Below are positions 1 to 64,000 of a stretch of 64,000 nt of DNA, one piece after another. The notes beneath the pieces are model-generated. The model was not told the DNA's origin. It was given only the letters and a program-made list of their open reading frames with translations, and made no database searches. The position numbers were made by a program, and so were the translations under genes. How positions within the stretch are numbered: the first letter of the stretch is position 1; each line of letters starts with the position of its first letter. The DNA is from Mycetocola zhadangensis (GTDB lineage: Bacteria; Actinomycetota; Actinomycetes; Actinomycetales; Microbacteriaceae): contig NZ_RCWJ01000002.1 in the NCBI RefSeq assembly GCF_003668565.1, positions 434,001-498,000 of the forward strand, read 5' to 3'.

Positions 1-215
1 TTCTGGCTCCGGGGCGATTCTCGAACAATGCTCAGGTAACCATCCGAGGTGTCCCAGTTACGGCATGTGACCGTGCTGCAGCAGTGGTGCTTGCGGGCGG
101 CAGAGGGGTCACCCGGCGGCGAAAACCGCCCGCGCCCTGAGTCCGAGTGACACTTCGTGCGGGTGCGGCGGCAACCCACCCACAACAACTGTCACTCGAA
201 GCCCGGCGATCCGAG
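1..215. other. window edge, no gene assigned
   Basis: I see no convincing coding region here. The stretch lies downstream of the siderophore ATPase gene, which ends at 216. A loose 8-bp inverted repeat (GAGTGACA near 145, TGTCACTC near 192) flanks about 40 bases, but it is too open to call a terminator. Confidence 0.4.
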
Positions 216-974
216 CTACCGGTAGTAGTACCCGATCCGCTCGCCGTCCACCTCGCGCACGTCGATCGGCAGATCGTAGATCGAGCCGAGCACCTCCGAC
301 TGCATCACCGCGTCGGACGGGCCGTGCAGCACAACCCTGCCGTCGCGCATAGCGACGATTTCGTCAGAGTACACCGACGCGAAGTTGATGTCGTGCATCA
401 CGAGCACGATCCGCTTGCCGGTGTCGTCTGCCGCCGCGCGCAGCAGCTTCATGATCTCCACCGCATGGCGCAGGTCGAGGTTGTTGAGCGGCTCGTCGAG
501 CAGGACGTAGTCGGTGTCCTGCGCGAGCACCATGGCAATGAAGGCGCGCTGCCGCTGCCCACCGGACAGCTCGTCCAGGAAGCGATCCGCGAACGGCTCC
601 AGGTCGAGGTAACCGATGGCACGAGCTATCGCGTCGCGGTCAACCGTGGTCAGCCGGCCCTTCGAATACGGGTACCGCCCGAACGACACCAGGTCCTGCA
701 CGGTGAGCCGCGCGGCCAGGTGATTGTCCTGACGAAGCACGGCCACCTTGGTGGCCAGCACCGAGCCCGGCGTCGACTTCACGTCGAGCCCGTCGATCGT
801 GATGGTTCCGCCGTCGAGCGGCATCAGCCGCGCCACCATCGACAGCAGCGTCGACTTGCCCGCTCCGTTCGGGCCGATGATCGACGTCACTCCGCAGCCA
901 CCAAGCTCGAGCGACACGTCGTCGACGACCGCCTGCCTGCCGTATCGTTTCGTCACTTGCGAGATCGAGATCAT
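216..974 (-). CDS. siderophore ABC transporter ATPase (YclP-like)
   Basis: Cytoplasmic ATPase that powers import of an iron-siderophore complex through the two permeases encoded just upstream. The 252-residue protein has a Walker A GPNGAGKST at residues 34-42, the signature LSGGQRQR near 136, Walker B plus catalytic Glu in LLDEPLNNLD, and the switch His in VMHDINFAS. Length and sequence follow the FecE/YclP class closely; the nearest characterised relative I can recall is B. subtilis YclP of the petrobactin system. The ATG overlaps the stop of the preceding permease by four bases (ATGA), so it is translationally coupled and last in a four-gene operon. The exact siderophore is inference. Confidence 0.93.
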   Translation of the reverse strand: MISISQVTKRYGRQAVVDDVSLELGGCGVTSIIGPNGAGKSTLLSMVARLMPLDGGTITIDGLDVKSTPGSVLATKVAVLRQDNHLAARLTVQDLVSFGRYPYSKGRLTTVDRDAIARAIGYLDLEPFADRFLDELSGGQRQRAFIAMVLAQDTDYVLLDEPLNNLDLRHAVEIMKLLRAAADDTGKRIVLVMHDINFASVYSDEIVAMRDGRVVLHGPSDAVMQSEVLGSIYDLPIDVREVDGERIGYYYR

Positions 975-1972
975 CGCGCCCCTCTTTTCAACAGCAGAAC
1001 AATGAACAGGATGCCGCCGGCAAACTCGATCACGACGCTCAACGCGGTATCCAACGCGAAGACGTGCTCAAGAATGAACTGCCCGCCGACGAGGCAAATC
1101 ACGCCAAGCAGCACCGTGGCAGGCAGCACAAGCAGGTGCCGCGACGAACCGAGCAGCGCATAGGCCAGGTTCGACACGATGAGTCCGAAGAACGTGATCG
1201 GGCCGACCAGCGCTGTCGACACCGACACGAGCACGGCGATGAGCACAAGCATGAGCGTCACGACACGTCGGTGGTTCACGCCAAGCCCGATCGCGTGGCT
1301 TTCGCCGAGCCCGATCACGTCGAACACCCGCAGCATCCGCATCCCGACGAGCGAGACGACGAGGATCGCGATCGCCGACAGCAGCATGAGCTCTTCGTCG
1401 ACGGCGTTGAAACTGGCGAAGGAAGCATCCGTGAGCACCGCGAATGACGCTGGGTCAAGCATCCGTTGCATCATTGATGACAGGCTGCGGAACAGTGTTC
1501 CGAACACGATGCCGACGAGGACGAGCAGGTAGATGCTGCGTTTGGCACCGGCGAAGATCCAGCGGAAGAGCAGCGTCGAGAACGCCACCATCACTGCCAC
1601 TTCGACCACCCATTTGACCTGTTCGTCTGCGGTGGCCAGCGCGCTGGCGCCGAACACGAAGACCACAAGGGTCTGGATCAGCAGGTAGAGCGAGTCGAAG
1701 CCCATGATCGACGGCGTGAGGATTCGGTTGTCTGTGATCGTTTGGAACAGCACGGTCGACACCCCGATCGCGAACGCGACGAGCACCATGGCGTAAACCT
1801 TGCGCGCACGGAACGGGACGGCGAAGTCCCAGCTGCCCACGATTCCGACGGTAAGGAAGACGAGAACGGATGCCACGGCCACGACAGCAAGGATCGCCAG
1901 TCGAACGCCGGGGCGACGGGTGTAGGCGAGGATCGAGTCCGGCCGGGTCAGGGTGAGGGTGTCAGTGGGCAC
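971..1972 (-). CDS. siderophore ABC transporter permease (FecCD family, second subunit)
   Basis: Inner-membrane permease of the FecCD/BtuC family, 333 residues, with about nine or ten hydrophobic segments starting near residue 27. The family passes ferric siderophores through a homo- or heterodimeric channel driven by the ATPase. It starts at a GTG that overlaps the end of the first permease by 11 bases and itself overlaps the ATPase start, giving a tightly coupled cistron order. The conserved C-terminal GPITFFGLIVSN stretch, which in this family contacts the ATPase, is present. It corresponds in position and sequence style to YclO; substrate not proven. Confidence 0.92.
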   Translation of the reverse strand: MPTDTLTLTRPDSILAYTRRPGVRLAILAVVAVASVLVFLTVGIVGSWDFAVPFRARKVYAMVLVAFAIGVSTVLFQTITDNRILTPSIMGFDSLYLLIQTLVVFVFGASALATADEQVKWVVEVAVMVAFSTLLFRWIFAGAKRSIYLLVLVGIVFGTLFRSLSSMMQRMLDPASFAVLTDASFASFNAVDEELMLLSAIAILVVSLVGMRMLRVFDVIGLGESHAIGLGVNHRRVVTLMLVLIAVLVSVSTALVGPITFFGLIVSNLAYALLGSSRHLLVLPATVLLGVICLVGGQFILEHVFALDTALSVVIEFAGGILFIVLLLKRGAR

Positions 1973-2963
1973 GCGCAGGTCTCCTCAGCAACAGGTAGAG
2001 GAACAGCATCGAGCCGATCACGCCGACGACGATGCCGAGGGGGATCTCGTAGGGGAAGCGGAGCACCCGGCCGATAATGTCGCAGATCAGCACGAAACCG
2101 GCGCCGAGGATGGCGACCCAGGGGATCGAGCGGCGTACGTTGTCGCCCATCGCGATGCTCACAATGTTGGGCACGATCAGGCCGAGGAACGGGATGACGC
2201 CGGCGGTCACAACGACGATCGCTGTCACGACGGAGACGATCGCGAGGCCGAGCGCGAGCACCCGGCCGTAGTGCAGGCCGAGGTTGGTGGTGAACTCCTG
2301 GCCGAGGCCGACAACGGTGAACCGGTCGGCGGCGATCCACGCGATCACCGTCATGGCGAGCGCGATCCAGAGCAGTTCGTAGCGACCGCGGAGGATGCCG
2401 GAGAAGTCGCCGGTCATCCAGGTGCCGAGGGTCTGCAGCAGGTCGAGGCGGTACGCGAAGAAGGTGGTGACGGCTCCGATGACCCCGCCGAGCATGATGC
2501 CGACGAGCGGGACGAGCACGATCGAGCGCACCGGGATGCGGCGCAGGATAAGGAGGAACAGTCCGGTGCCGGCGAGCGCGAAGATCGCGGCGACGACCAT
2601 TTTGCCGAACAGTGGCAGTGTCGGCGCGAAGATTGTGACGACGAGCAGGCCAAGGGCGGCGGACTCGGCTGTGCCTGTGGTCGACGGTTCGACGAACTTG
2701 TTGCGCACGAGCATCTGCATGATCAGGCCGACGATCGACATGGCCACACCGGTGAGTACGAGTGCGAGGGTGCGGGGGAGCCGGCTCACCACGAGGAGCT
2801 GCGCGGCCTTGCCGTTCGGGCCGCCCTCGAGGAGGCTCATCGGAGATACATCGCTGACGCCGATGAACGTGCTCAGCACGGCAAGCAGGATGACGAGGAT
2901 CCCGGCTCCGGTCAGCAGGAGTGCGGGGTGGCGGTGTCGCTTGTTTTTCGGTTTGCGGTGCAC
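1962..2963 (-). CDS. siderophore ABC transporter permease (FecCD family, first subunit)
   Basis: First FecCD-type permease, about 333 residues from the GTG at 2961-2963. A longer open frame runs back to 3125, but that part lies inside the binding-protein gene and reads as low-complexity Arg-rich sequence, so it was trimmed. The chosen GTG has GGAGGG seven bases upstream; the protein then begins with a basic stretch (KPKNKRHRHP) and its first membrane helix. The VIPFLGLIVPNI motif of the ATPase-contact loop is near residue 265. Unusually, both the ribosome binding site and the start codon lie in the 3' arm of a perfect 16-bp hairpin (2961-2997), so translation may be restricted relative to the binding protein. 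Confidence 0.9.
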   Translation of the reverse strand: MHRKPKNKRHRHPALLLTGAGILVILLAVLSTFIGVSDVSPMSLLEGGPNGKAAQLLVVSRLPRTLALVLTGVAMSIVGLIMQMLVRNKFVEPSTTGTAESAALGLLVVTIFAPTLPLFGKMVVAAIFALAGTGLFLLILRRIPVRSIVLVPLVGIMLGGVIGAVTTFFAYRLDLLQTLGTWMTGDFSGILRGRYELLWIALAMTVIAWIAADRFTVVGLGQEFTTNLGLHYGRVLALGLAIVSVVTAIVVVTAGVIPFLGLIVPNIVSIAMGDNVRRSIPWVAILGAGFVLICDIIGRVLRFPYEIPLGIVVGVIGSMLFLYLLLRRPARAH

Positions 2964-2997
2964 CGAAGCGCCCTCCGGCGAGGAGGGCGCTTCGGTG
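2961..2997 (-). promoter_or_regulatory. 16-bp perfect hairpin covering RBS and GTG of the first permease
   Basis: Arms 2961-2976 and 2982-2997 are exact reverse complements around a five-base loop. In the mRNA the 3' arm carries GGAGGG and ends with the GTG start codon. It starts 16 bases after the binding-protein stop. No T-tract follows, so a classical terminator is less likely than translational attenuation or transcript stabilisation; this would give more binding protein than permease. The structure is seen directly; the role is inferred. Confidence 0.75.
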
Positions 2998-3013
2998 TGA
3001 GTCAGAGCGGAAA

Positions 3014-3967
3014 TTAGCCGAGGCCGTCCGTGATCTGGTCGACCATCTGGTTCACAGCGCCGATGCCGCTCATGACGACATAGAACGGAACGCTGTCGAG
3101 GTAGAGCACCTGGTCGTTCTGCCATGCGGTTGTTCCGGCGATGACCTCGTTGTCGAGGACCTGCTGGGCGGTCGAACCGCTCTCACCGATGGCCGCGTCG
3201 CGGTCGATGACGAGCAGCCAGTCCGGGTTGGTTTCGAGGATAAACTCGGCCGACACAGGGTCACCGTGTGTCGCTGCTTCGACGTCGTCGATGGCAGGGG
3301 TGAGGTCGAGTTCGTCGTGCAGCCAGGCGAACCGTGAGCCTGTGCCGTATGCGGTGATCTCACCGGCGTTGGTCATCACGATCAGCCCGGTTCCGGCATC
3401 CGCTGCCAGTTCCTTCGCGTCGTCGATCTTGCCGTCGATTTCCTCGAGGGCCTCGGCAGCCTCGTCTTCCTTTTCGAAGATTCCGGCGAGGGTCTCGACG
3501 TTGGTGCGGAAGCTCGGCAGGTAGTCCTCCCAGTCGAGGGTGAGGTCGATGGTCGGAGCGATCTTGCTGAGCTCCTCGTACGCCGCGGCCGAGCGGTTGG
3601 CGACGATGATGAGGTCGGGCTCCGCGGCGTTCACTGCCTCGTAGTCCGGTTCGAACAGCGTGCCGGCGTTGAGGTATTCCTCGCCGGCGTACTCGCTCAG
3701 GTACTCGGGCACGTTCTGCTGTGGCAGGCCGGCGACCTTCACGCCGAGCGCGTCGAGGGTGTCGAGCGACGCCATGTCGAAGGTGATGACCTTCTCCGGG
3801 TTCACCGGAACCTCGGTGGTTCCCTGCACGTGCTTCACGTCGATCTCGGTGGCTGCGGCCTTTTTCGGTGCCGATTCGGCCGGGGTCGAGGCGCAACCGG
3901 AGACGGCGAGGGCGCTGGCGAGCGCGAGTGCGCCGAGCGAGAGGGCGCGAGTGCGGGCAGGGGTCAT
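3014..3967 (-). CDS. siderophore-binding lipoprotein (YclQ-like)
   Basis: Extracellular lipid-anchored substrate-binding protein, 317 residues, that captures the ferric siderophore. A signal peptide ends in the lipobox VSGC with Cys25. The mature part is a PBP2-type TroA/FhuD-like fold: the start FDMASLDTLDALG near residue 65 and EPDLIIVANR near 115 match the YclQ/FpuA/CeuE group that binds petrobactin-like or other catecholate siderophores. It is the first gene of the operon and its start lies 71 bases from an iron box shared with the divergent reductase. Many Asp/Glu residues give an acidic mature protein. Specificity for petrobactin is an inference from resemblance. Confidence 0.92.
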   Translation of the reverse strand: MTPARTRALSLGALALASALAVSGCASTPAESAPKKAAATEIDVKHVQGTTEVPVNPEKVITFDMASLDTLDALGVKVAGLPQQNVPEYLSEYAGEEYLNAGTLFEPDYEAVNAAEPDLIIVANRSAAAYEELSKIAPTIDLTLDWEDYLPSFRTNVETLAGIFEKEDEAAEALEEIDGKIDDAKELAADAGTGLIVMTNAGEITAYGTGSRFAWLHDELDLTPAIDDVEAATHGDPVSAEFILETNPDWLLVIDRDAAIGESGSTAQQVLDNEVIAGTTAWQNDQVLYLDSVPFYVVMSGIGAVNQMVDQITDGLG

Positions 3968-4037
3968 CGGAATTCTCCAGTTCTGGGAGGGAATGGCCGA
4001 AGTGGCCGGTGCGCGAACTCCCGGAAAAGGAGGCGGC

Positions 4038-4056
4038 GAAGGTTAGGCTAACCTAA
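4038..4056. promoter_or_regulatory. DtxR/IdeR-type iron box
   Basis: The 19-bp stretch matches the actinobacterial iron-repressor consensus TTAGGTTAGGCTAACCTAA at 17 of 19 positions (only the first two bases differ). It sits in the 120-bp gap between the divergent binding-protein and SIP genes, so one site can repress both under iron-replete conditions. The match is direct; the regulator itself is not in the window. Confidence 0.88.
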
Positions 4057-4087
4057 GAGTAATCAGTTTGTCGAACTCCGGAGTTTC

Positions 4088-4864
4088 ATGCCATTCACGC
4101 TCGCCCGTTCCCCGAGGGAGCTTGTCTTCCGTTCCGCCGCACTCACCCGCCGCGACTGGCTGACCCCGAACTACGCCAGGCTCCGCTTCGAGGGCGACGA
4201 CCTCCGGGGCTTCGACTCTCTCGGCTCGGACGACCACATCCGTGTCTTCTTCCGTGAGCCTGGCGCTGAACCGACGTTGGACCCCGCCGTGCTCCGGTCG
4301 GGTGTCAGCCGCGAGCACACGCCGTTTGCGTGGGACGCGGACGCAGGCATCCTGGATCTCGAGTTCGTGATTCACGGCGACTCCGGTGTGGCCGGTCCGT
4401 GGGCGGCGACGGCTCCGATCGGCTCAACGGTCGGCGTCGGTGGCCCGCGCGGGTCACTTGTGCTGCACGGTGACCCCGACAGCTGGTTCCTCGCCGGTGA
4501 CGAGACAGCCCTGCCCGCCATCAAACGTTTCGTTTCCCAGATGCGAGCGGATGCCATCGGTTCTGTTTTCGTTGAAGTTCCGGATGCTGCCTTCGAGCAA
4601 AATCTGGACGCCCCGGCTGGTATTCGTGTGCGCTGGGTTCACCGCGGCCAGGATTCGGAGAGCACGGCTCTCGGTGCGGCGCTCGACAGCCTCAGCGGGA
4701 ACGATCGCCCGGTCGGGGAGGTATTCGCTTTCATCGCAGCGGAGCAGTCGATCGTTCGACAGGGTCGTGCCCTGCTCTTCGACCGGTGGAACCTCGACCC
4801 GGCGATTGCGATCGTCAAGGGCTACTGGAAGCGTGGCGAAGCGGAGTACCACGCGCCGCACTGA
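4088..4864 (+). CDS. siderophore-interacting protein (FAD-dependent ferric-siderophore reductase)
   Basis: Cytoplasmic flavoprotein of the SIP/ViuB family, 258 residues, expected to reduce Fe(III) in the imported siderophore with NAD(P)H and release Fe(II). The N-terminal FAD domain contains LTPNYARLRFEGDDL near residue 25 and GDSGVAGPWAATAPIG near 97; the C-terminal NAD(P)H domain has WFLAGDETALPAI near 137 and ends with KGYWKRGEAEYH. The usual flavin-binding RxYTxR segment reads REHTPF here, a deviation to note. It is divergent from the importer across one iron box, which fits iron-controlled co-expression of uptake and release. Confidence 0.9.
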   Translation: MPFTLARSPRELVFRSAALTRRDWLTPNYARLRFEGDDLRGFDSLGSDDHIRVFFREPGAEPTLDPAVLRSGVSREHTPFAWDADAGILDLEFVIHGDSGVAGPWAATAPIGSTVGVGGPRGSLVLHGDPDSWFLAGDETALPAIKRFVSQMRADAIGSVFVEVPDAAFEQNLDAPAGIRVRWVHRGQDSESTALGAALDSLSGNDRPVGEVFAFIAAEQSIVRQGRALLFDRWNLDPAIAIVKGYWKRGEAEYHAPH

Positions 4865-5027
4865 TTGCCGCGCAGATCCCGCTCCAGTCTTATAAGTTTC
4901 CTTCGGGAAAATTGAGGTCGGCCTGCGAAATTTAAGGAATTCCCCCCCCGCGACCCTCCGGATCGGCTACAAGACGCCGCACAAATCCGGAGCATGTGAC
5001 GCGAGATTTTCCTTGAGACGGAGCAGT

Positions 5028-7220
5028 GTGAAAACCAAAGTATGGGCAACGGTGTTGGCCATTTTGACGATGTTACTGGTGCCGACTGCAGCATATGCGC
5101 AGCCGGTTGCCGACATCGGCGAACTGACAGCCTTCGACGGGAACGCCCCCAAAATCTTCATCGCCCAGGCGCCTGAGGGTGCATCAACAACCCAGTTCTA
5201 TGAAGTCATTCAGAACAACTCGGGTGGATCGACCTTTGAGCCAGCGTTCAGCGTCGACAGCCTGCGTGTCAACGCGATTGCGTTCAACCCGGACGACCGG
5301 TTCGTCTACGCATATGTGCAGAGGTCGACGGATGTTTCGACCCCCGCCGGCTCGGTCGTCGCGATCGGACAGAACGGCGACTACGCACGCATCGGCACAA
5401 GCACCTTCCTGAGTGCGGAGGGAACCACCCTCCTCAACGCCGGTGACATCGACAACGACGGCATTTACTACCTGCACCGGAGCGACACAGCGAGCCGCAG
5501 CGTCACCATCGAGCGGGTTGACATCGCCACCGGTTCGTCACTCGGGCGCACCGACCTCACCGCAAGCGGAACAACCGGTGCTCCCGACTTCGTCTGGGAG
5601 TCCGGGTACCTGATCGGACTTGGTTCCGATGGGCGGTTCGTCCGGTTCGATCCAGCCACATCCTCGATCGACTACTTCCCGGCCCCCGACTCCATGCCGC
5701 TCGGCGTGTACGGCGGCGTGTGGAAGTACGGCAGCGGCAATATCGGACTGTCATTCAACGGCGGTGGCATCTACCGGGTGAAAGTCGACAACATCGCGAC
5801 CACCCCCACCTTCACGCTGATCAACCGAATCGACGGTCCCGGTTCGTTCAACAACGACGCAACGTCGATCCCGGCGCCCCCCGTCGACCTCGGCATCGTG
5901 AAGACCGCCGCGTTCGTCGACGCCAGCCAGAACCAGATCGCCTACACCGTCACCGTGACAAACAACGGCCCTGGCGTTTCGACCGGGCACTCGTTCTCCG
6001 ACCCGATTGGCGCCGACTTCAGCGGGTTCACCGCGTCGGACCCTGCATGCACCATCGATGCCCGCGTCCTCACCTGCTCCTCGGGTCCGCTCCAGGTCGG
6101 CGAGACGCGCACCTATGAATTCGTGGGCAATCTCCTGACGGCTGAGGCAGGTCGCTGCTACGTCAACGTTGCGAGTGTTGCCGGTAACGAACTGGACGCG
6201 AACCCCGCGAACAACGTCAGCGCCGCCCAACTGTGCATCGACCCCGATGTCCGGGTGTCGAAGTCAGTTGATCCGGCATCCGGAACGACGGTGACCGAGG
6301 GGCAGGAACTCGAGTACACCCTGGTCTTCGAGAACACCGGAGTGTCTGACGCGCCGGTCACCTACGACGACGTCCTCACCGATGTCCTCGATGACTCCTT
6401 CGTGGTTTCGGCGCCAGTGGCGTCGAGCAGCGTGCTCACTGCTTCGTCCATCGAGAACGGACGCTTCACGGTGAACGGCACGCTGGCCGCAGGCCAGACC
6501 GTCACGGTCAGCTACACGGTAGAGGTGAACGGCGACGGTGAGCGCGGCAACGACCAGCTTGACAACTTCGTGGTTCCGGCTGGGGCAACCCCTCCAGCCA
6601 CCTGCCTCGACACCGATGCACTGTGCACCTCGAACCCGGTTTCCAGCCTGTCCGTGACCAAGTCGTCTGACCCGGCCTCAGGAACCGCTGTCGCCGATGG
6701 GAAAACGGTGAACTACACGCTCACGTTCACCCACTCGTCCGCCAGCGCGAACGCTGATGCGGTGTCGCTCGATTACACGGACTCACTCGGCAGTGTTCTC
6801 GACGATGCTGACCTCACCACTGAACCGATGGCATCCGCTTCGGAAATCACAGTGGTTCGTTCAGGTGATGTGATCCGCATCACCGGGGATATTCCGGTCG
6901 GGACATCCTTCACAGTGACGTATGCCGTGACCGTGAAGAACTATGCGGAGCAGGGCGATCACCTCCTCGCCAACTTCGTCACGGGAACGGGTGACGCCCC
7001 GCCGTCGGAGTGTGTCACCGAAAACACACTGTGCACTGAGCACCCCACCACGGCGCCTGCGGCCGCAGCGCCCGCCGCTGCCGAGGTCACTAACGCGGAG
7101 AACCGCAGCGGACTGCCCTCGACGGGCGCTGGTGTTGCTGGAGGAATCGCGGCAGTGATTCTTCTCCTCAGCGCCGGACTCACTCTGGTTCTCGCACGCC
7201 GCAGGGCGAGCGCGGTCTAA
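5028..7220 (+). CDS. LPxTG-type cell-wall surface protein with DUF11 repeats
   Basis: Secreted, wall-anchored protein of about 730 residues. A signal peptide ending around AYA precedes an N-terminal part of about 260 residues that resembles the beta-propeller-like domains fused to DUF11 proteins, followed by three DUF11/isopeptide-type beta domains (YTVTVTNNGPG, YTLVFENTGVS and YTLTFTHSS begin each). The C-terminus has LPSTGA, a hydrophobic helix and RRRASAV, a sortase sorting signal. GTG 5028, with GGAG four bases upstream, is preferred over the in-frame TTG at 5013, which lacks a clear ribosome site. No sortase is adjacent, so a housekeeping sortase is assumed. Ligand or function unknown. 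Confidence 0.85.
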   Translation: MKTKVWATVLAILTMLLVPTAAYAQPVADIGELTAFDGNAPKIFIAQAPEGASTTQFYEVIQNNSGGSTFEPAFSVDSLRVNAIAFNPDDRFVYAYVQRSTDVSTPAGSVVAIGQNGDYARIGTSTFLSAEGTTLLNAGDIDNDGIYYLHRSDTASRSVTIERVDIATGSSLGRTDLTASGTTGAPDFVWESGYLIGLGSDGRFVRFDPATSSIDYFPAPDSMPLGVYGGVWKYGSGNIGLSFNGGGIYRVKVDNIATTPTFTLINRIDGPGSFNNDATSIPAPPVDLGIVKTAAFVDASQNQIAYTVTVTNNGPGVSTGHSFSDPIGADFSGFTASDPACTIDARVLTCSSGPLQVGETRTYEFVGNLLTAEAGRCYVNVASVAGNELDANPANNVSAAQLCIDPDVRVSKSVDPASGTTVTEGQELEYTLVFENTGVSDAPVTYDDVLTDVLDDSFVVSAPVASSSVLTASSIENGRFTVNGTLAAGQTVTVSYTVEVNGDGERGNDQLDNFVVPAGATPPATCLDTDALCTSNPVSSLSVTKSSDPASGTAVADGKTVNYTLTFTHSSASANADAVSLDYTDSLGSVLDDADLTTEPMASASEITVVRSGDVIRITGDIPVGTSFTVTYAVTVKNYAEQGDHLLANFVTGTGDAPPSECVTENTLCTEHPTTAPAAAAPAAAEVTNAENRSGLPSTGAGVAGGIAAVILLLSAGLTLVLARRRASAV

Positions 7221-7230
7221 CACCCTGAGA

Positions 7231-7270
7231 CACTGAAGCTCCCCACGGCGTGCTGTGGGGAGCTTCAGTG
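7231..7270. terminator. bidirectional hairpin terminator
   Basis: A 16-bp perfect stem (7231-7246 with 7255-7270) around an 8-base loop lies between the convergent ends of the surface-protein gene and kdpE. There is no long T-tract, as is common in high-GC actinobacteria. Confidence 0.8.
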
Positions 7271-7289
7271 CGTGTGGAGCACGCGTTGT

Positions 7290-8042
7290 TCACGCCGACT
7301 CAGGCTCAGTTTCTGCCTGGTTCGGGACCGCTTGAGGGGATGTCTTCGCTTCGTCGGTTTCCAATTCGAATCGATACCCCATGCCCGACTCGGTGAGGAT
7401 GTAACGCGGGTGGGAGGGATCAGGCTCCAGCTTCTTTCGGAGTTGCGCGATGTAGAGCCGGAGGTAGCCGGTGTCCGTGATGTGCGCTGAGCCCCAGATG
7501 TCGCTGAGCAGGCTCTGCCGAGTGACAAGTTTGCCGGCGTTGCGCACAAGCACGTCAAGCACTTCCCACTCGGTGGGCGTGAGCCTCACGCGTTCGGTAT
7601 TGCCCTGGGTCGTGCGGGTGATGCTCCTGGCCGCGAGGTCGATTGTCAGGTCGCCGATCCGGGTGACCGGTGGTGCTTCGGCGCTGGGCACCCGGCGCGT
7701 CAGGGCACGGATGCGCGCGAGGAGCTCGTCGATGGAGAACGGTTTGGTGACGTAATCGTCCGCGCCCGCATCGAGGGCTTCGACCTTATCCGCTGCCCCG
7801 GTTCGCCCCGAGACCACGAGGATCGGCGCTTGTGTCCATCCTCGGAGCCCCTGAATCACATCGATTCCGTCGAGCTCTGGCATGCCGAGGTCGAGCATGA
7901 AGATGTCCGGGTGATGTTTGATCGCCGCGTTGATGGCTTCGGCGCCATTGGCCGCGGTGATGACTTCGTAGCCGCGCGCGCTCAATGTGACGCGAAGGGC
8001 ACGGAGAATCTGGGTGTCATCGTCGGCGATAAGTATCTTCAT
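7290..8042 (-). CDS. kdpE: Kdp response regulator KdpE
   Basis: OmpR/PhoB-class response regulator, 250 residues. The receiver domain has the acidic pocket IADDD at 5-9, phospho-acceptor Asp51 in MLDLGMPELDG and the conserved Lys in VTKPFSIDELLARI. A winged-helix domain follows (TPTEWEVLDVLVRNAGKLVTR to the LRKKLEPD recognition region). It ends in a short non-conserved tail rich in Glu and Ala. The ATG overlaps the kdpD stop by four bases, so kinase and regulator are co-translated at the end of the kdp operon. Expected to activate kdpFABC on phosphorylation by KdpD under K+ limitation or osmotic stress. Confidence 0.95.
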   Translation of the reverse strand: MKILIADDDTQILRALRVTLSARGYEVITAANGAEAINAAIKHHPDIFMLDLGMPELDGIDVIQGLRGWTQAPILVVSGRTGAADKVEALDAGADDYVTKPFSIDELLARIRALTRRVPSAEAPPVTRIGDLTIDLAARSITRTTQGNTERVRLTPTEWEVLDVLVRNAGKLVTRQSLLSDIWGSAHITDTGYLRLYIAQLRKKLEPDPSHPRYILTESGMGYRFELETDEAKTSPQAVPNQAETEPESA

Positions 8043-10582
8043 GTGTTGTCCTGCTCTGACCGTGCGGCACGGGTCGATCGAATGTCCGGCGTGCTCACGG
8101 AGGACGACGCGGTCGCCGTGGGGAGGGCAATGACCATAGTGAGGCCGCCGCCTGGAGTGTCCTCGGCCTCGAGGGTTCCGCCCATTCCCTCAATAAACCC
8201 TTTGGAGAGCGCCAGCCCAAGGCCGAGGCCGGTCAGATTGTCGGTGTCGCCGAGGCGCTGAAACGGAACGAATATCTGGTCGCGGCGTTCGGGGGCGATC
8301 CCTGGGCCATGGTCGGCGATTCGTATCTGCACGGTGCCCGCAAACGTACTGGTTGAGATTCGTACCCGGGTTCCGGGTGGCGCGAATCGGCGAGCATTGT
8401 CGAGCAGGTTGGTCACGACGCGCTTGAGGAGCCCCGGGTCGGCCAGCATCGACGGGAGGGTCGGATCCAGGTCGAGTTCGATCTCACTCGGGCCGAGGTT
8501 GAGTTCGTCGAAAGCGGGCAGGATCACGTCTTCGGCGTCGACAGAAAGCAGCTGCACAGCGAGCACGCCGGCCTCGAGTCTGCTGACGTCCAGAAGGTTG
8601 GTCACGAGTGAGGCGAGGGTGCCGAGGCTTTCGTCCGCGGTGGCGAGCAGTTCTGCGCGGTCCGCGTCAGACAGGATCACATCGGTCGCTCGCAGTCCGC
8701 TTACCGCCGTCGTTGCGGCGGCCAGTGGCCGCCGCAAATCGTGGCTAACGGCTGAAAGCAATGCGCTCCGCACCTTGTCTGCGGCTGTGAGCGGCCCGAC
8801 TTCGTTCGCCGTCTCAGTGAGAGCGGAGTGCTCCAGGGCCGCGTCGATTTGCGTGGTGATGACGGCGAGCAGGCGCCTCTCGGATGCGCGAAGATCTGGG
8901 CCGTGCAGCTCGAGCATGGCGCGAGCTCCGACCGGGACCGTGGCGAATTTCCCGTCGGGGGTCGGCTCGCCGTCGCGTCGCACGATCTGGCCGTCCACAA
9001 GAAGGCGAACACCGGTGAGGTGAAACGCCTCTCTGGTGCGACTGACCAACGCCTGCAGTGCGCCCTCGCCGCGAAGGACACTTCCCGAGACGGTGGCGAG
9101 CAGCTCGGATTCGGCGGCGGCACGTTTGGCCGCACGCGTGCGCCGAGCTGCCTGGTCGACGACGTAGCTGACGAGGACCGCGTTGACGACGTACAGGACG
9201 AGCGCGAGCAGGTGCAGTGGGTCGTCTATGGAAACTGTGTGCAACGGTTCGACGAAAAAGAAGTCAAGCGTCAGACCGGAGAGGAGGGCCGCGAAGAGGG
9301 CGGGCCAGATGCCGCCAATGAGGGCAACGACGACGACGAGCAGTTGATAGCTGAGCACGTCACTCGTGATCGAGTCAGCGCTTCGAAAGGTCACAAGCAG
9401 CCACGTGAGGAGAGGTCCGCCAACCAGGGCAAAAACAAGCCCGGCCAGGCGCCGCCTGTGGGTGAGCGCTCCACCGATCCGGGGCAGAGAAAAGCGCCCT
9501 CCGGCTGCCTCGTGGTTCACTATGTGAACGTCGATGCTGCCAGCCTCGCGCGTAACTGTGGCCCCGATACCGGGCCCAGTGAGGGCAGCCATGAGACGGC
9601 TCCGGCGGCTGACGCCGATGACAAGCTGTGTGGCGTTGACGCTGCGCGCAAACTCCACAAGCGCTCGGGGGATGTCGTCGCCGACGACCTGGTGATAGCT
9701 GCCACCGAGCTTTTCGACCAATGCGCGCTGGGCGGCCAACGCTTCGGGGTTCGGCGCTCGCAAGCCGTCCTGGTTCGTGATGTGGACGGCCAGCAGTTCT
9801 CCGCCTGCGGATCGGGCGGCAATTCTGGCGCCACGTCGCAGCAGTGTTTCACCTTCCGGACCGCCGGTGAGGCTGACCACCACCCGCTCGCGTGCTTCCC
9901 ACTTGCTGTCGATGCCGTGTTCAGCTCGGTAGTTTTTGAGAGCGCTGTCGACCTCGTCGGCCAGCCACAACAGCGCCAGTTCACGCAGCGCTGTGAGGTT
10001 TCCGAGTCGAAAGTAGTTCGACAGCGCCGCATCGATGCGTTCGGCCGGATAGACGCGCCCCGTGGCTAAACGGTCGCGGAGCGCTTGCGGGGCGAGATCC
10101 ACGACCTCGATCTGGTCTGCGGAGCGGAGCACTTCATCCGGGATCGTTTCCCGCTGGGGGACACCAGTGATTTGCTGTACGACGTCGTTGAGAGATTCGA
10201 TGTGCTGAATATTGACCGTGGACATCACGTTGATCCCCGCTGCCAGCAGCTCTTCGACGTCCTGCCATCGTTTCTCGTGCGTGGAGCCGGGAGCGTTCGT
10301 ATGAGCAAGCTCATCAACGAGGGCCACGTCCGGCTTGCGCGCGAGCACAGCGCCCAGATCCATCTCGGTCAGCTCCACCCCGCGATGTGACACGGTGGCG
10401 CGAGGCAGGATCTCCAGGCCATCCGTCATGGCGGACGTGGCCGCGCGGCCGTGGGTTTCCACGACCGCGACAACCACGTCCTGACCTTCGCTCTGAAGAC
10501 GTTTGCCTTCCTCGAGCATCGTGTAGGTCTTTCCAACGCCTGGGGCGGCGCCGAGCAGGACTCGCAGCCGCCCTCGCTTCAT
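8039..10582 (-). CDS. kdpD: Kdp sensor histidine kinase KdpD
   Basis: Membrane sensor kinase of 847 residues. The N-terminal KdpD domain starts with Walker A GAAPGVGKT at 12-20 and DELAHTNAPGS near 110, then a universal-stress-like domain (about 235-360), four membrane helices (about 380-480), a GAF-like segment, HisKA with His614 in SAVSHDLRRPLAAA and a HATPase with N-box LDNARRFAPP and G-boxes DHGPGIAP and GLGLALSKGF. It senses low K+/ionic strength and phosphorylates KdpE. It starts three bases after the kdpC stop, so it is part of the kdpFABCDE transcript rather than having its own unit. Confidence 0.96.
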   Translation of the reverse strand: MKRGRLRVLLGAAPGVGKTYTMLEEGKRLQSEGQDVVVAVVETHGRAATSAMTDGLEILPRATVSHRGVELTEMDLGAVLARKPDVALVDELAHTNAPGSTHEKRWQDVEELLAAGINVMSTVNIQHIESLNDVVQQITGVPQRETIPDEVLRSADQIEVVDLAPQALRDRLATGRVYPAERIDAALSNYFRLGNLTALRELALLWLADEVDSALKNYRAEHGIDSKWEARERVVVSLTGGPEGETLLRRGARIAARSAGGELLAVHITNQDGLRAPNPEALAAQRALVEKLGGSYHQVVGDDIPRALVEFARSVNATQLVIGVSRRSRLMAALTGPGIGATVTREAGSIDVHIVNHEAAGGRFSLPRIGGALTHRRRLAGLVFALVGGPLLTWLLVTFRSADSITSDVLSYQLLVVVVALIGGIWPALFAALLSGLTLDFFFVEPLHTVSIDDPLHLLALVLYVVNAVLVSYVVDQAARRTRAAKRAAAESELLATVSGSVLRGEGALQALVSRTREAFHLTGVRLLVDGQIVRRDGEPTPDGKFATVPVGARAMLELHGPDLRASERRLLAVITTQIDAALEHSALTETANEVGPLTAADKVRSALLSAVSHDLRRPLAAATTAVSGLRATDVILSDADRAELLATADESLGTLASLVTNLLDVSRLEAGVLAVQLLSVDAEDVILPAFDELNLGPSEIELDLDPTLPSMLADPGLLKRVVTNLLDNARRFAPPGTRVRISTSTFAGTVQIRIADHGPGIAPERRDQIFVPFQRLGDTDNLTGLGLGLALSKGFIEGMGGTLEAEDTPGGGLTMVIALPTATASSSVSTPDIRSTRAARSEQDNT

Positions 10583-10585
10583 GAT

Positions 10586-11194
10586 TTAGCCTTTCAGTGC
10601 GTCAAGCGCAACGTTCAGTCGGAGCACGTTGACGGTTGTCTCGCCCAGAAAACCGATGTCCCTGCCTTGGATGTTAGCCTCAACCACCGACCGGACCTGG
10701 TTCTCAGGAAGACCGCGCTCAGCCGCGACCCGCGTCACCTGCAACAGGGCGTACTCCGGGCTGATGTGAGGGTCGAGACCCGACGAGGAGGCGGTCAGCG
10801 CATCTGAGGGAACCTCGGTCTCTTCCACTTCGTTGAACTCAGCGACCTGGGTCCGGCGTTCTTCGATCGCCGCAATCAGATCAGGATTCTCCGGCCCGAG
10901 GTTGGACCCACTTGACGCGCCTGCGTCATAACCGTCACCGGCAGCCGATGGCCTCGGTTGGAACCACTCAGGGAGTGGATTTCCTTCCGTGTCGACGAAC
11001 GACTGGCCGATGAGAGCGGATCCAACGGTCTCACCGTCGACGCTTACGGTGGTGCCGTTTGCTTGACCGGGGAGAGCGAGCTGCCCGATACCGGTGATGA
11101 CAAGCGGATAGCCCACGCCAAGCACGGCTGTGAGAACGAGCATCGATCGGAGGGCGACGCCCGCGCTGCGAAGGTTGGTGCGTGATGCACTCAT
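10586..11194 (-). CDS. kdpC: K+-transporting ATPase subunit KdpC
   Basis: Single-span membrane subunit of the Kdp P-type K+ pump, 202 residues, thought to stabilise the complex and raise nucleotide affinity of KdpB. One N-terminal helix (about 16-38, including VLGVGYPLVITGIGQ) is followed by the conserved QSFVDTEGNPLPEWFQPRPSA segment, SSGSNLGPENPDL and the C-terminal LDPHISPEYALLQVTRVA region. These are the standard KdpC signatures. It lies between kdpB (35-base gap) and kdpD. Confidence 0.95.
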   Translation of the reverse strand: MSASRTNLRSAGVALRSMLVLTAVLGVGYPLVITGIGQLALPGQANGTTVSVDGETVGSALIGQSFVDTEGNPLPEWFQPRPSAAGDGYDAGASSGSNLGPENPDLIAAIEERRTQVAEFNEVEETEVPSDALTASSSGLDPHISPEYALLQVTRVAAERGLPENQVRSVVEANIQGRDIGFLGETTVNVLRLNVALDALKG

Positions 11195-11229
11195 GGTGTG
11201 TGTCTACTTTCTCGTGTGAAATCAGCGGA

Positions 11230-13389
11230 TCAGAAGCCGGGGATCAGGCTGACGACGAGGTCGATCAGCTTGATTCCTACGAAAGGAGCGACGACGCCGC
11301 CCACGCCGTAAACGAGCAAATTCCTGCTCAGCACCTTCGAGGCGCTCAGTGGACGGTATTTCACGCCACGAAGAGCAAGCGGGATCAGCACGATGATGAC
11401 GATCGCGTTGAAGATGATCGCCGAGAGCACTGCGGATGCCGGTGACTGCAGGCCCATCACGTTGAGCACCGCCAAACCCGGGAACACACCGGCGAACATC
11501 GCCGGAATGATGGCGAAGTACTTGGCGATGTCGTTCGCGATGGAGAACGTCGTCAGTGCGCCCCGAGTGATCAGCAGCTGCTTGCCGATGGCAACGATGT
11601 CGATGAGTTTGGTCGGGTCCGAGTCGAGGTCGACCATGTTCCCGGCTTCCTTCGCCGCCGAGGTGCCCGTGTTCATAGCAACGCCGACGTCTGCCTGCGC
11701 AAGCGCCGGGGCATCATTGGTGCCGTCACCGGTCATGGCCACGAGGTTGCCGCCTGACTGTTCTTTCTTGATCAGCTCCATCTTGTCTTCCGGAGTGGCT
11801 TCCGCCAGGAAGTCATCGACGCCCGCTTCCGCGGCGATTGCCTTGGCTGTGAGCGGGTTATCACCGGTGATCATGACGGTGCGAATACCCATCGACCGGA
11901 GTTCAGCGAACCGCTCCTTGAGCCCGTCCTTGACGACGTCCTTCAGGTGAACAACACCGAGAATCGCTCCGCCCTGCCCCGGCGACTTCATAGCGACCAC
12001 CAGGGGGGTACCGCCGCTTTGAGAGATCCGTTCGACCTGTTCGTCGACATCGGCAAGCACAGAACTGGCCGCTCGAGCGTCCTGTTCGATCCAGGCGATG
12101 ACCGCCGAACCTGCACCCTTCCGAATCTGAGTGCCGTCCGGCTGGTCGAGCCCGGACATTCGGGTTTGCGCGGTGAACGGGACGACCTCACCAACGGCGA
12201 AATCCCCGACGTGAACGCCTTGCTCGGCAGCGAGGTCAACGATGGACTTGCCCTCTGGCGTTGGGTCGGCCATGGACGACAGGGCCGCAGCGCGAACGAG
12301 GTCTTGTTCGGACACTCCGGCCAACCGCACGAACTCCGCCGCCTGGCGGTTTCCGTAGGTGATGGTGCCGGTCTTGTCGAGCAGCAGTGTGGTGACGTCA
12401 CCAGCCGCTTCGACCGCTCGCCCCGACATCGCCAAAACATTGTGCTGGACAAGCCTGTCCATGCCGGCGATACCAATCGCAGACAGCAGGGCCCCGATGG
12501 TCGTCGGGATGAGGCACACCAGCAACGCGATGAGGACGGGCACGCTTGCCTCAGCGCCGACGTATGACGCGATCGGGTTGATCGTAAGGGTGACCACAAC
12601 AAAGATGATCGAGAGGCTCGACAGCAGGACATTCAGCGCGATTTCGTTCGGAGTCTTCTGGCGCGAGGCTCCCTCAACAAGGCTGATCATCCGGTCGACG
12701 AAGGTTTCGCCTGGCTTCGACGTGATCCGTACGACGATGCGGTCCGAGAGCACGCGGGTTCCACCGGTAACGGCGCTGCGGTCTCCGCCGGATTCGCGAA
12801 CAACCGGCGCAGATTCGCCGGTGATGGCTGACTCGTCGATCGACGCAATGCCCCAGACGATATCGCCGTCACCCGGCACGAGTTCTCCGGCCGTGACCAC
12901 CACTGTGTTTCCGAGTTCGAGTTCTGCCGATGACAGCTCGGTGATCTCCGATTGGGTCGCTGCCGGGTCTGCGGCCGCGTCGTAGTTGGTGACGCGGTAT
13001 GCCTTTGTGCTTGTGCGTGTTTTTCTCAGGCTGTCAGCTTGTGCCTTACCTCGACCTTCAGCGACGGACTCGGCCAGGTTCGCGAAGAGGACGGTCAGCC
13101 ACAGCCATACCGCGATACCCCAGGTGAAGGTGGAGGGGATGGCTGAGCCGCCGGACGACTCGGGGCCGCCGAGGAACGGCTCAGCGATGGCAATGACGGT
13201 GGTCAGAGCCGCCCCCACCTCGACGATGAACATGACGGGATTGCGCCACATCAGCCGGGGGTCGAGCTTGCGGAAAGCGCCTGGGAGGGCTTCAACCAGC
13301 GCGGCCAGGGTGAAAGTCGAGCGACGCTTGCTCGGTGGTTGTGGTGCGGGCGCCTGCTGGGTCGGCGATGGTGTCGTGATGGTGGACAT
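11230..13389 (-). CDS. kdpB: K+-transporting P-type ATPase subunit KdpB
   Basis: Catalytic P-type ATPase subunit, 719 residues from the ATG at 13387-13389. An upstream extension of the open frame to 13731 lies inside kdpA and was rejected. Visible motifs: TGES in the actuator domain, phosphorylated Asp338 in DKTGTIT, KGAGSAV near 465, and the hinge [20 protein letters not shown]. Helices flank these domains in the usual pattern. KdpB hydrolyses ATP to drive K+ captured by KdpA into the cell. The N-terminus carries a Pro/Gln-rich stretch before SKRRSTF, common in actinobacterial KdpB. It starts two bases after the kdpA stop. Confidence 0.96.
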
Positions 13390-13391
13390 GG

Positions 13392-15065
13392 TTACAGCAG
13401 CCCTTCTGCGAGCGGACCCAGTGTGAGAACCGGGAAAAAGGTGAGAGCGGTCACGATGAGCGTCACACCGATGAGGAGACCGACGAACAACGGTCGGTGG
13501 GTTGGCATGGTTCCAGCGGTCGCCGGGACTTTGTCCTGGGCGGCGAGCGACCCGGCCAGTGCGAGCACGAAAACGATTGGAATGAAGCGACCGAGGAGGA
13601 TGGCCAGGCCGAGCGTTGTGTTCAGCCACGGTGTGTTGGCGGTCAGGCCCGCGAAAGCCGAGCCGTTGTTGTTGGCCGCGGAGGTGAACGCATAGAGCAC
13701 TTCGGAGAGCCCGTGATTTCCCGGGTTCCAAATCGAGGTGCTCGTCACGTCGTCCCTGATGCCGGGGATGGCGAAGCTCAACGCGGTTCCAACGAGAACG
13801 AGCGTCGGCATCACGAGGATGTACAGGCTGGCCAGTTTGATCTGTGTCGGACCGATTTTCTTACCGAGGTATTCAGGTGTGCGACCGACCAGGAGCCCGG
13901 CGACAAACACGGCAATAATCGCCAGGATCAGGAGTCCGTAGAGACCTGAGCCAACACCGCCGGGAGCGACCTCACCGAGCATCATGTTGAGCATCGGCAT
14001 CATGCCGCCGAGGGCTGTGTACGAATCGTGCATTGAGTTCACTGCGCCGGTGGACGTCAGCGTGCTCGTCGAACCGAACAGGGTCGAACCGAAGATGCCG
14101 AAACGTTGCTCCTTGCCTTCCAAAGCAGCGCCAGCGAGTTCGGGAGCCGTGCCGCGGCCGGCTCGCTCGAGCGAGGACAGAATCACCAGTGAAGCCACGT
14201 AGAAAGTGGCCATGACGGCGAGGATCGCGTACCCCTGGCGTTTGTCGCCGACCATCCGTCCGAACGTACGGGGGAGAGCGAACGGAATCATCAGCATCAG
14301 GACGTTCTGGAACAGGCTGGTCCAAGCTGTGGGGTTCTCAAACGGGTGCGCCGCGTTAGCGTTGAAGAACCCGCCTCCGTTGGTGCCGAGGTTCTTGATG
14401 GCCTCCTGCGAAGCGACAGGGCCGCCCGGCAGGTTCTGGGTGCCACCGCTCAGAGTCGAGATTTCGGTGAAACCATTAAAGTTCTGAATCACACCTCCCG
14501 CCATCAGGATGATCGCGCCAAGCGCCGAGATGGGGAGGAGCAGGCGGAGCGTGCCTCGGGTCAGGTCCACCCAGAAGTTACCGATTGTGCCGGACCGGCT
14601 GCGGGCGATACCCCGAACCAGGGCGATCGCAACCGCGATGCCGACCGCGGCCGACACGAAGTTCTGCACGGCGAGGCCGGCGATCTGAACCGTGTAGCCC
14701 ATGGTCAGTTCTGGCGAGTATGACTGCCAGTTCGTGTTTCCGACGAACGATGCAGCCGTGTTAAAGGAGAGACCTTCGGGGACGGCGGGGAGCCCGAGCG
14801 AATACGGCAGAACTGTCTGCAAACGCTGGAGCAGGTAAACGAAGATCAGTCCGACGCCGGAGAACCACAGCACACCGCGAAGGTAGGACTGCCAGGACTG
14901 CTCGGTTGAGGAATCAACGCCGATGAGCCGGTAAAAGCCGCGCTCGATTTTCAGGTCTTTTCTCGAGGTGAAGATGCGAGCCATGTACTCACCGAGTGGG
15001 CGATACAGCAGCGCGAGGATGAGCGCGAGAGTGCCGAATTGGATGACAGCTGTAAGAACGTCCAT
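13392..15065 (-). CDS. kdpA: K+-transporting ATPase subunit KdpA
   Basis: K+-binding, channel-like subunit, 557 residues with about ten membrane helices, related to the SKT superfamily. The pore-loop type segments are visible, notably [18 protein letters not shown] near residue 230 and [13 protein letters not shown] near 465, where K+ is selected. Length is usual for the family. The ATG at 15063-15065 is one base away from the kdpF stop, so it is the first large gene of the kdp operon. Confidence 0.96.
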
Positions 15066-15066
15066 G

Positions 15067-15156
15067 TCAGAATCGCTCCGGCTTCACGAGGGCGTACACA
15101 AGGTACGCGATGGCGGCGATACCGAGGCCTGCGGCCAGGAGGGAGAAAACGATCAC
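15067..15156 (-). CDS. kdpF: K+-transporting ATPase small subunit KdpF
   Basis: A 29-residue single-helix peptide from a GTG start, ending in the hallmark [11 protein letters not shown]. KdpF stabilises the KdpABC complex as a lipid-like subunit. It is too short for usual gene finders. Its GTG overlaps the TGA of the upstream 27-residue peptide (GTGA), and its stop is followed directly by kdpA. Confidence 0.92.
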
Positions 15157-15236
15157 AGTTTCTCGACCCCCTTGCCGATCAGACCGACAAGCACGAACAC
15201 GGCAATGCTGCCGAGCACGTAGACGAAGTCAAGCAC
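15153..15236 (-). CDS. 27-residue membrane peptide ahead of kdpF
   Basis: A GTG-started small open frame of 27 residues, beginning LDFVYVLGSIAVF after the start Met and ending GKGVEKL. It is one hydrophobic helix followed by a basic tail. A good ribosome site (GAAGGA) lies eight bases upstream, and its stop overlaps the kdpF start, so it is coupled to the kdp operon and is the first cistron of it. I do not recognise a named family. A second small subunit or an accessory of the Kdp complex is plausible; a mere leader peptide cannot be excluded. Confidence 0.65.
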   Translation of the reverse strand: MLDFVYVLGSIAVFVLVGLIGKGVEKL

Positions 15237-15579
15237 GTTGGTTCCTTCTCAAGACGTCTCGCGCAGCGCCCCGGGTGGGCGATGCGGCCGCCCTCCGTGG
15301 GCGCGACATTTGATTAGACACCCCTCGACCGGAGCCAAATCCTCGTCCTAACGGAATCCCAACAGTCCGGCGGGGAAACCTAACAACACTCCTACGGCAC
15401 ACCGGGATGTGGTTGTCGATAGTGCTTCGTGCGCCAGGTTTGGGTTCCCTTCCCGACGCCCGCGAAGAACCCGGTCGAGCACGCGCACACATGGGAATTC
15501 CGTCGGGATCCGGAGCATTTCCGCATGCGTTCCGTTAGAGCTGCCGATCGGTAGGCCCTCGCGGGACTAGGACTGAACC
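15237..15579. other. kdp upstream region, no gene
   Basis: About 340 bases between the start of the kdp operon and the divergent unknown genes. It must hold the kdp promoter and KdpE site, but I cannot assign either by eye. I looked for a c-di-AMP-type riboswitch and did not see its conserved elements. Confidence 0.5.
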
Positions 15580-15651
15580 ATGACAGATTCCTACGCCTCA
15601 GCATCGGAGCCTCCTGAGCCCTCCTCCTTCGATCTGAGGAACTTCCGTTGA
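15580..15651 (+). CDS. possible 23-codon leader ORF coupled to the next gene
   Basis: ATG at 15580 opens 23 codons (beginning MTDSYASASEPPEPSS, ending LRNFR), and its TGA overlaps the TTG start of the next gene (TTGA). The ribosome site is weak. The overlap suggests translational coupling, but the frame is short and hydrophilic, so it may be chance. Confidence 0.35.
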   Translation: MTDSYASASEPPEPSSFDLRNFR

Positions 15652-16232
15652 CACTCACCGCTCTAATCCCAACCCTGCGTCGAAGCATCCCCGATCCGCT
15701 GCGCGCCAGCTCGTGGCCAGCGCACACGAAAGCTACGACGACCGATCTCACCGTTGCCGGAATTTCTATGCTTCGCCTGGCGGAACTGTGCGGAACACCG
15801 TGCGTTCACACAGGAGACGCCATGATGCCCGAGTGGCGGCAGGCGCCGGCACTCGCCAGGGACGCCGCCGTTGTGGTCGTCCGCATTTCTGCAGTTCTGC
15901 AGTACTTCGACGCCGAGCGGGTGGTGCTCATCGATGCGTGCCTCGACAGCGTGCCAGCCGTGTGGGAGGAAACCCGGTTGATTGGTCGTGCCTCCACGGC
16001 CAAAGCGACCACGGCCGTTCTCCTCTCCGGTGAGTCACACGAGGTTCCGTGCACGGGCCGACACGTTGTGCCCCTGCCAGCTGACCTCCGTGAAGGAGAC
16101 CGGCTGGTCGTGCCCTGCGCCGGCATGGTCACCCTCCGCGAGGTGCGGCCTCAGCCGCTACGCACCAGTCCGTTCGCTGACGGCCCAGAGGCAACGGGTT
16201 CGGAGCCGGTCTGGCTAGGGTCCCTCGCATGA
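15648..16232 (+). CDS. unknown protein, first of two tandem paralogues
   Basis: 194 residues from a TTG with GAGG about eight bases upstream. I do not recognise the family. The part from about residue 75 to 172 aligns by eye with the next gene: VLIDACLDSVPAVWEETRLIG and PLPADLREGDRLVVPCAG correspond to VWVDARFDKCRPNFAAARLVG and RLPHDLTTGDLIAVPCEG. The pattern of short beta-like strands and the GDxxxVPCxG turn suggests a small beta domain. No signal peptide or membrane helix. The gene diverges from kdp, so shared regulation by K+ or osmotic state is possible but unproven. Confidence 0.6.
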   Translation: MTLTALIPTLRRSIPDPLRASSWPAHTKATTTDLTVAGISMLRLAELCGTPCVHTGDAMMPEWRQAPALARDAAVVVVRISAVLQYFDAERVVLIDACLDSVPAVWEETRLIGRASTAKATTAVLLSGESHEVPCTGRHVVPLPADLREGDRLVVPCAGMVTLREVRPQPLRTSPFADGPEATGSEPVWLGSLA

Positions 16233-16245
16233 CCGGGCCAGAACG

Positions 16246-16815
16246 GTGACCCTCGTGCACAGTCTCTGGGCTCACCACGCCCTGGCGTTACGCTTCGCCG
16301 CTCAGTTGTGGCCAGCGGGCGCGGTGCATACCGACACGGACGTGATTCTCAACGGCGCATTCCTGACCCACGCGGCGCTTGTCGAACCAACGCCGCTCGT
16401 CCGAATTGGAGAGGCATCCGCCGCGTGGCCCGCACAAACCAGGTCACCGCAGCGGTTCATCACGGTGCTCCTCACGCGAGTGGTCCGCATCGACACGGTC
16501 CCCCACAGTTCCCGATTGGACGTGTGGGTCGATGCCAGGTTCGACAAGTGCCGCCCCAACTTTGCCGCTGCACGCCTGGTCGGGCGCGTGAGCGCGCATC
16601 GGCACCCGCGGATGCTGCTGCACCCCGTCTCGGGCGACAGCCGAGGGCTCGTACGACTGCCGCACGACCTCACAACCGGCGACCTGATCGCGGTGCCGTG
16701 CGAAGGGGCGACGCCGCTCTTCGACGTGCGAACCGGCACGCCGCCCGTCGACCACGCACGTGGAGATGCGGCAGACCCGGGGGAGGACGATCCCTCGGCG
16801 CCCTGCCGCAAGTAG
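16246..16815 (+). CDS. unknown protein, second of two tandem paralogues
   Basis: 189 residues from GTG 16246, 13 bases after the first paralogue, so the two form an operon. It shares with it a region including LDVWVDARFD near residue 87 and the RLPHDLTTGDLIAVPCEG turn near 142, but the N-terminal quarter is different. The C-terminal tail is acidic and Pro/Asp-rich, probably disordered. The ribosome site is weak, again suggesting coupling to the upstream gene. No family assigned. Confidence 0.6.
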   Translation: MTLVHSLWAHHALALRFAAQLWPAGAVHTDTDVILNGAFLTHAALVEPTPLVRIGEASAAWPAQTRSPQRFITVLLTRVVRIDTVPHSSRLDVWVDARFDKCRPNFAAARLVGRVSAHRHPRMLLHPVSGDSRGLVRLPHDLTTGDLIAVPCEGATPLFDVRTGTPPVDHARGDAADPGEDDPSAPCRK

Positions 16816-16853
16816 GGAGGCAGCGTCCGCGCGGCGCTTTGAACCGATTGCGC

Positions 16854-17564
16854 TCAGTGGTAGTCGTCGAACGACAGGCTCGAGTCCACGTTCGGTGCCC
16901 GCCTCTGCACGGCGTCGTCGTATTCCCAGTCGAAGTCCTCGTATGCCGTGGGGTCTGGCTGAGCGTTGCGCGCAGCATCCGGCGAGAACCGAGCAATCAG
17001 GTCGCGCGCCATGTCACCAGCACGGGACGCGGCTCTGGCGTCGCCCTCAGCCGCGTTGATGATGGCGCCCTTCATGAGGATGTGCCACGACAGCGCGAAC
17101 TCCTCGACATCGACGAGCCCAGCCTGCACCGCGAGATCCTGAACGAACGCGCGGATATGGTCAAGGTGCACGATGCTTGCGCGGCCGAGCGGATGCTCTG
17201 GCCCCATTTCCAGGAGGACGTTGATGAAGGTGCACGCTTCGTAGTCGTCGCGCTGGAACCACTCATCGAATACCTCGAAGATGGCGAGCAGCTGGGTTTC
17301 GGGCGTCGTCCCGCGGGCGCGGGCCCCGGTCACGACGATGCCGTATGTCCAGTCGGTTTCGCGCTTCACCAGGGCTGCGGCGCCGAGATCGTCGCGGGAA
17401 GCGAACTCCCGATCGAACTCTTCGGCTGTGACTCCTGCTGCCTGTTGCACCTGCTCCGGCGTCACCTCGCGGATACCCGACCGAACGAACATGGGATAGG
17501 ACGCATCGACGATGCGTTCACGAACGGTCTTTGAGACCGAACCCATCCGTTCCGGGTCCAACAT
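16854..17564 (-). CDS. TetR/AcrR family transcriptional regulator
   Basis: 236 residues. The N-terminal helix-turn-helix is ERIVDASYPMFVRSGIREVT then PEQVQQAAGVTAEEFDREFA (about 16-55), followed by a mainly helical ligand domain (about 70-190). The last 40 residues are hydrophilic and rich in Asp, Tyr and Ser, longer than in typical TetR proteins. The family are dimeric repressors released by small molecules. Its target is not clear: it is convergent with the unknown paralogues and in tandem downstream of the SNF2 gene. ATG 17564 is used; an alternative Met is six residues later. Confidence 0.85.
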   Translation of the reverse strand: MLDPERMGSVSKTVRERIVDASYPMFVRSGIREVTPEQVQQAAGVTAEEFDREFASRDDLGAAALVKRETDWTYGIVVTGARARGTTPETQLLAIFEVFDEWFQRDDYEACTFINVLLEMGPEHPLGRASIVHLDHIRAFVQDLAVQAGLVDVEEFALSWHILMKGAIINAAEGDARAASRAGDMARDLIARFSPDAARNAQPDPTAYEDFDWEYDDAVQRRAPNVDSSLSFDDYH

Positions 17565-17635
17565 TGGGCAATTCTAGGCATCGAAGTATCGAGCGCATAT
17601 CCCCCCGAGAGGGTGACACTGACATGAAGCTTCGA

Positions 17636-20600
17636 TCAGTCGACGGTGACCCAGCGGGAGCGACGCTCAGCGTCGGCGACCGCGAACTCCTCGGCGGCAC
17701 GCTCCAGCGCCGTCGGCGGTTCCTCGGGCTCTTCAAGCAGCCCACGGATGTCGTCAGCGGTGAGGGCCGAACTGAACACAGCATCGTCGTCCATCACCGA
17801 ACTGAACAGCTTGGCCTTCTGCTCCTTGAGCTTCATGACCTTCTCCTCGATGGTGCCGTTGGCGACCATCCGGTAGACCATGACGTTCTTGGTTTGCCCG
17901 ATTCGGTGGGTGCGGTCGACGGCCTGCGCCTCACTGGCCGGGTTCCACCAGGGGTCAAGCAGGAAGACGTAGTCAGCTTCGGTGAGATTGAGGCCGAAAC
18001 CACCGGCCTTCAAACTGATCAGGAAGACAGGTGCCTCTCCGTTCTTAAAGCGAGCGATGACATCCGCTCGCTTTGTGGTTGAACCGTCGAGATAGGCATA
18101 GGGGATTCCCTGCGCATCGAGCCGTGCTGCAGCTTTCTGCAGGAACGACGTGAACTGGCTGAAGATCAGCGAGCGATGGCCCTCGGCGACGACGTCTTCG
18201 AGCTGTTCGAATAGGGCGTCAAGCTTTGACGACGGCACGTTCGCGTACTGCTCGTCGACCAGCGACGCGTCGAGCGAGAGCATGCGCAGCAGGGTGAGCG
18301 AGCGGAACACGATGAACCGGTTCTTGTCCATATCGCCGAGCAGCCCGAGCAGTTTCTGCCGTTCGCGTTGCAGGAAGGTGTCGTAGAGCTTGCGGTGTTT
18401 CGGGTTGAGGTCGATCGCGAGCACCTGCTCCTGCTTCGCCGGCAGGTCGCTCGCAACGAGTTCCTTCGTGCGACGCATCATCAGGGGGCGGATGCGACGG
18501 CGCAAGCGAGGCAGGAGGTCTGCGTTTGAGCCACTTTCGATCGGTTTTGCGTATGAATCGGTGAACTTCTTGGCGGAGGGGAAGAGGCCTGGTGCGACGA
18601 TCGCGAACAGGCTCCAGAGTTCGAGGAGGTTGTTCTCCATCGGCGTTCCGGTGATCGCCAGTTTGAACGGGGCACGGAGGTCTCGGGCGGCCTGGTGCAC
18701 CCGGGAGGTGCGGTTCTTGACGAACTGGGCCTCGTCGAAGATGAGCCCGGCCCACTCGTGATCGGAGTACGCCTCAAAGTCGAGCCGCATCAGGGTGTAC
18801 GAGGTGAGCACAATGTCGACGTCGGCGAACGGAACGCTCTTGCGGTGTTTCGCCCGGGTGGCCGTGACGGTGGCGACCTTGAGGCCTGGCGCGAACCGCT
18901 GGGCCTCGGCGTGCCAGTTCGACACGACACTTGTCGGGGCCACAACAAGGAACGGCCGGTGTGTGCCTGGAGCTGCGGTCTCCTTGGCATGGGCGATGAG
19001 CGCGAGGGCCTGCAGGGTCTTGCCGAGCCCCATGTCGTCGGCGAGCACTCCGCCGAGTGAGTGCTTCCAGAGGAACGCGAGCCAGTTGAACCCGTCGTGC
19101 TGGTACGGGCGCAGCGTCGCGTTCAGCCCGGTCGGCAGCGGGGTCTGCTCCACACTCGTCAGTTCGCGGAGCCCGGTGACGGATGCCTTCCACGACGCGG
19201 CCTGTTCACTCTCGTCCGCGAGGTCCTCGAGATCTTCCCAGAGGCTCGACTGGTAGCGGCTGATCCTGAGGCCGGTGTCCCACTCGGCGAGTGATCGCGC
19301 TTCCTCGATCAGGTCGTGCAGTTGCTGGAATTCGGGCTGTTCGAGCGAGAGGTAGCTGTTGTCGACGAGCAGTAGTTTCTTCTGCCCCTTCGACAGCGCC
19401 TTGAACAGCGGCCCGAACGGGATGTTCTTGCCGTCGATCGTGACAACAACACCGAGATCGAACCAGTCACGCTGGTCGGTCTCCACCGTGGTGACCTTGA
19501 GCATGGGCGTCTCGGTGAGCTCACGATAGTCGGGACGTTCGCCGATGACGTCGACCCGGGTGCCGTCGGCGGCCTCGATCTCTGGCAGCACCTTGTCGGT
19601 GAATTCGGCGGCGTCGAGACCCTGCAGCGCGACGGGAGCGAGCGGAGCCGGCCGCAGGATTCGGGTGGCCGTCGCAGCAAGAGCGAGTTCGGCCTCCGTA
19701 TCGCGCACGCTGGAGTCGGCGGGCGAGGCGGCCAGTGGCATCCGTCTCACCGAACTTCCCTCGGCGTACTCCCAGCCCCAGTCGAGGCTCAGGGTGTGCT
19801 TTGCACCGAAGCTCGCGGTGAGCACGAGTGTCGGCGGCAATACCTCAGGGAACGCGACAGTGTCGTTGGACGAGGTGATCGCGATCGAGCGGCGCAGCTT
19901 CGGGTAGAACTCGGTGAGGAACTCGCCGATGTCGTCGGCTGGAACGACGACGGTCGACGGTTTGCCGATGAGGCGGCGCTGCTCGTCGGTCAGCGGAGAC
20001 TTCGTCGGTGCGAGGATGAACGACGGCACGGGTTCGAGCGCGTAGCTGTAGATGCCGTGGTTGCCGATGCTTCCGGCGTCCGTCGCGGAGTGCTCGCTGC
20101 CGTCGATGACCAGAGTGGTCTCGAGCCGGAGGTCGTCGCTGTCTGTGCGCGCGTCGAGGGTGACGCTGGCTTCGCTGCCGATCGTGACTGTCGCGTCCTT
20201 CTTCGACCCGAGCAACGCGATACCGAGCCGCCGACCCTCGGCAAGCAGGGTCCAGAGCAGCGGGCTGTGGAAGTCGTCGAGGTAGAGCCAGTCGAGCTCC
20301 TGCCCGCCGACGTAAACCTCACGGGTGGCGCGGTGCAGCGCCGAGAACTGGCCGAACCAGCGGTGCTGGTCTGGGTGGAGCCCGAGCCGGTTGACCTGGT
20401 AGCTGAACGTGTTCCAGCCCACATTGGTGCGCACCCAGTTGCCCTTGCCGTTGCGAATCACCGGTCGCACTCCGAGCCGGTATTCGCTGAGCTCAGTCGT
20501 CGACTTCGCCGTGCGCGCTGTCGGGCCGTTCCACCGGTGCTTCGTGCGCGGTGTCTGCTCGCGCAGTTCGAATTGCAGGCCCATCATCGTGTGGGCAAGG

Positions 20601-21145
20601 GGGGCGGATGCTGTCGCGTCGCCGGTCAGCGCGCTCACCGCGGTCTTCCACGCGGGTTGCGGCGGACCGACCGGCGCTTTCGGCTCAGGCCGTAATGGTC
20701 GGTGTTCGATGCCCGCCCACTCGTCTGCCTGTCGCATCTGGCGTTCGAGCCAGGCGTCGGTGACCGAGGCGGACTCGTCTGCCCAGGTCTCATCACTGGT
20801 GCGTGCGCTCGCCGCTGAGCCGGCGTTGAGCTGCTTCACTCGAGCGGCGTTGCTTGCCAGGAGGATCGCAGCCACGTGTTTGCACGCACCGCCGATGGGG
20901 CAGGTGCAGGTGCTCGAGGTGGGGCGGCTGTAGTTCTTGGTGCCCTGGGTCAGGTTCACCTTGCAGAGGTACGGCTCAAAGTCTGTGCCCTGGACGGTGC
21001 CGGTCAGGCGACTCGTGTCTGAGTTCCAGTTGACCTTGAGGACGGCGCCGTTGCGGGCATACACGGCCGCACGGTTGAAGGCGGAGTTGCCGACGAGACG
21101 GATGATGTCGGTCACATCGACCAGGGGAGTTGCGGTCGACGACAT
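17636..21145 (-). CDS. SWIM zinc finger SNF2-family helicase
   Basis: 1169-residue DNA-dependent ATPase of the SNF2/RapA group. A SWIM zinc finger (C80-x-C82...C88-x-H90) lies near the N-terminus, then a long beta-rich SNF2_assoc-like region. The motor follows: Walker A in DDMGLGKTLQ near 710, DEAQ box in LIFDEAQFVKN, TGTPMENNLLELWSL, and the C-lobe motifs ISLKAGGFGLNLTEAD and DRTHRIGQT near 1075-1105. Such proteins remodel nucleoprotein complexes or aid RNA polymerase recycling or repair; the cellular role in actinobacteria is unsettled. It is monocistronic between a long inverted repeat upstream and TetR downstream. Confidence 0.93.
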   Translation of the reverse strand: MSSTATPLVDVTDIIRLVGNSAFNRAAVYARNGAVLKVNWNSDTSRLTGTVQGTDFEPYLCKVNLTQGTKNYSRPTSSTCTCPIGGACKHVAAILLASNAARVKQLNAGSAASARTSDETWADESASVTDAWLERQMRQADEWAGIEHRPLRPEPKAPVGPPQPAWKTAVSALTGDATASAPLAHTMMGLQFELREQTPRTKHRWNGPTARTAKSTTELSEYRLGVRPVIRNGKGNWVRTNVGWNTFSYQVNRLGLHPDQHRWFGQFSALHRATREVYVGGQELDWLYLDDFHSPLLWTLLAEGRRLGIALLGSKKDATVTIGSEASVTLDARTDSDDLRLETTLVIDGSEHSATDAGSIGNHGIYSYALEPVPSFILAPTKSPLTDEQRRLIGKPSTVVVPADDIGEFLTEFYPKLRRSIAITSSNDTVAFPEVLPPTLVLTASFGAKHTLSLDWGWEYAEGSSVRRMPLAASPADSSVRDTEAELALAATATRILRPAPLAPVALQGLDAAEFTDKVLPEIEAADGTRVDVIGERPDYRELTETPMLKVTTVETDQRDWFDLGVVVTIDGKNIPFGPLFKALSKGQKKLLLVDNSYLSLEQPEFQQLHDLIEEARSLAEWDTGLRISRYQSSLWEDLEDLADESEQAASWKASVTGLRELTSVEQTPLPTGLNATLRPYQHDGFNWLAFLWKHSLGGVLADDMGLGKTLQALALIAHAKETAAPGTHRPFLVVAPTSVVSNWHAEAQRFAPGLKVATVTATRAKHRKSVPFADVDIVLTSYTLMRLDFEAYSDHEWAGLIFDEAQFVKNRTSRVHQAARDLRAPFKLAITGTPMENNLLELWSLFAIVAPGLFPSAKKFTDSYAKPIESGSNADLLPRLRRRIRPLMMRRTKELVASDLPAKQEQVLAIDLNPKHRKLYDTFLQRERQKLLGLLGDMDKNRFIVFRSLTLLRMLSLDASLVDEQYANVPSSKLDALFEQLEDVVAEGHRSLIFSQFTSFLQKAAARLDAQGIPYAYLDGSTTKRADVIARFKNGEAPVFLISLKAGGFGLNLTEADYVFLLDPWWNPASEAQAVDRTHRIGQTKNVMVYRMVANGTIEEKVMKLKEQKAKLFSSVMDDDAVFSSALTADDIRGLLEEPEEPPTALERAAEEFAVADAERRSRWVTVD

Positions 21146-21338
21146 ATTCCAATGATCTCACGCGCCACTGACAGCGAGCCGCCCGCGCGCGTGCCAGGGA
21201 GCATCCGTTCGCTGACGGCGGGGAACCGAGGTGACCACCAGCCGCCTCATCTCACCGTTCCAGTGCCGCAACATCGCGTTCCCCGCGAGTTTGCGGCATC
21301 CGAAAGACGCTCGCGCTTAGTCGGTGGGTAAATTCCTC

Positions 21339-21398
21339 GTTCCGGTCGCGCATTTACGTCGAATGGTGCGTTATTCGACGTAATCGCGCGACCGGAAC
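21339..21398. repeat. 25-bp near-perfect inverted repeat
   Basis: Arms 21339-21363 and 21374-21398 match at 23 of 25 positions around a 10-base loop. It begins ten bases beyond the stop of the small acidic gene on the minus strand, so it can terminate that transcript, but it is longer than the window's other terminators and could be a mobile palindromic repeat. Confidence 0.75.
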
Positions 21399-21407
21399 AA
21401 GCGGCAC

Positions 21408-21566
21408 CTAGTCTGCGGGGCCGCCCGAAACTGTGTCGCGGTCGGTGTCGTCCTTGTTCGGGTTGTCCGAGCCTGAACCGTCTGGCAGGTCCTCGGCGGG
21501 CTGCGTTGGTTCGCCCTCGCTGTGTGCGGAGCGGTCCTTGGGCTTGGCGTGCTCGTTATCAGTCAT
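21408..21566 (-). CDS. small acidic disordered protein
   Basis: A 52-residue open frame (start MTDNEHAKPKDRS, end SGGPAD) made almost entirely of Asp, Glu, Lys, Pro, Ser and Gly, with no hydrophobic core. ATG at 21564-21566. Two similar small acidic genes occur at 48925 and 55970 in this window; such proteins are frequent in Microbacteriaceae annotations as hypothetical proteins. Function unknown. A strong hairpin follows the stop, supporting a real transcript. Confidence 0.6.
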   Translation of the reverse strand: MTDNEHAKPKDRSAHSEGEPTQPAEDLPDGSGSDNPNKDDTDRDTVSGGPAD

Positions 21567-21627
21567 GAGTTCACGCTAACGGCCGAGCACTGCAGAAGAA
21601 AGGGCAAGACAAACGCCAGCCCGGCTG

Positions 21628-22239
21628 CTAAAGGTCGACAGGGTCCTCGCCGCTCGGCGCCGATTTGATGGCGACACCGGCGATGAACGGCACGGACACC
21701 CCGAGCGCCCCAGGCAGGGTGTAGTGCTCGATCTCGGCGATCGTGAGCGCAGAGGCGCGGATGTGCGACTCGGTGTCGCGCACGGGGTCGCAGCCGCCAG
21801 CGGTCACTTTCATGAACGGGGCCGCGATCCGCTGGGCGGCCCGGCGCCAGGTTCCGCGCAGTGCGCCGACGTGTTCGACGAAGACGAACTGCCCGCCGGG
21901 CTTCAGCACGCGCGCGAGCTCGGCCATCACGCGGTTGATGTCGGTGACCGAACAGAGAACGAGGGTTCCGAGAACGGCGTCGACACTGGCATCCGCAAGC
22001 GGAATGTTCTCGGCTTTCGCGGCGAGCGGAGGAGCCGGGTGCCCGTTGCGATCGGCCTCGTACGCGAGCTCGTCGATGCGCTTCGGGTTCGGTTCAAGCC
22101 CCACGTAGTCGATGTCGGCCGGAAGCAGGTCGAAGTTTTCGCCATACCCGGCCCCGATCTCGAGCACGCGCCCACGCAGCGCGCCGACCAGGCGTCGAGT
22201 CTGGTCATCGAGGGCGTTCTGGGCGTGTGCGGCGGTCAT
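21628..22239 (-). CDS. class I SAM-dependent methyltransferase
   Basis: 203 residues from ATG 22237-22239; the longer open frame upstream overlaps the divergent ppx gene and was trimmed. Motif I VLEIGAGYGENF lies at 25-36, the acidic ribose-binding Glu in GLEPNP near 51, and the Methyltransf_11 post-motif region is DASVDAVLGTLVLCSV and LKPGGQFVFVEHVG. The C-terminal half contains GGCDPVRDTESHIR, typical of the UbiE/METTL7-like group acting on small or lipid substrates. Substrate unknown. It diverges from ppx with a 99-base gap. Confidence 0.87.
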   Translation of the reverse strand: MTAAHAQNALDDQTRRLVGALRGRVLEIGAGYGENFDLLPADIDYVGLEPNPKRIDELAYEADRNGHPAPPLAAKAENIPLADASVDAVLGTLVLCSVTDINRVMAELARVLKPGGQFVFVEHVGALRGTWRRAAQRIAAPFMKVTAGGCDPVRDTESHIRASALTIAEIEHYTLPGALGVSVPFIAGVAIKSAPSGEDPVDL

Positions 22240-22338
22240 GGGAGATCCAGCTAAGCCTAACCGCCGACCTTTCCAGCCACGACGGTTCTCGCACGGGCCC
22301 GCGATACCCTCGTACTTCCGCCAACCCTGGAGCTGCCC

Positions 22339-23286
22339 ATGACCCGAGTCGCCGCCATCGACTGTGGAACGAACTCGATCCGCCTGCTCATCGCCGATGT
22401 GACCGAGGGGCGGCTGACGGACGTTGTGCGCACCCTCGAAGTGGTCCGGCTTGGGCAGGGCGTCGACCGCACCGGCCGGTTCGCACCCGATGCGCTGGCC
22501 CGCACCCTGGCGGTGACCCGTCGTTACGCCGACCTCTGCACGGAACACGGAGTTGAGCGGCTGCGATTCGTGGCGACAAGTGCGACGCGGGATGCCACGA
22601 ATCGCGGCGACTTTCTCGGTCCGGTTCGCGAGATGCTCGGTGTCGAACCCGAGGTGCTCGAGGGGCGCGAGGAGGCCGAGCTGTCGTTCCGCGGCGCGCT
22701 CAGTGTGCTCGACCCGAGCGCAACAGAGAGGGAGCTGAGGCTCGTTATTGACCTCGGCGGCGGTTCGACCGAGCTGGTGCTCGGCGGAACGAGCCCGGTC
22801 TCCGCGTTCTCCATGGACGTTGGCTGCGTCCGCCTCACCGAGCGGCACGTCACAGCTGACCCTCTGTCGACGCTCGAGCGGGACGCCCTTGCTCACGATG
22901 TCCGCTCCGCCCTCGAGGAGGCGGGACGAGTCGTCGACGTGTCGGCGGCATCCGCTGTTCTCGGTGTTGCCGGAACAGTGACTACGATCACGGCGCACGC
23001 GCTGCGGTTGCCGAGCTACGACCCCGCTTTGATTAGTGGGGCGCGGCTGCCGCTCGAGCTGGTGCTCGCCGCGTGTGACGACCTGGCGAGGATGCCGCGG
23101 GATCAGCGCGCGGCGCTGCCGTTTATGCACGAGGGGCGGGTCGACGTGATCGCAGCCGGCGCGGTGATCTGGGCGGAGCTGCTGCGATTCGTGCGGGATC
23201 GGACGGCGGGCACCGGACGCCAAGTGACCGAGGTGATTACGAGCGAGCATGACATTCTCGACGGGGTGGCGCTCGCGTTGGGATAA
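22339..23286 (+). CDS. ppx: Ppx/GppA family exopolyphosphatase
   Basis: 315-residue phosphatase of the ASKHA fold, the short two-domain actinobacterial form. Phosphate-1 motif DCGTNSIRLL at 8-17 and phosphate-2 motif VIDLGGGSTELVLG near 137; the general base region GREEAELSF sits near 114. These enzymes split inorganic polyphosphate or the pppGpp 5'-phosphate; which applies cannot be read from sequence. Start ATG 22339 is the first codon before the AAIDCG strand. It stands alone on the plus strand. Confidence 0.9.
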   Translation: MTRVAAIDCGTNSIRLLIADVTEGRLTDVVRTLEVVRLGQGVDRTGRFAPDALARTLAVTRRYADLCTEHGVERLRFVATSATRDATNRGDFLGPVREMLGVEPEVLEGREEAELSFRGALSVLDPSATERELRLVIDLGGGSTELVLGGTSPVSAFSMDVGCVRLTERHVTADPLSTLERDALAHDVRSALEEAGRVVDVSAASAVLGVAGTVTTITAHALRLPSYDPALISGARLPLELVLAACDDLARMPRDQRAALPFMHEGRVDVIAAGAVIWAELLRFVRDRTAGTGRQVTEVITSEHDILDGVALALG

Positions 23287-23435
23287 CCGGGCGCGTGACT
23301 GTTAGCGCTTCGTGGCGGCGTTCTGTGATCGCTATGTGGCGCTATCGAGCGGCGGACGCGTCCTAATCCGACAGGAGACGGAAGTTGGCATGCGTTGTTT
23401 CGAGATGCAACACCCCATTCCTTTTGGGTGTTGTC

Positions 23436-23851
23436 ATGACTGAGCGTTATATCTTCTCCGCCGAAACGGACAGAGTTGATCGTGCCCGGGTGCACCAGTG
23501 GCTCAGCGAGCAGTCCTATTGGGCGCAAGGTAGGGCTCGTGAGAAGCAGGATGCAGCTATCGACGCCTCTCGGAATTACGGGGTGTACGACATCGGGTCT
23601 GGAGAGCAGGTGGCTTACGGTCGCGTCGTGACTGACGGCGTTACGTTCGCTTGGCTCTGCGACGTGTTCGTCGCAACCGAAGCCCGCGGTCAAGGCATCG
23701 GCAAAATGCTGGCCGCTGGTGTAATGGCGGACCTGGAACCTTAGACCTAAAACGGATTCTGTTGTCAACGGGCGATGCTCACGGGCTTTACGCCCAATAC
23801 GGCTTCACCGAGCTGACCGAGCCATCACAAATGATGGCTCGCGTCCAATGA
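23436..23851 (+). pseudogene. frameshifted GNAT acetyltransferase
   Basis: The first 103 codons from ATG 23436 encode a GNAT domain: CDVFVATEARGQGIGKMLAAG contains the acetyl-CoA pyrophosphate loop RGQGIGK. The frame stops at 23742-23744 just after MADLEP, while the remaining family sequence (LDLKRILLSTGDAHGLYAQ to the GFTELTEP region) continues in another frame to 23851. A single missing base near 23740 would restore one protein of about 138 residues. Either true decay or a sequencing error; neighbouring genes are also broken, which favours decay. Confidence 0.75.
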
Positions 23852-24124
23852 CCCATCCTTCAGCGCTCCAACCTGCTCGTACTCCACTCGTCGCGGCTGA
23901 CGCGAAACTGCAGTTGGTGATGATAGTCGGGAATCTGGTCGTGGGAACTGTTTGGGAGCTGGGGAATTACCTATCTCTCGCGGGGTTTGATCCTGGGTGC
24001 AGCGTTCCTTGGTTTCCTTTTGTACGTTCGTCATCATGACGGCCATTTCTGGCAAGAGGAAGAGGAAGAGGAAGAGGAAGAGGCCAAGAGGGCCGATTGG
24101 GACCGGCGGGCGCGGGCACTCTGA
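23848..24124 (+). pseudogene. frameshifted small membrane protein with poly-Glu tail
   Basis: An ATG overlapping the GNAT stop (ATGA) opens a frame with a hydrophobic helix (LQLVMIVGNLVVGTVWELG) that runs off into unrelated sequence ending at 24039. From about 23970 another frame continues the expected protein: a second helix GLILGAAFLGFLLYVR, then HHDGHFWQ, nine Glu residues and AKRADWDRRARAL to a TGA at 24124. One indel near 23970 explains both halves. Joined, it would be a two-helix protein of about 90 residues. No family recognised. Confidence 0.6.
24054..24083 (+). repeat. hexanucleotide microsatellite (AAGAGG x5)
   Basis: Five perfect AAGAGG units inside the broken membrane-protein gene, where they encode the poly-Glu run. 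Such tracts are slippage-prone, but six-base steps would not shift the frame, so this is not the cause of the frameshift. Confidence 0.8.
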
Positions 24125-24416
24125 CCCCGGTGAAACCGCAGCGATCGACTGACCCTCGATCGCCGGCATCTCGTTGATATCTCTTCGTCGGGGTAGCCGA
24201 ACGTCTTGCGAGACCTGAACATAGAGATAGCTCGGGTGTCGTCGCCCACTCCCATCCGATGCTGAGCTCTTGCATCGGGTTCTCGACTCCCCTGGCAAAG
24301 GCTGCAGGTGTAAACACTGTGACGGTCTTGAGGAACAATTGTCGAATCGGGTGATCGCGTTTCGTTGAAGTAGTAAAGCCGCCTCCAGAGGTGACTCGGA
24401 ACAAGGGAGCAATACC

Positions 24417-25016
24417 ATGAATCTCACGATCTCGATCCAGGTCAGCGTCGACGGCGTCATGCAGGCAAATGGCGGCAACAATGACGAGCTCGACCCCGGT
24501 TTTGCTCGCGGCGGCTGGGCCATCCCGACCGGCGACAAGGAGTCGGCCGCGTACATCGCTTCGACGTGGCAGCGCGCGGACGCGTTCCTGCTCGGCCGCA
24601 AGACGTACGGACTGTTCGCGAGCTACTGGGGTGGTCAGGCCGACGACTCGAACCCGTTTTCGGGCGCGATGAATCCTCGGCCGAAGTACGTCGTGTCCAA
24701 CACCCTGACCGACCCGGCGTGGAAGAACACGACGGTGATCTCGGGGGATATCGCCGCGGGCATCAGGGAACTGAAGGCACAGCCGGGCGGCGAGCTGGTG
24801 GTCGTGGGCAGCGGCGTGCTGGCGCGCTGGCTGCTCGAGAACGAACTCGTCGACGAGATCAACCTCATCGTGTGCCCGGTCATCGTGGGAGACGGCCTTC
24901 GGCTGTTCCCGCAGCAAGGCAAAGACTTCGGTCTCGAACTGGTCGAGACGCGGGCGTTCCCGACCGGTGTCCTCGCTCACACCTACCGGCTCACCGGCCG
25001 CCCCAACTACGCCTGA
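24417..25016 (+). CDS. dihydrofolate reductase family protein (RibD C-terminal type)
   Basis: 199-residue single-domain protein of the DHFR/RibD_C superfamily, likely an NADPH-dependent reductase, substrate unknown. Visible: the start TISIQVSVDGVMQANGG, AFLLGRKTYGLFASYW near 58, VVVGSGVLARWLLENELVDE near 120 (dinucleotide-binding turn) and PVIVGDGLRLFP near 153. ATG 24417 has GGGAGC upstream. It precedes a YCII-type gene and a sigma-factor fragment by short gaps, an arrangement often seen in actinobacterial gene sets where these three are co-transcribed. A second member of this superfamily lies at 34704. Confidence 0.9.
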   Translation: MNLTISIQVSVDGVMQANGGNNDELDPGFARGGWAIPTGDKESAAYIASTWQRADAFLLGRKTYGLFASYWGGQADDSNPFSGAMNPRPKYVVSNTLTDPAWKNTTVISGDIAAGIRELKAQPGGELVVVGSGVLARWLLENELVDEINLIVCPVIVGDGLRLFPQQGKDFGLELVETRAFPTGVLAHTYRLTGRPNYA

Positions 25017-25028
25017 GAGGACCAAGCC

Positions 25029-25361
25029 ATGCAATACCTGGTCAATGTCATCGACTACCGCAGCGAATCGGGCACCGTCTAAGAGGCTGTCGCGATCGAC
25101 GCCTTCAACGAGAAGCTGGTCACCGGCGGCCACTGGGTGTTCGCCGCCGGCCTCGCCGACCCGACGGTCTCGACCGTGATCGACGGGCGCGGCGACGAGC
25201 CGGTCTTCACCGACGGACCGTTCGTCGAAGCCACGGAGTGGGCCGCCGGATTCTGGATCATCGACGCGCCTGACCTGGACGTCGCCCTCAAGCTGATGTG
25301 CGAGGGCTCGAAAGCCTGCAACCGTCGGCTCGAAGTGCGGCCCCTCCTGTCGGATACCTGA
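25029..25361 (+). pseudogene. YCII-family protein with internal stop codon
   Basis: ATG 25029 begins MQYLVNVIDYRSESGTV, then a TAA at 25080-25082, after which the same frame continues with EAVAIDAFNEKLVTGGHWVF, GDEPVFTDGPFVEATEWAAGF and a stop at 25361. This is the usual DGPFxE and GFxI pattern of YCII/DGPF-domain proteins (about 110 residues). A single nonsense codon in the first sixth breaks it. The gene sits between a DHFR-like protein and a sigma factor, the normal partners of this family. Confidence 0.8.
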
Positions 25362-25636
25362 TCGACGCGCAGGACGCCTTGACCCGCGCCCACCGAGACG
25401 AGTGGGCACGGGTCGTGGCGACAACCGCCAGGCGGTTCGGGAATCTCGACACTGCCGAGGACGCGGCCGCGGAAGCCTTCGCGATCGCCACGGAGCGTTG
25501 GCCGGTGGACGGCATACCGCCCAACCCTGGCGCCTGGCTCACCACGACAGCGAGCCGCAAGGCGATTGACGGGATCCGGCGCGAGAGCAGTCGCGAGGGT
25601 CCGGTGTCTCGTAACCTGCCTGTCTCAAAACCCTAG
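25358..25636 (+). pseudogene. truncated ECF sigma factor (DUF6596-type)
   Basis: Only the N-terminal sigma-70 region 2 remains: HRDEWARVVATTARRFGNLD, AEDAAAEAFAIATERWP, PNPGAWLTTTASRKAIDGIR. Family members are about 400 residues; here the frame leaves the family right after RRESSREG, at the left edge of repeat copy A, and ends at 25636. The start is uncertain (TTG 25379 would give ALTRAHRDEW as in relatives after one or two residues). It overlaps the end of the YCII gene, as in intact YCII-sigma pairs. The repeat or the event that brought it probably removed the rest. Confidence 0.75.
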
Positions 25637-25649
25637 GGATATGAGACAT
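25603..25649. repeat. TGTCTC repeat, copy A
   Basis: Contains TGTCTC at 25605 and 25621 and the inverted GAGACA at 25643. Spacing (16 and 38 bases from the first half-site) is identical to copy B and equal in copy C. The sigma-factor gene is cut off at its left edge. GGTCCGG precedes the first half-site in copies A and B. Confidence 0.8.
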
Positions 25650-25835
25650 CGGTCGGGCCATGCTGCCACGTAAGGGGCGCCTGAGCGGCAATCCTCAACG
25701 GGCGGGGCTTGCGGGACTTGGCCGCCCGGCAACTTCATTGCGGGCAGTGAACGCCGGGAAGAGTCCGTTGAGCGTCCTGCGTGCGGGCGCGGCGTTTCGA
25801 GGTCGGCCCGGCAATGCGAGCGAAGCAGGCTCTAT

Positions 25836-26177
25836 TCAGGGCTGCGGTATCAGGAAGTGTGCGACGACTGTCAAGACTAGGACTACCGGCACGGCGAAGA
25901 CGATACTTCGAGACATACCGCTCAGCCACCGGTTTGCTCTGGGCCGAAGCAGCAACCCGACTATGACAGTCGCGAGCAGCGCGATAAGGATGCTTGCGCT
26001 AATCAGCGATGCGCGAACCGGCAATAAGTGCGGGGGGCACGGTCCTGCCAGGCTGGCCGCGCAGGCCCAACTTGGCAGGACCGGCTGCGCCACCCAAAGT
26101 GCGAGCAAGCCCAGAAGGACGACCCAAGCTGCCACCACAGGTGAGCGCGTAGCGCCGTGAGTCTTCATAGGAGGCAT
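25836..26177 (-). CDS. small membrane protein, unknown
   Basis: 113 residues with three hydrophobic segments (VVAAWVVLLGLLALWVA, LISASILIALLATVIVGLLL, IVFAVPVVLVLTVVAHFLI) separated by short loops, one holding CAASLAGPCPP with two Cys that might pair outside the membrane. Ends in IPQP. I do not recognise a family. It is isolated, facing the sigma fragment, in a region of disrupted genes; codon use looks normal. Confidence 0.55.
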   Translation of the reverse strand: MPPMKTHGATRSPVVAAWVVLLGLLALWVAQPVLPSWACAASLAGPCPPHLLPVRASLISASILIALLATVIVGLLLRPRANRWLSGMSRSIVFAVPVVLVLTVVAHFLIPQP

Positions 26178-26327
26178 GTCGCCAGACTATCGATCAGGAC
26201 TGCTGACGCTGCAGTAGTTATTGCCTTGACAGACACAAGGAGCTCCAAAGGATTTGAGTTGCTGTCGGCGGTCCAATTGTGAGGTTCCCTCCGTGAGCTG
26301 GTTGAGAGCGCTCAATAGACTCGTCAG

Positions 26328-26678
26328 ATGCAGCCACTCGCGCCGGTTTCTCCTGTCGATATTGACGAGGTGACACACTTTCTCCGGGATGTCGATCTCA
26401 CTCTGAGCGGACTCGATTCAGCCTCGACCCGACTGTGGATAAAGCGCGACGCCAACGGAACCATCATTGCCAGCACCGGATATGAGCTGAGCGACGACGG
26501 ACTGCACGCACTGATTCTCAGCCGACGGTCTGGGCCGTTTTGGCAGAAGCTCGGCTTCGAACCCGCGGACCGCTACGAATTGGCGGCGGCACTGCGTACC
26601 ACTCGCCAGGTGATGCTCTTCACCGAGACCGGTCAATTGGATCGCGAAGTGGCTTGGTCTCGCGACTTGTCCCACTGA
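26328..26678 (+). pseudogene. GNAT acetyltransferase with internal deletion of the CoA-binding core
   Basis: The first 55 residues (VTHFLRDVDLTLSGLDS, LWIKRDANGTIIASTGYEL) and the last 50 (SRRSGPFWQKLGFEPADRYE, LFTETGQLDREVAWSR) match the two ends of ArsN2-like GNAT proteins of about 150 residues. Between them, HALI joins directly to LSRRSGPFWQ: roughly 30-35 residues that should carry the R/Q-x-x-G-x-G/A acetyl-CoA loop are absent, without a frameshift. The product of 116 residues is very unlikely to be active. Confidence 0.7.
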
Positions 26679-26717
26679 AGGTTCGGCTTGAGATGGTCTA
26701 GGGATAGAGTCGCTGCC

Positions 26718-27245
26718 ATGGTCACCGTCGTGCCGTATAGTTCGGATTGGCCGATTCGCTTTGCCGAGCAAGCTCAAAGGCTTCGAGCCGCTCTTGGCAC
26801 GCAGATCATCGCCATCGAACACATCGGCAGCACGGCGATACCCGGACTCCCGGCAAAGCCCGTCATCGACATCGCCGCCTGTACAGCGTCGAATATCGAC
26901 CCATTCTCGCTAGGCCCAGCGATCGAATCACTCGGGTATCAAGAGCATCGAACGGGACCGAAGAACCACGCGATCTTCGTTCGCGGAACCGACTCAGGAC
27001 GGACCGAAATTCTTCACGTCTTCTCCATGGGCGAGTGGGAACTCTGCAATCAGCGCGTCTTTCGCGACAAACTGATGCACGATGCGACGGCCCGGGAGCG
27101 ATATGCCGCGCTGAAGATTTACCTCGGCGCGACGCTCGTCGCCGGAAAGGCGTACACGTTGGCGAAGCGCGGACTGATTCAGGATCTGTTAAACGAGGAG
27201 CGGGAAGCACGCGGGCTTCAGCCAACCGTTGCTTGGGACAAATAG
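26718..27245 (+). CDS. GrpB family protein (UPF0157 nucleotidyltransferase-like)
   Basis: 175 residues from ATG 26718; the in-frame start at 26688 adds an unlikely Arg-rich lead. GrpB proteins share the nucleotidyltransferase fold and are related to dephospho-CoA kinase C-terminal extensions; their substrate is unknown. Family marks: VPYSSDWPIRFAEQA near the start, IEHIGSTAIPGLPAKPVIDI (34-53), NHAIFVRG and the FRDKLMHDATARERYAALK helix. Complete and intact, in contrast to genes just before it. Confidence 0.88.
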   Translation: MVTVVPYSSDWPIRFAEQAQRLRAALGTQIIAIEHIGSTAIPGLPAKPVIDIAACTASNIDPFSLGPAIESLGYQEHRTGPKNHAIFVRGTDSGRTEILHVFSMGEWELCNQRVFRDKLMHDATARERYAALKIYLGATLVAGKAYTLAKRGLIQDLLNEEREARGLQPTVAWDK

Positions 27246-27358
27246 CTCGAGGAGAAGGCGAAAGGCGTCTCGCTCGGTCAGGGTTCCCAAGTGACGCGTT
27301 GCCGGTGCTCGCAAAGTTCGGAGGTTTGGCCGCAACTCTGTGTCGGTAGAGGTCCGGT

Positions 27359-27832
27359 TTATGGGTACTGGTGGCTCAATCGAGGTTGTTCTTCCGCACG
27401 CTGAACATCGGGGTTTCGGCGTTTGGTCGGGGAAGCGAAGATTAGTGACGCGACTACCGCGATCCATACGGAGATAGCGCTTGCGCCTCGGCTGAATAAA
27501 CTTGGGAACGGTAACAGGATTGGGTTCGCGAATGCCATGGCTAGGTCACCAACGATCAGTCCGATGAGCGCCAATACGATCAGTCCAACGGCTGTGCCGA
27601 TTCCGAACGCTGTCCGGAGCCGCGAGATAGCCCAAATGGCGACCGCGCTCACCGCTATGGAAATCAGAATCACGGGGATGACACGCAGCGTATCTCCAGC
27701 CGTCAGCGAGTCCACCCGCGCCCCTTCGCTGTACGACAGGACAACGAACCAAACCAACCCAGCGAGGAATCCGAGAACTGCCGATCTCACAACATCGACC
27801 ATCGCGCGATCTGAGGGCGAACCAGTAGACAT
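27359..27832 (-). CDS. four-helix membrane protein, unknown
   Basis: 157 residues with four hydrophobic stretches (AVLGFLAGLVWFVVLSY, RVIPVILISIAVSAVAIWAI, IGTAVGLIVLALIGLIVGDLAM, AISVWIAVVASLIFA) and a hydrophilic C-terminal tail after SPTKRR. No catalytic motif seen and no family recognised. ATG 27832, with AAGGAG close upstream. Opposite in direction to GrpB and the TmrB-like gene. Confidence 0.6.
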   Translation of the reverse strand: MSTGSPSDRAMVDVVRSAVLGFLAGLVWFVVLSYSEGARVDSLTAGDTLRVIPVILISIAVSAVAIWAISRLRTAFGIGTAVGLIVLALIGLIVGDLAMAFANPILLPFPSLFSRGASAISVWIAVVASLIFASPTKRRNPDVQRAEEQPRLSHQYP

Positions 27833-28091
27833 TGCTATCTCCTTGCGACATGACCGACGCTCCCGCCACCGCAGGCGGTTGAGGTGAACGTACTCCTAGA
27901 AAATCACTTCTGTCCAGCCCATTTGCAGTTCAAAGGAGCACAGGAGCGTGCTCGAGTAGATGAGATCCGATTCGATGGAACATCGGGTCATCGTCGCCGA
28001 TATGGCGGTGATTCCTGGTCGTTCTCGCTGAGGGTTCGCGCGTAAAGGGTCCGGCTGACGGACGCCTGGAGGACGTCGCTACCATTGCGAA

Positions 28092-28616
28092 ATGATCGTT
28101 TGGCTGAATGGGACTCATGGCGCGGGGAAAACAACTACCGCTGCACTTGTTCAGCAACTGATTCCCGATTCACGCATATTCGACGCCGAGAGCGTCGGCG
28201 AGACCCTCATGGGCGTCCATCCCGGGCTACCGGAGACGGACAACTTCCAGAACTGGCCGCCGTGGCGCCAACTCGTAGTCGAAACTGCTCGGCGAATTCT
28301 TCAGTACACCGGCGGAACATTGATCATGCCGATGACCGTGCTCGTCGAAGCGTACTGGCGAGAGATCAGCGAAGGCATAGCCGCACACAACATTCGTTTG
28401 CACCATTTCGTGCTTCACGCCGACCAAGACACACTTCGTCGGCGCATCATGGCGGACGAAGTGATGGAGCCTTCGAACTTTCGCCTTAACCATCTCGCCA
28501 TGTACGACGAGGCGTCCAACGCGTGGCTTCACAACGCTGCCGAAGTCATAGACACGACACAGCTCACGCCCTCACAAGTCGCGTCGCTGGTCGCGAAATC
28601 AGTCGAACGTTCGTAG
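28092..28616 (+). CDS. TmrB-like P-loop protein
   Basis: 174-residue nucleotide-binding protein with Walker A GTHGAGKTT at 7-15. It follows B. subtilis TmrB, the ATP-binding tunicamycin-resistance protein, along its length as I recall it: MIVWLNG at the start, NFQNWPPWRQLV near 51, GTLIMPMTVL near 75, HHFVLHADQDTLRRRI near 104. Closely related AAA_33 kinases modify small molecules, so a kinase function is also possible. It is isolated in the accessory region; resistance is inference only. Confidence 0.8.
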   Translation: MIVWLNGTHGAGKTTTAALVQQLIPDSRIFDAESVGETLMGVHPGLPETDNFQNWPPWRQLVVETARRILQYTGGTLIMPMTVLVEAYWREISEGIAAHNIRLHHFVLHADQDTLRRRIMADEVMEPSNFRLNHLAMYDEASNAWLHNAAEVIDTTQLTPSQVASLVAKSVERS

Positions 28617-28706
28617 AGCAACCCTTCCCGTCGGGCTCCTCGTTGAGGGTTACTTGGAAATCGCCACGATTCGTTAGTGTGACGTTATTGGGTACAGGGG
28701 GAAACC

Positions 28707-29036
28707 ATGCAGAAATCAACAGCCATTGTCGCGTTCGTGGCGGGCCTGCTCACCTTCCCGGCCATGTTGCTCTTCAACTACTGGACGGGGCTCCGAAACC
28801 CGGACTTCTTCTGCCAGATCGTCGCTTCGCACCCGCCAGAGGCTCTGCTTGAAGGCGAGATCAGTGGCGAACCGTCCCTTGTCCCACTTGGTATCACGTG
28901 CCAGTTCCCGGCGCCCGGAGGTGGGTACATCTCCGTGCAGCCCGCTTGGACAGTAACTGTCATAGCGGCGAGCGGGATCGCGTTGATGATCACCGGAGTC
29001 GTTCTCTTTGCGCGCAGTCGTTCCAGCAAGATTTGA
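28707..29036 (+). CDS. two-helix membrane protein, unknown
   Basis: 109 residues: an N-terminal helix (AIVAFVAGLLTFPAMLLFNYW), an extracytoplasmic loop of about 50 residues with two Cys (DFFCQIV and GITCQF) that could form a disulphide, and a C-terminal helix (WTVTVIAASGIALMITGVVLFA) with a basic end. Good ribosome site GGGGGAAACC before ATG 28707. No family recognised. Confidence 0.6.
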   Translation: MQKSTAIVAFVAGLLTFPAMLLFNYWTGLRNPDFFCQIVASHPPEALLEGEISGEPSLVPLGITCQFPAPGGGYISVQPAWTVTVIAASGIALMITGVVLFARSRSSKI

Positions 29037-29134
29037 TGCAGTAGGGGTTCCGCTTACGGGAGCCGTAGCGTCGCCGTGCCGCTATAGACAACTGCGTTGA
29101 ACCGCCACTTCGAGTCCACCGTCACTGGGGGTCC

Positions 29135-29181
29135 GGTGTCTCATAACCTGGCTGTCTCGAAACCCATGGGATACGAGACAA
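29135..29181. repeat. TGTCTC repeat, copy B
   Basis: TGTCTC at 29137 and 29153 and GAGACA at 29175, the same 16- and 38-base offsets as copy A. Preceded by GGTCCGG as in copy A. It lies in the 238-base gap between two unknown genes. Confidence 0.8.
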
Positions 29182-29274
29182 ACGAGCACCGCATTTGGAA
29201 TGCGAGTGAGACGTCTCGGATCCCTATAGTTGCGAGACGTACAAGAACAGCGATCAGAAGGGTAGGCGCCGGCC

Positions 29275-29868
29275 ATGGCAGTAGTCCTCGGGGACCCACC
29301 TGATCCGCCGATCAATTTGTCGTGGGGGGATCCCAGTAAGAAGAACGAGTCCCTGAGTAGGACTTACGAGTCCCTGACTGATCTCGGCATCGACCTCGAG
29401 TTCGAGCGCGAGGGTGAGTGGGCAGGTTTCGCGCCCGCGCCGGTCTTCACCGATCGGGTAGGTCGAAGGTTTCGAATTCTGGTCATGTCGCTCGAGGTCG
29501 TGTTGTGTGTGGAGGTACCCGCTGACTACGAGCCTGCACAGCTACGGTTGCGGCGAGTCTGGGTATCAGGCGAAGAGATAGTCATCGAGTCCCTGCACTC
29601 GGTGGACCACCGCGCGCTTTCGAGCGAGTCACGAACGGCAATTCCTATAGAGACGATCGAACTTGCCGACGAAACAATCACTGCATCAGAGGACACAGAC
29701 AAGGAAGGATCGTCTGTGCTTTCGTGGCCCGTCTTCGACGAAGACTGGATGAACAGTGTTGACCCCGCGCCGCCCTTCATCATCACTTTGGGCTCACTGG
29801 GAACGTGGCTCTCCCAGATTCTGAGGAACCGTTTTCGGCGCTTGTCACCCCCGGAGAGTCCGGAATAA
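29275..29868 (+). CDS. hypothetical acidic cytoplasmic protein
   Basis: 197 residues, acidic, without signal peptide or membrane helix. Predicted by eye to be mostly beta strands up to residue 95 (FRILVMSLEVVLCVEV, LRLRRVWVSGEEIVIESL), then a Ser/Asp/Glu-rich stretch and a Trp/Phe/Pro-rich end. No family recognised. Size, acidity and its position before a WapI-type immunity gene make another immunity protein conceivable, but nothing in the sequence proves it. Confidence 0.5.
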   Translation: MAVVLGDPPDPPINLSWGDPSKKNESLSRTYESLTDLGIDLEFEREGEWAGFAPAPVFTDRVGRRFRILVMSLEVVLCVEVPADYEPAQLRLRRVWVSGEEIVIESLHSVDHRALSSESRTAIPIETIELADETITASEDTDKEGSSVLSWPVFDEDWMNSVDPAPPFIITLGSLGTWLSQILRNRFRRLSPPESPE

Positions 29869-29994
29869 GTTGCTGCGTCGATTCGCGCCCAGAGCATCCG
29901 TTCAACGGATGCTGGGCATACATGTGTCGACAACCGAAGGCACCTGGATCACATCAAGCGAAATACACGCCGGGCGCGATGCGATGATCTTGAA

Positions 29995-30489
29995 ATGGAA
30001 CTCAAGGACCTTTCTGGCATACCGCGCGTCGTTCTTCATCCGGTTGAATACGAGTTCGCATCGGCGATGGGAGATGCTTGGGATGACAACTGGCTTGTCA
30101 TCGCCGGTGAAGTTACCGCCAAGGAACAGAAGTGGTCCTTCCGGCACCCCTCCTTGGTTATCGACGAAGCAATAGAGATCGCCGAGTGGTTTGAGCGCGT
30201 TGCGAATCGGCGTGAGGCTCCCACCGGGTTACGCGGCAACGGTGGCATCGAACCGTCCCTTGCATTCACTGAGCCGAATCTTGCCTTCAGCGTCAAAAGC
30301 TACGGGGAAGACACAGCCGTCGTTCGAGTTCACTTCTCCTTGGAGGCGTTGCCCCCAAACCATCGCGGGCCGGCAACCGATCAGATCGCGAGGTACACCT
30401 TTTCGGTCGAATTAGAGATCCCTTTCACAGACGCTCTCGGGGCAGCTACGACCTGGCGGAAGGAACTTGCTGTCTTGCCAAGACGTTGA
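29995..30489 (+). CDS. WapI-type immunity family protein
   Basis: 164 residues resembling small cytoplasmic proteins annotated as WapI-family immunity proteins: VEYEFASAMGDAWDDNWLVI near the start, then KWSFRHPSLVIDEAIEIAEW and a beta-rich half (LAFSVKSYGEDTAVVRVHFSL). In known cases such genes neutralise the C-terminal toxin of a polymorphic toxin next door. No toxin gene is adjacent, so this would be an orphan immunity gene, as often found in decayed or acquired islands. ATG 29995; recognition is from memory of the family pattern. Confidence 0.6.
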   Translation: MELKDLSGIPRVVLHPVEYEFASAMGDAWDDNWLVIAGEVTAKEQKWSFRHPSLVIDEAIEIAEWFERVANRREAPTGLRGNGGIEPSLAFTEPNLAFSVKSYGEDTAVVRVHFSLEALPPNHRGPATDQIARYTFSVELEIPFTDALGAATTWRKELAVLPRR

Positions 30490-30573
30490 AACTCTAGACG
30501 TCTTCTCAGTTCCTCTTGCGGACTTTGAGTAGTTGCTCGCGGGGCTCTCATTATCGTGACCCGGCCGATACGA

Positions 30574-30652
30574 GGTGTCTCGTAACCTCGGTGTCTCGAA
30601 ACCCATGGGACATAAGACTTCGGTCGCCTGCGCTGAGCCGACGCAGGCGACC
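30574..30652. repeat. TGTCTC repeat, copy C, with adjoining hairpin
   Basis: TGTCTC at 30576 and 30592; the third site is degenerate (AAGACT at 30614). Offsets equal copies A and B. It runs into an 11-bp perfect hairpin (30622-30632 with 30642-30652), which may act as a terminator. It marks the right boundary of the disturbed region, just ahead of the nuclease-helicase gene. Confidence 0.75.
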
Positions 30653-30786
30653 AGGCCGATGCGCCAGCTAGCGATCACAGAACGCCGCCATATACATATA
30701 GCGCCGATAGTCCCAGACCGGGCGAGTGCGGTCGATGTCGGGCGCTGCCGCTAGCCTCGAGAACGAAATCGACCATCGGAGGTCCT

Positions 30787-33700
30787 GTGTTCTTCCTCGA
30801 CGACTCACTCGTCACCAGCGCCAGTGACTTGACGGCGGCGTCGAAGTGCGAGTTCGCGTTCCTGCGCAAACTCGACGCGAAGCTCGGACGCATTGATCGG
30901 GTCGATGAGAAAGCCGATGCCATGCTGGCGCGCACCGGGCGGCTCGGGGATGAACACGAGGCGCGGGTGCTCGACGCGTATCGGGCGGAGTTCGGCGACG
31001 GCGTTGCCGAGATTTCGCGTCCGGACAAGATGACCACCGACGCCCTCGAGGCCGCGGTGGCCGCCACCGACCGGGCGTTCGCGAGCGAAGCCGATGTGGT
31101 GTTTCAGGCCACTTTCTTCGACGGGATCTTTGTTGGATTCGCTGACTTCATTGTGCGACGGCCGGACGGCCGCTACCTGGTGCAAGACACCAAACTGGCA
31201 CGATCGGCGAAGGTGACAGCACTGCTGCAGCTGGCCGCGTACGTTGAACAACTCGAGGCGCGCGGAGTTGCCGCGGCCGACGCCGTCGAGCTATTGCTCG
31301 GCAACGGAACCACGAGCGAGCACAGGGTCAGCGACATCATGCCGGTCTACCGCAAACGCAAAGAGCGGCTCGCGCACATCATCGCCGAGCGCATCGCAGA
31401 CACCGACGTTGTGGCGTGGGGCGACGAGCGTTATTCGATCTGCGGTCGCTGTGAGACCTGTGAGCTCGAGATTCAGGCCAGCCGGGATGTGCTGCTGGTC
31501 GCCGGCATGAGGGTGACCCAGCGCGCTCGATTGGCGAACGCCGGCATTACGACCATCGAAGAGCTTGCCGCGTTCGACGGAGCCGGCATCGACGGCATGG
31601 GTGATTCGACGCTGGCCGGGCTTCGGTTGCAAGCCGACCTGCAGTTGCACGGGCCGTCGAGCCCCGAAGACCACACACCGCCGCCCGTGCGGGTGTTTCA
31701 CCCCGAGGCGCTCGCCGCTCTGCCGGAGCCAGACGCCGGCGACATCTTCTTCGACTTCGAGGGCGATCCTCTCTACACCGAGGGCGACGGCCACTCGTGG
31801 GGGCTCGACTACCTGTTCGGACTCGTCGACAACGACGAAACGTTCACATCGTTCTGGGCGCACAGTTTCGCTGAGGAACGCGTGGCTCTGCGGGAGTTCC
31901 TCGACTTCGTCGCCGAACGACGTGCTCGGTTCCCGCACATGCACATTTATCACTACGCCTCATACGAGCGCACGCACCTGTCCTCGATCGCCGCCCGGCA
32001 CGGCATCGGTGAGGAGGAGGTCGATGCGCTGCTTCGCGACAACGTGCTCGTCGACCTGTACCCGATGGTCAAGAAGAGCATCCGGGTCGGGTCACGGTCG
32101 TACTCGATCAAGAAGCTCGAACCGCTCTACATGGGTGACGAACTCCGCAATCAGGAGGGCGTGATCAATGCCGCAGACTCGATCACCGAGTACGCCGACG
32201 CGATGGAGTTGCTCGCTCACGGGTCGGTGAATGAGGGGCAGCACAAGCTCGACGAGATCGGCGAGTACAACAAGTACGACTGCGTCTCGACGCTGCGGTT
32301 GCGGGACTGGCTGCTCGAACGGGGCCGCGAGAACGGGGTTTTGCCCGGAACGCTGCACGAGGCGAAGGACTCGGTTCCCGACGTCGAGCCGTCACCCCTC
32401 CGCTATGCCCTGCTCGCCCTCGCCGGGGATCGGCTCGCTGCCGGACGCAGCGCGGACGAGACCGCTGCGGCGTTCGCGGCTGCCGCGCTCGACTACCACC
32501 AGCGTGAACAGAAGAGCTTCTGGTGGGGCCACTTCGCCCGACTGGTGCAAGACATCGGCGACTGGGCAGACACCCGCGACGTTCTGGTTGTTGTTCCGGG
32601 CGGAGTGACCGTTGAAAAGCCGTGGTTCCGTGAGGGGAAGCAGAAGAACGAACGGCGCTGGCTGCGGCTGACCGGCTCGTGGGGACCGGGGAGCAGCATG
32701 AAACCGGGTGAGCAGGCCGGTCCGCATCTCGTTTATGAGTACGAGGGGCGGCCGTTCGACGCGAAGATCGGTGACCCTGGCGCTCGGGTTCCCAAAACTG
32801 TGCGTGTGCTCGAGGTCGACGACCGCGGCGCTCTCGTCGAGGAAACCACTCCGACGGGCGTCGAGCCGTACGACGCTGTGCCCATCGCTTTGACCCCGGC
32901 AGCTCCGCCGCCAGCCGGGCAGCAGAAGCCGGCGATCGAAGAGTGGGCGCAGGCCATCATCGACGCCCAGCCGGCCTGGCCAATCGACCCCGTCGTCGAC
33001 ATCCTCCGCCGCACGCCGCCCCGCACCCGTAGCGGATCGCTCGCGCCGGTCTCGGGCGACCGGATCGACGCCGTGACGGAGTCAATCCTCGACCTCGACG
33101 CCTCCTACCTCGCCGTCCAGGGCCCACCAGGCACGGGCAAGACCTATCTGGGTGCCCACGTCATCACAGCGCTGGTGCAGAAACACGGCTGGAAGATCGG
33201 CGTTGTGGCGCAGTCCCACGCGGTGGTCGAGAACCTGCTGTCCGCCGTCGTCAAGGCCGGGCTCCCCGCCGAGCTGGTGGGCAAGGTGCAGAAGAACGGA
33301 GCGGACGCAGCGCCGGTGCCGTACACCGAACTGCCGTCCAACGGGCAGCTGATGTTCGCGGCCGAACACGAAGAAACCGGCTTCGTCCTCGGCGGCACCG
33401 CGTGGGACTTCAGCAACAAGGCACGGTTCCCCCGACACTCGCTCGACCTTCTCGTCATCGACGAAGCCGGACAGTACTCACTCGCCTTCACCATCGCGGC
33501 GAGTGTTGCCGCTCGCAACCTGCTCCTGCTCGGAGACCCGCAGCAGTTGCCGCAGGTGAGCCAGGGTCTGCACCCCGAGCCGATTGACACCTCAGCTCTC
33601 GGCTGGGTCAGCGACGGACACGATGTGCTCCCGGCTGAACTCGGTTACTTCCTGGCCGAGTCACGACGAATGCACCCGGATGTCACTGCACCGGTTTCGC

Positions 33701-34263
33701 GACTGTCTTACGAGGGAGAACTCCACGCCCATGAGGTCACCTCGACCCGTCACCTCGACGGCATCGAGGCCGGGCTTCACGTCGAGCGCGTCGAACATGC
33801 CGGAAACTCCACCTACTCCCGTGAGGAAGCGGACCGGGTTGTGGAACTTGTGCGTTCGGCGATCGGTCGCGCCTGGACCGACCCCACGGAGTCCCGGAAC
33901 GCCGAGCCTCTCGGGCAGCAGGACATCATCGTGGTGTCGCCGTACAACGCGCAGGTCGCTGAAGTTCGCGACGCGCTCACATCTGCCGGATTCGGTGAAG
34001 TGCGCGTTGGCACGGTCGACAAGTTCCAGGGCCAGGAGGCAGCGATCGCGATCATGACGCTCGCCGCGTCCTCGGCGGCCGAGGTTCCTCGAGGAATGGG
34101 CTTCCTCATTCTCAAGAACCGGCTGAACGTGGCGATCTCGCGCGCGAAGTGGGCCGCCTGGCTCGTCTACTCACCGGCGCTGACCGACTACCTGCCGGTC
34201 ACGGCCAAGGAAGTGGCCGAACTCAGCGCCTTCATTACGCTCGCGGAGTCACACGAGTTGTAA
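30787..34263 (+). CDS. TM0106-family RecB-like nuclease fused to SF1 helicase
   Basis: 1158 residues, GTG start with GGAGG five bases upstream. N-terminal Cas4/AddB-like nuclease: Asp120, Asp134 and Lys136 (ADFIV... QDTKLA) form the PD-D/ExK site, and Cys21 with C219-xx-C222-xx-C225 can hold an Fe-S cluster. Next, a YprB/RNase H-like domain (DIFFDFEGDPLY near 320). From about 770 an SF1 helicase: Walker A GPPGTGKTYL, VIDEAGQYSL, GDPQQLPQVSQG, VDKFQGQEAA and LNVAISRAKWAAWLVY. This architecture is expected to unwind and trim DNA; a repair or defence role is not settled. It appears monocistronic. Confidence 0.9.
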   Translation: MFFLDDSLVTSASDLTAASKCEFAFLRKLDAKLGRIDRVDEKADAMLARTGRLGDEHEARVLDAYRAEFGDGVAEISRPDKMTTDALEAAVAATDRAFASEADVVFQATFFDGIFVGFADFIVRRPDGRYLVQDTKLARSAKVTALLQLAAYVEQLEARGVAAADAVELLLGNGTTSEHRVSDIMPVYRKRKERLAHIIAERIADTDVVAWGDERYSICGRCETCELEIQASRDVLLVAGMRVTQRARLANAGITTIEELAAFDGAGIDGMGDSTLAGLRLQADLQLHGPSSPEDHTPPPVRVFHPEALAALPEPDAGDIFFDFEGDPLYTEGDGHSWGLDYLFGLVDNDETFTSFWAHSFAEERVALREFLDFVAERRARFPHMHIYHYASYERTHLSSIAARHGIGEEEVDALLRDNVLVDLYPMVKKSIRVGSRSYSIKKLEPLYMGDELRNQEGVINAADSITEYADAMELLAHGSVNEGQHKLDEIGEYNKYDCVSTLRLRDWLLERGRENGVLPGTLHEAKDSVPDVEPSPLRYALLALAGDRLAAGRSADETAAAFAAAALDYHQREQKSFWWGHFARLVQDIGDWADTRDVLVVVPGGVTVEKPWFREGKQKNERRWLRLTGSWGPGSSMKPGEQAGPHLVYEYEGRPFDAKIGDPGARVPKTVRVLEVDDRGALVEETTPTGVEPYDAVPIALTPAAPPPAGQQKPAIEEWAQAIIDAQPAWPIDPVVDILRRTPPRTRSGSLAPVSGDRIDAVTESILDLDASYLAVQGPPGTGKTYLGAHVITALVQKHGWKIGVVAQSHAVVENLLSAVVKAGLPAELVGKVQKNGADAAPVPYTELPSNGQLMFAAEHEETGFVLGGTAWDFSNKARFPRHSLDLLVIDEAGQYSLAFTIAASVAARNLLLLGDPQQLPQVSQGLHPEPIDTSALGWVSDGHDVLPAELGYFLAESRRMHPDVTAPVSRLSYEGELHAHEVTSTRHLDGIEAGLHVERVEHAGNSTYSREEADRVVELVRSAIGRAWTDPTESRNAEPLGQQDIIVVSPYNAQVAEVRDALTSAGFGEVRVGTVDKFQGQEAAIAIMTLAASSAAEVPRGMGFLILKNRLNVAISRAKWAAWLVYSPALTDYLPVTAKEVAELSAFITLAESHEL

Positions 34264-34272
34264 CGACAGGCG

Positions 34273-34557
34273 TTAGCGGTTCAGGAGATTCTTCCGCTCC
34301 GGGTGGCCGGCGAACCAGTCGACGACAAACGAACAGACGGGGACGACACGGTCGTCGGTTCTCGACTCGATGTCGTTCATCGCGAACTCGATGAGGGCTG
34401 CTGCATGACCGTTGCCCCGCCGCGACGGGGTTGTGTACGTGTGCGTGAAGTACACGGCGCCGGGGCGTGGTGAGTAGTCGGCGACGCAGACAAGCTCGTT
34501 CCCAATGTGCAGCGCGTACCGTTTGGCGTCCGGCTCATGAGAGAAGGAAGAGGTCAT
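34273..34557 (-). CDS. YjdJ-type GNAT N-acetyltransferase
   Basis: 94 residues from ATG 34555-34557; the longer frame upstream is Arg-rich shadow sequence. It is the minimal GNAT of the GCN5-related YjdJ/Gtn type: YALHIGNELVCVADYSPRPG, FTHTYTTPSRRGNGHAAAL with the CoA loop RRGNGHA, and the closing VVPVCSFVVDWFAGHPE. Substrate unknown in these short forms. It is convergent with the nuclease-helicase, nine bases apart. Confidence 0.85.
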   Translation of the reverse strand: MTSSFSHEPDAKRYALHIGNELVCVADYSPRPGAVYFTHTYTTPSRRGNGHAAALIEFAMNDIESRTDDRVVPVCSFVVDWFAGHPERKNLLNR

Positions 34558-34559
34558 GT

Positions 34560-34655
34560 GCCCAGCGTAAACCGGGAAACCGGACTGTGAGCTGCCTCCT
34601 TCGCGATCCCGAGGGCAACGAGTTCTGCATCCTCCGTCCGGCTCCGGGCGTCTGA
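34560..34655 (+). pseudogene. C-terminal remnant of a VOC/glyoxalase protein
   Basis: Only the tail of a VOC-superfamily protein is left: LLRDPEGNEFCILRP followed by APGV and a TGA at 34655. DPEGNEFC is the last metal-binding strand of this fold. No upstream part of the domain is found in any frame; the preceding bases belong to the divergent GNAT gene. Confidence 0.6.
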
Positions 34656-34703
34656 TCCTCGGGAGGATACCTCGATGTCGGATGCCTCGAGTAGCTTTTT
34701 CGC

Positions 34704-35258
34704 ATGAACGAAATAAGAAACGAAAATGGCCTCGTGGCATCCGCTTTTCTGGCAACAAGTGTCGACGGTTTTATCGCTCGAGAAGACGACACACTCGACT
34801 GGCTGGTCGGACGCGGTGAGGCGCTCGGCGATACCGGCTATGACGACTTTTTCGCGTCGATCGACGCGATGGTGATGGGCCGCGGCACCTATGACGTCGT
34901 GAAGGACTTCGAGGAGTATCCGTATGGCGACAAACGCATCCTGATTTTGAGCACCTCGCTGGAGAGCACCGAATGGCCGAACGCCACGGTGCACCGAACG
35001 CTCGACGATGCACTGGAAACGCTCGAGCGTGAGGGGATCACGAGGGTGTACGCGGACGGCGGGAAGACCGTGTCAACGTTTTTGCGCGAGGGACTGCTCA
35101 GCGAGATCACGATCAGCGTCGCGCCGGTGCTAATCGGTTCGGGGATCCGGCTGTTCGGTCAGCTCGAGTCCGATGTCGAACTCGAGCTGACCGCGACGCG
35201 GGCACTCGATGCCGGGTTTACCCAGTCGACGTACCGGGTGGTTCGTTCCGCGTCGTGA
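34704..35258 (+). CDS. dihydrofolate reductase family protein
   Basis: 184-residue DHFR/RibD_C-type reductase. Marks: FLATSVDGFIAREDDTLDWL near the start, AMVMGRGTYDVVKDF near 56, RILILSTSL, VYADGGKTVSTFLREGLLSE near 113 and PVLIGSGIRLFG near 140. Distinct from the member at 24417 (shorter, with the IAxxDxxxDWL opening typical of the YyaP/YqjP-like branch). Likely NADPH-dependent with unknown substrate. It converges on the DHA2 exporter, its stop only one base from the exporter's stop. Confidence 0.9.
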   Translation: MNEIRNENGLVASAFLATSVDGFIAREDDTLDWLVGRGEALGDTGYDDFFASIDAMVMGRGTYDVVKDFEEYPYGDKRILILSTSLESTEWPNATVHRTLDDALETLEREGITRVYADGGKTVSTFLREGLLSEITISVAPVLIGSGIRLFGQLESDVELELTATRALDAGFTQSTYRVVRSAS

Positions 35259-35259
35259 C

Positions 35260-36768
35260 CTAGTGCCCGACCGGCATGCCTTCGGGCAGGTCGGCGGGCT
35301 TCTTCACGAAGATCGCTCCGACCACGGCCAGCAGCGAGATGATCGCGCCAACGAAGAACGCTGACTGCACTCCGCCGGCTGCCGCAGCGACGTCGGAAGC
35401 GCCGTCGCTGGCCAGGGCGGCTGATGTGGTCGACATCAGGGTGATGAACAGCGCGGTTCCAGCGGCACCCGCGACCTGCTGCACGGTGCTCACCGTCGCC
35501 GAGGCGTGGGTGTACAAGCGCGGGTTCACCGAACCCATGGCCGACGTGAACAGTGGAGTGAAGAGGAACGACAGCCCGGCGCTCAGGACGATGTGCGCGC
35601 CGAGGAGGTAGAACGGCGAGGTCGACTCGCTGACCATGGCCAGCGCCCAGAGGGCGGAGCTCACGACGATCGAACCGGGTATGAGCAGCGGCCGCGGGCC
35701 GAACCTGTCGTAGAGACGGCCGACGAACGGCGCGAGCAGACCCATGAGGAGCCCGCCTGGCAGGAGCAGCAGGCCGGTCTCAAGCGGTTCGAGTCCGAGC
35801 ACCTGCTGGGTGAAGATAGGCACCAGGATGATCGTGCCGAAGAGTGCAGCCATGCTGATCACCATCACGACGATGGAGATGCTGAAGTTCGATGAGCGGA
35901 ACGTGCGCAGATCGAGCAGTGCGCGGTCGTGCCGCTGCAGCAGCAGCTGCCTAATGATGAAGCTGCCGAACCCGAGCACGCCGACGGCGAGTGCGATCCA
36001 CATCGGCATGGCCGCTGCGGACTGTTCAGCTGCGGTGGCGTCGGCGGGGCCGTGCCCGCCGATCTGGCTCAGCCCGTAGATCAGTCCGCCGAAGCCGAAC
36101 GCCGACAGCAGGACCGAGATCACGTCGAGGGGCACGCGCCGAGGCTCGGACACGTTCTCGACCCGGCGGATGCCGATGACCAGCATGACAACGGCGATCG
36201 GCAGTACGATCCAGAACATCCAGCGCCAGCTCAGCGCGTTGAGGATGATGCCGGAGATCGTGGGGCCGATCGCTGGTGCGACCGAGATGACGATGGAGAT
36301 GTTGCCCATCATCCGGCCGCGCTGGGCGACAGGGATGAGCGTCATGATCGTGGTCATCAGCAGAGGCACCATGATCGCGGTGCCAGAAGCCTGCACGACG
36401 CGGGCGACGAGCAGCACCTCGAAGTTGGGGGCGAGCGCGGCGAGCAGGGTGCCCATCGAGAACAGGCTCATCGCCGTGATGAAGATCGGGCGCGTGTGGA
36501 AACGCTGCAACAGGAACCCGGTGATCGGGATGACAACAGCCATGGTGAGCAGGAACGCCGTGGTCAGCCACTGCGCGGCGCGAGCGTCAATGTTGAGGTC
36601 GAGCATGAGCTCGTTGATCGCGACGCTCATGATCGTCTCGTTGAGGATCACAACGAAGGTCGCGGCAAGTAGCAGCCAGATCACCCGGCGGTTGCGAGCC
36701 ACATGGTCGGGGGAGACCGTTTCGGCTGAGGCGACGGAGTCGTCGAGAAGGGGGACGCGATCGTTCAC
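35260..36768 (-). CDS. DHA2-family MFS multidrug exporter
   Basis: 502-residue, 14-helix drug:H+ antiporter of the EmrB/QacA class. Visible are motif D-like LNETIMSVAINELMLDLNI in helix 1, the long loop-2/3 region LLQRFHTRPIFITAMSLFSMG, motif B in VARVVQASGTAIMVPLL and motif C in SVAPAIGPTISGIIL. GTG start at 36766-36768 with a basic-poor, acidic N-terminus. Expected to extrude lipophilic compounds. No local regulator is adjacent; upstream lies the repeat array, which is transcribed into it if nnrD reads through. Confidence 0.92.
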   Translation of the reverse strand: MNDRVPLLDDSVASAETVSPDHVARNRRVIWLLLAATFVVILNETIMSVAINELMLDLNIDARAAQWLTTAFLLTMAVVIPITGFLLQRFHTRPIFITAMSLFSMGTLLAALAPNFEVLLVARVVQASGTAIMVPLLMTTIMTLIPVAQRGRMMGNISIVISVAPAIGPTISGIILNALSWRWMFWIVLPIAVVMLVIGIRRVENVSEPRRVPLDVISVLLSAFGFGGLIYGLSQIGGHGPADATAAEQSAAAMPMWIALAVGVLGFGSFIIRQLLLQRHDRALLDLRTFRSSNFSISIVVMVISMAALFGTIILVPIFTQQVLGLEPLETGLLLLPGGLLMGLLAPFVGRLYDRFGPRPLLIPGSIVVSSALWALAMVSESTSPFYLLGAHIVLSAGLSFLFTPLFTSAMGSVNPRLYTHASATVSTVQQVAGAAGTALFITLMSTTSAALASDGASDVAAAAGGVQSAFFVGAIISLLAVVGAIFVKKPADLPEGMPVGH

Positions 36769-37070
36769 AGAAGTCCAATTGTTCAGTCGAGCGCACTCGA
36801 GGGGCTGTCAGCCGCGGGCGCGGTGGGGCAGAGGGAGGATGCAGGCGAGCGGATGCCACGCCAGGCGTTCACGAACCTTCTCGCGGAGAGTGCGAAATGG
36901 CACTGACCGCCGTAGCCCCAACGACAAGGTATTCCACCGTATTCCCGGTGAGGGAAAAGTTTGCTGAGCCGTGGTGCGCCGTTCACCCGATGCGGAGCCG
37001 CCATCGCGGTCGTTCCGGCCACGCTGCCCGCTGCGGAGTCACCATCGGCGGTCGCCCGGCCCACACCGCG
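36769..37070. other. intergenic region between MFS exporter and repeat array
   Basis: About 300 bases with no convincing gene. It should hold the exporter promoter. Open frames seen on the minus strand here are low in hydrophobic residues and run out of the repeat array, so I do not support them. Confidence 0.4.
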
Positions 37071-37509
37071 TTGCTCAGTCGCAAACGGCTATTGCACCCT
37101 TGCTCGGTCGCAAACGGTCGAATTTTCACGAAGATCGTCGCCATCTGTGACCGAGCACAGCGTGACTGACCATTTGCGCCCACGCCCCACGCCCCACGCC
37201 GCGTTGCTCGGTCGCAAACGGCTGTTGCACCCTTGCTCGGTCGCAAACGGCTGTTGCACCCTTGCTCGGTCGCAAACGGCTGTTGCACCCTTGCTCGGTC
37301 GCGAACGGTCGAATTTTCACGAAGATCGTCGCCATCTGTGACCGAGCACAGCGTGACTGACCGTTTGCGCCCACGCCCCACGCCCCACGCCGCGTTGCTC
37401 GGTCGCAAACGGCTGTTGCACCCTTGCTCGGTCGCGAACGGTCGAATTTTCACGAAGATCGTCGCCATCTGTGACCGAGCACAGCGTGACTGACCGTTTG
37501 CGCCCACGC
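37071..37509. repeat. tandem array: 133-bp unit x3 with internal 29-bp repeats
   Basis: A 29-bp element beginning TTGCTCGGTCGCAAACGGCT occurs once in unit 1 (37071), three times in a row in unit 2 (37204, 37233, 37262) and once in unit 3 (37395). Each run is followed by a conserved block starting at 37100, 37291 and 37424; the distances are 191 and 133, i.e. 133 plus two extra 29-mers. Within each block A (TGCTCGGTC) and B (CGCAAACGGTC, one base varying) are followed by A' (GACCGAGCA) and B' (GACCGTTTGCG), an A-B-A'-B' order. Neither 133 nor 29 is a multiple of three, so it is not protein-coding. Confidence 0.9.
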
Positions 37510-37578
37510 AAGGTGCGGGCAGGCGACACCGAGCGCGCACCATCAACCGTTTGCGCCCACGCAAGGTGCGGGTAGGCG
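37493..37578. repeat. 33-bp direct repeat next to the nnrD stop
   Basis: ACCGTTTGCGCCCACGCAAG plus the following 13 bases occurs at 37493-37525 and 37546-37578 with one mismatch. The first copy is the right end of the 133-bp array, the second abuts the nnrD stop codon, so the array appears to have spread from, or into, the gene's 3' edge. Confidence 0.85.
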
Positions 37579-38463
37579 CTACCCGTTGATTTCGACCAGC
37601 ACGCGCGGGAACTCGTCGAGCAGTTCGCGCGCCAGGAACCCCATCGGGCCGACCTGAACGGCGAGACGATCACCGGCCGCGGCGTGCGCGTGGGTGGCCC
37701 AGACCGCCGCCTGCTCGAGCGATGCACCGCGTGCGCAGAGCCCGGTGATGGCGCCGGCGAGCACGTCGCCGCTGCCCGATGTGGCGAGTCCGCCCGCGCC
37801 GGTTCCGGTGCGCCACACCCGACCGTCGGGATGAGCGATGACGTCGTAACAGGTGACCACTGCGCCATAACGCTCGGCAATTTCCGCGATGTCCGTGGCA
37901 AGATCGTCGCCGAGGTCTCGTTCGAGCAACCGCTCGGCCTCGCCTTTATTCGGTGTCAGCAGCAGCCGACCGGCCAACGCCGAGACGGCATCCGGCACCC
38001 CGGGAAGAACTCCGAGCGCGAACGCGTCCAGCACGACGACCGTTTCCTCACCCAAAAGCGACGGCAGGGTCGAGAGCATCACCTTGAGTTCGTCGGGGTC
38101 ATCGAGGCCGGGACCCACGAGCACCGCGTCGCTGCTCGAGAGATCCTTTTCGGCAACCGCGAGCCCGTCCCCGGAGACAGCACCGTCCGCCGTTTCGGGC
38201 AGGAACACGATTCCGCTCTCGGGCACGGCGACAGCGACAGGTGCAGCGACGGACCCAGCCACAGCGAGTGTCAGCCGCCCGGCGCCGACGCGCAGCGCGG
38301 CCATTCCAGCGAGCATCGCCGCACCGGGGGAGCGCCGTGCGCCGCCGACGATGAGCACTGTGCCGCGCCCGTACTTCGAGTCGCTGGCCTCGGGCAGCGC
38401 CCATTCCCGCAGCAGGTTGGGGGTGACCACTACGTGGTCGGAGGGGTCAGTGCGGGTGGACAT
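37579..38463 (-). CDS. nnrD: ADP-dependent NAD(P)H-hydrate dehydratase
   Basis: 294 residues from ATG 38461-38463, preceded by GGAGGAGA. The enzyme repairs damaged NAD(P)H by ATP/ADP-dependent dehydration of the hydrate. Family marks of the ribokinase-like CARKD fold: KYGRGTVLIVGGARRSPGAA (about 30-49), VLVGPGLDD near 112, LLLTPNKGEAERLL near 165 and the catalytic/nucleotide region GGLATSGSGDVLAGAITGL near 228 with the general-base Asp. It lacks the N-terminal epimerase domain (NnrE) found in fused forms. Its start overlaps the end of the histidine-phosphatase gene by 17 bases. Confidence 0.93.
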   Translation of the reverse strand: MSTRTDPSDHVVVTPNLLREWALPEASDSKYGRGTVLIVGGARRSPGAAMLAGMAALRVGAGRLTLAVAGSVAAPVAVAVPESGIVFLPETADGAVSGDGLAVAEKDLSSSDAVLVGPGLDDPDELKVMLSTLPSLLGEETVVVLDAFALGVLPGVPDAVSALAGRLLLTPNKGEAERLLERDLGDDLATDIAEIAERYGAVVTCYDVIAHPDGRVWRTGTGAGGLATSGSGDVLAGAITGLCARGASLEQAAVWATHAHAAAGDRLAVQVGPMGFLARELLDEFPRVLVEING

Positions 38464-39181
38464 TGCTGTCTCCTCCGTGTCGGGTGACTGGGACGCCAAG
38501 GGCTTCAAGGTGATCGTCGTGTGAGAAGACGTCGAGGGTCCAGCGTGCCGAGCCGGGCTCCCGCGAGAGTTGCGTGACCGACGCGTTGAGCACTGTGTGC
38601 GAGCCGATGAAGTCGAGCAGCTCTTGTTCAGACCAGCCGAGGCAGATGTAGAGGAACACCATCACAACGGCGTCGTGCGCTGCAATCAGCACGGGGCCGT
38701 CGCCGCTCGTCGAGTCCAGATCGCGGAGGAATGAACGCACGCGCAGCACAACATCCGTCCATGACTCTCCGCCCGGCGGCCGGTAGTAGAACTTCCCCAG
38801 CCAGCGCCGTCGCGCCGCCTCCTCGGGCAGCCGCACGTCGACGCCGTGCGAGGTCAACGCGTCGAGGATGCCGAGTTCCCTGTCTCGCAACCGCTCGTCG
38901 ACCAGGATCGGCAGTTCCAGCCCTGAGCCCTCGAGCGCGATCGCCGTCGTCTGCTGCGCCCGAAGATACGGCGAACTCCACACCGACTCCGGCCTGCCGT
39001 CGGCCGCTGAGAGCCAGTGTCCAAGCGCCTCCGCCTGCCGCATACCGGCATCCGATAACGGCACATCCGCGTCGCGATGTTCCACAGCAATGGCCTCAAG
39101 ACCTGCTCGTTGCGCCTCGGTCGCGAGCACATTCGCCGTGCTCTCCCCGTGCCGAACCAGCCACAGTTGGGTTGCAGTCAT
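38447..39181 (-). CDS. histidine phosphatase family protein (phosphoglycerate-mutase-like)
   Basis: 244-residue phosphatase of the branch-1 histidine phosphatase superfamily. The catalytic motif LVRHGESTAN (His11) is at 8-17, the second Arg in SSPYLRAQQT near 70, the proton-donor Glu in RELGILDAL near 101 and the second catalytic His in LIAAHDAVVMVF near 167. Substrate cannot be read. It is the first gene of a two-gene unit with nnrD, overlapping its start. Divergent from sbcD. Confidence 0.92.
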   Translation of the reverse strand: MTATQLWLVRHGESTANVLATEAQRAGLEAIAVEHRDADVPLSDAGMRQAEALGHWLSAADGRPESVWSSPYLRAQQTTAIALEGSGLELPILVDERLRDRELGILDALTSHGVDVRLPEEAARRRWLGKFYYRPPGGESWTDVVLRVRSFLRDLDSTSGDGPVLIAAHDAVVMVFLYICLGWSEQELLDFIGSHTVLNASVTQLSREPGSARWTLDVFSHDDHLEALGVPVTRHGGDSNVHPH

Positions 39182-39331
39182 GTCGCAACACTAAGTCAGA
39201 CACCTTCTCGGCACCCAAGTCGGCCGAGGGGCTTGATTTCGAGAGCGGATGTCATCACAAGCGACCCGCAGAAATCCACAGCTCCGGCGTCGCGAACGAA
39301 CGATGTCGGTGCCCCGGGTTAGCGTGAAGGT

Positions 39332-40594
39332 ATGAGAATCCTGCACACCTCCGACTGGCACATCGGTCGCACGTTCCATGGTCACTCGACCATCGAGAAC
39401 CTGCGCACCGTGCTCGCTGCGCTCGCCGTTGAAGTGCGCGAACGCTCGGTCGACGTTGTTGTTGTCGCCGGAGACATCTTCGACTCAGCCACTCCGTCAG
39501 CCGAGGCATACACCGTGCTCGAAGCGTCGGTCGTGGCGCTGCGTGAGGCAGGAGCATCCGTCGTTCTCACCAGCGGCAACCACGATTCCGCCACCAGGCT
39601 CGGTTTCATGTCGCGGTTCTCTGGACTTGCCGGCGTGCACGTCATCACTCGTCAGGAGCAGCACAACAACCCGGTCACAATCACCGACGATGCTGGGCCC
39701 GTTCACTTCTACGGCATTCCTTATCTCGAACCGTCGCTGCTGCGTCACCACTACCCGAACGTTCCGCTGCGAAACCACGAACAGGTACTCGACTTCGTGA
39801 TGGGACGCATCCGCGCCGACATGGCCGAGCGAGGTGGCCGAAGCGTCGTGCTCTCGCACTGCTTCGCCGTCAATGTTTCACAGAACAGTGTTTCGCAGAA
39901 CAGTGTCGAGTCGAGCGACGTTGAACGCGACATCACCTCCGGCGGCATCGACTACGTGCCGCTGAGCGTCTTCCACGGCCCTGACTACGTCGCCCTCGGT
40001 CACATCCACGGCCGCTCGATGCTCAGCGACCGCGTGCGTTACTCCGGTGCACCGCTCCACTACTCCTTCTCTGAGGCGTCCAAACCGCGCGGCGCCTGGC
40101 TCGTCGACCTCGATGCCGATGGCCTGGCGAGTGTCGAATGGCTCGACCTGCCGATCCCACGCGAGCTTTCTGTGCTCACCGGAACCCTCGACGAGATTCT
40201 CGCCGACACAGCGCACGCTCCGGTCGAAGAGCACTGGGTTTCCGTTGTGCTCACCGACCAGGTGCGTCCACTCGACGGCATGCGCAAGCTGCAGTCACGG
40301 TTCGCGCACTGCGTGACCCTCGAGCACCGCCCCGAGGTCACCGCATCGAGCACAGAGACGACCTACGCCGAGCGGGTACACGCGCGCACCGACACCGAGA
40401 TCGTCTCCGGTTTCCTTGAGTTCGTCCGCAACGGCGCCGGTCCAACCGAGCTCGAAACCGAGATCCTCAACTCGGTGCTCACCGAGGTTGCCCTCGGCGC
40501 GAACGATGAGGTCGTCACGGTGCCGACGAAGACCCGGGTGCCCCAGGCCGACGTTCCTCGTGCCGTCGACACCCTCGCCGGAGTGGACGCATGA
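39332..40594 (+). CDS. sbcD: exonuclease subunit SbcD (Mre11 homologue)
   Basis: 420-residue Mn-dependent nuclease subunit of the SbcCD complex, which opens DNA hairpins and protein-blocked ends. Phosphoesterase motifs in order: HTSDWHIG (5-12), GDIFD near 48, SGNHDS near 85, SHCF near 175 and LGHIHG near 220. The C-terminal half is the capping/SbcC-binding region. A tandem octapeptide NSVSQNSV (residues about 188-195) comes from a short duplication in the gene. Its stop overlaps the sbcC start (ATGA). Confidence 0.95.
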   Translation: MRILHTSDWHIGRTFHGHSTIENLRTVLAALAVEVRERSVDVVVVAGDIFDSATPSAEAYTVLEASVVALREAGASVVLTSGNHDSATRLGFMSRFSGLAGVHVITRQEQHNNPVTITDDAGPVHFYGIPYLEPSLLRHHYPNVPLRNHEQVLDFVMGRIRADMAERGGRSVVLSHCFAVNVSQNSVSQNSVESSDVERDITSGGIDYVPLSVFHGPDYVALGHIHGRSMLSDRVRYSGAPLHYSFSEASKPRGAWLVDLDADGLASVEWLDLPIPRELSVLTGTLDEILADTAHAPVEEHWVSVVLTDQVRPLDGMRKLQSRFAHCVTLEHRPEVTASSTETTYAERVHARTDTEIVSGFLEFVRNGAGPTELETEILNSVLTEVALGANDEVVTVPTKTRVPQADVPRAVDTLAGVDA

Positions 40595-43566
40595 AGATCC
40601 AGCGGCTGACCATCGCGGGCTTCGGTCCGTACAAAGACGAACAGCAGATCGACTTTGAACGGTTCGACGATGACGGCATCTTCCTCATCACCGGTAAAAC
40701 AGGGGCTGGCAAGTCCAGCCTGCTCGATGCGATCTGCTTCGCCCTGTACAGCGGTGTTCCGCGCTATGACGGAACCCAGTCCCGGCTCCGCAGCGACTAC
40801 TGCGAACCGGGCGACTCGACGTTCGTCGAGTTGCAGTTCACCGTTCACGGCACGAGTTACCGCGTGCGCCGCTCGCCGGAGTACGAACGCCCCAAGAAAA
40901 GCGGCTCCGGAACGACACCTCAGAAAGCAACGGCTGAGCTGTTCCGATTGACCGACGGAGTCTGGGAAGGCATTGCCGCTCGGCCCGTCGACGTGGCCAC
41001 CGAGCTCGATGCGATTCTCGGGCTCACGAAAGACCAGTTCCTGCAGGTGATTCTGCTCGCACAGAACAGGTTCCAGCAGTTCCTCCTCGCCAAGAACGAC
41101 GAACGCCAGGCGGTTCTCCGCACACTGTTCGGCACCAAACGGTTCGAACAGATGGAGCTCGCCCTCGTCGCACGGAGCAAGGACCTCGCCGCGCAACTCG
41201 ACTCGTCAGGAGGCAGCCTCCAAAGCCAGGCGGCGCTCGCGGCCGGGCTCGTGCAGCAGGAGGCGCCGACTCAACCCGCCCTTGCCTGGTTCGATGAGAT
41301 CCTCGCCGAGCTCACCGACGCTCATGCCAGGGCGGCAGAGGCCGCGACGGTCGCCGACGCCGAGTTCTCCACCGCCGACGCCGAACACCGGGCGCTGCAG
41401 GATACGCGCCGTAGGCAACTCCGACGCGACAGCGCACGGTCCACCCTCGAGACCTTCGAGACCCAGACCGAAGCCATCGAAGCAGACCGCGAGACACTCG
41501 ACCGGGCGCGACGCGCGTCCTCCGTCTGGGCACACGTCGCCGCGCGCCGCGGAGCCGAGTCTGCGCACCAACGGGCCGTCGAAGCGGAGAAGGAGAAAAC
41601 AGAGCGCTACTCGGCGCTGCTCGAGGGCGCGATTGACATCGACGCCGAGACGCTCGGTAAGGTCATCGACGAGTTGGCGCGTTCGCTCGGCACGCTGCAG
41701 GGCATCGTCGCCGACGAGCGCACCCTTCACCGGCTGCGGGGCGAGGTCGAACGGCTCGAGAAGGTCCACGCTGACCGTGAAGCCGACGTCGCCGCCGCCA
41801 CTCACCGGGTCGCCGAGCTTCCGGGGCAGCTTCATGCGGTTGCCGAAGAGCTCAGCGTCGCGAAGGTCACCGCGGCGAGCCTGCCCGAAGCGAAAGCAAA
41901 AGTCGCGCGACTCGAGGTCGCCCGTTCCGCCGCCCAGCGTGCGGCCACGCTCGATCGAAAACTCACCGAAGCCCGGTTCACAGAGAAAGACGCCAGCGCG
42001 GCCCACCTGGCAGCGGCCACACGCCTCGACGAACTCTTCACGGCACGCCTCAACGGCCACGCCGGTGAACTCGCCCGTGCGCTCGTAGCCGGAGACCCCT
42101 GCGCCGTTTGTGGGTCACCTGAGCATCCGAAACCGGCTTCGTGGGACGGCGACGAGATTACCGAAGCTGACATGGCGGCTGCGCGGGCCGCAGTTGCCGA
42201 CCGACGTTCCGAGCTCGACGACGCCACGGCGATCGCGCAAGACCTCGCCACCAGGCTGGCCGCTGAGCAGGCGCGAGCCGAATCCAAACCACTCGACGAA
42301 ATCGACGCCGAACTCGCCGATGCCACGCTCGAACTCATCGACCTCGAGACGGCAGCTGAGCAAGTGGTCGGTTACGAAGCGCGACAGGCCGCCCTTCGCG
42401 CCGAACTCGACACAGCGACAGAGTCCCTCACAGCGCTCCGCGCCGATTCTGCGAGGGCGTCGACCGGCGTTGCCGAGGCGGCCACACGACTAACTGAGGC
42501 AACGACCCGCGTCACCGAACACCGGTCCGGCTTCGAGTCCGTCGCCGAGCGGGCAGCGGAACTTGAGCGGCGGCTCGAGGCCGCTCGAGACCTCCTCGAC
42601 GCCATGGCGACCACTCAGACACGGCAGGCAGCCCTGGCCGCCGCAACCGAAACACTCGCCGATCAGCTGGCAGAAAACGACTGCGCCGATGAAGCCGCCG
42701 TCGATGCCGCGCGTCGAGGCGCCGCCGAAATTGCATCCCTCGATACCCGGATTCGCGAGTTCGACAACGCCGTGGCGTCCGCGCGATCCACTCTCGCTGA
42801 ACCGGAGCTCGCCGACCTTCCCGCCGACCTGATCGACCTTTCCGCCGCAGAGTCCCTCGTCGCAGAAACGCGCAGTTCCAGGGACGCTGCTCTCCAGGCA
42901 GCCAGTTCACTGTCCGAGCGAGTCGGCCAGCTGGGCGCGATCGTGTGCCGAGTGCGTACCGAGCAGGAAGCATCCGCTGCATTGAGAGAGGAATACGAGC
43001 ACGTTCGTGCCCTCGCGAGCGCTGTTCAGGGCAACGAGCCGAACACCAAACGTATGCGTCTCGAAACGTACGTGCTCGCCGCCCAGCTTGAAGAAATCGT
43101 CACCGCGGCGAATGCCAGGCTCGGCACCATGACCAGCGGCAGGTACACCCTGCAACACGACGACTCCGTGCAATACCGCAACACCCGATCGGGGCTTGGC
43201 CTTGCGATCCTCGACGAACACACGGGACGTGCCAGGCCCACCCACTCGCTCTCCGGTGGTGAAACCTTCCTGGCGTCCCTCGCCCTCGCGCTCGGACTTG
43301 CCGAGGTGGTGACGAACCAGGCCGGCGGCATTTCCCTCGACACCCTGTTCATCGATGAGGGATTCGGCTCGCTTGACGGCGACACGCTCGAGATTGCCAT
43401 GTCGACACTGGACAGCCTGCGCTCAGGTGGTCGCACCATCGGGCTGATCAGCCACGTCGACGCCATGAAGGAGCAGATCCACGCGAAGCTCCGCATTGAC
43501 GTGACCGACTCGGGGGCCAGCAGGGTTGCAGTGAGCACGGTTCCCCTGGGCTTCGAACTGGTCTGA
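40591..43566 (+). CDS. sbcC: exonuclease subunit SbcC (Rad50 homologue)
   Basis: 991-residue SMC-like ATPase. Walker A GKTGAGKSSLLD lies at about 34-45 and the Q-loop region LAQNRFQQF near 157. Two long, Ala/Glu-rich coiled-coil arms flank the zinc hook CAVC (Cys504, Cys507), where two molecules join. The C-terminal lobe has the signature LSGGETFLASLALALGLAEV and Walker B LDTLFIDEGFGSLD. It powers and positions SbcD on DNA ends. Translationally coupled to sbcD; a normal full-length pair. Palindromic DNA is its known substrate, which is of interest given the inverted-repeat arrays in this window. Confidence 0.95.
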   Translation: MKIQRLTIAGFGPYKDEQQIDFERFDDDGIFLITGKTGAGKSSLLDAICFALYSGVPRYDGTQSRLRSDYCEPGDSTFVELQFTVHGTSYRVRRSPEYERPKKSGSGTTPQKATAELFRLTDGVWEGIAARPVDVATELDAILGLTKDQFLQVILLAQNRFQQFLLAKNDERQAVLRTLFGTKRFEQMELALVARSKDLAAQLDSSGGSLQSQAALAAGLVQQEAPTQPALAWFDEILAELTDAHARAAEAATVADAEFSTADAEHRALQDTRRRQLRRDSARSTLETFETQTEAIEADRETLDRARRASSVWAHVAARRGAESAHQRAVEAEKEKTERYSALLEGAIDIDAETLGKVIDELARSLGTLQGIVADERTLHRLRGEVERLEKVHADREADVAAATHRVAELPGQLHAVAEELSVAKVTAASLPEAKAKVARLEVARSAAQRAATLDRKLTEARFTEKDASAAHLAAATRLDELFTARLNGHAGELARALVAGDPCAVCGSPEHPKPASWDGDEITEADMAAARAAVADRRSELDDATAIAQDLATRLAAEQARAESKPLDEIDAELADATLELIDLETAAEQVVGYEARQAALRAELDTATESLTALRADSARASTGVAEAATRLTEATTRVTEHRSGFESVAERAAELERRLEAARDLLDAMATTQTRQAALAAATETLADQLAENDCADEAAVDAARRGAAEIASLDTRIREFDNAVASARSTLAEPELADLPADLIDLSAAESLVAETRSSRDAALQAASSLSERVGQLGAIVCRVRTEQEASAALREEYEHVRALASAVQGNEPNTKRMRLETYVLAAQLEEIVTAANARLGTMTSGRYTLQHDDSVQYRNTRSGLGLAILDEHTGRARPTHSLSGGETFLASLALALGLAEVVTNQAGGISLDTLFIDEGFGSLDGDTLEIAMSTLDSLRSGGRTIGLISHVDAMKEQIHAKLRIDVTDSGASRVAVSTVPLGFELV

Positions 43567-43639
43567 GCACGGCGACCCGGCCGAGCAATCAGGTAAAACC
43601 CCGATTGTGCCGCGCGGGCGGCGGTGTCAGGCTGGGCGC

Positions 43640-43822
43640 ATGAACCTCATTCGTCCTCGCCGCGGCCGGGTTATCGCCGGTGTTTGCGCGGCTGTCGCCA
43701 ACCGTTTCGGCATTTCGATCACCCTCGTGCGGGTGTTGACCGTGCTGAGTTTCCTTCTGCCAGGACCCCAGATCATCGCCTACATCATCCTCTGGATCCT
43801 CATCCCGAGCGCGAAGTACTGA
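43640..43822 (+). CDS. PspC domain protein
   Basis: 60-residue PspC-type membrane protein from ATG 43640: basic start RPRRGRVIAGVCAAVANRFG, then ITLVRVLTVLSFLLPGPQII and a hydrophobic end AYIILWILIPS. The PspC domain occurs in phage-shock and envelope-stress sensing, but in actinobacteria such stand-alone short forms have unknown roles. It ends three bases before the SMP-30 start, so the two are probably one unit. Confidence 0.85.
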   Translation: MNLIRPRRGRVIAGVCAAVANRFGISITLVRVLTVLSFLLPGPQIIAYIILWILIPSAKY

Positions 43823-43825
43823 CGC

Positions 43826-44668
43826 ATGGCGGCGCTCGAGCAGTTCACGGACCCGGTTGCGTACCACGGAGAGGGCCCGGTGTGGTCGGACAGCTGGGGC
43901 GGGCTCCGCTTCGTCGACATGCTCGCGGGCGACATCCTCTCCGTCGACGCTTCCGGGGGAGTGAAACGGATGCACGTGGGCGAGATCGCGGCGTTCGTGC
44001 GGCCCCGTACACGCGGCGGCTACGTCGTTGGGCTCGAGCGTGGCATCGGACTGGCGGACTCCGTCACTGAGCCGCCGAGCTCCCGGCTCGAGCTGTGGAC
44101 GGATCCCGGCGTTCGCATGAACGAGGGCGGCTGTGCGCCGGACGGCAGCCTGTATGCCGGATCGATGGGATACGACCAGACCGAGGGCGCAGCGTCGCTG
44201 TATCGCATCGACCCGACCGGAGCAGCGAGCACCTTCCTGCCGAACGTGACGATTTCGAACGGCATCGACTTCTCGCCGGACGGCACCCGCGCGTACTACA
44301 ACGACACCGCAACCGGACGCACCGATGTGTTCGACGTCCAGGACAACGCCCTCGTTCATCGACGCCCGTTTGCGGACGGAGGGGACGGAAGCCCAGACGG
44401 ACTCTGCGTCGACTCCGAAGGAAACATCTGGGTTGCTTTGAACTCGGTGGGACGCGTTCGGTTGTACGCGCCAGACACCTCCGTCCTCGCGGAGATCGAG
44501 TTACCCGTTCGTCTCGTCACCGCGTGCACCCTCGGTGGTGCTGACGGACGAGACCTCTTCATCACCACCTCGCGTGAGAACCTCGACGACCCAGAACCCG
44601 AGGCGGGCGCCGTCTTCACTCTGCGCGCCGACGTGCCAGGGAAACCCGTGCTGGCGTACGCAGGCTGA
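43826..44668 (+). CDS. SMP-30/gluconolactonase/LRE family protein
   Basis: 280-residue six-bladed beta-propeller. Family marks: VAYHGEGPVWSDSWGGLRFVD near 10 with the metal-ligand Glu, MNEGGCAPDGSLYAGSM near 95 (Asn/Asp ligand region), VTISNGIDFSPDGTRAYYND near 140 (Asn and Asp ligands) and DGLCVDSEGNIWVAL near 192. These enzymes hydrolyse sugar lactones with a divalent metal; the physiological lactone here is unknown. Downstream of a PspC gene and followed by a strong hairpin. Confidence 0.9.
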   Translation: MAALEQFTDPVAYHGEGPVWSDSWGGLRFVDMLAGDILSVDASGGVKRMHVGEIAAFVRPRTRGGYVVGLERGIGLADSVTEPPSSRLELWTDPGVRMNEGGCAPDGSLYAGSMGYDQTEGAASLYRIDPTGAASTFLPNVTISNGIDFSPDGTRAYYNDTATGRTDVFDVQDNALVHRRPFADGGDGSPDGLCVDSEGNIWVALNSVGRVRLYAPDTSVLAEIELPVRLVTACTLGGADGRDLFITTSRENLDDPEPEAGAVFTLRADVPGKPVLAYAG

Positions 44669-44680
44669 GCCGAAACGCAA

Positions 44681-44712
44681 CGAACCCGGGTCGCATCTGC
44701 GACCCGGGTTCG
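44681..44712. terminator. hairpin terminator
   Basis: A 15-bp stem (44681-44695 with 44698-44712) between the convergent SMP-30 and helical membrane-protein genes, serving either direction. Confidence 0.8.
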
Positions 44713-44728
44713 GCTGGTGCTCACGGTG

Positions 44729-45349
44729 TTAGCGGCGGAACACCTTGACGAGAAGCGCGACAGCGGCGAGAACTGCGAGAGTCGCGACCGCGACCACCGT
44801 GCCCGGTCGTTTCTCGTAGTTGCTCCGGAAGTCCGAGATCGCGGCCTGGGTGGCCTCGCGGGCGGCGTCGATTGCTTCACGCGACGCATCCGCCGCGTGA
44901 GCGGCCTTGTCCTGGGCGATCGATGCCGCCTTCTCCAGCTTCTCCGCCAGTTCGGCGGCAACCGCTGCAGCAGCCTTCTCGGCGGCCTCGCCCTGGTCGT
45001 CCGATCCCTCGGCCAGCGGTTTCACGGCCTCAGCACCCTGCTCGACAGCGTCGTGGGCTGCGTCCTTCAGCCCCGGCGCGTCAAGTGGAGCGTCGTCGAT
45101 GGTTGCGTGGGCGTGCTCGGCAGCGGAATCGACATCCGGCTGGCCGACACCCGACACGTGCGCGTCTGACTCGTCCGACTGGTCGCCATCGTGTTGCTCA
45201 AAGGTGATCTGTGACGAGTCGGCGCCTCCGGTCGTGTCGCTGTCGTCGGTGCCCGTCGCACTGTCGTCGGTCTCGGGCGCGTCAGCCAACTCTGAGTTGG
45301 CAAAAACCTCTGCTGGCGTCGGAACTTCGTCTTTGGTGGGGTCACTCAT
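44729..45349 (-). CDS. DUF883/YqjD-like membrane-anchored helical protein
   Basis: 206 residues in three parts: an acidic disordered half (about 1-90, rich in Asp, Ser, Thr, Gln), a long Ala/Glu/Lys amphipathic helix (about 95-178, AAEKAAAAVAAELAEKLEKA) and a C-terminal membrane helix VVAVATLAVLAAVALLVKVF before RR. That architecture resembles the YqjD/ElaB-type tail-anchored proteins that bind ribosomes or membranes in stationary phase, but the match is only architectural. Next gene in the same direction begins upstream at 45609. Confidence 0.65.
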   Translation of the reverse strand: MSDPTKDEVPTPAEVFANSELADAPETDDSATGTDDSDTTGGADSSQITFEQHDGDQSDESDAHVSGVGQPDVDSAAEHAHATIDDAPLDAPGLKDAAHDAVEQGAEAVKPLAEGSDDQGEAAEKAAAAVAAELAEKLEKAASIAQDKAAHAADASREAIDAAREATQAAISDFRSNYEKRPGTVVAVATLAVLAAVALLVKVFRR

Positions 45350-45396
45350 TTTGTTGCCTCCGGAAGTAAGTGATCGGTGAATACTGGTCTACCCGT

Positions 45397-45609
45397 TTAG
45401 CGCTTGCGCTGCTTGATTTTCTTCGCGAGTGCCCGCTCGGATCGTGCCGCCTTGCGCCCAACCTTCTTGCGGGTGGCCCGCACCTTGGGGTCGTCCCAGA
45501 AGGAGGTCACGCTCGTCCGGATCTGTTCGTAGCGTGGTCGGCCGGCTTTGGCACCGAGCACGTATGCCGCGAACGCGAGGGCGAGAATAAAGATGAACCT
45601 GGGACTCAT
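45397..45609 (-). CDS. small tail-basic membrane protein
   Basis: 70 residues: a helix at the start (FIFILALAFAAYVLGAKAG) followed by a soluble segment PRYEQIRTSVTSFWDDPKVR and a very basic end (KKVGRKAARSERALAKK). The pattern of one membrane helix, a GAKAGRxRYEQI turn and a Lys/Arg tail recurs in actinobacterial YtxH-like proteins. Good ribosome site before ATG 45609. Role unknown, possibly structural; with 44729 it forms a small envelope-protein group. Confidence 0.7.
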   Translation of the reverse strand: MSPRFIFILALAFAAYVLGAKAGRPRYEQIRTSVTSFWDDPKVRATRKKVGRKAARSERALAKKIKQRKR

Positions 45610-45732
45610 TGGTCAGCTCCTGATGGTCAAAGTGGGATGCTTCCACCTTGTTGCATGCGCCCCGTTACGCTCAAGGGGTTGCGCTCGCCGTCGATCCCGG
45701 TCACTTGCCCGCGGCGCGGATACGATGGGGCC

Positions 45733-46233
45733 GTGCCCTATTTGTCGCCAGCCACCCGAGCCGCTCTCTCCCGCGTTGCGGAAGGTGACAACGCGAAGAC
45801 GATTCCGGATGCTGTCAGCCGGCTGCGTGACATCCGCTCGCTTCTCGCAGAACTCGAGAAAGATCCCGCAACTCTGGCCGCTGTTCGAGAGGCGATCGAG
45901 GACGGAACGAGCTGGGACGACGTCGCGAGCGCGGCGGGGCTGAAACCCTCAGCCGCGAAGTGGCGCTGGCTCGGCACCGACGAGGAAATCGTCGAACGGC
46001 ACGAAGCCGGACGTAAACGGTCGGCCCGCCCAAGCAGCGTGCCGACCGACCTTCCGGGTCTGTCGGTGGCGGAAGCGGCGAAGCAGCTGGGAGTTACGGC
46101 CCAGGCGATCTACCTGCGGGTGAGCCGGGGCTCGCTCCGCGCCGAGACCGTGAAACTGGCCGATGGCCGAACGTACAAACGGGTGCATCTCGACACTGCC
46201 GACCAGGCCTCGGCTGAGGACGCCGAGGGTTAG
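45733..46233 (+). CDS. helix-turn-helix DNA-binding protein, excisionase-like
   Basis: 166 residues from GTG 45733; the frame's longer upstream part is shadow. Residues 1-90 are helical with a TSWDDVASAAGLKPSAAKWRW segment that looks like one helix-turn-helix, and LSVAEAAKQLGVTAQAIYLR near 115 is a second, MerR/excisionase-like one followed by a wing with ADGRTYKRVHLDT. A protein with two DNA-binding motifs and no effector domain suggests a nucleoid-associated or architectural role, but no family is named. Its stop overlaps that of the convergent 2H phosphoesterase. Confidence 0.7.
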   Translation: MPYLSPATRAALSRVAEGDNAKTIPDAVSRLRDIRSLLAELEKDPATLAAVREAIEDGTSWDDVASAAGLKPSAAKWRWLGTDEEIVERHEAGRKRSARPSSVPTDLPGLSVAEAAKQLGVTAQAIYLRVSRGSLRAETVKLADGRTYKRVHLDTADQASAEDAEG

Positions 46234-46715
46234 CCGGCGGGAAGCAACGGCACCGTCGCGAGGACGGTGCGACCGGTGGGGGACTGGCGCGGTGCCATAT
46301 CCACAAGTGCCACCTGCTGCAGTCGCAGCACGTCGCCCTCGTGCACCCGATTCGCGCCCTTCACCGTGACGTGTGCGCGAAACTCCGCGCCGGAGAAGGC
46401 GCGATCGTCCGGGTTCCTGGCAAACGGCCGCACACCGGCGACGAGTCGATTGCGCAGGGCCAACAGTCGTTCGTCGTCGGCGATGAGCGTGACCGGGATG
46501 TTGTTGCGGCGACCGAACAGGTCGTCTCCGGTGGCGAGGACGGAGAGATCCGCTTCGCTTCCCACTGATTCGGCGAGCGCTTCGGCCATGTCCGAAATGG
46601 AGGCGTCCGTGGCAAACGGCGGCACCACGGTGACGTGCAGTGGCCAGGCCGAAACCAGGAAGTTATCGCCAACGGCGAGGGGAGTGAGGGGAAGGACGAC
46701 CACCACTCGCGACAT
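46230..46715 (-). CDS. 2H phosphoesterase superfamily protein (2'-5' RNA ligase-like)
   Basis: 161 residues with two HxT catalytic signatures: PLHVTVV (His27) and FRAHVTV near 113. This spacing is that of the LigT/2H phosphodiesterase fold, which acts on 2',3' or 2',5' cyclic or linear phosphodiesters. It is short, and its real substrate is unknown. It converges with the HTH gene; the stop codons overlap. Confidence 0.85.
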   Translation of the reverse strand: MSRVVVVLPLTPLAVGDNFLVSAWPLHVTVVPPFATDASISDMAEALAESVGSEADLSVLATGDDLFGRRNNIPVTLIADDERLLALRNRLVAGVRPFARNPDDRAFSGAEFRAHVTVKGANRVHEGDVLRLQQVALVDMAPRQSPTGRTVLATVPLLPAG

Positions 46716-46841
46716 GAGCCGAGTCTAGAACTGTCGCCCCAGTGTTTCGGAGTGTGACGGAGCCGGGTGACGGCATCCGTTCTCCGACTTACCGTGGATG
46801 TCAACGCCGGAATGCGGCGGTCCACGCGGAAGGAGGACAGA

Positions 46842-47192
46842 ATGTCACATCTTCACCCCGGAGTGAACGAGACCATGCTGTGCTCGCCGCGCGGCTGCGA
46901 CAAGACATCACCAGGGCACGGTGTTCGCCCCCTGCAGGTGCGGGTCGCCGCTGCGACGCCAAGCAAATGGCGCGACGGCGTCGTCACCCACCTCCCAGCG
47001 AGCGGGTGGATCGGCATCGGCCTGATGGAGTCCGACCGCACAATCTGGGTCTGGAATCACGCCGACCTGTCGAGTGAGGTGACGCTCGGAACACCGGTGG
47101 CCGTGCACGCGCTCTACGACATGCTCGCCCTCGGTTCGGACCGCGTTCACGTGCTCGTCGCGCCCGCTCTTCCAGGAGTCGATGGAGCCTGA
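46842..47192 (+). CDS. hypothetical protein
   Basis: 116 residues from ATG 46842, chosen for the AAGGAGG upstream rather than the ATG at 46767. Middle part is beta-like with ASGWIGIGLMESDRTIWVWN, VTLGTPVAVHALYDMLALG and DRVHVLVAPALP. Two Cys occur near the start (LCSPRGC). No signal peptide, membrane helix or recognised family. It converges on the copper-storage-like gene. Confidence 0.6.
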   Translation: MSHLHPGVNETMLCSPRGCDKTSPGHGVRPLQVRVAAATPSKWRDGVVTHLPASGWIGIGLMESDRTIWVWNHADLSSEVTLGTPVAVHALYDMLALGSDRVHVLVAPALPGVDGA

Positions 47193-47204
47193 GTTCAAGC
47201 GGGC

Positions 47205-47624
47205 TCAGCTTGCGGGCATCACTCCGGACAGCGAGTCCATCATCTTCTGGCAGGCCATGGCACACTGACGGCACACCTCAGCGCACATCGCGCAGTCCTC
47301 GTGCATGTCGGCGTGGGTCATGCACTCGTCGGCGCATGCCGCGCACATCGTCATGGTGGCCTGTAATGCGGCCATCATGCTTTCCATGTGCATTCCGGCT
47401 GGACGCATCATCATTCGCATCATCGTGTTCGCCATGTCGGCCATGTTCATGCACATGTTCATGCAGGTCGCCATACCGTCGCCCGACATCGTGGCAGCGC
47501 ACATGGTGCACGCCTGCTCGCATGCGGCAGTTGCCTCCATGCATTCCTGCATCAGCGACATGTTCATGCCGCCCATCGGCATGTCCTTCTCGTGCATCAT
47601 CATCATTTGTGACGTGGTGTTCAT
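47205..47624 (-). CDS. Met/Cys-rich four-helix copper-binding protein (DUF326/Csp-like)
   Basis: 139 residues of which about 37 are Met and 14 are Cys. CxxxC/CxxC pairs line up along helices (ACEQACTMC, MCAACADEC, DCAMCAEVCRQCAMAC), as in cytosolic copper-storage proteins (Csp3) and DUF326 four-helix bundles, which fill the bundle interior with Cu(I). The Met load is far beyond typical Csp3, with MMMMHEKDM and TMMRMMM runs. No signal peptide, so a cytosolic location is likely. No copper regulator or exporter is adjacent. Start ATG 47622-47624 after GGAGAAG. Confidence 0.85.
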   Translation of the reverse strand: MNTTSQMMMMHEKDMPMGGMNMSLMQECMEATAACEQACTMCAATMSGDGMATCMNMCMNMADMANTMMRMMMRPAGMHMESMMAALQATMTMCAACADECMTHADMHEDCAMCAEVCRQCAMACQKMMDSLSGVMPAS

Positions 47625-47717
47625 CAGAGTCTTCTCCTGCTCGGTCGGTCCGTCGGTGACAGGAATGCTACGCCGCAGACACGCCGCTGTCAGCAGTTCT
47701 CGCGCTGCGCCAGCCGA

Positions 47718-47984
47718 TCAGAGCACGACGAAGTCGGCGTCGCCGCGGTACTCAATGTCGGCAGCGTTCAGGCCAGTCACCGTGGCGTAGCTCGGGCCAC
47801 GACGAAGCCACTCGATCAGAGCGCTCACGTCGGCCTCTGTTCCTTCGACCTCGGCCTCCACGGTGCCGTCGAGACGGTTGCGGACCCAGCCGGTCACACC
47901 GAGGCGCTGAGCCTCGGCCCGCGTCCAGTACCGGAAGCCGACGCCCTGCACAGTTCCGTGCACAATCACGTGTTTGCGGATCAC
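47718..47984 (-). CDS. acyP: acylphosphatase
   Basis: 88 residues from GTG 47984; a longer frame upstream is rejected. It hydrolyses acyl-phosphates. Family marks: VHGTVQGVGFRYW with the catalytic Arg near residue 17, VTGWVRNRLDGTVEAEVEG with the catalytic Asn near 37. Full family length. GGAGG lies very close to this GTG, so the next GTG (47969) is an alternative start that would still keep the fold. Confidence 0.9.
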   Translation of the reverse strand: MIRKHVIVHGTVQGVGFRYWTRAEAQRLGVTGWVRNRLDGTVEAEVEGTEADVSALIEWLRRGPSYATVTGLNAADIEYRGDADFVVL

Positions 47985-48318
47985 TCCTCCATTGTCACTC
48001 CGCCCGTACGAAATACCACGCGCGCGGCAAAGGTGTCCGAAACCCGAGTCGGGTCGTGCCGGGTGCTGTGTTGCCACGGCGTTGCCACGCAGCGCGGGAG
48101 CCGCAGAAGGACCCGAAAGAGATATGATCTCTGGCGCAGCGCGTGCCGACCTGTCGCCGCGGTTCAGGTGGGTTTCACCCGACCACGACGACAGATCGGA
48201 AACCCGTTGCAAACCCTAGGGCCAGTCCCTAGGGTTCTGTACCATTTTTCCCGCCAGAATGGTCATCGCTGAGCGTCTTTTCCGTACCCGACGGAGCTTG
48301 GCACCGAGGGGACCCCTA
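47985..48318. other. intergenic region, promoter of the S26-like gene
   Basis: No gene seen in these 334 bases. The main landmark is the perfect 10-bp inverted repeat at 48212-48236, discussed separately. Several short open frames here have no ribosome site or family resemblance. Confidence 0.5.
48212..48236. promoter_or_regulatory. CTAGGG-N5-CCCTAG inverted repeat
   Basis: AACCCTAGGG and CCCTAGGGTT are exact reverse complements around a 5-base spacer. A second site with the same TAGGG-N5-CCCTA core is at 53802-53822. Its position about 85 bases before the S26-like start suits an activator site. The DNA-binding protein is unknown; the local LuxR regulator is one candidate. Confidence 0.6.
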
Positions 48319-48915
48319 GTGAACATCCGACCTATCCCGACGGTCATCAGAACTCATGTCCGGCCGACTTGGCCAGACGATGACGCTTTGACACCCGCAC
48401 TTCACGCAGGGATTGTCGCGCGCCGCGTGATAATCACTGCGCTATTACTCGTGCTCGTTTTTCCTATGCTCTGGGCGGCCCTGACCGGCCAACGCGCTGT
48501 TCTTGTTACTGACGCGGTGAGTAAGGGCGAGAGCGCCATCGCGGTGGTTGCGCCGCAGGCCGGAATCCCTGAGATCGGTGACACGGTGGCCGTCCGTACG
48601 CCGACCGCGAGCAGCTTCGCGGTTGGTCACGTGGCTGAGATAAAGAACGAAAGCATGGCAGTGACGGATGCGTTCCGCCCCGACAGCTGGACGGCTCCGG
48701 TCACCGACCTGAGCGGCTCGGTCCTCGCCGTCTTCCACGGTCCCGCTGTCGACTTTGTGGCCGGTCTTCCTCCGTTCACGGTGAGTGCTGCCGTCATTCT
48801 GCTGATCATCCTCCTCGTCGCGATTCCGCTTCACCGCACCGAGCCGCGAGAAGCAGCCGTGACCGTAGCGCCGACGCGGCACATCAGGAACTTCACTGAC
48901 TACGACGACGCCTGA
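48319..48915 (+). CDS. membrane protein resembling an inactive signal peptidase (S26 fold)
   Basis: 198 residues from GTG 48319. An N-terminal helix (VIITALLLVLVFPMLWAALTG) and a C-terminal helix (VSAAVILLIILLVAIPL) flank a beta-rich outer domain: GDTVAVRT, GHVAEIKNESMAVTD and LSGSVLAVFHGPAVDFV occur in the order of the SipW/S26B fold (GDxVxVR, GHRVxEI, GxVxxxIP). The SM catalytic Ser and the following Lys are not visible, so a catalytically dead relative is my inference. Preceded by the CTAGGG inverted repeat. Role unknown, possibly in the envelope. Confidence 0.5.
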   Translation: MNIRPIPTVIRTHVRPTWPDDDALTPALHAGIVARRVIITALLLVLVFPMLWAALTGQRAVLVTDAVSKGESAIAVVAPQAGIPEIGDTVAVRTPTASSFAVGHVAEIKNESMAVTDAFRPDSWTAPVTDLSGSVLAVFHGPAVDFVAGLPPFTVSAAVILLIILLVAIPLHRTEPREAAVTVAPTRHIRNFTDYDDA

Positions 48916-48924
48916 GCCGTGCCG

Positions 48925-49215
48925 TCAGTCCTGAACGGGCACTGTCTCGTCGATGGCATCCGTCCCGGCTGCACTGTAGTTGCCGGTCTGGCCTGAGGGC
49001 TTCGATCCGCCAGCATCGTCTGCGCCGTCGACGGAGCGGTCGGAACCGTCTGCTGCCTCGTCGGTTGTCATACCGTCGTCCGGCGGCGTCTCCAACGACG
49101 ACTGATCGGCGGAGTCGGCGTTCTTTGCCTCTTCGTAGCTGCCGTCGCGCTGGCCCTGATCCGCGAGGGGTGGAAGCGTGTCGTTACCGTTTTCGGTGGG
49201 GTGCTGCTCAGTCAT
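48925..49215 (-). CDS. acidic disordered protein
   Basis: 96 residues from ATG 49213-49215 with Asp, Glu, Gly, Ser, Ala and Thr making up most of the chain and no hydrophobic core (starts MTEQHPTENGNDTLPP, ends IDETVPVQD). It resembles the small acidic gene at 21408 and the one at 55970 in composition and in the MT[ED] opening. Function unknown; such proteins may be stress-related or protein-binding. Convergent with the S26-like gene. Confidence 0.6.
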   Translation of the reverse strand: MTEQHPTENGNDTLPPLADQGQRDGSYEEAKNADSADQSSLETPPDDGMTTDEAADGSDRSVDGADDAGGSKPSGQTGNYSAAGTDAIDETVPVQD

Positions 49216-49323
49216 GCCGGTTCCTTTCGTGAACGTGACCCCGACGTTACTCATCGCGCTTTCCCACCGCACAGCCTTTTCAAACCGGAGCAATCGGTGT
49301 AAGTTCCCGTCCACCAGGTCGGG

Positions 49324-50832
49324 TCAGAGGCGCCCGGTGAGGTTGCTGTGGAAACTTGAAGACCTGTCGTCCAGGCCCTCGAACTCGACGGTGATGCCAT
49401 GCGCGCGATATTTGGATTGCACGGAGTCGAGAACGGCGACGGTCGACGCATCCCAGATCTGGGACGACGTGAAATCGACGACAACGTCGGCCGGGTCCTG
49501 CCCGTATGAGAACTGTTCGACCAGGTCGTTGCTCGAACCGAAGAACAGAGGTCCGTTCACCTCGTAACGCACTCGGGTCCCGTCCTCCGACAGTGTGCGA
49601 TCCACCCGCACAACGTGGGCCACCCGACGGGCGAACAGCACCATGGCCAGCACCGCACCTGCCGCCACACCGACCGCGAGGTTGTGGGTGACAACGACAA
49701 CGACAACCGTGGTGACCATCACGACCGTCTCGGGTACTGGCATCCGCTTCAGTGTTAATGGCGAGATGCTGTGCCAGTTGACCGTCGTCACGGCGACGAC
49801 CATCATCACGGCCGCGAGCGCCACCATCGGGATCTGCTCCATCACGTCGCTCAGCACGGTGACGAGCAGCAGGAGCACGACACCGGCGATGAACGTTGAG
49901 ATGCGGGTGCGTGCCCGGCCGAGTTTCACGTTGACGACGGTTTGGCCGATCATGGCGCAGCCAGCGATGCCACCGTAGAAGCCGGCGAGGATGTTCGAGA
50001 CGCCGAGTGCCCATGACTCACGGTTTTTCGCGGACCGCGTTTCGGTGATGTCGTCGACGAGCTTGGCGGTCAGCAGGGTTTCCATCAGCCCGACGAACGC
50101 GACGCTGAGCGCGGTCGGCCAGATGATCTGGAGCGTCTCGAGGTTCAGCGGAACGAGCAGCGCCGTGATCCCGGGGAGGCCACCGGCCACATCGCCCTGG
50201 TCGCCGACGGTCGGAACGGTGAGGTGGGCGATCAGAGTGATCGCCGTCACCACCACAATGGCGACGAGCGGCGCAGGAACCGCTTTCGTGAACCTCGGCA
50301 GCACAAGCACGATGGCGAGGGTCAGCGCGAACAGCGGATAGACGAGCCACGACTGACCGATCAGGTGCTGCACCTGTGCGGTGAAGATGAGGATGCCGAG
50401 CGCGTTGACGAAGCCGATCATCACAGACCGTGGAATGAACCGCATCAGGCGTGCGAGCCCGGTGACGCCGAAGAGCACCTGGACGAGGCCGGCAAGCACG
50501 ACAGCGGGGAGCAGGTATTCGACACCGTGCTCCTTCACCAGAGGGGCCACGACCAGCGCAACGGCGCCGGCCGCAGCGGTGATCATCGCCGGACGTCCCC
50601 CGAGGAACGACATCGAAATCGCCAGAACGACGGATGCCACGAGGCTGATTTTGGGGTCAACCCCGGCGATCACCGAGAACGAAATGACCTCGGGGATGAG
50701 CGCGAGTGTCGTGACGATCCCCGCGAGCACTTCAACACTCAGGGCCCTCGGATTGCGCAGAGTAGCGAGCACCGTTGGAGACAACGGGGCGCCGGAACGA
50801 GCGGTCGACTCGGGGAAAATCGGGGAGGTCAC
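49324..50832 (-). CDS. SulP family anion transporter with STAS domain
   Basis: 502-residue SLC26/SulP transporter: about 12-14 helices from residue 35 to 395, then a C-terminal STAS domain (VRYEVNGPLFFGSSNDLVEQF, VVVDFTSSQIWDASTVAVLD) that regulates or couples transport. Family landmarks: GRPAMITAAAGAVALVVAP in the early helices and VGLMETLLTAKLVDDITE near 245. Substrate may be sulphate or bicarbonate; sequence does not say. It stands alone, divergent from the 50876 gene with a 43-base gap, so both share one promoter region. Confidence 0.92.
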   Translation of the reverse strand: MTSPIFPESTARSGAPLSPTVLATLRNPRALSVEVLAGIVTTLALIPEVISFSVIAGVDPKISLVASVVLAISMSFLGGRPAMITAAAGAVALVVAPLVKEHGVEYLLPAVVLAGLVQVLFGVTGLARLMRFIPRSVMIGFVNALGILIFTAQVQHLIGQSWLVYPLFALTLAIVLVLPRFTKAVPAPLVAIVVVTAITLIAHLTVPTVGDQGDVAGGLPGITALLVPLNLETLQIIWPTALSVAFVGLMETLLTAKLVDDITETRSAKNRESWALGVSNILAGFYGGIAGCAMIGQTVVNVKLGRARTRISTFIAGVVLLLLVTVLSDVMEQIPMVALAAVMMVVAVTTVNWHSISPLTLKRMPVPETVVMVTTVVVVVVTHNLAVGVAAGAVLAMVLFARRVAHVVRVDRTLSEDGTRVRYEVNGPLFFGSSNDLVEQFSYGQDPADVVVDFTSSQIWDASTVAVLDSVQSKYRAHGITVEFEGLDDRSSSFHSNLTGRL

Positions 50833-50875
50833 CGGTCAACTGTATGCGTTGGCCCGGGCGGCATACTCTTGAGGG

Positions 50876-51166
50876 ATGCCCTCCTATCGCGTCACTATCA
50901 CCATCGGCCGGTTGGCCCCCGGTGTGCGACCCGACGCGGTGCTCCCGGCCGCTGCCGAAGCTGCAGCCGAATTCGCCACGGTTGAGGCGTCGGATGTCGC
51001 CGTCGTTCGGGGCGCGGCGCGCATCACCGTCCGGTTCGCCGAGGACGACGATGAGGTGGCGCTCGCGATCGGTGGCCAGGTTGTGGCCAGGACCAGCGAG
51101 CTGGCGGAGCCGGTGACCTGGGCGGTCACCGTGCGTGACAGCGGGCGCTGGTATCCGGTTCGTTGA
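50876..51166 (+). CDS. hypothetical small cytoplasmic protein
   Basis: 96 residues, beta/alpha pattern: YRVTITIGRLAPGVRPDAVL, an Ala-rich helix, VEASDVAVVRGAARITVRF, ALAIGGQVVARTSELAEP and WAVTVRDSGRWYPVR. The layout (strand-helix-strand-strand-helix) suggests a ferredoxin-like fold, but no family is recognised. ATG 50876, divergent from sulP. The LuxR gene begins 112 bases downstream. Confidence 0.65.
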   Translation: MPSYRVTITIGRLAPGVRPDAVLPAAAEAAAEFATVEASDVAVVRGAARITVRFAEDDDEVALAIGGQVVARTSELAEPVTWAVTVRDSGRWYPVR

Positions 51167-51278
51167 GGGTCGGTTGCCCCACGTCAGTTCGAGGCGTCGG
51201 CCAGGTTACGTCGCGAGTCGCCGCCACCCCGGAGAAGGGCTAGCGAGACACCAGCTTTGGCCCTACGGTGAAAGCCAA

Positions 51279-53807
51279 ATGACAGTCGAGCCGCCCACCG
51301 ATCCGGCTGCCCCGCGAGCGTCCGTCCTGTACGGTCGAGCCCGGCAGTTGAACGCCATTGCGCGTGCGGCAGCAGCCGTTGAGGAACACAAGGCGCAGTT
51401 CGTGCTCATTCTGGGTGAGTCGGGATTCGGCAAGACGGCGCTTCTTCGTGAAGCTTTGGACTCCCTCCCCGCCTGGCCTCGCCACCACGCTGTGGCCGAC
51501 GCGTACGAGAGGGCCCTTCCGTACGGCGTTCTGAACCAGTTGCTCTCACCATTCGACCAGTCTCGCCTCAGCCCGGTGCTCGCAAACGGCATCGACCCCG
51601 CGGCATCGACGCTCACCGTCGGTGCCGAACTGCTCGCCCTCGTCGACGCCAGCGAAGGAGCGACGATCATTGCCATCGACGACGCTCAGTGGATGGACGA
51701 GCAGTCCGCGCGGGCGCTGTGGTTCGCCGGCAGACGATCCCTTCATGACCGGATGCTCATCCTGATCGCTGCGCGTCCGGCACCCACTGATTTCCTGGCC
51801 CACATCCGTCGACTTGTGCTTGACGACGAACGTGGCGTGGAACTTGACCTCGGCGGCCTCTCCGCAGACAACGTCGTTGACCTCGCCCACTCGAAACTGG
51901 CTCTGCGGCTTCCCCGGCGCACCGCACAGCGCCTGATCGCCGCAACCGACGGCAACCCGCTGCACATTCGGGTGATCCTCGAGTATGTCGCCTCCGCCGC
52001 GGATCCCGTGATCGATCTCGAGCGGAGACTCGGCGACGGAGTGCTTCCGCTTGCTCCCGGCTTCGAAGCCATCATGCGAGACTCGCTAGAGAGACTCAAT
52101 ACCGCGGCACGAACGGTCATCGAAATGATCGCCATCTTCGACGGTCGGGTGCCGGTGACCGTGCTGAGCGCCGCCATCGCCCAGCTCTCGGGGCCGGCCG
52201 CCAGCGATGAGGCAGTTGACGATGCTGCCCGCTCCGGTCTGGCCGACATTGTCGACAGCGGAGGCCAGTTGGAGCTGCAACTGCATCACCACCGCGTCGG
52301 CGATGCAGTGCTCGCCGACCTCTCGGTGCGGCGTCGGCAGGAACTTCACCGGGCCGCAGCTCAGGTCACCGGCGGGGACCGCGGCCTTCGCCACCGGGTG
52401 TGCGCCTCTGCGGGGCCCGATGAGGAATTAGCCGCGGTGCTCGATCACGAAGCCCGAGAGGCGATGCGGCATCACGAGGCCGAGCGTGCCGTGCGTTACT
52501 CGCTCTGGGCGGCCACCGTGTCGAGTGCTCCCACCGATCGGCACGCTCGGCTCGTCCAGGCCGGCTTGTTCGCTATCTCCACGAGGCAACTCGGCCTTCT
52601 CGTTCAGGCGATGCCCGAGTTCGCCAACCTTCCCGCTGGGGTGGAGCGTGACCTGCTTATCGGAAGCGCGGCGTTCGCAGTTGAAGACGTCCACACCGCT
52701 CGAACCACGCTCGTGCGTGCGGCGTCGACAGTGCCCGAAACGTTGCGTGAGCTGGCGCTGGTTGCTGTTGCGAACGAAGCTATTGCCACACTCGAGATTG
52801 AGCTTCGCCGATACGACCATGTGATTCGTGCCAGTGATGCCGCCCTGGCGAACATCGCGGCCGTGCAATCGGATCCGGACTATGCCCCTGACATTATCGG
52901 TGGAGTCGAGTTGACGGAGCTTGAGGGCATTGCTCGTGCCTGGCATGCCTTCGCCAGTTGGAGATCAGGGGCGGAAGGAAACGTTGAAGCGGAGATCTCC
53001 GCCGAGATCGGTCAGGGGGCTGTCTCCGGATTCACGCCACGCCACGCCATCATGCTCATCACTCGCGGCACGATTCGACGCCAGCGCGGGATGCTTGATG
53101 AGGCCATTCGCGACCTGGAACACGGAATCGCCCTGGCCGATGTGATGCGTCCGTCCATGGCTCCGTTCGGGCGCGTTGAGCTTGCGCTCGCCCAGTTCCG
53201 CCAGGGGCGTTTGGACGAAGCATCAACAACCATCACCATCGCGGTCTCACTCGCAGACGACGTCGGTGGAGCGTCAACGTACGGGGTGTCCCATGCGGCG
53301 GCGGCGCTTGTGCCCGCGGCCAGGGGTGAGCGGGACGAGGTGGCCCTCCATGTCGCCGAAGCTCGAAACGCCCACCCGGCCATCGACCAGACAGTGCTGC
53401 TCCTCGTTGATGCCGTCAGTGCTCGGGCCGAGGGCGACCGCGCCTCGGTGATTCGCATCGCGCGCCAGGCGATCGCCACGGAGAAACCGAGGGCGCAAAT
53501 CGAACACGGCTGGTGGGTCGAACTGCTCGATGAGGCAACCCGCCCTCCGCATGCGCAGAAAAAGCAATCAGCGCGTGACCCGCTGGCTGTGCTCAGCGGT
53601 CGCGAGCGCGAGGTCGCACATCTCGCCGCGCAGGGACTCACGAATCGCGAGGTAGCCCAGCGGCTTTTCGTGACTGTAAAGGGCGTTGAGTACCACATGG
53701 GAAACGTGCTCGCGAAGCTTCAACTCAGCTCCCGGCGAGGGATCCGACAGCTACTTGATGGTCAAGGGACGTCCCACGTAGGTGATGCGAAATTCCCCGA
53801 CCACTAG
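51279..53807 (+). CDS. LuxR-family transcriptional regulator with STAND/AAA ATPase (MalT-like)
   Basis: 842 residues from ATG 51279 (the frame before it is unlikely). N-terminal AAA_16/STAND ATPase: LYGRARQLNAIARAA, Walker A GESGFGKTAL near 48, Walker B ATIIAIDDAQWMDEQ near 129, then a tetratricopeptide-like helical region of about 500 residues, and a C-terminal LuxR helix-turn-helix (LSGREREVAHLAAQGLTNRE, AQRLFVTVKGVEYHMGNVL). Large LuxR-STAND proteins bind an effector and activate promoters. No cognate gene is obvious. A CTAGGG inverted repeat spans its stop codon. Confidence 0.9.
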   Translation: MTVEPPTDPAAPRASVLYGRARQLNAIARAAAAVEEHKAQFVLILGESGFGKTALLREALDSLPAWPRHHAVADAYERALPYGVLNQLLSPFDQSRLSPVLANGIDPAASTLTVGAELLALVDASEGATIIAIDDAQWMDEQSARALWFAGRRSLHDRMLILIAARPAPTDFLAHIRRLVLDDERGVELDLGGLSADNVVDLAHSKLALRLPRRTAQRLIAATDGNPLHIRVILEYVASAADPVIDLERRLGDGVLPLAPGFEAIMRDSLERLNTAARTVIEMIAIFDGRVPVTVLSAAIAQLSGPAASDEAVDDAARSGLADIVDSGGQLELQLHHHRVGDAVLADLSVRRRQELHRAAAQVTGGDRGLRHRVCASAGPDEELAAVLDHEAREAMRHHEAERAVRYSLWAATVSSAPTDRHARLVQAGLFAISTRQLGLLVQAMPEFANLPAGVERDLLIGSAAFAVEDVHTARTTLVRAASTVPETLRELALVAVANEAIATLEIELRRYDHVIRASDAALANIAAVQSDPDYAPDIIGGVELTELEGIARAWHAFASWRSGAEGNVEAEISAEIGQGAVSGFTPRHAIMLITRGTIRRQRGMLDEAIRDLEHGIALADVMRPSMAPFGRVELALAQFRQGRLDEASTTITIAVSLADDVGGASTYGVSHAAAALVPAARGERDEVALHVAEARNAHPAIDQTVLLLVDAVSARAEGDRASVIRIARQAIATEKPRAQIEHGWWVELLDEATRPPHAQKKQSARDPLAVLSGREREVAHLAAQGLTNREVAQRLFVTVKGVEYHMGNVLAKLQLSSRRGIRQLLDGQGTSHVGDAKFPDH

Positions 53808-53822
53808 GGGTATGCCCTAGTG
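53802..53822. promoter_or_regulatory. CACTAGGG-N5-CCCTAGTG inverted repeat
   Basis: Perfect 8-bp arms around five bases, sharing the TAGGG-N5-CCCTA core with the site at 48212. It overlaps the LuxR gene's last codons and is 40 bases before a strong hairpin, with no gene between, so it might drive a short transcript. Confidence 0.6.
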
Positions 53823-53861
53823 CGCTCAGTGGTACTCAAGATCAGACTGGCGCAGTAGCTA

Positions 53862-53907
53862 CGCGCAATCGGTGTTCTTGCGGGGCAGCCTGAACACCGA
53901 TTGCGCG
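53862..53907. terminator. hairpin terminator after luxR
   Basis: A 16-bp perfect stem (53862-53877 with 53892-53907) around a 14-base loop closes the LuxR transcript before the CCA-adding enzyme gene. Confidence 0.8.
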
Positions 53908-53975
53908 TTGCTCTCACCCTTCGCTCGTCCCTCAGTCAGCGCGGGCGGTGTGCGCTCCCCGTTACGATGTAACCC

Positions 53976-55424
53976 ATGGTGAGCATGGCTGAATCGTTGG
54001 AACGCCTGTCGGCATTGGCCGCCTCGCCTGTGGTCTCGACGGTGTCGCGGGCGTTCGCTGCCGCCGGGTTCGAGTTGGCTCTCGTTGGCGGTCCGGTTCG
54101 TGATGCGATGCTGGGGCGGGAGGTCACCGACCTCGATTTCACCACGAACGCATCGCCTGACCAGATCCTCGCAGTGGTCAAACCGGTCTCAGACGCACAA
54201 TGGGATATCGGCCGCGAATTCGGCACCATTGGAGCCCGGGTTACCGCAGGCGGGTTGACCGAAACCGTAGAGATCACCACCTACCGGGCCGACGCCTACG
54301 ACGGCGTCACACGCAAACCCGTCGTCGCTTTCGGGGACAATCTCGAGGATGATCTTCGTCGCCGGGACTTCACGGTGAACGCGATGGCTCTTCGGGTGCC
54401 CGACATCACCCTCGTTGATCCGTACGGCGGGGTCGAGGACCTGCTCAGCCGTACGATCCGTACCCCGAGCACACCCCAGGTGAGCTTCGGCGATGACCCC
54501 CTGCGCATGCTGAGGGCCGCGCGTTTCACGTCACAGCTGGGGTTTGTCACCGACGCAGCCACAGCGGAAGCAATGACCGACATGGCGGACAGCATCCGTA
54601 TCGTGTCAGCCGAACGTGTGCAGGTTGAACTCTCCAAGCTGCTGCTCACCGATGCGCCGCGGGCCGGGATCGAACTGCTCGTTGAGAGCGGCCTCGCCTC
54701 GATAGTGATTCCTGAGATCCCCGCCCTGCGCCTGGAGATCGACGAGCACCACCACCACAAAGACGTCTACCAGCACTCGTTGACCGTGCTTGAACAGGCA
54801 ATCGACTACGAAAAAACCCGAGACTTCAACGGCGCCCCCGACCTCACCCTGCGTCTCGCCGCGATCCTTCACGACATCGGGAAGCCAGCGACGCGCCGGC
54901 TCGAACCCGGTGGGGCTGTGAGTTTCTACCACCACGACATGGTCGGCTCGAAGCTCGCGAAGAAACGGCTGACCGCGCTGCGTTACGACAACGACACCGT
55001 GAAGGACGTGGCGCGACTGATCGAGTTGCACCTCCGGTTCTTCGGTTACACGGAGGGTGCCTGGACCGACTCGGCTGTTCGTCGGTATGTGCGTGACGCC
55101 GGTCACCTCCTTGAGCGGTTGCACATTCTCACTCGTGCAGACGTCACGACCCGCAACCGCCGCAAGGCCGACCGGCTCGGCTTCGCCTACGACGACCTCG
55201 AGGCTCGAATCGCCGAACTGCGCGAGCAGGAGGAGATGGAAGCGGTGCGCCCCGACCTCGATGGCAATGCCATCCAGCGTGTGCTCGGGATTCCACCGGG
55301 GCGAGAGGTTGGCGAAGCCTACAAATGGCTGCTCGAACTGCGGCTGGATGAGGGTCCGCTCGGCTCGGACGAAGCCGAACGTCGACTGCTCGCATGGTGG
55401 ACCGAACGCAACAGCCCGGCCTGA
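53976..55424 (+). CDS. cca: CCA tRNA nucleotidyltransferase
   Basis: 482-residue tRNA 3'-end processing enzyme of class II with HD domain. Nucleotidyltransferase head: ELALVGGPVRDAMLGREVTDLDF (about 31-53) with DLDF metal Asp residues, DLRRRDFTVNAMAL near 130 and GDDPLRMLRAARF near 172. An HD phosphohydrolase-like region (DEHHHHKDVYQHSL, ILHDIGKPATR) follows near 255-310. It adds or repairs the CCA end of tRNA. Start MVSMAESL; a second Met four codons later is possible. It is typical of actinobacteria near the chromosomal replication region. Confidence 0.94.
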   Translation: MVSMAESLERLSALAASPVVSTVSRAFAAAGFELALVGGPVRDAMLGREVTDLDFTTNASPDQILAVVKPVSDAQWDIGREFGTIGARVTAGGLTETVEITTYRADAYDGVTRKPVVAFGDNLEDDLRRRDFTVNAMALRVPDITLVDPYGGVEDLLSRTIRTPSTPQVSFGDDPLRMLRAARFTSQLGFVTDAATAEAMTDMADSIRIVSAERVQVELSKLLLTDAPRAGIELLVESGLASIVIPEIPALRLEIDEHHHHKDVYQHSLTVLEQAIDYEKTRDFNGAPDLTLRLAAILHDIGKPATRRLEPGGAVSFYHHDMVGSKLAKKRLTALRYDNDTVKDVARLIELHLRFFGYTEGAWTDSAVRRYVRDAGHLLERLHILTRADVTTRNRRKADRLGFAYDDLEARIAELREQEEMEAVRPDLDGNAIQRVLGIPPGREVGEAYKWLLELRLDEGPLGSDEAERRLLAWWTERNSPA

Positions 55425-55583
55425 TCCGCTCAGACGAGGATTCGCACGCGCCGCATCTCTTCCGTGACGATCCCTCATGGTTGTAAGCTCGTGGTCCGCT
55501 GTCACGGCTTACGGGGAGAAGCCTCGCCTCCGCGTGAGGGCGACAACGTACCCAATGAAGCGTACGAATGGCAGGAGAATCTC

Positions 55584-55913
55584 ATGCGAATCACCGCCGA
55601 GCGAGTCGATGCAACACACGGCTCCCTGAGGAAGAGAAAGTCAGCACCGACGTGGCAGGTGCACATCTCGCTGGAGAACGACAAGGTGGAGAGAGATGTC
55701 GAAGTGCATCTCGACCGCGTCGGGAGAGATGTCGAGAAAGTGGTGCTCAACGGGAGGCCGATCGGTTTTGTGCACCACGTTGAGCCGGTGTACGTCGCCC
55801 TCACCGGCCCTGACCTCGATCGAGCGGTCGAAGTGTCGCAGAAACTCACGCTCGACGGCAGTATCAAGGCGCTCCTCGATACGGTGCCGATCGAGGTTCT
55901 CCGGTCGAGCTGA
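55584..55913 (+). CDS. hypothetical protein
   Basis: 109 residues from ATG 55584 with AGGAG upstream; an earlier in-frame ATG at 55464 is inside poorly conserved sequence. Mixed alpha/beta with TWQVHISLENDKVERDVEVH, RVGRDVEKVVLNGRPIG, YVALTGPDLDRAVEVSQKL. No signal peptide, metal motif or recognised family. Confidence 0.6.
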   Translation: MRITAERVDATHGSLRKRKSAPTWQVHISLENDKVERDVEVHLDRVGRDVEKVVLNGRPIGFVHHVEPVYVALTGPDLDRAVEVSQKLTLDGSIKALLDTVPIEVLRSS

Positions 55914-55969
55914 GTCGCTTTCGGCGCAACCCCTGTTGCCGGGTGCCGCTCCCGCGTACGCTCTCCAGC

Positions 55970-56254
55970 ATGACTAACTCACACACCCCAGGCGAGAACG
56001 GTGCGGCCAAGGTCACTGACGACCAGGGCGCTGACTACACGACGACCGGCGAACCCATCGACGATGCTGAGCACCGTGTCGAGGAAGAAGAGTTGCACGC
56101 CACACCGGGCAACCCGCTTTCCGGCGCGGACGAAACAGCAGACGACGTCGATCGCACGACCGTGGGCAACCCGATCTCGTCGGTGGCGCATGAGGCTGAA
56201 GAAGATGTGTCCCACGCCACACCAGGCAACAATTCGTCGATCCCCGAGGACTGA
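55970..56254 (+). CDS. acidic repeat protein
   Basis: 94 residues from ATG 55970 (27 bases after the frame's first start). Low-complexity acidic chain with a fourfold motif, T-T/P/V-G-N/E-P-I/L: TTTGEPI, ATPGNPL, TTVGNPI and ATPGNNS, spaced about 20 residues, each followed by Asp/Glu-rich sequence. Probably disordered. Third small acidic protein of this type in the window. Function unknown. Confidence 0.6.
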   Translation: MTNSHTPGENGAAKVTDDQGADYTTTGEPIDDAEHRVEEEELHATPGNPLSGADETADDVDRTTVGNPISSVAHEAEEDVSHATPGNNSSIPED

Positions 56255-56316
56255 CGCCGAAGCATCCGTATCCCGCGCGGGTCGGGGCCGACGCGCCTCA
56301 GCGTTACGATGGACGG

Positions 56317-57255
56317 ATGCCCGAAACAGTGTCGCTCGGTGCGGCGCTGCCTCGACGGCACCGCGCATCGCGCCGTAGGAACAATGCGGCCGCTTACTCA
56401 ATGCTTGCGCCAAGCCTCTTTGGCCTTGCCGCGTTTTTGGTGCTGCCGATTCTCGTGGTGCTCTGGCTGAGTTTTCAGAGCTGGGACCTGCTCTCACCGA
56501 TCACCCCAGTGGGTGGCGCCAACTACGCGGACGTACTCAGCGACCCCACGTTCTACAACTCGCTTGCGGTCACGCTCTTTTTCGTGGTGATCGTCATCCC
56601 GGTGCAAACCGCACTCGGCATGATCGCCGCATCACTGCTCACGCGCGGGCTGCCGGGCTCGCTGTTCTTTCGCACGATCTACATCCTGCCGTGGGTCTGC
56701 GCACCACTGGCGCTCGGCATCGTTTGGCGCTGGATCCTCGCGCCGAGCGACGGGCTGCTCAACGACCTGATCGGGTCCCGCATCGAGTGGCTGGCCGACC
56801 CGGCGCTCGCGCTGCCGTCCGTCGCGGCTGTCGTGGTCTGGTCGAACGTCGGCTACATCACGCTGTTCTTCATGGCCGGACTGCTCAACATCCCACAGCA
56901 CATCCTCGACGCCGCCAGCATCGATGGCGCCGGCCCGATCGCGACCTTCTTCCGGATCAAACTGCCGTTGCTTCGCCCGACGACGTTCTTCGTTCTCGTC
57001 ACGAGCATCATCAGTGTCTTCCAGCTGTTCGATCAGATCTACGCACTCACCGGTGGCGGGCCTTTCGTGGTGACGGATGCCGGTACCTACGGCAGAACAG
57101 ACGTCGTCGCCTCCCGCATTTACAGCGAAGCATTCGCCACCTTCGACCTGGGCCGCGCCGCGGTGATGGCGGTTGTTCTGCTTGTGCTGCTCGTCGTTCT
57201 CACAATTGGTCAGCAGCTTTACTTCGGCAAGAGGACTACCTATGACCTCTCCTAA
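56317..57255 (+). CDS. sugar ABC transporter permease (MalF/UgpA type)
   Basis: 312-residue inner-membrane permease of a carbohydrate importer with six helices after a basic N-terminus (SRRRNNAAAYSM). The EAA loop that contacts the ATPase is visible as ILDAASIDGAGPIATFFRIKLPLLRP near 195. It pairs with the next permease, whose ATG lies inside its 3' end. No ATPase gene is present here, so an unlinked MsiK-type ATPase is probably shared, as is common in actinobacteria. Confidence 0.93.
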   Translation: MPETVSLGAALPRRHRASRRRNNAAAYSMLAPSLFGLAAFLVLPILVVLWLSFQSWDLLSPITPVGGANYADVLSDPTFYNSLAVTLFFVVIVIPVQTALGMIAASLLTRGLPGSLFFRTIYILPWVCAPLALGIVWRWILAPSDGLLNDLIGSRIEWLADPALALPSVAAVVVWSNVGYITLFFMAGLLNIPQHILDAASIDGAGPIATFFRIKLPLLRPTTFFVLVTSIISVFQLFDQIYALTGGGPFVVTDAGTYGRTDVVASRIYSEAFATFDLGRAAVMAVVLLVLLVVLTIGQQLYFGKRTTYDLS

Positions 57256-58075
57256 GCGCATCCTGTCCACGCTCGGCGTATACGTGATCCTTCTCGCTGC
57301 CGCCATTCTCACCCTCGGGCCGTTTTTGCTCAGCGTGATGACCGGTTTGAAATCGCCCGCTCAGTTCGCCAGTGAGGACTCGCTCGCGCTGCCCCGGCCG
57401 TTCAGCCTGGAGAACTTCACGACGCTGCTCACCGGCCCGGGGCAGTTCGGGTCAGCCATCCTCGTGACGCTCGCCATGACATCCGTCATCGTAATTTTCC
57501 AGCTCGGCTTCTCTGTGCTCGCGGCGTATGCCTTCGCGCGCATCGACTTCGCCGGTCGTCGGGTGTTGTTCTGGGTCTACCTGGCCGGGCTGATGGTGCC
57601 GAACATCGTGCTGGTGATTCCGCTGTACCTGATGATGGTCGAACTGGGGCTTCGCAACACGTTCTGGGGCCTCGTTCTCCCGTTCATGTTCGGGAGCCCG
57701 TACGCGATCTTCCTGCTGCGGGAGTATTTTCGCGGTATCCCCCAAGACCTGGTCGACGCCGCCCGCATCGACGGTGCCGGGCACTGGCGCACCCTGGTGA
57801 GCATCATCGTGCCGCTGTCGAAACCCATCCTCGCGACGCTGTCGCTCATCACGATTGTCAGCCAGTGGAACAGCTTCCTCTGGCCGCTCGTCATCACGAC
57901 GGGGCCGGACTGGCGCGTCATTACAGTCGCAACTGCTACCCTCCAATCTCAGTACAACGGCAACTGGACCCTCGTGATGGCTGCGACGACTCTCGCCCTG
58001 GTTCCCCTCGTTGTTCTGTTCCTGGCGTTCCAGAAGCAGGTCGTCCGCTCCATCACGATCTCCGGATTCAAGTAA
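57242..58075 (+). CDS. sugar ABC transporter permease (MalG/UgpE type)
   Basis: 277 residues from ATG 57242, overlapping the preceding gene by 14 bases. Six helices; EAA loop LVDAARIDGAGHWRTLVSIIVPLSKPI near 185. It forms the heterodimeric channel with the first permease and delivers sugar bound by the lipoprotein encoded next. No ATPase follows. The substrate is unknown; the family members take up di- and oligosaccharides or glycerol phosphates. Confidence 0.93.
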   Translation: MTSPKRILSTLGVYVILLAAAILTLGPFLLSVMTGLKSPAQFASEDSLALPRPFSLENFTTLLTGPGQFGSAILVTLAMTSVIVIFQLGFSVLAAYAFARIDFAGRRVLFWVYLAGLMVPNIVLVIPLYLMMVELGLRNTFWGLVLPFMFGSPYAIFLLREYFRGIPQDLVDAARIDGAGHWRTLVSIIVPLSKPILATLSLITIVSQWNSFLWPLVITTGPDWRVITVATATLQSQYNGNWTLVMAATTLALVPLVVLFLAFQKQVVRSITISGFK

Positions 58076-58089
58076 GAGAAAGACCCGAC

Positions 58090-59409
58090 ATGGCTCAGCG
58101 TTTCCTCTCCTTTGCGGCTGTTATCGCCGCATCCGCCCTCGCACTGACCGGCTGCGCAGCCGGTGACGCCGAAGACGAGAAGACCACCGTGTCGTTCCGG
58201 CTCTGGGACAGCACAGTCGCATCCGCATACGAGGAGTCCTTCGCGGCGTTCGAAAAAGAGAACCCGGACATCGATGTGAAGGTCAACATCGTCGGCTGGG
58301 GGGACTACTGGACCAAGCTCCGCACCGACGTTGCAGGCAAGACCATGGACGACCTGTTCTGGGTCAATAACTCGTACTTCGGCGCATATGCCGACTCAGG
58401 CAACCTGGTGAACATCGACTCCGCGCTCGGCAAGGACGCACGCGAGGGCTGGCAGGACAGTGTCGTCGACCAGTTCACTCGCGACGACACACTCTGGGGC
58501 GTTCCGCAGCTCTACGACGCTGGCGTTGCCGTGTACTACAACAAAGACCTGATCGAGGCCGCCGGTGTCACCCCTGAAGCCCTGGCAGACCTGAGCTGGT
58601 CGCCCGACCCCGCTGCCGACACCTACCTCCCGGTCGCGAAGAGCCTGACCCGCGACAGCGCGGGTGTGCCGGCAACTGACCCGGCCTTCAACGGCACGGC
58701 CGCCCAGTACGGCACCAACATCGCGTACGACACGCAGGCCATCACGCTGCCCTTCATCGGCTCGAACGGTGGGGTCTATCAGATAGGTGACTCGTTCGCC
58801 TTCTCCGATCCGAAGACGGTTGAAGCGTTCCAGTACCTCGTCAGCGCCATCAACACGGCCAAGGTTGCGCCGTCCGCCGCCGATACGAACACGAACAGTG
58901 ACTTCAGCCGCGACGCCTTCCTGCAGGGCAAAATGGCGATGTTCCAGTCCGGGCTGTACAACCTCAAAAATGTCGCTGACGGTGCACAGTTCGACTGGGG
59001 CGTCGCACCGATGCCGAAGGGGCCAGCCGGGCGTGTGACCGTCACAAACGGTGTTGTTGTCGCCGGCAACGCGGCATCCGACAAGCAAGACGCCATCGCC
59101 GAAGTACTGACCTGGCTCGGTTCGGAGGAAGGCAACAGCTACCTCGGCAAGACCGGAGCCGCTGTTCCGGCCGTCGAGAGCGCCCAGGCCGATTACTTCG
59201 ACTACTGGGAAGGCAAGGGTGTCTCCGTTGACCCGTTCTTCGACGTGGTCGAAGGAGCTCCGCCGATTCCCGCACCCACCGGCGCGAACTACGGCAAGGG
59301 ATTCGAGGCGTTCGACCCGATCTTCCAGGAGATCTTCAAGGGCACCCTCGACCCGAAGGTCGGGCTGAAGCAGGCCGAGGACGCGGCGAACGCGGCCATC
59401 AGCGGCTGA
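58090..59409 (+). CDS. sugar ABC transporter substrate-binding lipoprotein
   Basis: 439-residue extracytoplasmic solute-binding protein, family 1. Signal peptide with lipobox LTGC (Cys22), then the fold markers FRLWDSTVASAYEESFAAFE and NPDIDVKVNIVGWGDYWTK, a central DDLFWVNNSYFGAYADSGNL, and ATPMPKGPAGRVTVTNGVVV-like capping residues further on. It follows the two permeases by 14 bases, making a permease-permease-binding protein operon without ATPase. Substrate unknown, probably an oligosaccharide. Confidence 0.92.
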   Translation: MAQRFLSFAAVIAASALALTGCAAGDAEDEKTTVSFRLWDSTVASAYEESFAAFEKENPDIDVKVNIVGWGDYWTKLRTDVAGKTMDDLFWVNNSYFGAYADSGNLVNIDSALGKDAREGWQDSVVDQFTRDDTLWGVPQLYDAGVAVYYNKDLIEAAGVTPEALADLSWSPDPAADTYLPVAKSLTRDSAGVPATDPAFNGTAAQYGTNIAYDTQAITLPFIGSNGGVYQIGDSFAFSDPKTVEAFQYLVSAINTAKVAPSAADTNTNSDFSRDAFLQGKMAMFQSGLYNLKNVADGAQFDWGVAPMPKGPAGRVTVTNGVVVAGNAASDKQDAIAEVLTWLGSEEGNSYLGKTGAAVPAVESAQADYFDYWEGKGVSVDPFFDVVEGAPPIPAPTGANYGKGFEAFDPIFQEIFKGTLDPKVGLKQAEDAANAAISG

Positions 59410-59531
59410 ATTTCCGACGATATCGAGCGAGCGGATGCCACACCGCAATAGGTAAAACGCGGCCTGTCCGATAAGCTACTCAGGTTGCCCGTATGCGAAC
59501 ACTCTGTTCTCGTCCGGTGCAACGATGCTAG

Positions 59532-59584
59532 AACCCTCCTGCTGCAGATCGTCTGCAGCCGTTCGAGTCCGAAGGAGGTGGGTT
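59532..59584 (+). promoter_or_regulatory. rpsF leader, S6:S18-type autoregulatory RNA
   Basis: CCTCCT at 59535-59540 is an exact anti-complement of the rpsF ribosome site AGGAGG (59573-59578); AACCC/GGGTT extends the stem. Inside is a 7-bp hairpin (59541-59547 with 59553-59559), and CCG at 59569-59571 sits just before the ribosome site. This fits the published S6:S18 leader architecture (stem, hairpin, conserved CCG), through which excess S6:S18 represses the operon. The fit was made by eye. Confidence 0.65.
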
Positions 59585-59585
59585 A

Positions 59586-59996
59586 GTGACGCATCAGTAT
59601 GAACTCATGGTTATCCTCGACCCCGAGATTGACGAGCGCACAGTTGCTCCCAGTCTCGACAAGTTCCTTAATGTCATCCGCAACGATGGTGGAACCATCG
59701 ACAAGGTTGACATCTGGGGCCGTCGTCGCCTGGCTTACGAAATCAACAAGAAGACCGAAGGCATCTACGCCGTCGTCGACTTCACCGCGACGAGCGAAGC
59801 AACGGTCGAGCTCGACCGTCAGCTGAAGCTCTCCGAGGCCGTCATGCGCACCAAGGTGCTCCGTGCCGAAGAAGCGATCGCTCTTGTTGAGTCTGAAGGC
59901 AAGCGCGCCGAGGAGAAGGCTGCCCGCAAGGCTGCTGCCACCAAGGCCAAGGTTGACGCTAAGCCCGCCGAGCCGGCAACGGTCGAAGGCGCTTAG
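59586..59996 (+). CDS. rpsF: 30S ribosomal protein S6
   Basis: 136 residues, GTG start with AGGAGG seven bases upstream. Core S6 (about 1-95) with [40 protein letters not shown] and [13 protein letters not shown], then a Lys/Ala/Glu-rich C-terminal tail ([17 protein letters not shown]), an actinobacterial extension. It binds S18 and 16S rRNA in the platform. First gene of rpsF-ssb-rpsR-rplI. Confidence 0.97.
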
Positions 59997-60001
59997 TCCT
60001 C

Positions 60002-60541
60002 ATGGCTGGCGAGACCGTAATCACCGTGGTGGGCAACCTCACGTCTGACCCGGAACTGCGTTACACGCAGAACGGGTTGGCGGTTGCCAACTTCACCATC
60101 GCATCCACTCCGCGCAATTTCGATCGTGCGGCAAACGAGTGGAAAGACGGCGAAGCACTGTTCCTGCGCGCGAGCGTTTGGCGTGAATTCGCCGAGCACG
60201 TCGCCGGATCGCTCACCAAGGGTAGCCGTGTCATCGCTACCGGGCGTCTGAAGCAGCGTTCGTACGAAACGAAGGAAGGCGAAAAGCGCACCTCGATGGA
60301 ACTCGAGGTTGATGAAATCGGCCCTTCGCTTCGGTACGCAACAGCTCAGGTCACCCGCGCACAGTCCTCGGGCGGCGGTGGAGGCCGCGGCCCCGCCGCA
60401 GTTCAGGACGAGCCGTGGGCTGCCAGCGCACCGGTTGCCCCTCAGGCATTCGGTGGCGGCAACTCGAACGCAGGCAATGCGGGCAACTCCGGCGACAGCT
60501 GGAACACGCCCGGATCCTACGGCGACGACACCCCCTTCTAA
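60002..60541 (+). CDS. ssb: single-stranded DNA-binding protein
   Basis: 179 residues. OB-fold (about 1-110): [63 protein letters not shown] Gly/Asn/Ala-rich linker with GGGGGRGP follows and the acidic tip GDDTPF, which recruits partner proteins; it is close to the consensus DDDIPF. It protects ssDNA at forks. Five bases after rpsF; with dnaB nearby it is the typical replication-linked cluster. Confidence 0.96.
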
Positions 60542-60599
60542 ACACTTCGTCCGCCGGGGCCTCGGCTCCGAGCGGACACATTCACACTAAGGAAACCAA

Positions 60600-60863
60600 A
60601 TGGCTGGAAAGTCTAGCGGCGCAAGCCGCAAGCCTGCCCGCGGTGGCAAGGGCGGCAAGCCGCTCGCTCCCGCGAAGGCAATCCGCGTTGGGGTCATCGA
60701 CTACAAGGATGTCCCAACCCTTCGCAAGTTCATCTCCGAGCGTGGAAAGATCCGCGCCCGTCGCATCACCGGTGTTTCCGTCCAGGAGCAGCGTCTCATC
60801 GCCCGTGCAGTCAAGAACGCACGCGAGATGGCGCTTCTTCCCTACGCCGGTTCCGGCAGGTAA
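60600..60863 (+). CDS. rpsR: 30S ribosomal protein S18
   Basis: 87 residues. Basic, Gly/Lys-rich start ([20 protein letters not shown]), then the S18 core [40 protein letters not shown] and ending [13 protein letters not shown]. It forms a heterodimer with S6 in the platform and takes part in the leader-based control suggested for rpsF. No CxxC metal motif is present, so this is the zinc-free form. Confidence 0.96.
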
Positions 60864-60874
60864 GGAACTCCCAC

Positions 60875-61327
60875 ATGTCAAAACTCATCCTCACGCACGA
60901 AGTGACCGGTCTCGGCACTCCTGGTGACATCATCGAGGTCAAGAACGGTTACGCACGTAACTACCTGATCCCGCAGGGCTTCGGCATTGCGTGGAGCCGC
61001 GGTGCTGAGAAGCAGGTCGAGCAGATCAAGGCCGCTCGCGCAGCGCGCGAACTTGCTACCCTCGAAGACGCTCAGGCGCTCAAGGCAGCGCTCGAAGGCA
61101 CCAAGGTCAAGCTCGCCGTCAAGGCTGGCGCCGAAGGTCGCCTGTTCGGCTCCGTCAAGACGGCTAACGTCGCTGACGCAGTCGCCGCAGCTGGCCTCGG
61201 CCAGATCGACAAGCGCAAGATCGAGATCCCGTCTCCGATCAAGTCTGTCGGTACTCACGAAGCAACGGTTCGCCTGCGCGAAGACCTCAGCGCCGTAATC
61301 ACCCTTCAGGTGGTTGCTGCCAAGTAG
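60875..61327 (+). CDS. rplI: 50S ribosomal protein L9
   Basis: 150 residues. N-terminal domain [20 protein letters not shown] and [19 protein letters not shown], a long central helix and a C-terminal globular domain ending with [18 protein letters not shown]9 binds 23S rRNA near the L1 stalk and helps fidelity. Last gene of the rpsF operon, closed by a hairpin 50 bases after its stop. Confidence 0.97.
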
Positions 61328-61376
61328 CAGTCTCGCGTTTGCGGCATGAGCTTCGGCTCGGGCCATCGAACAGTCA

Positions 61377-61406
61377 GCGGCCCATTCCTTTCGGGGAATG
61401 GGCCGC
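61377..61406 (+). terminator. terminator of the rpsF operon
   Basis: A 12-bp stem (61377-61388 with 61395-61406) and small loop, followed by TTCTCGTT, lies 50 bases after the rplI stop. Confidence 0.82.
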
Positions 61407-61855
61407 TTCTCGTTGGCCCAAAGATAAGGATTTTTTCCGCCGCTCGGCGAATTCTGTTACCCCCTTAGGTCTTTAAGTCAAGTTGTTTGTGCACAGGTAA
61501 ATGGCGGATGTCTAACATTCAAGAGAAACTCTAAACAGGTTGAAGTGCACACCTGTGGAATCAAGGAAACCCTGGTCAGCGCGTATTTCTATTGCCAAAG
61601 TTTCTTGTTCTCCACAAACCTATCCACACCTTGTGCACATGGTCCCCGGCGTTTCGCCCACTTTACTCACAGAGTTATCCACAGGGGCATTTGTGCCGGG
61701 AGGGCGGCGCTCCTAGTGTGTAGCAGCGCACGTTTTTACTGGGGCGCGCAAGGCAGTCCATCCCACCGTGTCGGTGGTTGATGATCTGCTGAAAATGGTC
61801 ATGAAATCCATGAGCTGTCCCCGCCGGACGGGCTGCAAAGCCAGAGGAGGAACGA
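61407..61855 (+). promoter_or_regulatory. dnaB upstream region with DnaA-box-like cluster
   Basis: No gene in these 450 bases, locally less GC-rich (TTAAGTCAAGTTGTTTGT). DnaA-box-like 9-mers: TTATCCACA exact at 61675-61683; CTATCCACA at 61620-61628; TTCTCCACA at 61608-61616; TTGTGCACA at 61487-61495 and 61631-61639. Five sites within 200 bases before a replication gene suggest DnaA binding, as control of dnaB or as a titration site. It lacks dnaA, dnaN, rpmH and rnpA neighbours, so I do not call it the origin. Confidence 0.55.
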
Positions 61856-63229
61856 GTGTCGATCACTCATCTCAACGACCACCTGCCGTCCGGCGAACGC
61901 TCTGAGCAGCGCGCAGAGCGCACTCCACCCCACGACATGCTCGCCGAGCAATCCACCCTCGGTGGAATGCTCCTCTCGAAAGACGCCGTCGCTGACGTCG
62001 TCGAATCGGTGCGAGGCGCCGACTTCTACATCCCCAAGCACGAGATCATCTTCGACGCACTGCTGTCGCTGTATTCACATGGTGAGCCCACCGACGTCAT
62101 TGCGGTCACTGATGAGCTCATCAAGACCGGTGAGCTGTCCCGCGCCGGTGGCGCTGACTACCTCCACACGCTGACCAGCCTCGTTCCGACTGCGGCCAAT
62201 GCTGGCTTCTACGCCTCGATCGTCGCCGAACGTGCATTGCTGCGTCGCCTCGTCGAGGCCGGCACCCGCATCGTGCAGATGGGTTACGCCGGTGAGGGCG
62301 AAGTGCTCGACCTGGTCAACACCGCCCAGGCCGAGATTTACGGTGTCACCGGTTCCACGCAGGCCGAAGACTACGTCCCCCTCAACGAGGCGGTCGGAAC
62401 GGCGTTTGAGGAGATCGAAGCAAACAACGGCTCCGACGGTGGAATGTCGGGTACACCGACCGGCTTCGCCGAGATGGACGAGCTCACCAACGGTTTTCAC
62501 GGTGGGCAGCTCATCATCGTCGCGGCGCGACCGGCGCTCGGAAAGTCCACGCTCGCGCTCGACTTCGCCCGAGCGGCATCGATCGGCAACAACCAGCCGT
62601 CGATCTTCTTCTCGCTCGAAATGGGGCGAAGCGAAATCGCTATGCGTTTGCTCTCGGCCGAGGCATCGGTTCCGCTGCAGAGCATGCGCAAGGGCAACGT
62701 CGACCAGCGCGACTGGAACAAGCTCGCCGCTGTTCGAGGGCGCATCAACGACGCTCCGCTCTACATCGATGACAGCCCCAACATGACGCTCGTCGAGATC
62801 CGCGCGAAGTGCCGTCGGCTCAAACAGCGTGTCGGTCTCAAGCTCGTAGTCATTGACTATCTGCAGCTGATGACGTCGGGTAAGCGCGTCGAGAGCCGTC
62901 AGCAGGAAGTCTCGGAATTCTCCCGTGCGCTCAAGCTGCTCGCTAAGGAACTCCAGGTGCCGGTTATCGCGCTCTCGCAGCTCAACCGTGGTCCAGAGCA
63001 GCGTGCAGACAAGATGCCGGCGATCTCCGACCTTCGTGAATCCGGATCGCTTGAGCAGGACGCTGACATGGTCATCCTCCTGCACCGCGAAAGCGCATAC
63101 GAGAAAGACAACCCGCGCGCTGGAGAAGCAGATCTCATCGTCGCGAAGCACCGTAACGGTCCGACCCGCACGGTGACCGTCGCTTTCCACGGGCACTTCT
63201 CGCGGTTCGCCGACCTCGCACCGGCCTAA
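61856..63229 (+). CDS. dnaB: replicative DNA helicase DnaB
   Basis: 457-residue hexameric helicase that unwinds DNA ahead of the replisome. GTG start with GAGGAGG upstream. N-terminal domain (about 20-150) begins with PPHDMLAEQSTLGGMLLSKD, C-terminal RecA-like motor with Walker A AARPALGKST near 224, DnaB signature SLEMGRSEIAMRLLS near 259, Walker B LVVIDYLQLMTSG near 334 and SQLNRGPEQRADKMP near 377. No intein or insertion. It lies alone behind the rpsF operon terminator and the DnaA-box region. Confidence 0.97.
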   Translation: MSITHLNDHLPSGERSEQRAERTPPHDMLAEQSTLGGMLLSKDAVADVVESVRGADFYIPKHEIIFDALLSLYSHGEPTDVIAVTDELIKTGELSRAGGADYLHTLTSLVPTAANAGFYASIVAERALLRRLVEAGTRIVQMGYAGEGEVLDLVNTAQAEIYGVTGSTQAEDYVPLNEAVGTAFEEIEANNGSDGGMSGTPTGFAEMDELTNGFHGGQLIIVAARPALGKSTLALDFARAASIGNNQPSIFFSLEMGRSEIAMRLLSAEASVPLQSMRKGNVDQRDWNKLAAVRGRINDAPLYIDDSPNMTLVEIRAKCRRLKQRVGLKLVVIDYLQLMTSGKRVESRQQEVSEFSRALKLLAKELQVPVIALSQLNRGPEQRADKMPAISDLRESGSLEQDADMVILLHRESAYEKDNPRAGEADLIVAKHRNGPTRTVTVAFHGHFSRFADLAPA

Positions 63230-63327
63230 GCAGGTGTGACCGGGCCGCGAGTGTTGCTAGCCCACTCGAGTTGTCGCAGCCTACTCAGGTTCTACGCCTA
63301 ACTTCCCCATCTACGTTTCGTGGTGGC

Positions 63328-63351
63328 ACTGGTACGCTATTCTGTACCAGT
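63328..63351. promoter_or_regulatory. YefM-type operator
   Basis: ACTGGTAC and GTACCAGT are exact inverted 8-mers around an 8-base spacer (GCTATTCT), 13 bases before the antitoxin ATG. The GTAC-centred halves are like known YefM/Phd operators, so autoregulation by the antitoxin is expected. Confidence 0.75.
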
Positions 63352-63364
63352 TAGAGGAGGCCTC

Positions 63365-63616
63365 ATGTCTGCGATCACCGCGACCGACGCGCGTAAGGGT
63401 CTCTTCGGGATCATCCAGCGGGTGAACGAGGACCACACCCCGGTCGAGGTGGTGTCCAAGCACGGCAACGCGGTGATCATGTCGAAAGAGGATTTCGACG
63501 CGATGACGGAGACCGCGCACCTGTTGCGCAACCCGGCGAACGCAGAACGGTTGGTTGAAGCGATTGAGCGAGCCCGGCGTGGCGAGTTCGAGCAGCACGA
63601 CCTTCTTGACGCGTGA
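63365..63616 (+). CDS. yefM: type II antitoxin, Phd/YefM family
   Basis: 83 residues from ATG 63365 after AGAGGAGG; the frame's first start at 63320 runs through the operator. YefM marks: SAITATDARKGLFGIIQRV, HTPVEVVSKHGNAVIMSKED and the C-terminal helix NAERLVEAIERARRGEFEQH that neutralises the toxin. The N-terminal domain binds DNA as a dimer at the GTAC repeat. Its stop overlaps the toxin's GTG (GTGA). Confidence 0.93.
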   Translation: MSAITATDARKGLFGIIQRVNEDHTPVEVVSKHGNAVIMSKEDFDAMTETAHLLRNPANAERLVEAIERARRGEFEQHDLLDA

Positions 63617-63873
63617 GGCGATCGCTGGCGTTTGACCCGCATGGGTGGGAAGACTACGTCTATTGGCAAACGCAGGATCGCAAGACGCTGAAGCGAATCA
63701 ACCAACTGATCGCAGATGTGCTCCGGGATCCATTTGACGGAATCGGAAAGCCCGAACCGCTGAAGCACGTCCTCGCTGGCGCATGGTCGCGCCGGATCGA
63801 CGACGTCAACAGGCTCGTCTACTACGTGACCGACGAGAACATTGTGATCCTCCAGGCGCGCGATCACTACTAA
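63613..63873 (+). CDS. yoeB: type II toxin, Txe/YoeB family
   Basis: 86-residue ribosome-dependent mRNA interferase. Marks: FDPHGWEDYVYWQTQDRKTL near the start, INQLIADVLRDPFDGIGKPE near 29, PLKHVLAGAWSRRIDDVNRL near 49 and the C-terminal DENIVILQARDHY with the catalytic His-Tyr. GTG start overlaps the antitoxin stop. A complete, apparently functional pair directly downstream of dnaB. Confidence 0.93.
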   Translation: MRRSLAFDPHGWEDYVYWQTQDRKTLKRINQLIADVLRDPFDGIGKPEPLKHVLAGAWSRRIDDVNRLVYYVTDENIVILQARDHY

Positions 63874-64000
63874 ATAGCTTGCTACTCACGATCTCGACAT
63901 ATTGTTCGACACCCGCTCAGACTCGGGGCCCACAACGACTAATCGCGGTCATTCACACTTTCCAGCATGTGGGCTGGTCGATCATCGCGGGCCCGTTGGG
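63874..64000. other. window edge, no gene assigned
   Basis: After the toxin stop I see no convincing gene. An ATG at 63967 (MWAGRSS...) runs off the window and could open a coding region, but too little remains to judge. Confidence 0.3.

Follow-up and report, generated by a model that had tools for sequence, protein, structure and literature searches.

The 133-bp tandem array that lies between nnrD and an exporter gene of Mycetocola zhadangensis belongs, as an amplified copy, to a family of palindromic repeats dispersed through the genome and is not a unique pseudoknot RNA. We consider it somewhat probable that the palindrome amplified here has as its partner an AbiEi-like/Vsr-type (DUF559, MTES_1575) nuclease, whose gene is at another place in the genome, and that this nuclease would bind, cut, and copy the palindrome.

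An initial annotation of the window (the whole stretch of 64,000 nucleotides analyzed here) had described a tandem array at positions 37071-37509, and TRF recovered it there with periods of 29, 133, and 191 bp. Its large units follow each other at start-to-start steps of 133 bp (37071 to 37204) and 191 bp (37204 to 37395), the longer step being the shorter one plus two additional 29-bp copies; as described, the extra 29-bp copies number 1, 3, and 1 per unit. Mapping with the 18-bp half-site TTGCTCGGTCGCAAACGG as the query separated two levels of amplification, one of half-sites (29 bp) and one of whole elements (133/191 bp), with blocks of forward half-sites meeting blocks of reverse ones at 55-bp centers (Table 1). 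Half-sites continue beyond the described end of 37509, up to 37564. The 55-bp center occurs three times versus 0.03 times expected from 100 shuffles, counted with a pattern that was written after the element had been seen. Rather than belonging to the 3' region of nnrD, as had been proposed, the array follows the nnrD stop and occupies part of the 810-bp gap that separates this gene from the MFS gene, both of which are on the minus strand. It had been judged not to be a gene, in agreement with our gene calling, which used a simple codon score with the window as the training set (applied to distant genomes too) and placed no gene in this gap. By eye, two degenerate direct repeats, gccatcgcggtcgttccggccac and accatcggcggtcgcccggcccac, can be seen at 36990-37065, between the array and the conserved flank but still within the insert, and these are possibly decayed older units.

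Table 1. Features of the array and its surroundings, in positions of the window.
Feature	Position	Strand	Remark
Inverted half-site array	37071..37564		Comprises three amplified elements and, at the outside, one more reverse half-site
Central palindrome 1 (55 bp)	37102..37156
Central palindrome 2 (55 bp)	37293..37347
Central palindrome 3 (55 bp)	37426..37480
Element 1, forward half-sites	37071-37088, 37100-37117	+	29-bp step
Element 1, reverse half-sites	37141-37158, 37170-37187	-	Origin of A' and B' of the initial annotation
Element 2, four forward half-sites	37204..37308	+	29-bp step; starts 37204, 37233, 37262, 37291
Element 2, reverse half-sites	37332..37378	-	Starts 37332, 37361
Element 3, forward half-sites	37395..37441	+	Starts 37395, 37424
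Element 3, reverse half-sites	37465..37511	-	Starts 37465, 37494
Extra outer reverse half-site	37547..37564	-
Lineage-specific insert	36972..37579		nnrD stop to conserved exporter 5' flank; holds the entire array; compared with the near-empty site of G003
nnrD gene	37579..38508	-	5' of the insert; named after the initial annotation; orthologues serve as synteny reference
MFS exporter gene	35260..36768	-	3' of the insert; MFS_1, 1.8e-54

Two inverted pairs had been read in the order A-B-A'-B', which would allow a pseudoknot or two alternative hairpins. Both pairs are present, but they do not form a special topology, given that A and B are two parts of a single half-site. A' (GACCGAGCA) and B' (GACCGTTTGCG) do not belong to one half-site but come from successive reverse half-sites (those starting at 37141/37170, 37332/37361, and 37465/37494), in each of which one part has decayed; it is thus this decay that produces the interleaved order, and the layout is one of nested inverted half-sites.

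The array is not a single occurrence either, since a search of its own genome with the array as the query returned 18 matches, the array itself included. The basic element consists of two inverted half-sites, GCTCGGTC-N6-GG...CC-N6-GACCGAGC, and is 55 bp long. Among 20 stretches that we read, most run from forward half-sites through a center to reverse half-sites, with forward half-site steps of about 29-31 or 40-41 bp, and some are single chance matches inside genes. The geometry of the center is fixed: half-sites are spaced by exactly 42 bp in 21/22 reported pairs when 30-48 bp is searched, and when the gap is left free over 31 lengths, all of the matches listed (10/16 in the own genome and 10/12 in G001) are 55 bp long. 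The same free-gap search gave no match in G003 and one of 68 bp in G005, both of the same genus, and matches of variable length in other genera, with any match at all in 60/199 genomes. The variable lengths and the 68-bp match point to chance matches; we therefore rejected a family-wide spread of the exact GCTCGGTC motif, since match lengths in other genera vary as chance predicts.

To describe the element, 52 extracted 55-mers were reduced to 39 by dropping 3 chance matches and 10 near-identical sequences, and these 39 elements align without gaps. Invariant positions fall within the outer box, GCTCGGTC, and within the GG further inward; the loop of 17 bp and the 6 bp that separate the box from the GG are variable. 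A covariance model of the element matched 6/6 genomes of the genus (55, 81, 45, 42, 22, and 88 matches, with both strands counted and only 150 candidates scored per genome). Together with the absence of any Rfam family match in 36700-37900 up to an E value of 5, this supports the earlier suggestion of a new repeat family. In the own genome (G000), C3:1-71940 and C4:308187-380126 share a 72-kb stretch whose two ends are identical (two 600-bp comparisons), so that one element is counted twice; this is probably an unmerged assembly overlap, which doubles copy counts. At the family level, 33/299 genomes match at an E value of 0.001, of which 27 are outside the genus, many of them weakly, and 16 elements from five out-of-genus genomes keep the 59-bp frame with a different sequence in it, several being near-perfect palindromes. 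Elements of genus g48 (L183, L184, L185, L186, L187, and L188) are near-perfect palindromes with 22-bp arms of the GATCGGTCGCNAACTGTCGC type, and no multiplication of the arms is visible in the 45 bp on each side of them.

The predicted hairpins of the elements range from -16 to -38 kcal/mol. Over the 39 elements, pairing at the variable positions 9-14 amounts to 141 versus 120.5 after shuffling, a value reached by 1/2000 shuffles, and the covariation score was reached by 4/500 shuffles. Genome by genome, the observed and shuffled values are 49/96 versus 50.8 in the own genome, 44/72 versus 37.6 in G001, 18/24 versus 15.2 in G002, and 30/42 versus 30.3 in G005. A comparison of the pooled and per-genome values shows that pairing is somewhat favored between genomes but not within the own genome. 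Poor pairing of the variable stretch in two of these four genomes suggests that the full hairpin is not required; the feature that is kept in the element is the two boxes in inverted orientation. We set aside the proposed pseudoknot or alternative-hairpin RNA on account of the half-site map, the Rfam result, and the lack of pairing within the own genome, even though pairing is detectable over all elements. The regulatory RNA that had been considered, though conceivable, is not supported by the pairing values of the own genome.

The insert that holds the array is lineage specific. In G003 (NnrD 84% identical), which has the gap sequence of Okibacterium sp. HSC-33S16 (locus L082), the nnrD stop and the conserved stretch are about 12 bp apart, versus about 608 bp in the window (36972-37579), and the gene order of the window recurs without the array in L083, L084, and L085, the last being also that of G001, whose nnrD gap sequence is shared with Mycetocola manganoxydans NZ_RCUV01000003.1. 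With four relatives of identical gene order (L082-L085) that have no array, we also rejected the idea that it regulates the exporter. The single occupied/empty comparison, that of the window with G003, has edges too diverged to delimit a target-site duplication. Elsewhere, several element loci have flanking genes that recur in different species, and some of the elements align at the identical place, which indicates that part of the family is old or has been retained. Element positions common to species could mean retained functional sites and not ongoing movement. The 53 element clusters present in loci that had been fetched for other reasons from eight genomes comprise 20 in convergent, 21 in tandem, and 4 in divergent gaps, with 5 inside called open reading frames and 3 undecided; the corresponding numbers for the 30 gaps longer than 60 bp in the window are 3, 19, and 8. 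This bias toward the 3' ends of genes is similar to that of REP repeats.

A comparison of the genes beside the elements revealed one protein family that adjoins them in G000, G001, and G005 as well as in two other genera (G145 and G175), the remaining repeated matches being conserved flanks of orthologous loci. The protein has ∼300 amino acids and is a fusion of a Vsr/DUF559-type nuclease with an AbiEi-like part. In the own genome, its gene is located at G000:C5:247656-248564 with copies of the element alongside; the covariance model finds two upstream copies, on one side only. Orthologues are present in 6/6 genomes of the genus (the five others being 71-73% identical), and elements lie within their 1.5-kb flanks in all six, on both sides in 5/6. 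The other 24 homologue loci show at most weak matches to this element, four of them at E values of 1e-4 to 0.07. The G000 gene sits between genes of a diacylglycerol kinase type and a glutamate dehydrogenase, and that of G005 sits between homologues of both, which makes this an inherited place.

Among 77 homologue loci, 72 passed filtering (5 were removed for odd length or a partial match), and a further six (L208, L220, L234, L244, L249, and L283) were left out by hand, so that 66 were aligned. Residues E199, D232, H249, D259, and R262 are invariant in 66/66 homologues and E243 is nearly invariant; we take catalytic residues to be among them. At an E value of 0.01, the Pfam models MTES_1575 and DUF559 match 47/66 and 39/66 homologues, respectively, and one PADLOC AbiEi profile matches 46/66. 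For the own protein, no Pfam family reaches this threshold; its matches to AbiEi_1, DUF559, and MTES_1575 are weak (E values of 0.09-0.31), and it matches another AbiEi profile at 5.9e-10. When compared with the PDB, the profile of the family finds 3hrl, which is endonuclease-like (6.2e-4), and 3r3p, a mobile intron protein (1.2e-3). Conserved residues and the domain profiles of relatives thus place the family among the Vsr/DUF559-type PD-(D/E)XK nucleases, and the own protein is a putative member of this class through its relatives (47 and 39 of 66) and the weak PDB matches. The family profile matches 64/90 genomes of the bacterial family and 197/296 of the class. To our knowledge, AbiEi-like/DUF559 proteins have no assigned role. 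No AbiEii-type family was found among 8 neighbor proteins at five loci, and we therefore rejected a type IV toxin-antitoxin system. One nuclease/palindrome locus of G001 is adjoined by a transposase-like gene with HTH_38 and rve domains (L110:140-1303).

Paralogues of the nuclease in the genus are accompanied by other palindromes, which are similar among orthologues in several clades, e.g., GTTGC-ACTTT in one clade and, for two members of a second clade, CATCGGTCC; this comparison leaves aside the own-genome paralogue at C2:855706. Another own-genome paralogue has five copies of a different palindrome beside it (G000 C1:26311-26843), showing that clustering is not peculiar to the window. Relatives across Actinomycetia also have palindromes of their own. 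Under a common rule (arm of 20, at least 17 pairs, loop of 5-30, within 500 bp), a palindrome is found near the nuclease gene in 16/30 loci of the genus (22/30 at 16 pairs), 34/46 loci of the family, and 41/53 loci from other families of the class, leaving 14/30 (8/30 at 16 pairs), 12/46, and 12/53 loci without one. Palindromes are two-sided at 1, 21, and 23 of these loci, respectively. The nuclease loci are best-scoring or hand-chosen matches and not a random sample, two sets of 40 and 20 loci having been picked by hand before scanning to spread over families or genomes; sequences shorter than 3300 bases were skipped (3/56 loci outside the family, 1/47 inside, and 1/26 controls). Loci of nnrD, the single control gene, have a palindrome in 1/25 cases and none that is two-sided. 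Distal windows contain one in 2/46 family loci, 2/53 loci outside the family, and 1/25 nnrD loci, as do 2/230, 4/265, and 0/125 shuffles. Counted by gap, with intergenic length matched only roughly, palindromes occur in 112/186 gaps beside the nuclease gene, in 3/37 elsewhere in the same loci, and in 1/33 at nnrD loci.

The palindromes to the left and right of a gene match each other (common stretch scoring at least 14) at 42/44 two-sided loci, versus 6/400 cross-locus pairs, a null that includes some same-genus pairs. When 11 palindromes were searched against 8 genomes, all matches at an E value of 1e-3 were in the palindrome's own genome, and short cross-genome matches appeared from near 0.1. 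At 1e-3, and with the gene-flanking copies included, the palindromes occupy 23 places in G025, 9 in G049, 6 in G010, 5 in G079, 4 in G040, 3 in G067, and 2 in G032; in this last one of the seven foreign genomes, only gene-flanking copies reach that threshold.

The best reading of these observations is a partnership like that of REPINs and RAYTs but built on an unrelated nuclease. The AbiEi-like part would bind its cognate palindrome and the nuclease part would nick or cut the DNA there, after which repair or replication of the broken DNA would leave copies of the palindrome at further intergenic sites, most of them 3' of genes, in the manner of RAYTs and REPINs. The 29-bp and 133/191-bp tandem steps could then have arisen later by slippage or unequal recombination at the inserted palindrome, and copies might also be kept as bound sites. 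Whether this extends to the whole class Actinomycetia, as a genetic system where every AbiEi-like/Vsr-type nuclease has evolved a palindrome of its own and copies it through the genome, with very many distinct pairs, several of them per genome and all independent of HUH transposases, seems to us an evenly balanced question.

The alternative that holds up best, possible but unlikely, is that the palindromes are operators for the AbiEi-like part, which would control its own gene and others, with the dispersed copies as regulated sites. AbiEi binds inverted repeats that precede its own operon, and this keeps the notion alive. Binding of a protein to double-stranded DNA would agree with inverted half-sites of fixed geometry whose boxes are separated by a stretch that varies and pairs poorly, and some element positions are common to species. 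However, the gene is flanked by palindromes on both sides at 44/99 loci outside the genus, elements are mostly 3' of genes (4/45 intergenic clusters are divergent), the copy in the window is missing from relatives, and the conserved catalytic center is left unexplained. Operators thus account poorly for copies downstream of the gene, for the bias toward 3' ends, and for the catalytic center.

Doubtful is the notion of inert 3'-end hairpins, acting as terminators or mRNA stabilizers and carried along by the nuclease gene by chance. The predicted folding energies, the convergent and 3' bias, and pairing that exceeds 1999/2000 shuffles over all 39 elements would all be expected of such hairpins, but neither the gene-specific sequence shared by left and right palindromes nor their enrichment beside the nuclease family relative to controls is explained, nor is the fixed length of 55 bp. 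We give an equally low chance to remnants of insertion sequences or MITEs with palindromic ends, moved by an unrelated transposase. Inverted ends, dispersal, and the HTH_38 and rve gene at L110 agree with this origin; against it, the own genome has no Y1_Tnp match (the only transposase family searched), copies differ internally and yet keep their exact length, and the association in many genomes is with the nuclease. A purely local tandem duplication with no system behind it would fit the near-perfect 133-bp and 29-bp steps and the lineage-specific insert, but it is contradicted as the whole explanation by the same 55-bp element dispersed in 6/6 genomes of the genus and is very improbable, accounting for the last step only.

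The partnership of nuclease and palindrome most resembles the REP/REPIN-RAYT systems (REPtrons and TIRtrons), with which it has in common dispersed extragenic palindromes, inverted pairs of half-elements, clusters, and a single-copy, vertically inherited partner gene flanked by its own repeat. The enzyme differs, being a Y1 HUH transposase in those systems and an AbiEi-like/Vsr-type nuclease here; moreover, the tested palindromes occupy 2 to 23 places per genome at an E value of 1e-3, and several different gene-palindrome pairs occur in one genome. RAYTs are described in parts of PMC8049555 and PMC3733652 as single-copy, vertically inherited genes flanked by repeats or terminal inverted repeats. 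We rejected a RAYT partner for the own genome, where Y1_Tnp (PF01797) has 0 matches, with controls matching in 5/14. By eye, neither a GTAG nor a CGTC tag is present at the ends of the 39 aligned elements. CGTC-tagged REPs apparently have no dedicated transposase, according to a section of PMC3733652, so that palindrome families without a partner are already a noted gap. Like the elements described here, those REPs are, as that section presents them, palindromic extragenic repeats with no RAYT partner; the difference is that here position and sequence pairing provide a candidate non-HUH partner and that no CGTC tag is seen by eye. RepRanger lists REPs in three Actinomycetota genomes (PMC12306157), and palindromes in this phylum are thus not new in themselves; word counts of that paper give no mention of RAYT, DUF559, or endonuclease.

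Two other kinds of system share parts with the nuclease. Vsr-like/EDxHD homing endonucleases (3r3p, the mobile intron protein) have a similar nuclease domain by weak profile match, and spreading driven by DNA breaks would by analogy be plausible here too, but the genes described here were not seen inside introns and the palindromes that flank them also exist alone. The AbiE type IV toxin-antitoxin has an AbiEi-like stretch in common with our family (through the PADLOC profiles, which also match the own protein), which is here fused to a nuclease, with no AbiEii-type family among the neighbors. The layout of the element presumably resembles that of integron attC sites.

In a literature search of incomplete coverage, no paper came up that links palindromic repeats with nucleases of the DUF559 or AbiEi kind. 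We regard the system as new in kind because its enzyme class is unrelated to that of any repeat partner found; if kind were defined by function alone, it would be a variant of the REPtron. AbiEi-like/DUF559 proteins are common in actinobacteria, and pairing with a palindrome gives each of them a directly testable substrate. Such pairing would be one answer to the question of why some repeat families have no transposase, and the pairs would form a large natural collection of distinct DNA-recognition pairs. The array itself turns from an isolated oddity into the readable product of a genome-wide process. At 145-196 of the window, on the minus strand (C2:434145-434196), there is also a copy of another palindrome (77% identity, E value of 9e-4), of the type that belongs to the own-genome paralogue at C3:360434-361372.
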